A DNA stretch of 39,290 bases, taken from Sandarakinorhabdus oryzae (lineage in GTDB: Bacteria > Pseudomonadota > Alphaproteobacteria > Sphingomonadales > Sphingomonadaceae). Made by a program: the position numbers and the translations under genes. The stretch lies in the NCBI RefSeq assembly GCF_009733735.1, contig NZ_WNJP01000007.1, positions 1 to 39,290 on the forward strand, read 5' to 3'. This document shows, piece after piece, positions 1 to 39,290 of this stretch. The first letter of the stretch is position 1. Each line of letters opens with the position of its first letter. The notes beneath the pieces were generated by a model that was not told where the DNA came from, made no database searches, and was given only the letters and a program-made list of their open reading frames with translations.

Positions 1-174
1 CGGCTGGAAATCGCACTGCCCGGCGGGGCGACCGCCCTGCGCGAGGCGTTGGCGTTGCGCGGCTGGGCGCTTGATCCGGTGGGCGCCGATCTGGTGCTGC
101 GGCGACTGCCGGCACCGGTTGCGCCGCCGCCGACCAAGCCTGCTGCACCAACGCCCACACCGCCCGGCCGATGA
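1..174 (+). CDS. C-terminal end of an unidentified protein (5' part outside window)
   Basis: An open frame enters from the left edge and stops with TGA at 172-174, overlapping the next gene's ATG (ATGA). The visible 57 residues contain a stretch reading GATALREALALRGW followed by a proline/alanine/threonine-rich tail ending in PPGR. From memory, sphingomonad genomes often carry, just before the HdaA gene, a protein annotated as heavy-metal-associated domain-containing whose C-terminus has a similar ALRAALAARGW segment; that resemblance is the only clue to identity and is weak. The 4-base overlap suggests translational coupling with hdaA. Confidence 0.6.
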   Translation, partial: RLEIALPGGATALREALALRGWALDPVGADLVLRRLPAPVAPPPTKPAAPTPTPPGR

Positions 175-782
175 GCGCCGCGCCCGAACCGGCGCTGCCG
201 CTGGCCTGGCCGGTCGATCACAGCCCTGACCGGCTTGCCATCACCGAGGCCAATCGCGCCGCTGCCGCCTGGCTGGCGGCCCCAAGCCTTTGGCCGGTGC
301 CGGTAACGTTGATCGTCGGGCCGGAAGGCAGCGGCAAGACCCACCTGGCGCGCTGGTTTGCCGCCCATCACCGGGCGCAGGTGATCGAGAATGCGGAAAG
401 GCAAGACCCGGAAAGCCTGTTCCACGCCTGGAACGCCGCCACCCGCGAAACGCCGCTGCTGCTTACCAGCCCTCTCAGCCCGCGCGATTGGGGCCATGGC
501 CTGCCCGATCTGGCCAGCCGGCTGGCGGCGACGCCATTGGTCAGGCTCGGTGAGCCGGATGATGAACTGCTCGGCGCCGTGCTGGCCAAGCTGTTCGGGG
601 AACGCGGCATCAAGGTGGGCGATGATCTGATCCGCTGGCTGGTGGTGCGCATCGAGCGCAGCCTTGTGGCGGCGCAGGCGGTGGTTGCGGCGCTGGATGC
701 TGCCGCGCTTTCCCGCCGCCGCGCCATCACCATTCCCTTCGCCCGCGAAGTCGTCGACGGGCAGGGCGAATTCGGTTTCTAG
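171..782 (+). CDS. hdaA: DnaA regulatory inactivator HdaA-like ATPase
   Basis: This 203-residue protein resembles the AAA+ ATPase region of DnaA without its DNA-binding domain. The Walker A loop GPEGSGKT is at residues 50-57, and an ENAERQDPESLFHAWN segment follows where Hda proteins carry Walker B-like sequence. The acidic Walker B looks degenerate, as is common in short Hda proteins. In alphaproteobacteria HdaA works with the replisome clamp to promote hydrolysis of DnaA-bound ATP and prevent re-initiation of replication; that role is inferred from the family. The length is typical. The ATG overlaps the preceding stop codon. The gene order partial gene-hdaA-ppk1-ppx is one I associate with sphingomonads, although here two reverse-strand genes lie between hdaA and ppk1. 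The stop codon abuts the palindromic element at 781-1048. Confidence 0.83.
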   Translation: MSAAPEPALPLAWPVDHSPDRLAITEANRAAAAWLAAPSLWPVPVTLIVGPEGSGKTHLARWFAAHHRAQVIENAERQDPESLFHAWNAATRETPLLLTSPLSPRDWGHGLPDLASRLAATPLVRLGEPDDELLGAVLAKLFGERGIKVGDDLIRWLVVRIERSLVAAQAVVAALDAAALSRRRAITIPFAREVVDGQGEFGF

Positions 783-1048
783 GCCGTGAACGCATGAAAT
801 CCACCCTTCGTGATGGCCCGGAGAAGCCAAATCGGCGTTGGCGGAAGGCGAAGGCGGGGCAAAGCCCCCCAGCGAGCCGCCCGACGACGTTGATTTGACT
901 TCTCCGGGCCACCGCAGGCGGGATTGTGCAGCCCGATGCAGCGCTCGCTGCGCTTGGGCGGTAGCGCTGCTACCGCCACGGCGCTTGCTCACTCGCCTCG
1001 GGCTGCACAATCCCGTCCCGACGGGTGAATTTCATGCGTTCACGGCCT
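781..1048. repeat. Nested inverted-repeat (branched palindromic) element filling a convergent intergenic gap
   Basis: Three sets of complementary arms are nested here. Outer arms 781-806 and 1023-1048 match at 25 of 26 positions. Inside them, 815-833 pairs with 892-910 (18 of 19) and 920-936 pairs with 998-1014 (17 of 17). The second inner arm encloses smaller hairpins, 957-965/969-977 (perfect 9 bp, 3-base loop) and 938-943/946-951. A single strand could fold into an outer stem carrying two side arms. The element takes in the last two bases of the hdaA stop codon and ends directly beside the lipase stop codon on the other strand. It could be a MITE-like or REP-like mobile repeat or a bidirectional transcript end. 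I found no open frame in it with a convincing start, and no second copy in this window. Confidence 0.8.
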
Positions 1049-2218
1049 TTAGTCGCCCAGCCGGTCGAGCGCGTGGCGGGCGGTGGAGACGACGGCGCGG
1101 AACAGCAGCTCCAGCACCCAGCGCAGGAAGGCGCGGGACAGGTCCTTGGCAGCCGTCGCGGCGCGGCCGAGGAACTTGAAGATCGCCCTCACCAGGGTCG
1201 AGATATAGGCGGACAGTTCGAGCGAGGCTTCGACTCCAGCCGCCAGCACCGACGCGATGCGATCCAGCAGCGTGGCGCCCACGGTCAGCACCGAACCCAC
1301 CACCACTTGTGCTGCGCGCTTCAAGATCCAGGCCAGCGCGTCGCCGATCAAGCCGAGCAGCCGGGCCGATCCCATCACGAAGCCGTTGGTGACGCCGCCT
1401 TCGGCCAGCCAGCGCTGCAGCTTGATACCGCTGTCCGGCTCCTGCCCGACGACGCTGAGGCCCGACCAGCTCATCTCGCCGACGCCGGGCACATAGCTGT
1501 CGTCCATGCCGTGATATTTCGGATTGATGATGCCGCCATCTGTGTTGGGCAGGGCAAAGGCGTCGCCCGGTGGCGCGTGGAAGAACGGAAACAGCGGGAT
1601 CATCGGCACCGGATCGGCCGGGTGGAAGACACGGCGGATATTCTCGCTGCCGATATTGTTGTCGAGCCATCTGACGAAGGCCCAGTTGCCGACACGCGGC
1701 GCGCCGAACGTGTAGATGGAGACCCGGCGTTCGCCGCGCGCAATCAGGGTCGCGCCGTTCAGTGTGGCCAGCGCGCCGCCCAGGCTGTGGCCGACGATGT
1801 GGATGCGGCGGAACGGGCCGGCCGCCCGCAGCGACTGGTCGATCTGGCTCTGCATCGTCTCGCGCAGTCGGTTGAAGCCGGCGTGGACCAGCGCGCCGCC
1901 TGGCCCCACTTCCATGGCGATGGTCAGGTTGGTCAGCCAGTCTTCGACGCTGGTCTTGTACGTGCCGCGCGTCACCAGCAGCAGATCGCCTTCATAGGGC
2001 GTGTTGGCCTTGCCGCGCGCCAGATAGCCAAAGCCTGACGTGGTGCGGAACATGGATATGCCGGCCCGGCCGGATATGGGCGTGTTGGACGTGATGTCGA
2101 AAAACGCCTCCGTGCCCAGCGTGCGGCCACGCGCGGCCAGCCCGGCCATATCGGTGGTGCGCAGGCCATAGACGCCGGTGGCCGCCGCAGCGGCAAGCGC
2201 TGGGGTCAACTGGGTCAT
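1049..2218 (-). CDS. Class 3 lipase family protein with helical C-terminal extension
   Basis: The 389-residue protein carries an alpha/beta-hydrolase lipase core. The nucleophile elbow GHSLGGAL is at 143-150 (Ser145), the likely catalytic Asp is in ADPVPMIP (Asp202) and a likely His in KYHGMDD (His236); this order fits class 3 lipases. After about residue 245 comes some 145 residues of mostly alanine/leucine-rich sequence, probably amphipathic or membrane-associating helices, which I cannot assign to a family. No signal peptide is visible. The start at 2218 was chosen because [11 protein letters not shown] begins there and overlaps the upstream lipoprotein gene by 4 bases (ATGA); the longer frame to 2386 lies in that gene's coding sequence. 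The coupled lipoprotein suggests a joint function, perhaps enzyme plus envelope partner or protector; this is inference. Confidence 0.85.
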   Translation of the reverse strand: MTQLTPALAAAAATGVYGLRTTDMAGLAARGRTLGTEAFFDITSNTPISGRAGISMFRTTSGFGYLARGKANTPYEGDLLLVTRGTYKTSVEDWLTNLTIAMEVGPGGALVHAGFNRLRETMQSQIDQSLRAAGPFRRIHIVGHSLGGALATLNGATLIARGERRVSIYTFGAPRVGNWAFVRWLDNNIGSENIRRVFHPADPVPMIPLFPFFHAPPGDAFALPNTDGGIINPKYHGMDDSYVPGVGEMSWSGLSVVGQEPDSGIKLQRWLAEGGVTNGFVMGSARLLGLIGDALAWILKRAAQVVVGSVLTVGATLLDRIASVLAAGVEASLELSAYISTLVRAIFKFLGRAATAAKDLSRAFLRWVLELLFRAVVSTARHALDRLGD

Positions 2219-2727
2219 GGCTGCGCCTTTCCGGTCTCGCCAAGCGGGCTGATGGTGGCGCGGCCATAGACCGGGCCATTGTGGGCAATCGGCGCATCGA
2301 GGATCACGGTCACCGCCAGCGCACTGGCCTGCTTTCCGGCGCCCAGTTCGCCGCCGGCGCGATAATTGCGCTTGTCGAGCATCCACACATCAACTGTCTG
2401 GCCGGCGTGGGTGACGCGGATGGTCTGTTCCACGAACGGTTCGTGCGGCAACCAGGCCCTGAGGCCACCGCGCCGGCTGACGGCGGGCAGGCGGAAATTG
2501 CCCTGGGCATCGGTGGTGGTGCTGTCCTTGCCCTTCTCGTCGGTCAGGCCCCAGTCCCAGCTGCGTTCGACACTGGCGCCAGCCACCGGCGCGCCGCCCG
2601 ACAGCACCTGGCCGTGCAGTTCCGAAAATATCACCATGTCGGCCATGTCATTGCACCCTGAAAGCGTGGCGGCAGCCAGCAGGGCGAGCGCCAGCCTGGC
2701 ACCGTTTGGCCGGTTGCTGCGGTTCAT
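2215..2727 (-). CDS. DUF6795-like lipoprotein
   Basis: This 170-residue product starts with a lipoprotein signal: a basic N-terminus, a leucine/alanine core and the lipobox LSGC with Cys25. Residue 26 is Asn, so no inner-membrane-retention Asp is present. The mature part contains [20 protein letters not shown] and later [14 protein letters not shown], a pattern of carboxypeptidase-regulatory-like beta domains that I recall as DUF6795. Its biochemical role is not known to me. The start at 2727 was taken because it gives an intact signal peptide; the frame continues 49 codons upstream without plausible signal. The gene's TGA overlaps the lipase start, so the two form a two-gene operon, divergent from ppk1 with 152 bases between starts. 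Confidence 0.78.
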
Positions 2728-2879
2728 CTGCTGCTGCAAAATCTGGCTCCACCCCGTCGCCGTCCTGCGAATGCCTTGATTTGTCTGCCGCTCTCGGGGC
2801 GGAGTCAACAGGCCGGCGCTGCTTTCCCGTCGCGTTTGGACACTACCCAGCGGCGATTGGCCGGGGTAAAGCATCGGCC

Positions 2880-5045
2880 ATGCAAATTGCGCCCGATCTG
2901 CTTCCCAACCAGCGCTACATCAACCGCGAACTGTCGTGGCTGTCGTTCAACGAGCGTGTGCTGGCCGAAGCCACCAACCGCGCCCATCCGCTGCTGGAGC
3001 GCCTGCGCTTCCTGTCGATCTCGGGCAACAACCTCGATGAATTCTACATGGTGCGCGTCGCCGGTCTGCGCGGCCAGGTGCGCGGCAATATCGACACGTT
3101 GAGCGCCGAAGGCATGACTCCGGCCCAGCAGTTGCTGGCCATTGCCGACCGCGCTGACCTGCTGATGGAAGAGCAGCAGCGGGTGTGGAGCCTGCTGGTC
3201 AAGGAACTGGCGCGCGCCGATTTCCAGGTGATCACCGCCGACCAGTTGGGCAAGGCGGAGCGGGACTGGTTGCAGACGCATTTCCTCGACCAGATTTTCC
3301 CGGTGCTGACCCCGCAGGCCATCGACCCGGCACACCCGTTCCCGTTCATCCCCAACAAGGGCTTTTCGCTGATCCTCGAACTGCGCCGCCAGTCGGACGA
3401 TGAACTGCTGCGCGCGCTGTTGATGTTGCCGGCGATGCTGCCGCGCTTCATCCGGCTGCCCGGCAAATCCGTGCGCTGGATCAGCCTTGAGAACACCATC
3501 CGCGCCTTCTTCGGGCAATTGTTTCCCGGTTACGATCTCATCGGCGATGGCGCCTTCCGCGTGATCCGCGATTCCGACATCGAGGTGGAGGAAGAGGCCG
3601 AAGATCTGGTGCGTTTCTACCAGACCGCGCTGAAGCGGCGGCGGCGCGGCGAGGTGATCCACCTCACCATGGAGGAAAATGCCCCGCCCGGCCTGTTGAT
3701 GCTGGTGAAGAGCCAATTGGGCGTGGAAGACCGTGATACCATCCTGGTCTCCGGCGTGCTGGGGATCAACGATCTGGCGCTGCTGGTGGAGGAAGACCGG
3801 CCCGACCTCAAGTTTGAACCGCACACGCCGCGCTTCCCCGAACGCATCCGCGAGCATGGCGGCGATTGCTTTGCCGCGATCCGCGCCAAGGACCTGGTGG
3901 TCCACCACCCTTATGAAAGCTTCGAGGTGGTGCTGGCCTTCCTGCGCCAGGCCGCGGCCGATCCCGACGTGATCGCCATCAAGCAGACGCTGTATCGCGC
4001 TGGCAAGAACTCGCCCATCGTGCGCGCCCTGATTGACGCGGCCGAGGCCGGCAAGTCGGTGACGGCGGTGGTCGAGCTGAAGGCGCGCTTTGACGAGGAA
4101 CAGAATATCCGCTGGGCCAGCGAGCTGGAACGCGCCGGCGTGCAGGTCGTCTATGGCTTTGTCGAATGGAAGACGCACGCCAAGCTGAGCATGGTGGTGC
4201 GGCGCGAGGGCGCGGCGATCCGCACCTATGTGCATTTCGGCACCGGCAATTATCACCCGGTGACGGCGCGCATCTACACCGATCTGTCGTTCTTCACCGC
4301 CGATCCGGTGCTGGCCCGCGATGCCGCGCAGGTGATGAACTATATCACCGGCTATGTGCAGCCGACCCGGCTGGAGAAACTGGCAATGGCGCCGCTCGCC
4401 ATGCGCAGTCGGCTCTATGGCCTGATCGACGAGGAGATCGCCCACGCGCGAAAAGGCCGGCCGGCAGCGATCTGGGTGAAACTGAACAGCCTGGTTGATA
4501 CCGGCATCATCGAGAAATTGTATGAAGCAAGTAGTGCCGGCGTCGAGATCGATCTGATCGTGCGCGGCATCTGCTGCCTGAAACCGGGCGTGCCCGGCCT
4601 GTCGGACAATATCAGGGTGAAATCGGTGATCGGCCGCTTCCTCGAGCACAGCCGCATCTGTGTGTTCAGCGGCGGCCATGAACTGCCCAGCCGCCATGCA
4701 CGCGTGTTCATCAGTTCGGCTGACTGGATGCCGCGCAACCTCGATCGCCGCGTGGAGATCATGGTGCCGATCGAGAATCCCACCGTCCACGCCCAGGTGC
4801 TGAACCAGGTGATGCTGGCCAATCTGAAGGACAACCAACAGAGCTGGGAAATGGACGCCGGTGGCCATTATGCCCGGGTCGAGGTCGGGCGCGACGATCC
4901 GTTCAACCTGCATCGCTATTTCATGACCAATCCCTCGCTGTCAGGCCGCGGCCAGATGAAGGATGCCAAGGCGGTGCCGGTGCTGGTGCTGCCGGATGAA
5001 GATGAGGATTTGAACGAGCAGACCGATGCCGCCGGCCTGGCCTGA
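2880..5045 (+). CDS. ppk1: Polyphosphate kinase 1
   Basis: PPK1 reversibly transfers the terminal phosphate of ATP to inorganic polyphosphate. The 721-residue product has the usual family length. The N-terminal helical domain begins with [16 protein letters not shown]. The autophosphorylated histidine is His452 in [10 protein letters not shown], equivalent to E. coli His435, followed by [10 protein letters not shown] second conserved histidine is His590 in LEHSRICVF, and [15 protein letters not shown] follows as in other PPK1 enzymes. The ATG at 2880 was chosen because homology starts at once; upstream in-frame codons lie in the divergent promoter region. The next gene, ppx, overlaps the last 20 bases, so synthesis and breakdown of polyphosphate are co-transcribed. 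Confidence 0.97.
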
Positions 5046-6561
5046 GCGCATTTTGGAGCGCTGGCGGCCGGCCTCAACGCCGGCGGGCGCCGATGATGAC
5101 CGCTGCGCCATCATCGACATCGGCAGCAACTCCATCCGCCTTGTCGTCTATCACGGCCGCACCCGCATGCCGGAGACGATGTTCAACGAAAAGGTGATGG
5201 CCGGGCTGGGGCGCGGGCTGGCCGCCAATGGCCGGCTGAGCGACAATGCCATGGACGTGGCGGTGGCTGGCCTTCGCCGCTTTGCCGCGCTCACCCGGGC
5301 CATGGGCGTCGCCAATGTGCGCACTGTGGCCACAGCGGCGGTGCGTGAGGCGAGGAATGGCCACGACTTCATTGATCGGGTCGCTGCTGAATGCGGGCTG
5401 GCGATCGAGGTGATCGATGGCGAGGCCGAAGCGCGCGCCGCCGCCATGGGGCTGGTGTCGGGCATTCCGCTGGCCGATGGCGTGGTCGGCGATCTGGGTG
5501 GCGGCAGCCTGGAACTGATCCGCGTATCGGGCGGCGAGATGGGCAACCGCATCTCGCTCCCCATCGGCGCGCTGCGGCTGGATGCGGTCAGGAAGCGCGA
5601 CCGCCGCGCGCTGGCGCCGTTCATCGCCAAGGCGCTGGACAAGGTGGATTGGGCCGGGGAAGGCAAGGGCCGGCCCTTCTATACCGTGGGCGGATCATGG
5701 CGGGCGCTGGCGCAGATCCACATCTGGATGACCGGCCATCCGCTGCCAATCGTGCATCAATATGAGATGCCGGCGAGCGCCCCGGCCAAGCTGTTCCGCA
5801 GCCTTGCGCACACCGATCTCGCCACGCTGAAGGCCGTGCCGCATCTTTCGACCTCGCGGCTGCCGTCACTGCCGGGGGCGGCGATGCTGCTGGCGGCGGT
5901 GGTCAAGAAGCTCGGATCGTCCAGCGTCATCGCCTCGGGCTTTGGCCTGCGCGAAGGGCTGCTCTATGCCGATCTCCCGCCGGAAGAGCGGGCGCTTGAT
6001 CCGCTGATCGCCGCGGCCCGAGCCGAAGGCGCGCGCCAGGGCCGCTTTGCCGAACATGGTGACATGCTGTTCGACTGGATGGACCCGCTGTTCAGCGACG
6101 AACCGGCCGGGGATCGCCGCCTGCGGCTGGCGGCGTGCCTCTTGTCGGACATTGCCTGGCGCGCCCACCCGGATTTCCGCCCGGAACGCGGCGTTGACGT
6201 GGCGCTGCATGGCAATTGGGTGGCGGTCAATTCGGCAGAGCGGGCAGCGCTGGCCTGCGCGCTGCATTATTGTTTCGGCGGCAGTCCCGATGCGCCGGTG
6301 ATGGCCACGTTGTTGCAACTGGCGCCGGTGCAGCTGCTGGCCCGTGCCCGCGCCTGGGGGCTGGCGCTGCGCCTCGGTCAGCGCCTCACCGGCGGCACCG
6401 CCGTCGGGCTGGCCGCCAGCCGGCTGGAACGGGCCGGCAATGCACTGCTGCTTCGGGTGGGCAATGGCCATGTCGATCTGGCCGGTGGCGACGCCGTGCA
6501 ACGCCGGTTGAAGTTGTTGGGCGCGGCGCTCGGGCTGCAGCCGCAGATGGAGCTCAGCTGA
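5026..6561 (+). CDS. ppx: Ppx/GppA family exopolyphosphatase
   Basis: This enzyme removes terminal phosphates from polyphosphate or hydrolyses pppGpp. The 511-residue product has the ASKHA ATPase-like phosphate loops: [15 protein letters not shown] at 28-42 and [11 protein letters not shown] at 155-165, with acidic residues in [10 protein letters not shown] at 130-139 where the catalytic Glu normally sits. A C-terminal half of about 200 residues fits the HD-like domain of long Ppx proteins. The chosen ATG at 5026 overlaps ppk1 by 20 bases; there is no clear ribosome site, and a TTG at 5053 is an alternative. The first 25 residues are not conserved-looking. Placement behind ppk1 argues for polyphosphate rather than pppGpp as the main substrate. 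Confidence 0.92.
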
Positions 6562-7172
6562 TGCACGTTGCCATCCTCACCTTCGATGGCTTCAACGAGA
6601 TCGACAGTTTCGTGGCCGCAGCGATCATCAACCGGCTGCGTCCGCTTGGCTGGATGGCGCACATCACCTCGCCAGCGGTGCGCGTCACTTCGATGAACGG
6701 CGTGGAGATCGCGGCCCAGCGCCCGATCGAATTTGCCGCCGAGGCTGATGCCGTGATCATCGGCAGCGGCATCAAGACGCGCGAAGTGGCCGAAGATGCG
6801 GCCCTGCTGGCCCGGATCAGGCTCGATCCGACCCGACAGCTGATCGGCGCGCAATGTTCGGGCACGTTGCTGCTGGCCCGCTTGGGCCTGATCGGTTCGC
6901 TGCCGGCCTGCACCGATCTGATCAGCAAGCCCTGGGTGCAGGCGGCCGGCGTTGACGTGATCGATGCGCCGTTCGTGGCGCACGGCAATGTCGCGACCGC
7001 CGGCGGGTGCCTGGCTTCGCCCTATCTGGCGGCGTGGATCATGGCGCGCGGCGCTGGCTGGGAGGCGGCAGCGAGCGCCCTCCATTATGTTGCGCCGGTG
7101 GGTGAGAAGCAGCGCTTTGTCGAAAGTGCGCGGGCTGTTGTCGCGCCGTTTCTGGAGCCAGTGCCAGCTTAA
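6561..7172 (+). CDS. DJ-1/PfpI family protein
   Basis: This 203-residue protein belongs to the class I glutamine-amidotransferase-like superfamily. It opens with HVAILTFDGFNEIDSF, with Glu13 in the place of the conserved N-terminal acidic residue, and has the nucleophile elbow LIGAQCSGTLLLA with Cys99. An AHGNVATAGGCLAS segment near residue 140-155 matches the C-terminal part of ThiJ/PfpI proteins. Members include glyoxalase III/deglycase-like enzymes, chaperones and isonitrile hydratases, and the substrate cannot be told here. The start overlaps the ppx stop (TGATG), so it is probably the third gene of the ppk1-ppx operon. Its stop codon overlaps that of convergent rnd within the TTAA at 7169-7172. 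Confidence 0.85.
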   Translation: MHVAILTFDGFNEIDSFVAAAIINRLRPLGWMAHITSPAVRVTSMNGVEIAAQRPIEFAAEADAVIIGSGIKTREVAEDAALLARIRLDPTRQLIGAQCSGTLLLARLGLIGSLPACTDLISKPWVQAAGVDVIDAPFVAHGNVATAGGCLASPYLAAWIMARGAGWEAAASALHYVAPVGEKQRFVESARAVVAPFLEPVPA

Positions 7173-8338
7173 TCGCCGCTCAACTGGCTCATTTTCAGTT
7201 TGCCGTCGGTGACAGCAAAGCCAAGCCGGCCTTCCACCAGCGCCAGTGCATCGGCGCCAAAGATGTCGTGCCGCCAGCCCTGCAGCACATCAAGGCCATC
7301 GCGCTGGCCGGCGGCGAGCAGTTCCAGATCATCGGCGCGCACGATCAGGCGCGGCGCCACGCCGGCTTCCTTGGCGCGGATCTTCAGCAGCAATTTCAAC
7401 AGGTCAGCGATCAGCGCGCCTTCGCTCGACAGGCCCGGCCGCTGCGGCTCGCGCGCCGGCAATTCCTCGGGGTCGAGCGGCTGCGCCAGTTCCAGCGCTT
7501 CCATCAGACGGGCGCCGATGGCGTTGCCACCCCAGGCCGCCGACAGCCCGCGCACCTTGGCCAGATCGGCCTGGGTGCGGGGCGGTGAGGAGGCGAGATC
7601 GGCCAGTGTCTCGTCCTTGACGATGCGGCCGCGCGGCACATCCTTGTCCTGCGCTTCCAGCTCGCGCCAGCGCGCCAGCGCCTTCAGCCGGCCCAGCACG
7701 TCGGGCTTGCGGCTGGGCAGGCGCAGACGCAGCCAGGCACGTTCCGGATCATTGGCATAGGTGGCCGGATCGGAGGCGCGCGCCATCTCCTCGTCCAGCC
7801 ACTCGCCGCGGCCGGTGCGGCGGAGCTTGTCGACCATCTTGGGGAAGATGCGGGCGAGGTGGGTGACGTCGCCAATGGCATAATCGATCTGGCGATCGTT
7901 CAGCGGCCGCCGCGCCCAGTCGGTGAAGCGGGCGCCCTTGTCGATATGGATGTTGGTGTAGGCGGCAACCAGGTTGGTGTAGCCGATCTGCTCGCCCAGC
8001 CCCAGCGCCATGGCGGCGATCTGGGTGTCAAACAGCGGCTGCGGCGTCTTGCCGGTCAGATTGTAGATGATTTCCAGATCCTGCCCGCCGGCGTGGAAGA
8101 CTTTCAGAACCGGTTCTTCGACCAGCAGCTTCAACAGCGGCGTGAGATCGAGATCGGGGCTCTTGGGATCGATGGCGGCGGCTTCGTTAAGGCAGGCGAC
8201 CTGCACCAGGCACAGATCCGGGTAGTAGGTGCTCTCGCGCATGAATTCGGTGTCCACCGCGACGAAATCGGCGGCGGCCCAACGGGCGCAAAGTGCTTCG
8301 AGAGTCGCGGTGTCCGTCACCAGCGGATGAATCAGCAT
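7169..8338 (-). CDS. rnd: Ribonuclease D
   Basis: RNase D is a 3'-5' exoribonuclease that trims stable RNAs such as tRNA precursors. The 389-residue product shows the DEDDy nuclease residues: Asp29 and Glu31 in AVDTEFMRE, Asp87 in FHAGGQDLEII, and Tyr153/Asp157 in DYAIGDVTHLARIF. An HRDC-type segment follows around ALARWRELEAQDKDVPRG, as in full-length RNase D. I took the ATG at 8338 (MLIHPLVTDTATL) because family homology starts there; a longer frame adds 11 residues that do not look conserved. The gene is divergent from aspS with 91 bases between starts and convergent with the DJ-1-like gene. Confidence 0.94.
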   Translation of the reverse strand: MLIHPLVTDTATLEALCARWAAADFVAVDTEFMRESTYYPDLCLVQVACLNEAAAIDPKSPDLDLTPLLKLLVEEPVLKVFHAGGQDLEIIYNLTGKTPQPLFDTQIAAMALGLGEQIGYTNLVAAYTNIHIDKGARFTDWARRPLNDRQIDYAIGDVTHLARIFPKMVDKLRRTGRGEWLDEEMARASDPATYANDPERAWLRLRLPSRKPDVLGRLKALARWRELEAQDKDVPRGRIVKDETLADLASSPPRTQADLAKVRGLSAAWGGNAIGARLMEALELAQPLDPEELPAREPQRPGLSSEGALIADLLKLLLKIRAKEAGVAPRLIVRADDLELLAAGQRDGLDVLQGWRHDIFGADALALVEGRLGFAVTDGKLKMSQLSGD

Positions 8339-8364
8339 GGCGCCCGTTACTCCAATCTCGCCGC

Positions 8365-8393
8365 TTGACAAAGCGGTGAATGACGTGTGCTAG
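8365..8393 (+). promoter_or_regulatory. Predicted housekeeping-sigma promoter of aspS
   Basis: A perfect -35 box TTGACA at 8365-8370 is followed after 17 bases by TGCTAG at 8388-8393, a -10 spelling I associate with alphaproteobacterial promoters. It lies 36 bases upstream of the aspS ATG, giving a short leader. This is the best-matching promoter in the window by eye. Confidence 0.72.
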
Positions 8394-8429
8394 CCGCCGC
8401 TCACGAACAAAGTTCCTGGAACCGCCAAA

Positions 8430-10211
8430 ATGCACGCTTATCGCACCCACAACTGTGCCGCCCTGCGCGCCGCCGATGCCGGCCAGACGGTTCGCCTGTC
8501 GGGTTGGGTCCACCGCAAGCGCGATCATGGCGGCGTGCTGTTCATCGATCTGCGCGATCATCATGGCATCACCCAGATCGTCGCCGGCCCATCGTCACCG
8601 GCCTTCCCGGTGCTGGACCGGATCAGGCAAGAATCGGTCGTCACCATCACCGGTGAGGTGGTGCTGCGCGAAGCCGGTGCCATCAACGCCCGGCTGCCGA
8701 CCGGCGAGGTGGAGGTGCGCGCCAAGGACATCGTGGTGCAATCGGCCGCCGATGAACTGCCGATGCCGGTGGCGGGCGAAGCGGAGTATCCCGAAGACAT
8801 CCGCCTGAAATATCGCTTCCTCGATCTGCGCCGTGACCGCCTGCACCAGAACATCATCTTGCGCAGCCAGGTGATCGCGAGCCTGCGTCGCCGCATGATC
8901 GATCAGGGTTTCACCGAGTTTCAGACGCCGATCCTGACCGCGTCGAGCCCGGAAGGCGCGCGCGATTACCTGGTGCCCAGCCGCGTGCATCCGGGGAAAT
9001 TCTATGCGCTGCCGCAGGCGCCGCAGATGTTCAAGCAGCTGCTGATGGTGGCCGGCTTTGACCGCTATTTCCAGATCGCGCCCTGTTTCCGCGATGAAGA
9101 CGCCCGCGCTGACCGTAGCCCAGGTGAATTCTACCAGCTCGATTTCGAAATGAGCTTCGTGACGCAAGAGGACGTGTTCGCTGCCATCGAACCGGTGCTG
9201 GCCGGCGTGTTCGAGGAATTTTCCGGCTTTGGCGGCCGCGAACCCTGGTCGGTCACCAAGGGCGCCTTCCCACGCATTCCCTATGCGGAATCGATGCTGA
9301 AGTACGGCAACGACAAGCCCGATCTGCGCAACCCGCTGATCATCAGCGATGTGTCGAGCCACTTCGTCGGCTCGGGCTTTGGCCTGTTTGCGAAGATGGT
9401 CGAGGGCGGCAGTGTCGTGCGCGCCATTCCGGCGCCGGGCACCGCCGACAAGAGCCGCAAGTTCTTCGACGACATGAACGAATGGGCGCGCAGCGAAGGC
9501 TATGCCGGCCTGGGCTATGTCACGCGCAAGGCCGGCGAGTTCGGCGGCCCCATCGCCAAGAACCATGGCGAAGCCGGCATGCTGGCACTCTATGACGCGC
9601 TCGGCCTTGGCCCGGACGATGGCTGCTTCTTTGCCGCCGGCAAGGAAAAGGACGCCGCCAAGCTGGCCGGCCTCGCCCGCACCCGCATCGGCACCGAACT
9701 GAACCTGATCGAGCACAACGCCTACAAATTCTGCTGGATCGTCGATTTCCCGATGTTCGAATATGACGAGGACGCCAAGAAGATCGACTTCAGCCACAAC
9801 CCGTTCTCGATGCCGCAGGGCGAGCTGGAGGCGCTGGAGACGCAGGATCCGCTGACCATCAAGGCCTATCAGTATGATATCGTCTGCAACGGCGTCGAAC
9901 TGTCGTCGGGTGCGATCCGCAACCACCGGCCGGACATCATGTACAAGGCGTTCGAAATCGCCGGCTACACCAAGGAACAGGTCGACGAGAATTTCTCCGG
10001 CATGATCAACGCCTTCAAGTTTGGCGCCCCGCCGCACGGCGGCTCGGCGCCGGGCGTTGATCGCATGGTGATGCTGATCGCGGATGAGCCCAACATTCGC
10101 GAAGTCATCGTTTTCCCGATGACGCAGAAGGCCGAAGACCTGATGATGAACGCGCCGGCGCCGGTGACGCTGAAGCAGTTGCGCGAATTGCATATCCGCG
10201 TGGTGGACTGA
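8430..10211 (+). CDS. aspS: Aspartate-tRNA ligase (probably non-discriminating Asp/Asn type)
   Basis: AspRS charges tRNA with aspartate in the cytoplasm. The 593-residue product has the bacterial layout: an N-terminal OB-fold ([20 protein letters not shown]), the catalytic core with class II motif 2 ([10 protein letters not shown] followed by [10 protein letters not shown]), an inserted GAD domain, and motif 3 ([13 protein letters not shown]). In the OB-fold, residue 33 is His, where E. coli AspRS has Leu30. His at this position is a mark of non-discriminating enzymes such as that of Pseudomonas aeruginosa, which also load tRNA-Asn for GatCAB transamidation. That specificity is inferred from one residue. 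The gene follows a strong promoter and ends before a 12-bp hairpin. Confidence 0.97.
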
Positions 10212-10264
10212 CATGTCCGGTGCCGCCCGGCGAGCGCGGTAGAATTTGCAAGCAAGTCTGAAGA

Positions 10265-10299
10265 GGCAAGCCGCCCGGGCACACCCTGGGCGGCTTGCC
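10265..10299 (+). terminator. Hairpin downstream of aspS, probable terminator
   Basis: A perfect 12-bp stem (10265-10276 with 10288-10299) encloses an 11-base loop, 53 bases after the aspS stop codon. The tract after the stem (GTATCTTCT) is only mildly T-rich, so it may be a weak intrinsic terminator or a 3'-end stabilising hairpin. Confidence 0.5.
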
Positions 10300-10337
10300 G
10301 TATCTTCTGCACTGGTGCCGGACGTCAATGTGGTCCG

Positions 10338-10365
10338 TTGCCTTCTGTAAATAATCTGTTATTTT
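10338..10365 (+). promoter_or_regulatory. Possible promoter in AT-rich patch before the PEP-CTERM gene
   Basis: TTGCCT at 10338-10343 and TATTTT at 10360-10365 are 16 bases apart, inside the most AT-rich stretch near this gene (about 10345-10376). It would give a leader of roughly 45 bases. The match is moderate and rests partly on base composition. Confidence 0.35.
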
Positions 10366-10415
10366 TTCATTCATGTTGATGTTCGCGTTGGGCATCGACA
10401 ACGGGGGAGTGTGAG

Positions 10416-10940
10416 ATGCGCAGGTTTCTGATTGCGGCTTCTGTTCTGGCCGCCGCGACGTCGGCGAGTGGGACGGTGACCACCTTGTCGGGCAGCTTCA
10501 CGGCGACTGATTGGAGCGTCTATTTCGGCACACCGGCGCCGCCGCCGATCACGCCGCTGTTTCTCAGCTACTCCGTTACCTTCGACGATGCACTGACGTA
10601 CAACAATGACGCGAACCCGCTCACCATCGTCAGCACCAACATCCCCTATCCGATCAAGTTCAGCTTCCAGGCCAACGGCACGGGTTATATTCTCGCGTCG
10701 AGCGGCGATCCGAGCAGCTGCACCCATTTCCCCAACACCTTCTGTGCCTTCTTCAGCACGTCGGCGCCGAGCAATCCCAATTTCGTCGAGCAGTCTGGCG
10801 ACACTGGTGGCTGGCGCGCGAACACGATCACGCCTGGGATCGGTGCCGTACCGGAGCCGGCGAGCTGGGCGATGTTGATTGCCGGCTTTGGCCTGGTCGG
10901 CGCGGTCTCCCGCCGTCGGCGCGGCGCCGTCGCGGCCTGA
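10416..10940 (+). CDS. PEPxxWA-CTERM sorting domain-containing secreted protein
   Basis: This 174-residue protein has an N-terminal signal peptide (MRRFLIAASVLAAATSASG) and a C-terminal exosortase tail: PEPASWAM at 146-153, then a hydrophobic segment (LIAGFGLVGAVS) and the basic end RRRRG. This PEPxxWA variant is characteristic of Sphingomonadales. Family knowledge says such proteins are exported, recognised by an exosortase and released or anchored at the cell surface, often near exopolysaccharide loci; no exosortase gene is in this window. The middle (about residues 20-140) is rich in Thr, Ser, Asn and Pro with two Cys (102 and 110) and resembles no domain I recognise. A purine-rich site GGGGGAG precedes the ATG. 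Confidence 0.85.
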   Translation: MRRFLIAASVLAAATSASGTVTTLSGSFTATDWSVYFGTPAPPPITPLFLSYSVTFDDALTYNNDANPLTIVSTNIPYPIKFSFQANGTGYILASSGDPSSCTHFPNTFCAFFSTSAPSNPNFVEQSGDTGGWRANTITPGIGAVPEPASWAMLIAGFGLVGAVSRRRRGAVAA

Positions 10941-10982
10941 TCGGGCTTGCTTCAAGGCCGGCGGGCTGCCAGCCTGCCGGCC

Positions 10983-11771
10983 ATGAGCCCGCACAATCTC
11001 GCCGAATTTGAAGCTGATCATGATCTGCCGCGCGGCGATTATGAAACGAAGCTGGAGGCGCTGCAGCACCGGTTGGAGTTGATCCAGGCCGCCTATATCG
11101 CGCAGGGGCTGAAGGGCATCGTCGCGCTGGAAGGCTGGGATGCCGCCGGCAAGGGCGGTCTGGTGACGCGCATGAACGCAACGCTCGATCCGCGTTATTG
11201 CAAGGTCTGGCCGATCGCGGCGCCCTCGAAGGAAGAGGCTGCCCGCCATTATCTCTGGCGCTTCTGGCAGCGGTTGCCTGGCAATCGTGAAATCGCCGTG
11301 TTCGATCGCACCTGGTATGGCCGCGTGCTGGTAGAGCGGGTGGATGGTTTCACGCCTGAGCCGCGCTGGCGCCAGGCCTATGGCGAGATCAATGATTTCG
11401 AAGCGCTGTTGATGGGCGATGGCGTGCGGCTGGTGAAGATCTTCCTGCACATCACCCAGAAGGAACAAGACAAACGACTTGAAGAACGGCTGAAAACGCC
11501 CTGGAAACGCTGGAAGACTGGCGCAGAGGATTATCACAACCGGTCAAAACGCGCCGATTATATGGCGGCCTATCACGACATGTTCCGCCTGTGCTCGCCG
11601 CCGGAAGCGCCCTGGCATGTGGTCGCCGCCAACGACAAGAAATGGGCCCGGGTGCGCAGCCTCGAGATCATCTGCGATACGCTGGGCGCCGGGGTGGACC
11701 TGCGTTGGCCGGAGCCCGATCCGGAACTGGTGAAGACGGCCGAGAAAGCGCTGGGGAAGAAGCTGCTTTAA
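10983..11771 (+). CDS. Polyphosphate kinase 2 family protein
   Basis: PPK2 enzymes use polyphosphate to phosphorylate nucleoside mono- or diphosphates. The 262-residue product has the single-domain PPK2 layout: Walker A GWDAAGKGG at 51-59, Walker B with Asp108-Arg109 in AVFDRTWYGRVLVERV, and a basic lid segment around EERLKTPWKRWK. The subclass (substrate NMP or NDP) cannot be fixed by eye. I chose the ATG at 10983 (MSPHNLAEFE); a TTG at 10947 would add 12 residues. No good ribosome site is visible. It is not in the ppk1-ppx operon but lies less than 6 kb away. Its stop overlaps the convergent transglycosylase stop at 11768-11771. Confidence 0.92.
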   Translation: MSPHNLAEFEADHDLPRGDYETKLEALQHRLELIQAAYIAQGLKGIVALEGWDAAGKGGLVTRMNATLDPRYCKVWPIAAPSKEEAARHYLWRFWQRLPGNREIAVFDRTWYGRVLVERVDGFTPEPRWRQAYGEINDFEALLMGDGVRLVKIFLHITQKEQDKRLEERLKTPWKRWKTGAEDYHNRSKRADYMAAYHDMFRLCSPPEAPWHVVAANDKKWARVRSLEIICDTLGAGVDLRWPEPDPELVKTAEKALGKKLL

Positions 11772-13810
11772 CCCGGCGTGCTCTTGCCCAGCCACTCGCT
11801 CAGCCGGTTCGGGCCCTTCGTGGTCGCCCGGTCGGGATAGAGGGTTTCATACACGACGGCATTTTCCAGCACCCGCTGCACATAATTGCGGGTTTCGGAG
11901 AATGGGATGCTCTCGATCCAATCGATGATGTCGCCGTCCTTCGGGTTGCCGTTGAGGGCGAGGAAGCGCCGGACATTGCCCGGCCCGGCATTATAGGCCG
12001 CCACGGCCAGCGGCGCCGATCCGCCATAGGCGGCGCGCAGCCGTTCCAGATAGGCGCTGCCCAGTGTGACATTCCACACCGGGTCGTCCAACAGCCGGCT
12101 GGCTGGGCTGGCCGGAAGGCCGAGTTTCTGCGCGGTTTCCGCCGCCGTGCCGGGGAGCAGCTGCATCATGCCCAGCGCATTGGCGCTCGATCGCGCGCTG
12201 CGGTCGAACTGGCTTTCCTGGCGGGTGATGGCGTGAATGATGGCAAAGCGCGGGACCAGGCTGTCGGGCAGCGGCAGCAACGGGAAGGCCGCCGCTATCA
12301 TCGTCAGTTCGGCAGTGCCGCGCGCCGCCTTGCCGGCATGAACACCGGCATCGGGGCGCCCCAGCGGCCCGGCGAGATTGGCCACCAGGATGGCGCGGTC
12401 CGGCGTGTCGGCTGTGTCGGCCAGCTGCTTCAGGAAGATGGTCTGCCGCGGGCGATCGACATCGGCGAGCGCGAACACCGCCCGCACCCGCGGTTCGGCG
12501 CGGAAATTCCCCGCGCTGCGGCTGTCAACGGCCGGCAGCGGACGCGCGGTCAGTGCCAGCGCCTGGCCCAACCGCTCCGCGGCGAGCTGGCCGTAGAAAT
12601 AATCGGGGTGGCTGGCAGCGGCGGCATAATATTGCCGGGCCTGATCGCGCTGGCCGGCGGCTTCAGCCGCGCGACCAGCCCAATAATCGCCGCGGGCCTG
12701 GCTGATTGGCGCCTGCGCCACGGCGCGGGCATTGCGGAAATGGCTGAGGGCAAGGCCCGGCTGGCCCAGCTTGCGCAGCGCCAACCAGCCGGCCAGCCAT
12801 TCCGTGTCGAGAAAGGCGGCGCGCTCGCTGACCGGGCGGTTGGCCATGCGGGCCGGGTCGAGGCCATGGCTGGCCAGCACGGCACGCGCGCTTGTCGCAT
12901 TGCCAGCCCGCCACAGCGCGCGGCCGATGTCGAGCCGGGACTTCAGCCAGGATTCAAGCCCAAGCGTGAATTCGCCGCCGGCAACCCGCGACGTCGCGTT
13001 GGCGGCGAGCAGGGCATTGCCCTCGTCGGCCCGGTTGTTGCGGATCAGCCATTGCGCCTCGTCGAGCAGCAGCCCGGCCTCTCGCCGCAGGGCCGGCGAG
13101 ATGACGCCGAGCCGCGCCGCGACGTCTGGCGCATTGCGCTTCAGCGCGATGCGGGCCAGCGCCCACAGCCGCGTGTCGGTATCGACGCGGGCCAGCATGC
13201 GGCCGGCCGGAGTCGTCCGGTCGGCCCACAACAGCCGGTCCATGCGGTTGGCATGATCGGCCGGGCGCAGCCTGTCGCCGAAACGGGCAAGCAGACGGGC
13301 CTCCTGCGTTTCATCGAGGCCGGCCGAATCCCACGCGTCGCGGGCCCAGGTGGCGGCCGCACTGGCCTGCCCGGTTGCCGCCAGCGCTTCGGCCAGCCGC
13401 CATTTGCCTTCGGCGGTGAGCGGGGGGACCTTGGCGAAATGGCGCACGATCTGATCGGGCGGCGTGTCGTCGTTGATGTTCCGTTCGGCGAGGCGGCGGA
13501 TGGTGGTGACCGCCGGCCAGTCGAGATGACCGGCCAGGAAGGCGGCATAGTCGCTGAAGCTTCCCTTGAAGCTGTCGCGCCGCAGCCGGTCCCAAGTCAC
13601 GACGTCGTCGAGCACCGGTACCGCCTGGCCGCCGGTGAGCGGCGCCGCCGACAATCCGCTGAAGCGCCCGGCCTCGTTGTCGGCCAGTCGCGCCTGGTAG
13701 CGGGCGATGGTGGCGGCATCGAGGGCCTGAGCGGCGGCCGGCGCGGCGGTGGCCAGCATGGCAATGCTGGACAGGGCGGCCCAGCCGCTTCTATTGCGCG
13801 CATTGAACAT
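11768..13810 (-). CDS. Slt-type soluble lytic murein transglycosylase
   Basis: This periplasmic enzyme cleaves peptidoglycan glycan strands to leave 1,6-anhydro-muropeptides. The 680-residue product has a signal peptide (WAALSSIAMLATAAPAAAQA), a long alanine-rich helical region of tandem helical hairpins like the U-shaped superhelix of Slt70, and a C-terminal SLT domain. The catalytic Glu532 is in ITRQESQFD, followed by ALGMMQLLPGTA and AYNAGPGNVRRFL, the usual goose-type lysozyme-like motifs. The ATG at 13810 was selected for its intact signal peptide; 12 further upstream codons lack one. It is divergent from dapA with 35 bases between starts. A second, related transglycosylase gene lies at the right end of the window. 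Confidence 0.92.
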   Translation of the reverse strand: MFNARNRSGWAALSSIAMLATAAPAAAQALDAATIARYQARLADNEAGRFSGLSAAPLTGGQAVPVLDDVVTWDRLRRDSFKGSFSDYAAFLAGHLDWPAVTTIRRLAERNINDDTPPDQIVRHFAKVPPLTAEGKWRLAEALAATGQASAAATWARDAWDSAGLDETQEARLLARFGDRLRPADHANRMDRLLWADRTTPAGRMLARVDTDTRLWALARIALKRNAPDVAARLGVISPALRREAGLLLDEAQWLIRNNRADEGNALLAANATSRVAGGEFTLGLESWLKSRLDIGRALWRAGNATSARAVLASHGLDPARMANRPVSERAAFLDTEWLAGWLALRKLGQPGLALSHFRNARAVAQAPISQARGDYWAGRAAEAAGQRDQARQYYAAAASHPDYFYGQLAAERLGQALALTARPLPAVDSRSAGNFRAEPRVRAVFALADVDRPRQTIFLKQLADTADTPDRAILVANLAGPLGRPDAGVHAGKAARGTAELTMIAAAFPLLPLPDSLVPRFAIIHAITRQESQFDRSARSSANALGMMQLLPGTAAETAQKLGLPASPASRLLDDPVWNVTLGSAYLERLRAAYGGSAPLAVAAYNAGPGNVRRFLALNGNPKDGDIIDWIESIPFSETRNYVQRVLENAVVYETLYPDRATTKGPNRLSEWLGKSTPG

Positions 13811-13845
13811 GGCGCCTGTGATAAGGGGCGGCAGAGGAACGCGCA

Positions 13846-14730
13846 ATGAATGGACTCACCCTCAACGGATCGATGCCGGCTCTGGTCACTCCGTTCAGGA
13901 ACGGCGCGGTGGACCTCGACGGCTTTGCTGCCTTTGTCGAATGGCAGATCGGCGAGGGCAGCCACGGCCTGGTGCCGGTGGGGACGACGGGCGAATCGCC
14001 GACGCTGAGCCATGACGAGCATTATGCCGTGATCACCGCCTGCGTTGACGTGACTAACAAGCGCGTGCCGGTCATCGCCGGCTGCGGCAGCAATGATACG
14101 CGCACGGCCATCGCCCACCTCGCCCACGCCGAAAAGGTGGGCGCTGATGCTGCGCTGATCGTCGTGCCTTATTACAACAAGCCGTCGCAGGCTGGCCTGA
14201 TCGCGCATTTCACCGCCCTGCACGACGCGGCACGGCTGCCGATCATCATCTACAATATTCCCGGCCGCAGCGTCGCCGACATGAGCGTGGAAACGATGGC
14301 GCAGTTGGCCCGGCTGCCGCGCATCATCGGCGTGAAGGACGCGACCGGCAATATCGCCCGCGTCGCCCAGCAGCGCCTGGCCTGCGGGGCCGATTTCATC
14401 CAGCTTTCGGGCAATGACGACATGGCGCTGGGCTTCAACGCGCAGGGCGGGGTGGGGGCGATTTCCGTCACCGCCAACGTGGCGCCGCGCCTGTGTGCCC
14501 AGATGCAGGAAGCCATGCTGAAGGGCGATTATGCCGCCGCGCTCGCCATCAACGATCGGCTGCAGCCGCTGCACGCGGCGCTGTTTGCCGACACCTCGCC
14601 GGGCCCGACCAAATATGCGCTGGGTCGCCTGGGCCGGATGACGACCGAGGTGCGCCTGCCCATCGTAGAGCCATCGGCGGCAGCCAAGGCCGCCGTCGAT
14701 GCCGCGCTTGTCCACGCCGGGTTGATGTGA
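13846..14730 (+). CDS. dapA: 4-hydroxy-tetrahydrodipicolinate synthase
   Basis: DapA condenses pyruvate with aspartate semialdehyde, the first committed step toward lysine and meso-diaminopimelate for peptidoglycan. The 294-residue TIM-barrel protein has the Schiff-base lysine Lys164 in GVKDATGN, Tyr136 in YNIPGR, the substrate-binding threonine pair Thr47-Thr48 in GTTGES and Arg141. Length and motif spacing match E. coli DapA. An AGAGGA ribosome site precedes the ATG. The promoter must lie in the 35-base gap or inside the divergent transglycosylase gene. The stop overlaps the smpB start by one base (TGATG), starting a coupled run of genes. Confidence 0.97.
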
Positions 14731-15212
14731 TGGCCAGGCCCAAGCCCGAAACCGGCGTGAAGGTGAAGACGGTCGCCGAGAACCGGCGCGCCCGGTTCGA
14801 ATATTATATCGAGGATGTGGTGGAGGCCGGCATCGCGCTGACCGGCACCGAGGTGAAGTCGCTGCGCATTGGCCAGGCCAGCATCGCCGAAAGCTTTGCC
14901 GAGGTGAAGGACGGCCAGATGTGGCTGATCAACGCCACCATCCAGGAATTCAGCCACGGCAATATCTTCAACCACGAGCCCAAGCGGCCGCGCAAATTGC
15001 TGTTGCATGGCCGCGAGATCGACAAGATGAACAACGCCGTGACCCGCCAGGGCATGACGCTGATCCCGCTGTCGATCTATTTCAACGGCACCGGCCGCGC
15101 CAAGGTCGAACTGGCGTTGGGCAAGGGCAAGAAGCTGCACGACAAGCGCGAAACGGCCAAGGAACGCGACTGGCAGCGCGACAAGGCCCGCCTGCTGAGG
15201 GATCGAGGCTGA
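14730..15212 (+). CDS. smpB: SsrA-binding protein SmpB
   Basis: SmpB binds tmRNA and brings it to stalled ribosomes for trans-translation. The 160-residue product has the expected length and conserved segments: [14 protein letters not shown], the [21 protein letters not shown] core, [13 protein letters not shown], and [19 protein letters not shown] in the C-terminal tail that enters the ribosomal decoding centre. Both ends overlap neighbours by one base (TGATG), so it is translationally coupled to dapA upstream and to the sulfite oxidase-like gene downstream. Confidence 0.97.
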
Positions 15213-15877
15213 TGGCAGAAAACGGCGGCAAGGACGGTGGCATTCGCGAGAAGCTGATTGCCATCAAGCAGGCCTGGGCCGAAAGCCGCCGCCTGCTCAC
15301 CGGCCATACCGACCCCGGCCACGCCCAGCGCCTGCCGCCAGGCCAGCGCCTGGTCACAAATTGGCCGGTGCTCGATCTGGGGGTAAAGCCGGCAATCTCG
15401 CAGGCGGAATGGCGGCTGAGCGTCGATGGCGCCGTGGCCAATCCGGTGACCTGGGACTGGGCGACCTATCAGGCGCAGCCGCAGGTCGAAGACGTGTCCG
15501 ATATCCATTGCGTCACCCAATGGTCGCGCTTTGACAATCGCTGGTCGGGCGTCGCCACCAGCCATCTCTTGAGCGTGGTGCAGCCGCTGCCCAATGCGAA
15601 TGTCGTCGTTCTGCATGGTGCCGATGGCTACACCACCAATGTCACGCTGGAGCGGTTTGCCGGCGATGATTGCCTGATCGCCCATGCCCATGATGGCGTG
15701 CCGCTGAGCCGTGAGCATGGTGGCCCGGTGCGAGCGATCATCCCGCGCTGGTATTTCTGGAAATCCGCCAAATGGCTGGCCCGCATCGAGGTTCTGGCCG
15801 TGGACAAACCGGGCTTCTGGGAGGTACGTGGCTATCACAACGATGGCGACCCCTGGACGGAGCAACGCTATTCCTGA
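15212..15877 (+). CDS. Sulfite oxidase-like molybdopterin oxidoreductase
   Basis: The 221-residue protein corresponds to the molybdopterin-binding domain of the sulfite oxidase family in its small bacterial form (YuiH-like). The likely molybdenum ligand is Cys100 in DIHCVTQWSR. Typical family segments follow: GADGYTTNVTLERF, GGPVRAIIPRWYFWKSAKW and a C-terminal GFWEVRGYHNDGDPW. No heme or dimerisation domain and no Tat signal are visible, so it is probably cytoplasmic, with unknown substrate and electron partner. Its ATG overlaps the smpB stop. A MoaB-type molybdopterin gene lies about 20 kb away in the same window. Confidence 0.88.
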   Translation: MAENGGKDGGIREKLIAIKQAWAESRRLLTGHTDPGHAQRLPPGQRLVTNWPVLDLGVKPAISQAEWRLSVDGAVANPVTWDWATYQAQPQVEDVSDIHCVTQWSRFDNRWSGVATSHLLSVVQPLPNANVVVLHGADGYTTNVTLERFAGDDCLIAHAHDGVPLSREHGGPVRAIIPRWYFWKSAKWLARIEVLAVDKPGFWEVRGYHNDGDPWTEQRYS

Positions 15878-17474
15878 CCAGTCTCCCCCTGACGAAGCGC
15901 CCGCCGCTGTGAGCGACTGGACTCACTTCCATCCGGTCGAGAACAGCTGGCCAGTGCCCTATGCGGAAGGACTGACCAGTCCGTGGATCGGCTCGCTGCT
16001 GATGAACCTGCCGATCGCGCTGGCGTTGATCGACAGTTCGGGGCGGATTGTCACCGGCAATGACGCGATGAAGGCGACAGCCGGCAAGGGCTGGCGCCCC
16101 GGCCTGCGACCCGAGGCGATGGTGGTTGCCGATGATGCCCCGCTGCTGGCCCGCGCAGTCGCCGACGTGTTGAATGGCGGCGATGCCCACGGCCTGCGGC
16201 TGGCATTGTCGGAACGGCCCGACGAACTGCGCGACATCAATGTCATGCCGATCCCGCCCGGCATGGGCTTTGCCGCGCTGATCGCCATGCGCGACATCCG
16301 CGAGCAGATGCGGTTGGAAGCCCAGGTCGCCGCCGTCACCCGTCTGCAGGCAGTGGGCCAGTTGGCCGGCGGGGTCGCGCATGATTTCAACAATCTGCTC
16401 ACCGCCATTCTGGGGCATGCCGAGCATCTGCTGGAACAGTTCTCCGATCCCAGCGCCGAACATGAGGCCATCCTAGAAATATTGCGCAACGGCCAGCGCG
16501 GCGCCAACCTGGTTGGCCAGTTGCTCGCCTTCGCCCGTCAGCAACCACAGCACCGGCAATTGCTGTGCGTGCAGGACGTGGTGCAGGAGCTGCGGCCGCT
16601 GCTGGTGAAGCTGCTCGGCCCGGCCATCGAACTCGAGATCGTCGCGCCGCAAGGCCAGTTCAGCGTGCGCGCTGATCCGGGCCAGCTTGAGCAGGTGATC
16701 GTCAACCTTGCCGTCAACGCCCGCGACGCCATGCAGGGCAATGGCAAGCTGGTGATCACCATCGCTGATATCACCCGCCGCAACGTCAAGGCGCTGGGCC
16801 ATGACATGATGCCGGCGATCGATTTCGTTGCCATCGACGTGAGCGACACCGGCAGCGGCATTCCCCCCGAAATCGCCGCCAAGATCTTCGAGCCCTTCTT
16901 CTCCACCAAGCCGCAAGGGCAGGGCACCGGACTGGGGCTTTCCACCGTCTATGGCATCATCAAGCAGTCCGACGGCTTTATCTTTGCCAAGTCGGGCCCG
17001 GGTGGGCGTGGCACCACCTTTTCCATCTATCTGCCCGGTCGGCCCCGCCCAGTCGAAGTGCGCCCCGAACGCGTCGAACCGCCGCCGCCGCCGGAACCGG
17101 TGCCGGCCGGCCGCCGCGTGCTGCTGGTGGAGGACGAACCGTCGGTGCGCGCCGTGTTTGCGCGCGGGCTGGAACGGCTGGGCTGCATCGTCAGCATCGC
17201 TGGCGACGCGATGGCGGCGCTGGCCATCCTGCGCGAAGGCGAGATCTTCGACGTGCTCGTGTCTGACGTGATGATGCCCGGCATCGATGGCGTCGAACTG
17301 GCATTCGAGGCGGCGCGGATGCGGCCAGACATGGGCATTGTGCTGATGTCCGGCTATGCCGAACTGCCGCGACACCGCGAAGCGGACGCGCGCGGAATCC
17401 GCTTCTTGGCCAAGCCTTTCGCCCTGGCCGAACTGGTGTCAGCCATCGCCACTGCCCAACCGCTGAAGGATTGA
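15843..17474 (+). CDS. cckA: CckA-type hybrid histidine kinase without an obvious membrane anchor
   Basis: CckA controls phosphate flow to CtrA in the alphaproteobacterial cell cycle. The protein (543 residues from ATG 15843) has a PAS-like region (LPIALALIDSSGRIVTGND), a kinase core with His180 in GGVAHDFNNLLTA, an N box (VNLAVNARDAM), the G box DTGSGIPPE, the FEPFFSTK and GTGLGLSTVYGIIKQSDG segments close to Caulobacter CckA, a proline-rich linker and a receiver domain with Asp475 in VSDVMMPG. The two N-terminal transmembrane helices of known CckA proteins are missing. The start is uncertain: ATG 15843 overlaps the preceding gene by 35 bases, and GTG 15909 (521 residues) would not. Position between smpB and recA supports the identification. 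Confidence 0.83.
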   Translation: MATPGRSNAIPDQSPPDEAPAAVSDWTHFHPVENSWPVPYAEGLTSPWIGSLLMNLPIALALIDSSGRIVTGNDAMKATAGKGWRPGLRPEAMVVADDAPLLARAVADVLNGGDAHGLRLALSERPDELRDINVMPIPPGMGFAALIAMRDIREQMRLEAQVAAVTRLQAVGQLAGGVAHDFNNLLTAILGHAEHLLEQFSDPSAEHEAILEILRNGQRGANLVGQLLAFARQQPQHRQLLCVQDVVQELRPLLVKLLGPAIELEIVAPQGQFSVRADPGQLEQVIVNLAVNARDAMQGNGKLVITIADITRRNVKALGHDMMPAIDFVAIDVSDTGSGIPPEIAAKIFEPFFSTKPQGQGTGLGLSTVYGIIKQSDGFIFAKSGPGGRGTTFSIYLPGRPRPVEVRPERVEPPPPPEPVPAGRRVLLVEDEPSVRAVFARGLERLGCIVSIAGDAMAALAILREGEIFDVLVSDVMMPGIDGVELAFEAARMRPDMGIVLMSGYAELPRHREADARGIRFLAKPFALAELVSAIATAQPLKD

Positions 17475-17497
17475 TTCCGCTGAATCGGTGGGCATTC

Positions 17498-17512
17498 GTT
17501 CCCCCCTTGTTC
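17498..17512 (+). promoter_or_regulatory. LexA (SOS) box upstream of recA
   Basis: The sequence is an exact GTTC-N7-GTTC direct repeat (17498-17501 and 17509-17512), the LexA operator known for alphaproteobacteria. It ends 74 bases before the recA ATG. The second half also forms a palindrome with GAAC at 17518-17521. Confidence 0.85.
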
Positions 17513-17586
17513 TCCTAGAACAATTGGTGTACATCAAAAGCCGTTGACGAAGGTCGAACGCGGCTTCAGGGAAGGGAACCAGGGTC

Positions 17587-18660
17587 ATGGCAACAGCACT
17601 CAAGGTGGTGGAATCGGGAATGGATCGGCAAAAAGCGCTGGAAGCGGCACTGGCCCAGATTGATCGTGCGTTCGGCAAGGGCTCGGTGATGAAACTGGGC
17701 CAGCGCGACGCGATGGAGGTGGAGGCGATCTCCACCGGCTCGCTCGGTCTTGATATCGCGCTCGGCATCGGTGGTCTGCCGCGTGGCCGTGTCGTGGAAA
17801 TCTATGGCCCGGAAAGCTCCGGCAAGACGACGTTGGCGCTGCATGCCATCGCCGAGGCGCAGAAGAACGGCGGCACCGCGGCCTTCGTCGATGCCGAACA
17901 TGCGCTGGACCCTGTCTATGCCAAGAAACTGGGCGTCAATATCGACGAACTGATCGTCTCGCAGCCCGATACGGGTGAGCAGGCGCTGGAGATTGTCGAC
18001 ACGCTGGTGCGCTCCAACGCCATCGACGTGCTGGTGGTCGATTCGGTCGCCGCACTGGTGCCGCGCGCGGAAATCGAAGGCGAGATGGGCGACAGCCACG
18101 TCGGCCTGCAGGCCCGCCTGATGAGCCAGTCGCTGCGCAAGCTCACCGGCTCGATCAGCCGTTCGCGCTGCCTGGTCATCTTCATCAACCAGCTGCGCAT
18201 GAAGATCGGTGTGATGTACGGCAACCCGGAAACCACGACCGGCGGCAACGCGCTAAAATTCTATGCCTCGGTCCGTCTCGACATCCGCCGCACCGGCCAG
18301 ATCAAGGATCGCGACGATATCGTGGGCAACACCACCCGCGTGAAGGTGGTGAAGAACAAGGTGGCGCCGCCGTTCAAGCAGGTCGAGTTCGACATCATGT
18401 ATGGCGAGGGTGTCTCCAAGATCGGCGAAATCCTCGATCTCGGCGTCAAGGCCGGGGTGGTGGAAAAGTCGGGCGCCTGGTTCAGCCACGACAGCGTGCG
18501 CATTGGCCAGGGCCGCGAGAACGCCAAGAAATATCTGAAGGAAAATCCGGACGTCGCCGCCAAGATCGAACGGGTGATCCGCGACAATGCCGCCGGTATA
18601 TCCGATGCACTGATGGTCGGCCCGTCTGCAGACGACGATGCCGGCGATGACGAGATGTAA
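17587..18660 (+). CDS. recA: Recombinase RecA
   Basis: RecA forms ATP-dependent filaments on single-stranded DNA, promotes homologous recombination and triggers LexA self-cleavage in the SOS response. The 357-residue product has the Walker A loop GPESSGKT at 74-81, the [17 protein letters not shown] segment of the core, and a C-terminus ending in an acidic cluster (DDDAGDDEM). Length and sequence are standard. A purine-rich stretch (GGGAAGGGAACC) lies close upstream of the ATG. Expression is probably SOS-controlled through the box at 17498-17512, and transcription ends at a strong terminator directly after the gene. Confidence 0.99.
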
Positions 18661-18690
18661 ACAGCAGCGTTCTGCGTTTCCCACAGGAAA

Positions 18691-18723
18691 GGGGCGGCCT
18701 CACCCACTGGCCGCCCCTTTTTT
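18691..18723 (+). terminator. Rho-independent terminator of recA
   Basis: A perfect 9-bp GC stem (18691-18699 with 18709-18717) with a 9-base loop is followed at once by six T residues at 18718-18723, and preceded by three A residues. It starts 31 bases after the recA stop codon. Confidence 0.93.
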
Positions 18724-18805
18724 GTTGCCCGTGAGCAGCGTTCGGAACGATTGACCTGGCCTCGGCGCTTGCGCAGGAAGGATGCGCAGCCGCAAGGAGC
18801 CTGGC

Positions 18806-19639
18806 ATGAGCAACGCCGAGCAGATCGAATATTGGAACGGCAAGGTTGGCGAGACCTGGGTGCAGATGCAGGAGCGCATGGACCTGGCGCTGACGCCAGT
18901 CACGGCGGCCCTGCTCGCCGCCGCCAGCCCACAGGCCGGCGAACTGGTGCTCGATATCGGCTGCGGTGCTGGCGAGACCACGTTGGCGATGGATGCCGTG
19001 GTGGGGGAGGGTGGCCACGCCATCGGCCTCGACATTTCCGAGCCGCTGTTGGCCCGCGCCCGGACACGCGCCGAAGCGCTGTTGAGCGAGGCTGAGTTCA
19101 TTGCGGCCGATGCCTCGGTGTGGGCGGAGGAGAGCGGCTTTGATCTGATCCTGTCGCGCTTTGGCGTGATGTTCTTTGCTGATCCGCAGGCGGCCTTCAC
19201 CCACCTCCATGGCCTGGCAGCCCCCGGCGGCCGGCTGGTCTTCGCCTGCTGGCAGCCCGCCGCGCGGAACCAGTGGGCAACGCTGCCGCTGACGGCGCTG
19301 GCCAGTCTTTTGCCGGCCCAACCGCCCTCCGATCCCTATGCCCCGGGTCCCTTTGCCTTTGCCGATGCCGCCCGCGTTGCCACCATGATGGAGGCAGCCG
19401 GTTGGCAGGATGTCGGCTTCCTCAGCCTGCCGTTCGAGATGATGGTGGGCGACGGCGACGACCCGGTCGGCGCTGCGGTCACCTTCAATCTGCGCATTGG
19501 CCCGGCGGCCCGCGCGGTGCGGGAAGCGGGCATTGGCGAGGCCGCCAAGCCGGCGCTTGCGGCGGCGTTGCAGCCCCACCTGCAGGATGGCCAGGTTCGC
19601 CTGCCCGGCGCGGTCTGGCTGGTGACAGCGCGGGCTTGA
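18806..19639 (+). CDS. Class I SAM-dependent methyltransferase
   Basis: The 277-residue protein has the Rossmann-fold SAM-binding motif [13 protein letters not shown] at 48-59, a following acidic motif II ([11 protein letters not shown]), and the post-I segment [20 protein letters not shown]. The N-terminus ([14 protein letters not shown]) resembles UbiE/arsenite-type methyltransferases in the family at large, but the substrate is not identifiable. The ATG at 18806 was chosen because AAGGAG lies 6 bases upstream; an in-frame ATG at 18782 would add 8 residues. It sits between recA and alaS on the same strand, behind the recA terminator, so it probably has its own promoter. Confidence 0.85.
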
Positions 19640-19698
19640 ATGAGAGCGGCTGCCGCCGCCCTTTACGCTGGCCGCATCGGGCGTTAAGCGCTTGCGCC

Positions 19699-22344
<2,646 letters not shown>

Positions 22345-22396
22345 CCTTTCGCCGCTGACCGGCCACACGCCGCGCCCCGGATTGAGGTGCGGCAAG

Positions 22397-23107
22397 ATGA
22401 GCGAGCAATGGGAAGCATCGGCGGCGGCCTGGATCGCCATTCAGGGTGACAGCGGCGATTTCGGCCGCGTGCACGTGCTCGATGCACCCATGCTGGCGCT
22501 GGTGGATGAGCTCGCCCCGGCGCGTGTGCTCGATGTCGGCTGCGGTGAAGGCCGGTTCTGCCGGATGCTTGAGGCACGTGGCATTGCCACGACCGGCATT
22601 GATCCGGCCACCGCCTTGATTGCGCAGGCCCGCGCGCTGCATGCCGACGGTGACTATCGCATTGCCACGGCGGAGGCCATGAAGGTGGACAGGGGCGGAT
22701 ACGACATGGCCGTCTGTTATCTCTCGCTGATCGACATGCCTGATCTGGATGCGGCGCTGGCCCGCATCGTCGCCGCGATCCGGCCAGGCGGCCATCTGCT
22801 GATCGCCAATCTCACCGCATTCAACACCGCCGCCGTGTATCTTGGTTGGGTGAAGCCGCTGATCGGTGAGCCGAGCTTCCCCATTGATCATTATCTGGAA
22901 GAACGACCGCGTCGGACCGCCTGGCGCGGGGTGGACATCATCAATCACCACCGACCGCTAAAACGCTACATGCAGGCGCTGCTTGGCCACGGCCTCATGC
23001 TCACCCATTTCGACGAACCGCCGGCAACAGGCGGCCCGGCTGACAAGCGTGACCGTTACAACCGGGTGCCGAATTTTCACGTGATGGCGTGGCGCAAGCC
23101 GGCCTAA
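22397..23107 (+). CDS. Class I SAM-dependent methyltransferase
   Basis: The 236-residue protein carries motif I VLDVGCGEGRFCR at 44-56, a motif II acidic residue in TTGIDPATALI, and DMAVCYLSLIDMPDLDAAL as the post-I/motif III region, which marks a Rossmann-type methyltransferase. The C-terminus contains RTAWRGVDIINHHRPLKRY, an aromatic and basic stretch likely near the active site. The substrate is unknown. It follows alaS by 52 bases on the same strand and may be read through from it. Its stop overlaps the stop of the convergent antiporter gene at 23104-23107. The ATG at 22397 is preferred over a TTG at 22382. Confidence 0.84.
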   Translation: MSEQWEASAAAWIAIQGDSGDFGRVHVLDAPMLALVDELAPARVLDVGCGEGRFCRMLEARGIATTGIDPATALIAQARALHADGDYRIATAEAMKVDRGGYDMAVCYLSLIDMPDLDAALARIVAAIRPGGHLLIANLTAFNTAAVYLGWVKPLIGEPSFPIDHYLEERPRRTAWRGVDIINHHRPLKRYMQALLGHGLMLTHFDEPPATGGPADKRDRYNRVPNFHVMAWRKPA

Positions 23108-24852
23108 TCGCCCTTTGCCGGGCCGCGACGCAGAGTGCGCAGCGGCGGGCGCTTCAGCGTTGTGCCACCGCTCTTGATCTGGGCCCGCAGCTCGTCGCGC
23201 TTTTCGTGAATGGAGGCGATCACCGGCCCCATCGGCACGCCCAGGTCAACCAGCACAGCCTCGGCAAGTTGCAGACTGGATTCCACCGTTTCCGGCACCG
23301 CATCCGTGGCACCGACGGCATAGAGCATGGCGGCATGATCGGCATCGCGGGCGCGCACCACGATGCACAGATCGGGATGGTGGAGGCGGATGCGGCGGAT
23401 CAGGAGATCGAGCATGCGCATGTCGTCGATGGTCAGCACCACGGCGCGGGCTTGGTCCAGCTTCAGTCGGTCAACCAGCTCCGGCCGGCGGGCATCGCCA
23501 TAGATCACCGGCTTGCCACCGCGTTTCAGGCGCTGCACCTCGTCAGGATCGGAGTCCACCGCCATCCAGGGCTGGCCGTGCATGTCGAGCATCTGCGCCA
23601 CCAGCCGGCCGACGCGGCCAAAGCCGATGATCACCGTCTGCCCGGCGGCGTGATCGGCGGGAGGATCGTCGCGCTCCTCGCTGGCCTGGGCCTCCAGCCT
23701 GGCGCCAGCGAGGCCAAGCAGCGGCGCCAGCGCCAGGGTGAGCGAGGCGACAGCCAGCGCCATTTCGGCGGTGCTGCCGCCGATCAGCCGCGCCGAGGTT
23801 GCTGCTGCGAGCACGATCAGGCTGGTTTCCGACGGGCTGGCCAGCAGCAGCGCGACATGGCCGGCAACGCCGCGCCGGGTACCCTGCAGGCGCAGCAGGC
23901 CATAGACAGCGCCGGCCTTCAGCGAGAGCACGATGGCGGTGCCGGCCAGCACCGGCCAGGGATCGGCGGCAATGGCGGCCAGATCGAGGCCACTGCCGAC
24001 CCAGATCAGGAACACGCCGAGCAGCAGGCCTTCAAAGGGCTGGATCGCCGCTTCGATCTGGCGGCGATAGTCGCTGGCCGACAGCATCAGCCCGGCGGTG
24101 AGCGCGCCGACCGCCGGTGACAGGCCGGCGGCGGCCGCCGTGGCCGCCGATCCGATCAAAACCACCAGCGCGGCCGCCAGGAACAATTCGGAGCGGCGGG
24201 TGCGGGCGGCCTGCAGGAACAGCGGCGGCACCATGTGGCGGGCAAAGAGGGCAATGCCGATCAAGGCGCCAATGCCGATGGCGAGGCTGCGGCCGAAATT
24301 GCCGCCACTTCCGGCGCCGATCAGCAGCAGGACGGGCGCCAGCGCCAGATCCTGGAACAGCAGCACGCCCACCGCCTTGCGCCCGGCCTGGCTGTTGACG
24401 CGCCCGCTGGCCGACAGCAGTTGCAGGCCCACCGCCGTAGACGACAGCGCCATGGCCGTGGCCAGCGCCACCACTGGCAGCAACGGCAGCCCGGCAAACA
24501 CCAGCACTGCGGCGATCAGGCCGCCGCACAGCAAGAGTTGCTGGCTGCCAAAGCCCAGGATCAGGCTGCGCATGATGCGGATGCGATCCAGGCTGAGCTC
24601 CAGCCCCAGCGCGAACAGCAGCAGCGCGACGCCGAGTTCGGCCGGTGCGGCCAGCGATTCTGGGTTGGAGAGCGCCAGCCATTCCAGCCCCGGCAACTGG
24701 CCCAGCCCGAACGGCCCGGCGGCGACGCCGATCAGGATGAAGCCGATCACCGGCGAGATGCGCAGCGCCGCGAATGCCGGAATCACCAGGCCGGCCGCGC
24801 CGAGCACGAGCACCATGTCCTTGAAGGCGGTGGATTCCAGGTTCAGCGCCAT
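23104..24852 (-). CDS. CPA2 cation:proton antiporter with RCK domain (KefB/KefC-like)
   Basis: This inner-membrane transporter is likely a monovalent cation/proton antiporter or K+ efflux system. The 582 residues comprise about twelve hydrophobic segments across 10-385, including the CPA2-type ALSSTAVGLQLL (135-146) and the ion-site aspartate Asp168 in LLFQDLALAP. An acidic linker follows, then an RCK/TrkA-N domain with the nucleotide-binding loop IIGFGRVGRLVA (GFGRVG at 410-415) and GDARRPELVDRL. The architecture matches glutathione-gated Kef systems, although gating by glutathione conjugates is not provable here. No KefF/KefG-type ancillary gene is adjacent. The upstream neighbour on the same strand is a DUF885 gene, 57 bases away. 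Confidence 0.93.
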   Translation of the reverse strand: MALNLESTAFKDMVLVLGAAGLVIPAFAALRISPVIGFILIGVAAGPFGLGQLPGLEWLALSNPESLAAPAELGVALLLFALGLELSLDRIRIMRSLILGFGSQQLLLCGGLIAAVLVFAGLPLLPVVALATAMALSSTAVGLQLLSASGRVNSQAGRKAVGVLLFQDLALAPVLLLIGAGSGGNFGRSLAIGIGALIGIALFARHMVPPLFLQAARTRRSELFLAAALVVLIGSAATAAAAGLSPAVGALTAGLMLSASDYRRQIEAAIQPFEGLLLGVFLIWVGSGLDLAAIAADPWPVLAGTAIVLSLKAGAVYGLLRLQGTRRGVAGHVALLLASPSETSLIVLAAATSARLIGGSTAEMALAVASLTLALAPLLGLAGARLEAQASEERDDPPADHAAGQTVIIGFGRVGRLVAQMLDMHGQPWMAVDSDPDEVQRLKRGGKPVIYGDARRPELVDRLKLDQARAVVLTIDDMRMLDLLIRRIRLHHPDLCIVVRARDADHAAMLYAVGATDAVPETVESSLQLAEAVLVDLGVPMGPVIASIHEKRDELRAQIKSGGTTLKRPPLRTLRRGPAKGD

Positions 24853-24909
24853 GGCGGCACCATGGCGGCTGCATTCCGGCTTGTCACGTGTGGCGGCAAC
24901 GGGTGCCGG

Positions 24910-26724
24910 TCAGGCCCGGCGCAGCGCCTCGCGTTCGAACAGCACCAGCGGCATGGAGCCCAGCCGCAGGATTTCATGGAACTGGCGGATGTCGAAGGCG
25001 GCGCCCTGTTTCGCCTTCACCGCCTCGCGCACGGCCAGCCACTTGGTGTGGCCGATCTTGTAGCTGAGCGCCTGACCCGGCGACGCGCAATAGCGCACGA
25101 TCTCGCGGGTGGTGCGGCCCTTGGCAAAGCCCGTGGCGCCCACCATCCAGTCGATGGCCTGGTCCTTGGTCCAGCGCTTGTGATGGATGCCGGTATCGAC
25201 AACGAGGCGCGTGGCACGGAACAACAGGCTTTGCAGATAGCCAATGCGGCCCAGCGGATTGCCGTCGTAATAGCCGATCTCGTCGGCCAGGGTCTCGGCA
25301 TAGAGTGCCCAGCCTTCGGTGTAGGCGGAATAGCCGGCGCGGCGGCGGATCGGCGGCACGTCCGGGCTTTCCAGCGCCAGCATCACCTGGAAATGATGGC
25401 CCGGAACGCCTTCGTGGAAGGTGACGGTGGGCAGGCCGAACTTCGGCCGGTCGAAACTGTCGGTCAGGTTGATGAAGAAGGTGCCGTTGCGGGTGCCGTC
25501 GGGGGTGCCGGCGCTGTAATAGGCGCCGGCGCCGCCTTCCTGGATGGCGGGCGGCACGCGGTTCACGTCCAGCCTTGACTTGGGCTGGCTGATGAACAGC
25601 CGGCTCAATTGCGGATACATGGCCGCAGCATGGCGGCGCAGTTCGGCGAGCAGCTCTTCCTTGCCGGGATCGGTGTTGGGATAGGTCTGGTCGGGCCGCT
25701 CATTCAGCGCCACCAGCCGCTGTCCAACTGTGCCCTGGGTTAGGCCCTGGCCCTTCAGCAGGCCATCCAGTTGGGCCGAGATGTCGGCAACCTGGGCGAG
25801 GCCGAGTTGGTGCACCTCCTCGGCGCTGTAATCGGTGGTGGTCGAGGATTTGACCGCGGCATCGTAATAGGCAGCGCCATCGGGCAGCTTCCACACGCCG
25901 GCATCCATGCTGGCCTTGGCGCGCAGAGCCGTGACGGCGGCAGTCTGGCGATCCAGCGCCGGGGCGATCTCGCCGCTGACGATGCCAGCGGCACGCGCGG
26001 CCCAATCGCCGTCCACACGGGCTTCGGCGGCCTTGCGCGCGAGGGCGGCGGCCAGCACCGATTCAGCCGGCGGCGTGTCGCGCAAGCGGCGCATCTGCGG
26101 CAGGGCCAGATCAAGCAGGAAGGCCGGCGGCACCACGCCCAACGCGGCTTCCTCGTTCAGGCGCTGCGTGTTCTGATCGATCGCGCCGGCAAAGGCCGAC
26201 AGGCGGGCCAGCCAGGCTTCGGCATCGCTGGCGTTGGAAACGCGGTGCTGGCTTTCCAGGAAGCCCGGCACCTCGCGATAGGCGCCGTCGCTGTGGGTCA
26301 GCACATAGGGCGCGAAATTGCCGCCGGCACTGCCAAAGCGGAAGCGCGTCTCGTTCATCACCCGGCGCGACAGATCATACTCCACCACGTCGCGATCGAG
26401 GCGGCGCGGCGGCGACAGATCGTCGGCTTGGATCGCCCGAAGCCGATCGAGCTGGCTCCTGGCGCGGGCCAGATCGGCGTCACGGCCGGCGCGGCTGTAA
26501 TCGGACAAGCGCGATTTCAGTCCGGCATTGGTGCCAGTATCGAGGCCGAGCGCCGTCGCCCGTTCCGGTGCATCGGCAATGCCTTCGGCAAACATCGCAT
26601 CGAACAGGGCGAGCAATTGCGCATCGGCCGGTGTTGGACCGGTGAGGGCGGCGGCCGGGCCGGAGACCGCCAGTGCGGCCGTGCCCGCCAGCAGCGCGCG
26701 GCGGGTGATGGTCAAATCCTGCAT
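24910..26724 (-). CDS. DUF885 family putative metallohydrolase with Tat-like signal
   Basis: The 604-residue protein starts with a twin-arginine-type signal (TITRRALLAGTAALAVSGPA), so it is probably exported folded to the periplasm. The core contains TVTFHEGVPGHHFQVML with the zinc-site pattern HExxxxHH at His437, Glu438, His443 and His444, followed by AGYSAYTEGWALYAETLADE, where the second-shell glutamates usually sit. DUF885 proteins are thought to be M3/carboxypeptidase-like peptidases, but no substrate is known to me. The ATG at 26724 was chosen for a GGGGAGAG ribosome site and the intact Tat motif; a start 18 codons upstream would bury the signal. It lies 61 bases downstream of icd on the same strand. 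Confidence 0.88.
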   Translation of the reverse strand: MQDLTITRRALLAGTAALAVSGPAAALTGPTPADAQLLALFDAMFAEGIADAPERATALGLDTGTNAGLKSRLSDYSRAGRDADLARARSQLDRLRAIQADDLSPPRRLDRDVVEYDLSRRVMNETRFRFGSAGGNFAPYVLTHSDGAYREVPGFLESQHRVSNASDAEAWLARLSAFAGAIDQNTQRLNEEAALGVVPPAFLLDLALPQMRRLRDTPPAESVLAAALARKAAEARVDGDWAARAAGIVSGEIAPALDRQTAAVTALRAKASMDAGVWKLPDGAAYYDAAVKSSTTTDYSAEEVHQLGLAQVADISAQLDGLLKGQGLTQGTVGQRLVALNERPDQTYPNTDPGKEELLAELRRHAAAMYPQLSRLFISQPKSRLDVNRVPPAIQEGGAGAYYSAGTPDGTRNGTFFINLTDSFDRPKFGLPTVTFHEGVPGHHFQVMLALESPDVPPIRRRAGYSAYTEGWALYAETLADEIGYYDGNPLGRIGYLQSLLFRATRLVVDTGIHHKRWTKDQAIDWMVGATGFAKGRTTREIVRYCASPGQALSYKIGHTKWLAVREAVKAKQGAAFDIRQFHEILRLGSMPLVLFEREALRRA

Positions 26725-26785
26725 CTTGCTCTCCCCAATCATGCCCCGTCTATTGGCGGGCCGGGCGGGGGAGGGCAAGTGCGGG

Positions 26786-28009
26786 TTACAGCCCCTTGGC
26801 GATGGCGCTGTCGAGATTGGCGCGGATGGCTTCGAAGAATTTCTCCGTCGTCATCCAGGCCTGATCAGGGCCGATCAGCAGCGCCAGATCCTTGGTCATC
26901 GCGCCCGATTCCACCGTTTCGATGCAGACGCGCTCCAGCGTTTCGGCGAATTTGGTCACGGCCGGGGTTCCGTCCAGCTTGCCGCGGTGCTTGAGGCCGC
27001 CGGTCCAGGCGAAGATGCTGGCGATCGGGTTGGTGCTGGTCGGCTTGCCTTCCTGGTGCATGCGATAATGGCGGGTCACGGTGCCGTGGGCGGCTTCGGC
27101 TTCCACCGTCTTGCCGTCGGGTGTCAGCAGGATGGAGGTCATCAGGCCAAGGCTGCCATAGCCCTGGGCCACCATGTCCGACTGCACGTCGCCATCGTAA
27201 TTCTTGCAGGCCCAGATGAACTTGCCCGACCATTTCAGCGCCGAGGCGACCAGATCGTCGATCAGGCGATGTTCGTAGACGATGCCGGCCTTGCGGAACT
27301 GGGCCTTGAATTCGTCGGTGTAGATTTCCTCGAACAGGTCCTTGAAGCGGCCGTCATAGGCCTTGAGGATGGTGTTCTTGGTGGAGAGATACACCGGCCA
27401 GCCGCGCACCAGGCCATAGTTGAGGCAGGCGCGGGCGAAATCGCGAATGCTGTCATCGAGGTTGTACATGCCCATGGCGACACCAGCCGACGGGAAATCG
27501 AACACCTCTTCCTCGATCACGCCGCTGCCATCCTGGGCTTCCCAGCGCATGGTCAGCTTGCCGGGGCCGGGCACCTTGAAATCGGTGGCGCGATACTGGT
27601 CGCCAAAGGCGTGGCGGCCGATGACGATCGGATCAGTCCAGCCCGGCACCAGGCGCGGCACGGACTTGATGACGATGGGCTCGCGGAAGACGACGCCGCC
27701 CAGGATGTTGCGGATGGTGCCGTTCGGCGATTTCCACATCCGCTTGAGGCCGAATTCCTTCACGCGGGCTTCGTCGGGCGTGATGGTGGCACACTTCACG
27801 CCCACGCCGAACTGCTTGATCGCGTTGGCGGATTCGACCGTCACCTTGTCGTTGGTGTCGTCGCGGTTCTCGATCCCGAGGTCGTAATATTTCAGGTCAA
27901 TGTCGAGATAGGGCAGGATCAGCTGCTCGCGGATCCATTGCCAGATGATCCGGGTCATCTCGTCGCCATCCAGTTCGACGACGGGGTTTGCGACCTTGAT
28001 CTTCGGCAT
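26786..28009 (-). CDS. icd: NADP-dependent isocitrate dehydrogenase
   Basis: This enzyme oxidatively decarboxylates isocitrate to 2-oxoglutarate in the TCA cycle with NADP+. The 407-residue length and sequence match the eukaryote-like subfamily common in alphaproteobacteria rather than the E. coli Icd type. Key segments are the substrate-binding SPNGTIRN (94-101), the catalytic metal region NYDGDVQSD (270-278) and the NADP-binding [10 protein letters not shown] (307-316), where the Arg and His suit the 2'-phosphate. The C-terminus is complete. An AGGAAG ribosome site is visible 7 bases before the ATG. A LOG-family gene lies 65 bases upstream on the same strand and may be co-transcribed. Confidence 0.97.
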
Positions 28010-28074
28010 CGTGCGCTTCCTGCATTTCCTGCGACCTAATGAAGCAGGCTCTTAGGAGGTCAGGCGGGCCATGG

Positions 28075-28632
28075 TCAATGGCCGCTTCCCCCCGTTTCCA
28101 TGAGCTTTTCCGACAGGGCCGCAAGATTGTCCAGCGGTTCGGCGAGGCTGTCGAGGTGAGGCGGGCCAAAGCCGGCGGCGCCGATATGGGCCAGCAGGTC
28201 GGCAAGCGGCTGCCAATAACCCTGACCGCCGAGCAGCCAGATCGGCTTGTCGTGGATGCCGAGCTCGCGCCAGGTCAGGCTTTCGAACAGCTCGTCGAGC
28301 GTGCCGATGCTGCCGGGAAGGGCGATGATGGCATCTGACAGGCGGTGCATCAGCGCCTTGCGCTCGTGCAGGGTTTCGACGACGTGCAGCTCGTCCAGCC
28401 CGTCCTGCGCGACCTCGGTGGTCATCAGCAGGCGCGGGATGATGCCGATGACGCGGCCGCCATCGGCCTTGCAGGCCCGCGCCGCCACCCCCATCAGGCC
28501 CACGCGGCCGCCGCCGTAGACCAACGTGATGCCACGGGCAGCGCACAGCTGGCCCAGGCCGGCGGCCAGTTCGGCATGGGCGGGATCATGGCCCGTGCGG
28601 GAACCACAGAAGAGCAGCAGGGATCGGATCAT
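28075..28632 (-). CDS. LOG family protein (TIGR00730-type, cytokinin riboside phosphohydrolase-like) with altered signature
   Basis: LOG enzymes split nucleoside 5'-monophosphates with an N6 side chain to free base and ribose 5-phosphate, and bacterial members also act as nucleotide hydrolases. The 185-residue product has the Rossmann start LLFCGSR, the loop VYGGGRVGLMG (38-48), the HERKALM segment (89-95) and a catalytic motif that reads PGSIGTLDE at 106-114. The family signature is PGGxGTxxE, so Ser108 replaces the second glycine. The catalytic Glu114 and Arg91 appear kept, and activity may well persist. It is divergent from psd (82 bases between starts) and upstream of icd. Confidence 0.87.
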   Translation of the reverse strand: MIRSLLLFCGSRTGHDPAHAELAAGLGQLCAARGITLVYGGGRVGLMGVAARACKADGGRVIGIIPRLLMTTEVAQDGLDELHVVETLHERKALMHRLSDAIIALPGSIGTLDELFESLTWRELGIHDKPIWLLGGQGYWQPLADLLAHIGAAGFGPPHLDSLAEPLDNLAALSEKLMETGGSGH

Positions 28633-28678
28633 CGCCGCCCTGTGGCGTATCGGCGAGCCGGGCGCAATGCACGACGAA

Positions 28679-28707
28679 TTGCCAAGCGGCGTATGACGGG
28701 GCTAAAG
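28679..28707 (+). promoter_or_regulatory. Possible promoter of psd giving a near-leaderless mRNA
   Basis: TTGCCA at 28679-28684 and CTAAAG at 28702-28707 are 17 bases apart. The -10 ends only 7 bases before the psd ATG, and no ribosome site is visible, which would fit a leaderless or near-leaderless transcript. The -10 match is poor. Confidence 0.35.
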
Positions 28708-28714
28708 CAGCCGG

Positions 28715-29560
28715 ATGACTGATCCTGACAAGAAATTGACCATCGAGGAGCTCGAGGCCGAACTGAACGCGCTGAAGGACGCGCCGCAGCCGCTGGCCAC
28801 ACAGCCACCACCACCACCTGAAGTGCCACCCGGCCCGTTGCCGCTGGTGCCCGGCGAGTCCGCCAAATATCGCCTGCCCGACATGCACCCGGAAGGGCGC
28901 AAGTTCGTCGGCATCGCGCTGGCGGCCGTGCTGTTTACGGGCCTGGTGCTGGAATGGACGGCGTTGAGCTTCGTGCTGGTCGGCATCGCGATCTGGGTCG
29001 CCGCCTTCTTCCGCGATCCGGTGCGGGTGACGCCGCTGGCCGACAATCTGATCGTGTCGCCGGCCGATGGCCTGATCAGCCTGATCACTAATGTTGACGT
29101 GCCGCGCCAGCTGCTGGGCGAGGGCGGGCTGGCAGAAGGCCAGGTGACACGCATTTCGGTGTTCATGAACGTGTTTGATGTGCACGTGAACCGCGCGCCG
29201 ATCGCCGGGCGAATGACACGCATCGTCTATGTGCCGGGCAAGTTCCTCAATGCCGATCTCGACAAGGCCAGCGAGGAGAATGAGCGGCAATATTTCGTGA
29301 TGGAAGACAGCAGCGGTGTGCGGGTGGGCTTCACCCAGATCGCTGGCCTGGTGGCGCGGCGCATCATGAAGTGGGTGGATGTCGGCCAGGTGCTGAAGGT
29401 GGGCGAACGCTTTGGCCTGATCCGCTTTGGCAGCCGCGTCGATGTGTTCCTGCCGGCCGGCTATGTGCCGGCCGTGGCCGTGGGCCAGCGCGCCATTGCC
29501 GGCGAAACCATCCTGGCAGTGAAGGGCAGCCCGCTGCTGCAGGGTGCGCAAGCCCAGTGA
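28715..29560 (+). CDS. psd: Phosphatidylserine decarboxylase with proline-rich N-terminal extension
   Basis: Psd converts phosphatidylserine to phosphatidylethanolamine at the inner membrane. The 281-residue proenzyme belongs to the short, archaeal-like type: SPADG at 115-119, MNVFDVHVNRAPIAG with His157, and the self-cleavage site RFGSRVDVF, where Ser240 becomes the pyruvoyl group. Two hydrophobic stretches at about 65-98 form the membrane anchor. Relatives of this type are usually about 215-230 residues; here roughly 50 extra N-terminal residues include a charged helix (KKLTIEELEAELNALK) and a proline-rich run at 31-43. pssA follows 49 bases downstream, so the two-step pathway is encoded together. 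Confidence 0.94.
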   Translation: MTDPDKKLTIEELEAELNALKDAPQPLATQPPPPPEVPPGPLPLVPGESAKYRLPDMHPEGRKFVGIALAAVLFTGLVLEWTALSFVLVGIAIWVAAFFRDPVRVTPLADNLIVSPADGLISLITNVDVPRQLLGEGGLAEGQVTRISVFMNVFDVHVNRAPIAGRMTRIVYVPGKFLNADLDKASEENERQYFVMEDSSGVRVGFTQIAGLVARRIMKWVDVGQVLKVGERFGLIRFGSRVDVFLPAGYVPAVAVGQRAIAGETILAVKGSPLLQGAQAQ

Positions 29561-29609
29561 GCAAATGCGCTGACTTGCATCGCGGTGCCGGCGCGCTGAT
29601 GCTGGCGGC

Positions 29610-30431
29610 ATGAGCGAGACGGACCCGCCCCGCCGCCGCGGCATCCCGCTGCGTGCCTTGATCCCCAACGCGGTGACGGTGCTGGCGCTGTGCTTCGGCC
29701 TGACCGGCGTCCGCTTTGCCATTGGCGGCGAGTGGGAAAAGGCGGTGGGCGCGATCCTGCTGGCCGGGGTGCTGGATGGCATTGATGGCCGCATTGCCCG
29801 CCTGCTGAAGGGCACCAGCCGTTTTGGCGCCGAACTGGATTCGCTGTCAGACGTGACCGCCTTTGGCGTGGCGCCAACGCTGGTGCTTTATCTGTGGGCG
29901 CTTCAGCATCTGCCGGGCCGATTTGGCTGGGTGATTGCGCTGGCCCACGCCATTGCCTGCGCGCTGCGGCTGGCACGGTTCAACGCCCAGATCGATGCAG
30001 AGGACCAGCCGCATAAGCGCCTGGGCTATCTGACGGGCATTCCGGCACCGGTGGGAGCAGGGCTGGCGCTCAGCCCGCTCTATCTGCAATTCTGGCTTGC
30101 CCCGGCGTTTCTGGATGATCTGGCGATCCGGGCCAGCGTGGTCGCTGCCATCTCGCTGTGCGTGGCCTTCCTGATGGTGTCCAGCCTGCCCAGCTACAGC
30201 TGGGGCTCGTTGCGGTTGCGCTCGACGTGGCGGCTGCCCGCATTGGGCGCGGTCGGCCTGTTTGCCGGGGCGCTGTTCACCAATCCCTGGCCAACGCTCA
30301 CGCTGGTTGTGGTGGCCTATGCTGCCACCCTGCCGTTTGCGGTGAGCAGTTATGCCCGGCTGAAGGCCCGCGAAGGCAGCGGCCGCGCCGTCGAGACGCG
30401 CGCCGCCGACGGCATCCAGCCACCGCCCTGA
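29610..30431 (+). CDS. pssA: CDP-diacylglycerol-serine O-phosphatidyltransferase
   Basis: PssA makes phosphatidylserine from CDP-diacylglycerol and serine, feeding Psd encoded just upstream. The 273-residue membrane protein carries the full CDP-alcohol phosphotransferase signature DGx2ARx8Gx3Dx3D at Asp59, Gly60, Ala63, Arg64, Gly73, Asp77 and Asp81. Several hydrophobic segments follow, including YLTGIPAPVGAGLALSPLY. The N-terminus is basic (PPRRRGIPLRALIPN), typical of the subfamily. No clear ribosome site precedes the ATG. Its last 82 bases overlap a small ORF on the opposite strand (30350-30544). Confidence 0.95.
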   Translation: MSETDPPRRRGIPLRALIPNAVTVLALCFGLTGVRFAIGGEWEKAVGAILLAGVLDGIDGRIARLLKGTSRFGAELDSLSDVTAFGVAPTLVLYLWALQHLPGRFGWVIALAHAIACALRLARFNAQIDAEDQPHKRLGYLTGIPAPVGAGLALSPLYLQFWLAPAFLDDLAIRASVVAAISLCVAFLMVSSLPSYSWGSLRLRSTWRLPALGAVGLFAGALFTNPWPTLTLVVVAYAATLPFAVSSYARLKAREGSGRAVETRAADGIQPPP

Positions 30432-30544
30432 ACCGGTTGCCCACGCAGGGCATCGATCAGCAGCAGGCGGGCATCGCCCAGCATCAGGCCCACCAGAGCC
30501 CAGGCGGCCACACAGGCCAGCAGCATCAGCAGCATCGTCATCAT
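30350..30544 (-). CDS. Candidate SOS-regulated small membrane protein
   Basis: This 64-codon frame begins MMTMLLMLLACVAAWALVGL, one strongly hydrophobic segment (about residues 3-22), followed by LGDARLLLIDALRGQP and a basic, proline-containing tail with several arginines. The start has an AAAGGA ribosome site 4 bases upstream. The promoter region on this strand (TTGACG at 30623-30628, CATAAA at 30599-30604, 18 bases apart) contains one LexA box in the spacer and one just past the -10. I do not recognise the protein. Small SOS-induced inner-membrane proteins such as Caulobacter SidA block division, so a similar role is conceivable but unproven. Its 3' half is antisense to the end of pssA, which lowers confidence that the full frame is translated. 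Confidence 0.58.
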   Translation of the reverse strand: MMTMLLMLLACVAAWALVGLMLGDARLLLIDALRGQPVQGGGWMPSAARVSTARPLPSRAFSRA

Positions 30545-30578
30545 CCGGTCCTTTCGATCGGCGTCGAATCGCCGTCGT

Positions 30579-30593
30579 GTTCCGTTTCTGTTC
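30579..30593 (-). promoter_or_regulatory. LexA (SOS) box, promoter-proximal copy
   Basis: An exact GTTC-N7-GTTC on the forward strand (30579-30582 and 30590-30593). It begins 35 bases upstream of the small ORF's ATG at 30544 and lies just downstream of that ORF's predicted -10. The acyl-CoA ligase start at 30723 is 129 bases away on the other side. Confidence 0.75.
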
Positions 30594-30598
30594 TACCG

Positions 30599-30628
30599 TT
30601 TATGTTCCGCAAATGTTCCCCGCGTCAA
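30599..30628 (-). promoter_or_regulatory. Predicted promoter of the small membrane ORF
   Basis: On the reverse strand TTGACG (30628 to 30623) and CATAAA (30604 to 30599) are 18 bases apart. The interval between them is almost filled by the second LexA box, a layout expected for a LexA-repressed promoter. Confidence 0.5.
30604..30618 (-). promoter_or_regulatory. LexA (SOS) box, promoter-spacer copy
   Basis: A second exact GTTC-N7-GTTC (30604-30607 and 30615-30618), its start 25 bases from the start of the first. The four GTTC units start at 30579, 30590, 30604 and 30615, giving spacings of 11, 14 and 11. Confidence 0.75.
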
Positions 30629-30722
30629 GTCCCTCTTTCACCGGCCTGCCGGCGCGGCTATGACCATTTGGCAAGGCGCGCCGGCCGGGGAGGGTGGTGC
30701 GCCCATGATCTGGGGAGAGACT

Positions 30723-32348
30723 ATGTCGGGCACGATGCAGGATTGGCCGCTGCTGGTGGGGAAGCTGATCGACCATGCCGCCATCTATCACGCCAAGCGC
30801 GAGATCGTGTCGTTGAGCTGCGAAGGGCCCAAGCACCGCACCAACTGGGCCGAAGTGCGCGGCCGTGCCAGGCAGGTGGCCGGCGCGCTGCGGCGGCTGG
30901 GCATGAAGCCGGGCGATCGCATCGCCACCCTCGCGTGGAACACCTGGCGCCATGTCGAAAGCTGGTACGGCATTTCCGGCATGGGCGGCGTCGCCCACAC
31001 CATCAACCCGCGCCTGTTTGAGGAACAGATCATCTATATCGCCAACCACGCCGAAGACCGGGTGCTGTTCTTTGATCTGACCTTTGTGAAACTGGTTGAG
31101 AAACTGGCGCCAAGTTTCTCAACAATCGAACATTATGTGCTGCTCACCGATCGCGCTCACATGCCGGCCGACTGCAGCCTGAACCTGCTCTGCTATGAGG
31201 AGTTGCTGGCCGCCGAGAGCGTGGACGAACCGTGGGAGCCGGTGCCGGAAACCGCGCCAGCCGGCCTGTGTTACACCAGCGGCACCACCGGCAATCCCAA
31301 GGGCGTGCAGTATAGCCATCGCTCCAACGTGCTGCACGCCATGGCGGCGTGCGCCACCGATGTGTTTGGCATGGGCGCCCGCACCGTCGTGCTGCCGATC
31401 GCGCCAATGTATCACGCCAACGCCTGGTCGATCCCCTACACCGCGGCAGCCGCTGGCGCGAAGCTGGTGATGGGTGGGCCCAATTTCGATCCGCCCACCC
31501 TGCACAAGCTGATCGTGGAGGAAGAGGTGGATCTGGCGCTGGCCGTGCCGACCATCTGGCTGGGCATGATGCAGCATCTGGAAAAGACCGGCGAAAGCCT
31601 TGGAAAATTGAACAGAACCGCCATTGGCGGCTCGGCTGTGCCGCGCGCGATGATCGAAGCCTATGACAAATTGGGCGTGCGCGTGCTGCAGCTGTGGGGG
31701 ATGACGGAGATGTCCCCGCTTGGCACGGTCGGCACGGGCGTTCCGGAAACAGATGCAATGGGTTACGGGCAACAGCTCGACATGCGGATAAAGCAGGGCC
31801 GCGGCCTGTTCGGCGTCGAGATGAAGATCGTGGATGACGATGGCGCGGAGCTGCCGCGCGACGGGGTGGCCTTTGGTCGCCTGCTGGTGCGGGGGCCGTG
31901 GATCGTCGGCAGCTATTTCAAGGGCGATGGCGCATCGGCCTTCGATGCCGATGGCTGGTTCGACACGGGTGACGTCGCGACGCTCGATCCGCTGGGCTAT
32001 ATGCAGATCGTCGATCGCGCCAAGGATGTGATCAAGTCTGGCGGCGAGTGGGTGTCCTCGATTGACCTCGAAAATGTCGCCGTCGGCGCGCCCGGCGTGG
32101 CTGAAGCCTGCGTGATCGGTGTGCACCACCCGAAGTGGGACGAACGCCCGCTGCTGCTGGTGGTGCCCAAGGACGGTGCGGCGGTGACCAGGGAAAGCGT
32201 GCTCGCCTATCTCGACGGCAAGATCGCCAAATGGTGGACGCCGGATGACGTGGTCGTCGTTCCCAGCCTTCCACACACGGCGACCGGCAAACTGCTCAAG
32301 ACCGCGCTGCGCGAGCAGTACAAGGACTACAAGCTGCCGACGGCATGA
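30723..32348 (+). CDS. AMP-forming acyl-CoA ligase (fatty-acid-CoA ligase type)
   Basis: This 541-residue ANL-superfamily enzyme activates a carboxylic acid, probably a medium- or long-chain fatty acid, through an acyl-adenylate to the CoA thioester. The P-loop motif [16 protein letters not shown] starts at residue 184, [10 protein letters not shown] is the A5-like motif, [12 protein letters not shown] the A7 motif, KSGGEWVSS a fatty-acid-ligase-type linker motif, and the adenylation lysine is Lys523 in [12 protein letters not shown]. The start at 30723 follows a GGGGAGA ribosome site; an in-frame ATG at 30660 would add 21 weakly supported residues. It is divergent from the small SOS-box ORF. 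Chain-length specificity cannot be read by eye. Confidence 0.93.
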
Positions 32349-32460
32349 GCGCCAAAGCCCATGTTTGCCGCTGCCAACAAGAGATTGGCGGCGGTGGGGG
32401 TTAACGCGTCGCGCCTTTGCCACGATGTTCCAGCAGACCATCCGATGCAGGACTGCTGCC

Positions 32461-32847
32461 ATGACTCTTCCCCTCGATCACCTCGTCATCATGGGCCGCG
32501 ATGTGGCGGCCAGCCGGGTCTTTTATGGCGATCTGTTGCCGCTGCTGGGCTTTGCGCAACGGCGGGAGGACATCTGGGTCAACGATGCCGGCCTGCACCT
32601 GCAGGTGCTGGCGGCAGAAGCGGGCACGCGCGGCTATGAGCGGCGCGGACCCGGATTGAATCATCTTGGTTTTGGGGCGCCGGATGCGGCATTCGTGGAG
32701 GATCTGCGCGCGGCGATGCTGGCCAAGGGGCACGCCATCCAGCCGATCCAGCGTCTCGGCGGCGCCCATGCGCTGTTCATGCCCGATCCCGATGGCCTGC
32801 GGGTGGAAGTGACCTGGTATCCGCCCGGCAAGAACGTGGTCGATTAA
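32461..32847 (+). CDS. VOC family protein (glyoxalase/dioxygenase superfamily)
   Basis: The 128-residue protein has the paired beta-alpha-beta-beta-beta modules of the vicinal-oxygen-chelate fold: LDHLVIMGRDVAASRVFYGD at the start, GLNHLGFGAPD in the middle and ALFMPDPDGLRVEV near the end. Candidate metal ligands are the first His (His7), the His in GLNHLGF and the Glu in LRVEVTW. The reaction cannot be assigned; VOC proteins include glyoxalases, extradiol dioxygenases and resistance proteins. It starts 112 bases after the acyl-CoA ligase, and those 112 bases hold no clear signal. Its stop overlaps that of the convergent CsaA-like gene. Confidence 0.85.
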   Translation: MTLPLDHLVIMGRDVAASRVFYGDLLPLLGFAQRREDIWVNDAGLHLQVLAAEAGTRGYERRGPGLNHLGFGAPDAAFVEDLRAAMLAKGHAIQPIQRLGGAHALFMPDPDGLRVEVTWYPPGKNVVD

Positions 32848-33188
32848 TGCATCTGGCCGCCGTTGGGTACCGCAAGGTCAGGGCCCAACAGCACCACGGC
32901 GCCATTCTCATCGGGCAGGCCGAGCACCAGCACTTCGCTCATGTACTTGCCGATCTGGCGTGGCGGGAAATTGACGACAGCGATGACCTGGCGGCCGATC
33001 AGCGCCTCTGGCGTGTAATGCACGGTGATCTGGGCCGAGCTTTTCTTGACGCCGATCTCTGGCCCGAAATCGATGACCAGCTTGATCGCCGGCTTGCGGG
33101 CTTCGGGGAAGGGCTGGGCGTCGATCACCGTGCCGGCACGGATGTCGACGGCGAGGAAATCATCGAATGTGATCGTCGGGGCGCGCAT
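32844..33188 (-). CDS. csaA: CsaA-like tRNA-binding domain protein
   Basis: The 114-residue protein is a stand-alone EMAP-II/Trbp111-type tRNA-binding OB-fold: ITFDDFLAVDIRAGTVIDA, then PAIKLVIDFG, and the signature VVNFPPRQIGKYMSEVLVLG, ending in VVLLGPDLAVPNGG. Length and sequence fit CsaA, described as an export-related chaperone and tRNA-binding homodimer in Bacillus. The actual role in alphaproteobacteria is unclear. It sits 41 bases downstream of a methyltransferase gene on the same strand and may be co-transcribed with it. Confidence 0.9.
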   Translation of the reverse strand: MRAPTITFDDFLAVDIRAGTVIDAQPFPEARKPAIKLVIDFGPEIGVKKSSAQITVHYTPEALIGRQVIAVVNFPPRQIGKYMSEVLVLGLPDENGAVVLLGPDLAVPNGGQMH

Positions 33189-33229
33189 GGCCTGTTCATG
33201 CCATCAGCGCCCCGACGGTCAAGAGGCGA

Positions 33230-34300
33230 TCAGGGGCGGGCTTCAAGCACCATGTTGAACGGGCCTTCGGTGGCGCGACGGACATGGCCGAAGCCGGCGC
33301 CTTTCAATACCTCGGTCAGTTTCGCTTCGCCGGCCTGGGCACCCAGCGCTTCGCCGACTTCCTGGGCCAGCGACGTGGGCACACAGATCATTGTCGAGGC
33401 GTTGTAGTAGAGCCGGCTCACCGGGTTGCCGACGGCATCAGCCGGCTTGTCCGGGGCGATCGGTTCCACCAGCATCCAGCGGCCATCGGGCTTGAGCATG
33501 GTCTTGATATGCGCCGCGCAGCCGCGCGGATCGCCCATGTCGTGCAGGCAATCGAACATGGTGACGAGATCGAAATCCCGATCCTTTATGTCCTTGGCGG
33601 CCATGGTTTCAAAGCGCACCCGATCGGCGATGCCATGGGCGGCGGCGTGGGCATTGGCCTGCTCGATTGAGGGGCCGTGGAAATCATAGCCGATGAACTG
33701 GCTGTTGGGGAACGCCTGCGCCATCAGCAGCGTGGAAAAGCCGACGCCGCAGCCGATATCGGCCACGCGCACGCCGCGTTCCAGCGCCGGCACCATGCCG
33801 TCGAGCGACGGCAGCCAGGCCTGGACGATGGCATTGACATAGCCGGGCCGGAAGAAGGCACCGACGGCGCAGAACAGGCAGCCCGCACTTTCCCCCCAGG
33901 CAACGCCGTGGCCGGTGTGGAAGGCGGCCTCCACCTTGGGCTGGCCTTCCACCATCGCGGCGGCGAGATCGAAGGCGCCGGCAAGATAGACCGGGCTGTC
34001 CTCAACGTGAAAAACCATTGCCTGTTCGGGCGTGAGGTAAAAACCACCCGCGGCATCAAGGCTGATATAGCCATTGCAGGCCTGCGCCATCGCCCATTCC
34101 TGCACATAGCGCGACGCCAGGCCGGTGTGGGCAGCGAGCGCCGCTGCGGTGAGCGGGCCGGCTTCGGCCAAGGCCTTGAACAGCCCCAATTTGTAACCGA
34201 TGCGCACGGTGGGGACGCTGAACGCCCCGCCCAGATCGCCCAGCATTTTGCCGACAAGCATGTTCAGCTTGTCCATATCAAGATCGGCCATGTTCGCCAC
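33230..34300 (-). CDS. Methyltransferase with winged-helix-like N-terminal domain
   Basis: The 356-residue protein has an N-terminal region (about 20-100) like the winged-helix dimerisation domain of O-methyltransferases (YKLGLFKALAEAGPLTAAAL, then HTGLASRYVQEWAMA), followed by a class I SAM domain with motif I VADIGCGVGFST at 179-190 and FDLVTMFDCLHDMGDP in the post-I region. The fold resembles Rv2258c-type proteins; I do not know the substrate. An internal segment with Cys141 and Cys144 (AGCLFCAVG) is unusual but may be structural. A predicted promoter lies at 34340-34368 and an inverted repeat nearby could be an operator. Confidence 0.88.
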   Translation of the reverse strand: MANMADLDMDKLNMLVGKMLGDLGGAFSVPTVRIGYKLGLFKALAEAGPLTAAALAAHTGLASRYVQEWAMAQACNGYISLDAAGGFYLTPEQAMVFHVEDSPVYLAGAFDLAAAMVEGQPKVEAAFHTGHGVAWGESAGCLFCAVGAFFRPGYVNAIVQAWLPSLDGMVPALERGVRVADIGCGVGFSTLLMAQAFPNSQFIGYDFHGPSIEQANAHAAAHGIADRVRFETMAAKDIKDRDFDLVTMFDCLHDMGDPRGCAAHIKTMLKPDGRWMLVEPIAPDKPADAVGNPVSRLYYNASTMICVPTSLAQEVGEALGAQAGEAKLTEVLKGAGFGHVRRATEGPFNMVLEARP

Positions 34301-34339
34301 CCCCCGGTGCCCCGGAGCAGGAAAATACCGCTGCCGGAA

Positions 34340-34368
34340 ATATTATGCCTAAACTTGGCTGGTCACAA
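34340..34368 (-). promoter_or_regulatory. Predicted promoter of the winged-helix methyltransferase gene
   Basis: On the reverse strand TTGTGA (34368 to 34363) and TAATAT (34345 to 34340) are 17 bases apart in an unusually AT-rich intergenic stretch. The -10 lies 40 bases before the ATG at 34300. Confidence 0.5.
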
Positions 34369-34397
34369 GTCAAGGCTGCACCGGATAATGGTGACCA
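34360..34397. promoter_or_regulatory. Inverted repeat, possible operator
   Basis: TGGTCAC at 34360-34366 is repeated in inverted form as GTGACCA at 34391-34397, and the second copy lies within the 9-base palindrome TGGTGACCA. One arm overlaps the predicted -35 box at 34363-34368. No regulator gene is adjacent. Confidence 0.35.
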
Positions 34398-34415
34398 CAA
34401 AAGCTTGTTTTACAA

Positions 34416-35489
34416 TCAGAACAGGCTGAATTGATCGTTGGGCGGACGGAACTGGCTGCAATCGAGCGTGAAGCTGTCGCGGCTGAGGCCGTGCGCGGCG
34501 CAGGCCTTGTGGAATCGCTGGCGCATCAGCGTGGCATAGGCGCCTTGGGGCTGGAAGCGCGCGAAGAAGCGCGGGTCATTGTCCTTGCCGCCGCGCATGT
34601 CGGCAATGTGGTGCATCACCCGGGCAGCGCGATCAGGGAAGTGGGTGGCCAGCCAGTCGCGAAACAACGGCGCCACCTCGTGCGGCAGGCGCACCGGGAT
34701 GGAATAGGCGCCCACGGCACCGGCGTTTGCGGCGGCTTCGACAATCGCTTCGATCTCGTGATCATTGATGGCCGGGATCATTGGCGACAGCGAGACATAG
34801 ACCGGCAGGCCAGCGGCGCTGAGGGCGCGGATGGCGGCAATCCGGCGCGGCGGGGTGGCGGCCCGCGGTTCCATCAGGCGGGCGAGGCGGGGATCGAGCG
34901 TCGTCACGCTGATCATCACGGCAGCGAGATTGCGGGCGGCCATGGCGGCCAGCAGGTCGAGATCGCGGCAGACCCGATCGCTCTTGGTGGTGATGGTGAC
35001 GGGGTGGTGGCAGGCGTTCAGCACATCCAGGATCTGCCTTGTGATCGTCCATTCGCGCTCGATGGGCTGATAGGGATCGGTGTTGGTGCCCAGCGCGATG
35101 GGCTGGCACTGGTAGCCGCGTTTGGCGAGTTCGGCCTTCAGCAGCGCTGGCGCATCCGGCTTGGCAAACAGCCTGCTTTCGAAATCGAGGCCAGGTGACA
35201 GATCGTGAAAGGCGTGGGTGGGACGGGCAAAGCAATAGACGCAGCCATGCTCACAGCCGCGATAGGCATTGATCGAGCGATCGAACGGCACATCAGGCGA
35301 CTGGTTGCGGGTGATGATGGTGCGCGCGCGTTCCACCGTCACCGTGGTGCGCAGCGGTGGCGGCGCGCAGTCAATCGTGGTGGCCGCATCCAGCCAGTCG
35401 CCATCGGCCTCGCGTGCCGCGAGCCCGAACCGGACCGGTGTGGCGTTCAGCGTGGCGCCGCGGCCTTTTGGCGGGGGAGGCGTGGCCAT
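34416..35489 (-). CDS. PA0069-like radical SAM protein
   Basis: The 357-residue protein has the radical SAM cluster motif CEHGCVYC (Cys79, Cys83, Cys86) preceded by the SplB-like NAYRG, then YCFARPTHAFHDLSPGLDFESRL. Later segments (ALGTNTDPYQPIE and TITTKSDRVCRDLDLLA) match the Rv2578c/PA0069 branch related to spore photoproduct lyase. The reaction is unknown; the SplB resemblance suggests DNA or nucleotide damage chemistry, but that is inference. A perfect LexA box begins 25 bases upstream of the start, pointing to SOS control. The upstream same-strand gene encodes a DEDDh exonuclease, 51 bases away. Confidence 0.9.
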   Translation of the reverse strand: MATPPPPKGRGATLNATPVRFGLAAREADGDWLDAATTIDCAPPPLRTTVTVERARTIITRNQSPDVPFDRSINAYRGCEHGCVYCFARPTHAFHDLSPGLDFESRLFAKPDAPALLKAELAKRGYQCQPIALGTNTDPYQPIEREWTITRQILDVLNACHHPVTITTKSDRVCRDLDLLAAMAARNLAAVMISVTTLDPRLARLMEPRAATPPRRIAAIRALSAAGLPVYVSLSPMIPAINDHEIEAIVEAAANAGAVGAYSIPVRLPHEVAPLFRDWLATHFPDRAARVMHHIADMRGGKDNDPRFFARFQPQGAYATLMRQRFHKACAAHGLSRDSFTLDCSQFRPPNDQFSLF

Positions 35490-35513
35490 GACACCAGCAT
35501 AGCCGGAACATGG

Positions 35514-35528
35514 GAACAGAAAAAGAAC
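35514..35528 (-). promoter_or_regulatory. LexA (SOS) box upstream of the radical SAM gene
   Basis: GAAC at 35514-35517 and GAAC at 35525-35528 are separated by 7 bases, which is GTTC-N7-GTTC on the gene's own strand. A further GAAC lies at 35506-35509. The box is 24 bases from the ATG, in the 51-base gap after the exonuclease gene. Confidence 0.75.
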
Positions 35529-35540
35529 AAAATGCCCTTG

Positions 35541-35993
35541 TCAGGCGGCGACCTGGCCCAGCGCCAACGCCTCGCGGGTCAAGACTTCGGTGCGCAGGGC
35601 GCGGGCATCGGCAAGGGCGTTGTGGGGCCGGGCGCTCATGCTGGCGGTGTCGAAACCAGGCAGGTTGAGCAGATCGAAGCGCACCTGTGGCACGATGCGG
35701 CGGCCGCGGAAGGCGAGGAGAGCGGCAGCGTGGGCAATATCCTCTGGCCAGTCGGCGACCAGAACTGGGGCGGCATCGCCGAGCAGATAGGCTGTGAGTG
35801 CTGCCACCACATCGGCCCGGCTTTGCGGAGCAGCGCCCAGGTGGGGCATCACATGCTCTTCCACCCAGCGCATCGGGCGGTGGCAGGGCAGCACGGCATA
35901 GAAATCGCCATGGCCTTCCACTTCGGGCACCAGCGCGATCGAGATCAGCGGGCCGTCGAAGCCATTGAATTCGCAATCGAGGAAATAGCGCAC
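35541..35993 (-). CDS. DEDDh 3'-5' exonuclease (Rv2179c/RNase AS-like)
   Basis: The 150-residue protein shows the DEDDh nuclease residues: Asp6 and Glu8 in FLDCEFNGFD, Asp81 in VLVADWPEDIA, and His124 and Asp129 in PHNALADARALR. The compact size and the DCEFNG start resemble the Rv2179c-like exoribonucleases, so RNA is the likelier substrate, though DNA cannot be excluded. It starts with GTG at 35993, 3 bases after the moaB stop, so both are one transcription unit. The radical SAM gene follows with its own SOS box. Confidence 0.83.
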   Translation of the reverse strand: MRYFLDCEFNGFDGPLISIALVPEVEGHGDFYAVLPCHRPMRWVEEHVMPHLGAAPQSRADVVAALTAYLLGDAAPVLVADWPEDIAHAAALLAFRGRRIVPQVRFDLLNLPGFDTASMSARPHNALADARALRTEVLTREALALGQVAA

Positions 35994-35996
35994 GGC

Positions 35997-36524
35997 TCAG
36001 CGCTCCCGCAGGCGGGGCAGGAGCTCGACGAAATTGCACGGCCGGTGCCGGGCGTCGAGCTGGCTGGCAAGGATGCCGTCCCAGCCGTCCTTCACGGCGC
36101 CGGTCGAGCCGGGCAGGCAAAAGATATAGGTGCCGCGCGCCAGGCCGGCGCAGGCGCGGGACTGGATGGTGGAGGTGCCGATGGTCTGGAAGCTGAGCCA
36201 GCGGAACAATTCGCCAAAGCCGGGGATCTGTTTTTCCGTCACCTGGTCCAACGCTTCTGGAGTGACATCGCGGCCGGTGACCCCGGTGCCGCCGGTGGTG
36301 ATGATGACATCGATGGCGGGATCATCGATCCAGGCGTTCAGCTGCGCCACCAGCGCCGGCACCTCGTCGCGGATGATGGCGCGGGCGGCGAGATGGTGGC
36401 CGGCGCCGGTCAGCCGGGCAACCAGCGTGTCCCCCGATGTGTCATTCTCCGGCACGCGGGTGTCACTCACCGTCGCGACAGCGATGTGCAGGGGCACGAA
36501 AGAAAGCGACTCATCAATGGGCAT
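35997..36524 (-). CDS. moaB: MoaB/MogA-type molybdenum cofactor biosynthesis protein
   Basis: This family adenylates molybdopterin or helps insert molybdenum. The 175-residue product has the molybdopterin-binding core [20 protein letters not shown] (Gly78, Gly79, Gly81 and Asp86 region), an ATVSDTR N-terminal strand, and [18 protein letters not shown] near the end, as in MoaB. The ATG at 36524 was chosen because everything upstream in frame is antisense to the divergent VOC gene. Whether it works as MoaB or replaces MogA is not decidable. The Moco-dependent sulfite oxidase-like enzyme at 15212-15877 would be one possible client. Confidence 0.92.
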
Positions 36525-36593
36525 GGAAGAAGCTAAACTGTTCCTTGCCGGTTTGTCATGGTGGCAGAACAGCGAAGGGCAGGGGTCAAGACG

Positions 36594-36974
36594 ATGGCAC
36601 GCGTGATGGCCTTGATTTGTGTGGCGGATCGCGACCGGGCGCGGGCCTTTTATCGCGACACGCTGGGCCCGGTCTTTGATATCGGCGCGCCGGCCATTGA
36701 TCCCTTTGGCGATCAATTTCCCTGCGGCGACGGCTTTATCCGGCTGACCACGATCCCCGACTGGGAACCGGGCAAATATCCGGTGCTCGGCTGGCAAGTG
36801 GACGACGCCGCCGCCACTGTGGCCGGACTGAAAGCGCGCGGGGTCGAGATGCTGATCTATCCCGGCTTTGGCCAGGACGCGGCTGGTATCTGGAATGCGC
36901 CCGACGGCGGGTCTCGCATCGCCTGGTTCAACGACAGCGAAGGCAATCTGCTCAGCCTGGCCCAGCAGCGCTGA
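36594..36974 (+). CDS. VOC family protein (glyoxalase-like)
   Basis: The 126-residue protein has one VOC domain: [21 protein letters not shown] at the start, then [21 protein letters not shown], and [20 protein letters not shown] at the end, where the C-terminal Glu is the usual metal ligand. The first-strand His found in many VOC enzymes is replaced (ICVAD), so metal binding or catalysis may be altered; the protein may bind a ligand instead. The start could also be the ATG at 36606. It is divergent from moaB and lies 74 bases upstream of the GFA-family gene, with an SOS box between them. Confidence 0.8.
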
Positions 36975-37007
36975 CGGCGGGTGTGGGCCGGCTTGCGGGC
37001 GGCGCGT

Positions 37008-37022
37008 GTTCCTTTTATGTTC
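37008..37022 (+). promoter_or_regulatory. LexA (SOS) box upstream of the GFA-family gene
   Basis: An exact GTTC-N7-GTTC (37008-37011 and 37019-37022). It overlaps a plausible promoter, TTGCGG at 36993-36998 and TATGTT at 37016-37021 with a 17-base spacer, and ends 26 bases before the ATG. Confidence 0.75.
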
Positions 37023-37048
37023 TGGTCAGATCTGATCGGGAGGGACGA

Positions 37049-37447
37049 ATGATAAACGCCGGTGGGTGCCATTGCGGCGCCGTGCGCTATGAGGTGGAGG
37101 GGCCGCCGCAGCATGTGGCGCTGTGCCATTGCCAGGATTGCCGCAAGAGTGCCGGTGCGCCGCTGGTGGCGTGGGCGGCCTTTGCCGAAGCGAATTTCCG
37201 GCTGACCAGGGGTGAGCCGGTGGCGTTCAACTCGTCGGGCCAGGCCTGGCGGCATTTCTGCCCGCGCTGCGGATCGGGCCTCTATTATCGCAATGCCGAT
37301 TATCTGCCCGGCATCGTTGATGTGCAGGCCGCCACGCTCGACGATCCGGACGCGTTTCCGGCCAGTGGCCATATCCAGGTCGCCGAGCGCATCAGCTGGA
37401 TGGCGACAGCGCACGAATTGCCGACGTTCGATCGCTTCCCCGAATAA
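37049..37447 (+). CDS. GFA family zinc-binding protein
   Basis: The 132-residue protein belongs to the glutathione-dependent formaldehyde-activating (GFA/CENP-V) fold. Zinc ligands are Cys7 and Cys9 (GGCHCGAVRYE), Cys26, Cys28 and Cys31 (LCHCQDCRKSAG), and Cys71 and Cys74 (FCPRCGSGLYY), the full seven-cysteine pattern. The founding member was described as speeding S-hydroxymethylglutathione formation, but most bacterial paralogues have no proven activity. A GGGAGGG ribosome site precedes the ATG. The promoter carries a LexA box, so the gene is probably induced by DNA damage. It converges with the right-end transglycosylase with 5 bases between stops. Confidence 0.87.
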   Translation: MINAGGCHCGAVRYEVEGPPQHVALCHCQDCRKSAGAPLVAWAAFAEANFRLTRGEPVAFNSSGQAWRHFCPRCGSGLYYRNADYLPGIVDVQAATLDDPDAFPASGHIQVAERISWMATAHELPTFDRFPE

Positions 37448-37452
37448 GGCGC

Positions 37453-39290
37453 TTACTTGCCGCCGGCGACGGCGCGATCGTCGGTGGACCAGGTTTCCGG
37501 GGTGAAGCTGCCCGGTTCCGGGCGTGGCCGGATCGGGAGTGGCTCGCGCTTCACCGCCAGCTGCCCACCCAGGCCAGGCAGGCGCGGCCACAGGCCCTGC
37601 GCAATGGCATCGAGCGAGGCGGGGGACTGGCCGTCGCGCAGTTCGTACATCCACAGGTTCCTGAGCACGATTTCGACATAGTGCCGGGTTTCGCGATAGG
37701 GGATGGATTCGATGAACAGCAGCGGGTCGCCCTGGTCATCCAGCGTGCGGTTCCAGGTCTGCACGGCACCCGGCCCGGCGTTGTAGGCCGCGATCACCTT
37801 GGGCAGCAGGCCGGCGGTGAGGCCCATGCGGCCCAGTACCTCGAGATAGGTCTGGCCCAGCTCGAAATTATAGGCGGGATCGGCCATGTCGCCCTGGCCC
37901 AGCGGTCCCTGCAGCAGATCCGGATTTTCCCGCGCGATGCGGGCCGCCACCAGCGCGCGCGTGTCGGGCATCAATTGCATCAGCCCCTTGGCGCCGACCC
38001 GGCTGGTGGCGCTGGTGGCAAAGGCCGATTCCTGCAGGGCATGGGCAAAGGCCAGCGCGCGCGGCACCCGCCAGCCGCGATAGGGCACCCAATCGGGGGC
38101 GGGGTAGCGAGCGGACAGCGGCGCTTCCAGGCCAACGGGCGGCTTGGTGGCGAGGCTATATTGCGTTGCTGGCAAATCGAGCCGGGCCGCAAGACGCAGG
38201 ATGGCAGGATAGGCATCGGCCGGCGCGGTCGCTGCCAGGTGGCGCAACTCGCGATCCGCGAGGCCCAATTGGCCGATTTCGACCAGCGCTGCAGCGCGGC
38301 GAGCGCCGGCGACATCCTTGAGATAATTCCAGTCCGCCGTGATGAAATCGGGTTCGCGCCAATCCAGGCCCTGATCCACCCCCAAGGTGCGGCGGGCGAG
38401 CAGGCCATAGAAACTCGCCACTGACGTCGCGGCCTGCCCAAGTCGCGCCGTGCGCTTGGCCTCGTCACCGGCAAGGCCCCAGCTGCGCCCGGCCCAGAAG
38501 GCGGCGGCAGCGCGGGTGTCGTCGCGGCCCATGGTGACCAGATCGAACGCCTCCGCCGCGTCACGCCAGCGGCCGAGGCGGAAGGCGGCAAGGCCAGCGG
38601 TCCACCCGCCGTCGGATGCGCCCTGGCCCAGCCCGGCCGCAGCCTCCAGTCCCATCCGCCAGGCCGCAAGATCATCGCCCATCCGGTAATGGTTCCAGGC
38701 GATGCGCGCCGCGAGATCGGCACGGGCGAAGGGCGAGAGTTGCGGCGCCTGCGCCAGCCACAGCCGCTCCGCCTCGTCGTTGCGGTCAGCGGCGAGCAGC
38801 GGCTTCAGCCGGGCTGCGAGTTCGCTGTCGGCCGGCAGGCTGGCGGTGCGGAAGCCGGGCCCACTGGCGGTCTTGAACGGGCGGGCTTCGGGCAGCAGCG
38901 GCAGCGGCGACGTGTCGGCGCCCGGCAGCGCTTCGGCAATGCGGGCAACCTTGGCCGACAGCGGCAAATCGGGATTGGCGCTGAGCCAGGTGACCAGGTC
39001 TGCTCGCGTCTGCCGGCTGCCATTTCGCGCCACGATCAGCGCGGCGCGAGCCGTTTCGCTGAGCAGGCTGGCGGGGAGCGCATTCAGCGCGGCTTCGGCC
39101 TGGGTCAGCCGGCCGGCATCGAGATCGAGGAAGATCTGCCGGAACGCCGCGCGCTCGGCATCGGTCAATTGCGGCGGCACCATGCGCTGGCGCGGCGTGA
39201 TGCCGGTGCGCTCGGCCGTCACCGTCTGCATGGGTTGCGCGGCCGGCGGCAGCGGCGTGATCGGGGGCGGGGTGGGCGGCACTGGCGGCT
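37453..39290 (-). CDS. Slt-type lytic transglycosylase (5' end outside window)
   Basis: The frame is open through the right edge; a GTG at 39282 begins only a proline-rich stretch, so the true start with its signal peptide is probably beyond the window. The visible 610 or so codons encode a long alanine-rich helical domain and a C-terminal SLT domain: the catalytic Glu is in HALQESAF, followed by GAKGLMQLMPDT and AYNAGPGAVQTWN, then IPYRETRHYVEIVLRN. The layout equals that of the transglycosylase at 11768-13810, but the sequences are clearly diverged, so this is an older paralogue rather than a recent duplicate. It should act on peptidoglycan in the periplasm. Confidence 0.9.
   Translation of the reverse strand, partial: PPVPPTPPPITPLPPAAQPMQTVTAERTGITPRQRMVPPQLTDAERAAFRQIFLDLDAGRLTQAEAALNALPASLLSETARAALIVARNGSRQTRADLVTWLSANPDLPLSAKVARIAEALPGADTSPLPLLPEARPFKTASGPGFRTASLPADSELAARLKPLLAADRNDEAERLWLAQAPQLSPFARADLAARIAWNHYRMGDDLAAWRMGLEAAAGLGQGASDGGWTAGLAAFRLGRWRDAAEAFDLVTMGRDDTRAAAAFWAGRSWGLAGDEAKRTARLGQAATSVASFYGLLARRTLGVDQGLDWREPDFITADWNYLKDVAGARRAAALVEIGQLGLADRELRHLAATAPADAYPAILRLAARLDLPATQYSLATKPPVGLEAPLSARYPAPDWVPYRGWRVPRALAFAHALQESAFATSATSRVGAKGLMQLMPDTRALVAARIARENPDLLQGPLGQGDMADPAYNFELGQTYLEVLGRMGLTAGLLPKVIAAYNAGPGAVQTWNRTLDDQGDPLLFIESIPYRETRHYVEIVLRNLWMYELRDGQSPASLDAIAQGLWPRLPGLGGQLAVKREPLPIRPRPEPGSFTPETWSTDDRAVAGGK

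Follow-up and report, generated by a model that had tools for sequence, protein, structure and literature searches.

The window analysed here, a 39,290-nt stretch from the alphaproteobacterium Sandarakinorhabdus oryzae (contig NZ_WNJP01000007.1), contains an open reading frame for 64 amino acids on the reverse strand (30350-30544) that converges with a pssA-type phosphatidylserine synthase gene on the forward strand (29610-30431; best NCBIfam match TIGR00473 with 92.2 bits, under the cut-off of 107). The 82 nt at its 3′ end are antisense to the 3′ end of pssA, and roughly the first 37 codons, including those of a hydrophobic helix, fall outside that gene. The start codon ATG (30542-30544), with a second ATG immediately 3′ of it, is preceded by the ribosome binding site AAGGA (30549-30553, read from the sequence), located 4 nt from the first ATG and 7 nt from the second. 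A membrane helix passing into a juxtamembrane helix (residues 2-35, encoded by 30440-30541) forms the conserved core according to AlphaFold2 and the conservation of this part, and the segment antisense to pssA (30350-30431) encodes a C-terminal tail that is variable among relatives and missing from natural short versions. The ribosome site and the antisense 3′ part had been pointed out in a first-pass annotation of this DNA, and both are present as described. With orthologues at the same locus in 24/24 genomes of the genus, 30350-30544 looks like a real gene that lacks annotation and encodes a small membrane protein with one helix.

Upstream of the ORF, also in reverse orientation, we noticed a -35 element TTGACG (30623-30628), for which the sequence reading is joined by the recurrence of TTGAC in relatives, and a -10 element CATAAA (30599-30604, read from the sequence), separated by an 18-nt spacer. 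At a distance of 34-74 nt from the start codon, this upstream region contains two exact GTTC-N7-GTTC sites: GAACATTTGCGGAAC (30604-30618) occupies the spacer and touches the -10 element, and GAACAGAAACGGAAC (30579-30593), the one nearest to the ORF, follows just past the -10. Both boxes and their placement agree with the earlier reading of the sequence, and an operator sitting over the promoter is the arrangement of a LexA regulon member. The window contains 5 such sites against 0.54 expected, a number reached in 0 of 100 shuffles. Genome-wide, the bare pattern was not enriched (27 + 20 sites versus 20 + 22 for the reversed control, i.e. 47 versus 42), so that the pattern alone is weak proof and promoter context and conservation have to carry the case. 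In this genome, lexA (L216) and recA, whose identities come from NCBIfam equivalogs, are preceded by the same box form, which also stands in front of ORFs that we named by eye from their N-termini as uvrA, uvrD, dinB, imuA, rmuC and mmcB. In 13 stretches, which cover 15 of the 42 box sites outside the window and were picked mostly for AT-rich spacers, a recognisable ORF followed the box in eight cases (lexA, a VOC-like ORF and six SOS-type ORFs named by eye), and in the other five no SOS gene was recognised. Given the identical box form in front of lexA, recA and the ORFs named uvrA, uvrD, dinB and imuA, the sites upstream of the small ORF are very probably LexA boxes.

Searching with pssA, we found the locus in all 24 genus genomes, this one counted, and at each of them the stretch between pssA and an acyl-CoA ligase gene contains at least one exact box and, behind it, a short ORF that is convergent with pssA and whose product has a helix at its N-terminus. 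For the core codons outside pssA, dN/dS was 0.11 between the window and locus L010, and the pooled pN/pS over 66 pairs of the two-box clade was 0.59, the lowest value of the six frames (0.76-1.62 for the others). Single-pair values from 13 pairs ranged from 0.00 to 0.96 (core codons), and the other two forward frames contained stops in 12/12 and 8/12 genomes; two reverse frames were likewise stop-free in 12/12 genomes. Taking the pooled ratio together with the wide spread among pairs and the open reverse frames, the coding constraint on the core of the small ORF is real but moderate. The genus proteins share invariant or near-invariant A, M and L residues, and their tails vary, with early ends in L052 and L055. 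The number of boxes varies as well, with two exact boxes in 12/24 genus loci and one in the other 12, and two boxes within 45 nt were detected in 16 of 99 loci from other genera of the family. The proposal that two exact boxes at one promoter imply tight repression therefore reaches only as deep as one clade.

We further explored the locus across the family. The pssA gene was present in 106/109 family genomes drawn, three of them belonging to the genus, and the 3′ flanks of the other 103 plus five further family genomes from the order search gave 108 non-genus flanks. An exact box facing pssA was found in 100/108 of these flanks and a box together with the helix ORF in 99/108. As in the genus, operator and gene are thus conserved together, in line with membership in the LexA regulon and with the expectation that reading frame and boxes would be kept jointly in relatives. 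In the first 60 flanks the true half-site gave a count of 56, whereas permuted versions of it gave 0-8; with the true spacing the count was likewise 56, and other spacings gave 0-11; in all 108 flanks permuted half-sites faced pssA 0-6 times, except for ACAG with 24, perhaps because boxes often begin with GAACA. Under a strict rule, a helix ORF followed the box in 55/56 loci, whereas random positions gave a mean of 0.75 and Markov sequences one of 0.125. Exceptions were G096, G024, G069, G141 and G116, where the helix ORF is in place without an exact box (in G096 the box carries one changed base), G133 and G070, where no convincing ORF was found, and G114, with a box but without a helix ORF; the flank of G086 stops at the contig end and was counted among the misses. 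The promoter layout recurs too. In 46/56 other-genus loci the box is preceded by TTGAC at a distance of 4-7 nt, and in 21/24 genus loci at 4-5 nt; within 30 nt it was found in 23/24 genus loci and within 25 nt in 50/56 other-genus loci, where 2 were expected. In 66 boxes of the family flanks, the box is followed by A and then mostly by T and A.

The protein itself is loosely conserved, with a length of 35 to 117 aa in the family (median 79 aa) and a mean column identity of 17% outside the genus. A profile built from the genus core matched 30/298 family genomes at E ≤ 0.05, seven of them genus members; among the 23 non-genus match loci that were fetched, a box lay nearby in only 4. Since the sequence profile alone misses the other genera, we searched by position instead, and orthology outside the genus is judged by position, box and helix. 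On this comparative basis, in which box, frame and helix are conserved, the gene, its translation frame, the layout of its LexA-box promoter and the single helix are supported, as had been proposed for an SOS-controlled, translated, single-helix protein.

The boxes might instead serve the acyl-CoA ligase gene, with the small ORF as a chance open frame. The ligase does read away from the boxes here, the first ATG in its listed ORF being 41 nt distant from the box, and it is the divergent neighbour in all 24 genus loci. However, the divergent neighbour in the 99 other family loci was rpsB-like in 81 (named by eye and counted by tblastn), the ligase in 12 and another gene in 6, so that the ligase is missing from 87/99 loci at which box and ORF are retained. 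The pssA side of the locus stays constant (99/108) while the opposite side changes. This argues that the boxes serve the small ORF and not the ligase, the -35 element and the order of the boxes also point toward the small ORF, and codon constraint and helix conservation speak against a chance frame. The first-pass annotation had named boxes that track the ligase, with the frame lost in relatives, as the outcome that would tell against the small gene; we observed the opposite, boxes that follow a conserved ORF. We therefore rejected the assignment of the boxes to the ligase, a reading that appears already largely refuted and that we consider highly improbable.

The constant pssA side extends to the overlap between the two genes. 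Among 96 placed loci, 93 show an overlap of the ORF with pssA (median 48.5 nt). The frame of the ORF end relative to pssA is identical in 92/96 although the proteins differ in length between 35 and 117 aa, and this speaks for a tail that is translated. The conserved PssA C-terminal motif YARVRRQR, seen in 29610-30431 and in the homologues L093-L152, corresponds in many genera to an antisense frame that ends in LRAAA-stop, and judged from these sequences this is a clear case of overlapping coding constraint. Of the small proteins, 87/99 end in AA, and the ending is kept in a few loci that lack the YARVRRQR motif (G134, G153, G102, G084). We do not claim the terminal AA as an SsrA-like degron, as this end is the antisense image of the PssA motif in most of the loci compared.

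Outside the family, among 44 pssA-bearing genomes from other families of the order, 29 flanks were fetched, one of which had only 324 nt, leaving 28 usable; no exact box was found within 1 kb of pssA in 27 of these, the sole one being in G059 at 0.88 kb, and G346 has a one-mismatch site near pssA. From the other orders (38 pssA-bearing genomes of the class), none of the 20 flanks fetched had a box at pssA. A box followed by a helix ORF was likewise found at none of 30 Ppx-GppA loci of the class search, two of which represent this genome and its family. In sister families, 30 automatically fetched box loci from 18 genomes (L226-L255) contained a helix ORF at one place only, in G042, which was seen twice. 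We then picked ten regions in ten sister-family genomes, each for boxes in the vicinity of pssA or for two divergent boxes close together, and nine of these showed a helix ORF of 52-77 aa behind the box. Seven of the nine read toward pssA from 0.9-6.4 kb, a proportion biased by the choice of loci with boxes near pssA or in a close divergent pair, and two are unlinked. Compared with the family profile, the ORF at L262 scored 19.0 bits, with 18.1 as the highest score among its 50 shuffles, and the one at L264 3.8 bits, with 2.6 for the best shuffle; for the other seven, between 1 and 27 of 50 shuffles scored equally high, and all except L262 reached 6 bits or less. The AA ending occurs in none of the nine. 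We offer these ORFs as analogues in comparable positions rather than as established orthologues. In at least four of the nine loci, the divergent gene carries a motif that we take to be that of Ppx/GppA. At L256, L257, L260 and L261, loci of one sister family, the helix ORF and this Ppx/GppA-like gene are divergent with one box each, the paired boxes being about 41-42 nt apart, start to start, and the Ppx/GppA-like gene may be SOS-controlled as well.

The bond to pssA suggests another explanation, in which the gene would couple DNA damage to phospholipid synthesis, either by a protein that binds PssA or its product or by antisense transcription into the pssA 3′ end. The constancy of the pssA side next to a changing other side, the frequent overlap with its fixed relative frame, and the sister-family ORFs reading toward pssA, from loci chosen with the bias described above, are all consistent with it. 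The overlap is absent in 3/96 placed loci, however, and in sister families the gene is separate from pssA and in 2/9 loci unlinked to it, indicating that antisense overlap is dispensable. A slow pace of rearrangement could also explain why the two genes stay together, and coding constraint by itself can produce the frame relation. We regard a role in lipid synthesis as unlikely, and it stays a live rival.

For the protein, AlphaFold2 (run on 24 sequences) gave a single helix at residues 2-35, first confident and then fading, followed by a low-confidence tail (mean pLDDT 70.2, pTM 0.36; 94, 93, 84 and 64 for successive ten-residue blocks, then 46-49). Together with the hydrophobicity seen in 99 loci, this describes a very small, predicted single-helix membrane protein, a feature shared with SidA. 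K or R before the helix was found in 0/99 family proteins, which is partly by construction because only starts with the helix within nine residues were accepted, and 97/99 carry a net positive charge on the C side; K and R are likewise absent ahead of the helix in all nine ORFs from sister families, of which two had been trimmed to an inner ATG. By the positive-inside rule, an uncharged N side and a basic C side predict an N-out/C-in orientation with the basic tail in the cytoplasm, in which we have moderate confidence; the tail being antisense to pssA, part of its arginine content may be forced by PssA codons. Near the helix, L is preferred at one position (78/99) and F at another (72/99), and together with the invariant A, M and L these preferences suggest a specific contact. 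Searches of Pfam and NCBIfam with 24 and 58 proteins returned only weak matches of single members (lowest E-values 0.0014 for Pfam and 0.0054 for NCBIfam), none common to two members, and there was no LysM domain of the YneA/ChiZ kind among the Pfam matches. In this genome (G000, a draft estimated to be 99% complete), SulA (PF03846) had 0 matches. Membrane location and damage induction of the small protein are very likely, and LexA control with induction by DNA damage can be predicted with high confidence.

A LexA operator combined with a single hydrophobic helix is also the hallmark of TisB and DinQ of E. coli. TisB has 29 aa, and TisB-type toxins are patchy in distribution. The protein might accordingly be an SOS-induced peptide of this sort, lowering the membrane energy or altering membrane-linked processes such as dormancy or nucleoid compaction, with no target in the divisome. 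DinQ, according to PMC3567139, is a LexA-controlled single-TM peptide of 27 aa whose promoter overlaps two LexA operators, as at our locus. It is under the control of an antisense RNA, and the antisense relation observed at our locus is the one to pssA. The shortest natural versions of our protein, 35-40 aa in L128, L192 and L052, keep only the helix and the juxtamembrane part, and the loose sequence conservation would fit a peptide that needs mainly hydrophobicity. Most versions are tailed, however, with a median length of 79 aa; the preferred L and F and the genus-invariant A, M and L suggest specific contact, and presence in most of the family (99/108) differs from the scattered occurrence of TisB-type toxins. 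We hold a DinQ-like role to be rather unlikely, and it too stays a live rival.

The explanation we prefer is a LexA-repressed SOS gene for a single-pass inner-membrane protein with a late-division checkpoint role, and we give this whole statement a probability of about one half. That the gene encodes an SOS-controlled membrane protein is, on the comparative evidence, highly probable; for a division-inhibitor function like that of Caulobacter SidA we see the chances as evenly balanced. Upon DNA damage, RecA filaments would trigger LexA self-cleavage and derepress the small gene, and the helix would insert in the inner membrane and pack against a late-divisome membrane protein, for which FtsW, FtsI and FtsN are the precedents. 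Septation would then be held until repair is complete and LexA closes the promoter again. We infer the divisome target and the division arrest by analogy alone. The absence of a SulA match and the presence of a well-conserved helix protein behind a LexA box fit the pattern of small SOS division inhibitors.

According to the cited papers, SidA is an inner-membrane protein of 29 aa that is induced in the SOS response and inhibits division through FtsW (PMC4211646), a Caulobacter lexA deletion filaments owing to unregulated SidA expression (PMC12700426), and small membrane inhibitors of late division, YneA, ChiZ and SosA among them, are called widespread (PMC13396833). The protein resembles SidA in kind, as both have an SOS-type promoter, are very small, contain one helix and are alphaproteobacterial; compared by description, it differs from SidA in its length (64 aa here), its basic tail, its predicted N-out/C-in orientation and its position beside pssA. 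DidA of Caulobacter (71 aa, SOS-independent, binding FtsN) has a similar length and one predicted helix, and the Gram-positive YneA, ChiZ and SosA are SOS-induced single-helix membrane proteins, SOS induction being predicted in our case. YneA and ChiZ contain a LysM domain, unlike the protein studied here. In YneA of B. subtilis, the helix is packed on TM7 of FtsW (PMC13396833), and DidA (PMC4211646) and YneA (PMC13396833) act via parts outside the cytoplasm, whereas the basic C-tail is predicted inside here, with no obvious match to their topology. With E. coli SulA the protein would share the proposed role as an SOS checkpoint, but SulA inhibits FtsZ polymerisation (PMC13396833). A pure division-inhibitor role does not predict the linkage to pssA, and this bond and the predicted orientation stand against a simple match to the known inhibitors. 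Joining both sides, a family-wide SOS protein of inverted topology, with its short N-terminus outside and the basic tail inside, could be imagined, encoded at a locus kept next to pssA by overlap and a fixed relative frame, where damage both makes a membrane checkpoint protein and throttles phosphatidylserine and PE synthesis, tying membrane growth to the checkpoint; this combined scenario we consider decidedly unlikely.

In the open-licence papers returned by our searches, we found no description of a protein that stops division during DNA damage in sphingomonads, nor of the small gene itself. In Sphingopyxis granuli TFA, lexA and recA are reported to rise 6-fold during growth without oxygen (PMC6472365). 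The small gene is not in the table of selected SOS genes in this Sphingopyxis paper (in the part available), and the accessible part of PMC5343134 does not mention LexA. We file the protein as a new family of a known kind, set apart by predicted topology and gene neighbourhood. The comparison points to one small gene that occurs in almost all family genomes analysed and whose control can be predicted from its promoter. Should the protein inhibit division, it would represent another alphaproteobacterial solution beside SidA; an action on lipid synthesis would add a new arm to the SOS response.

Further exact LexA boxes were observed in the window and elsewhere in this genome. The box at 17498-17512 (forward strand) lies 74 nt upstream of recA (17587-18660, forward strand) and is a positive control built into the window. 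Another box (35514-35528, reverse strand) is located 24 nt before a radical SAM gene of the PA0069 family (34416-35489, reverse strand), which suggests that the gene of this uncharacterised enzyme belongs to the SOS response in this genome. The box at 37008-37022 (forward strand) lies at the start of an ORF (36983-37447, forward strand) with a weak match, below the cut-off, to S-(hydroxymethyl)glutathione synthase. Outside the window, the VOC-family-like ORF recognised by eye stands behind an exact box in L215, near 1276-1310, and similar-looking VOC-like ORFs follow boxes in the sister-family loci L247, L253 and L254.
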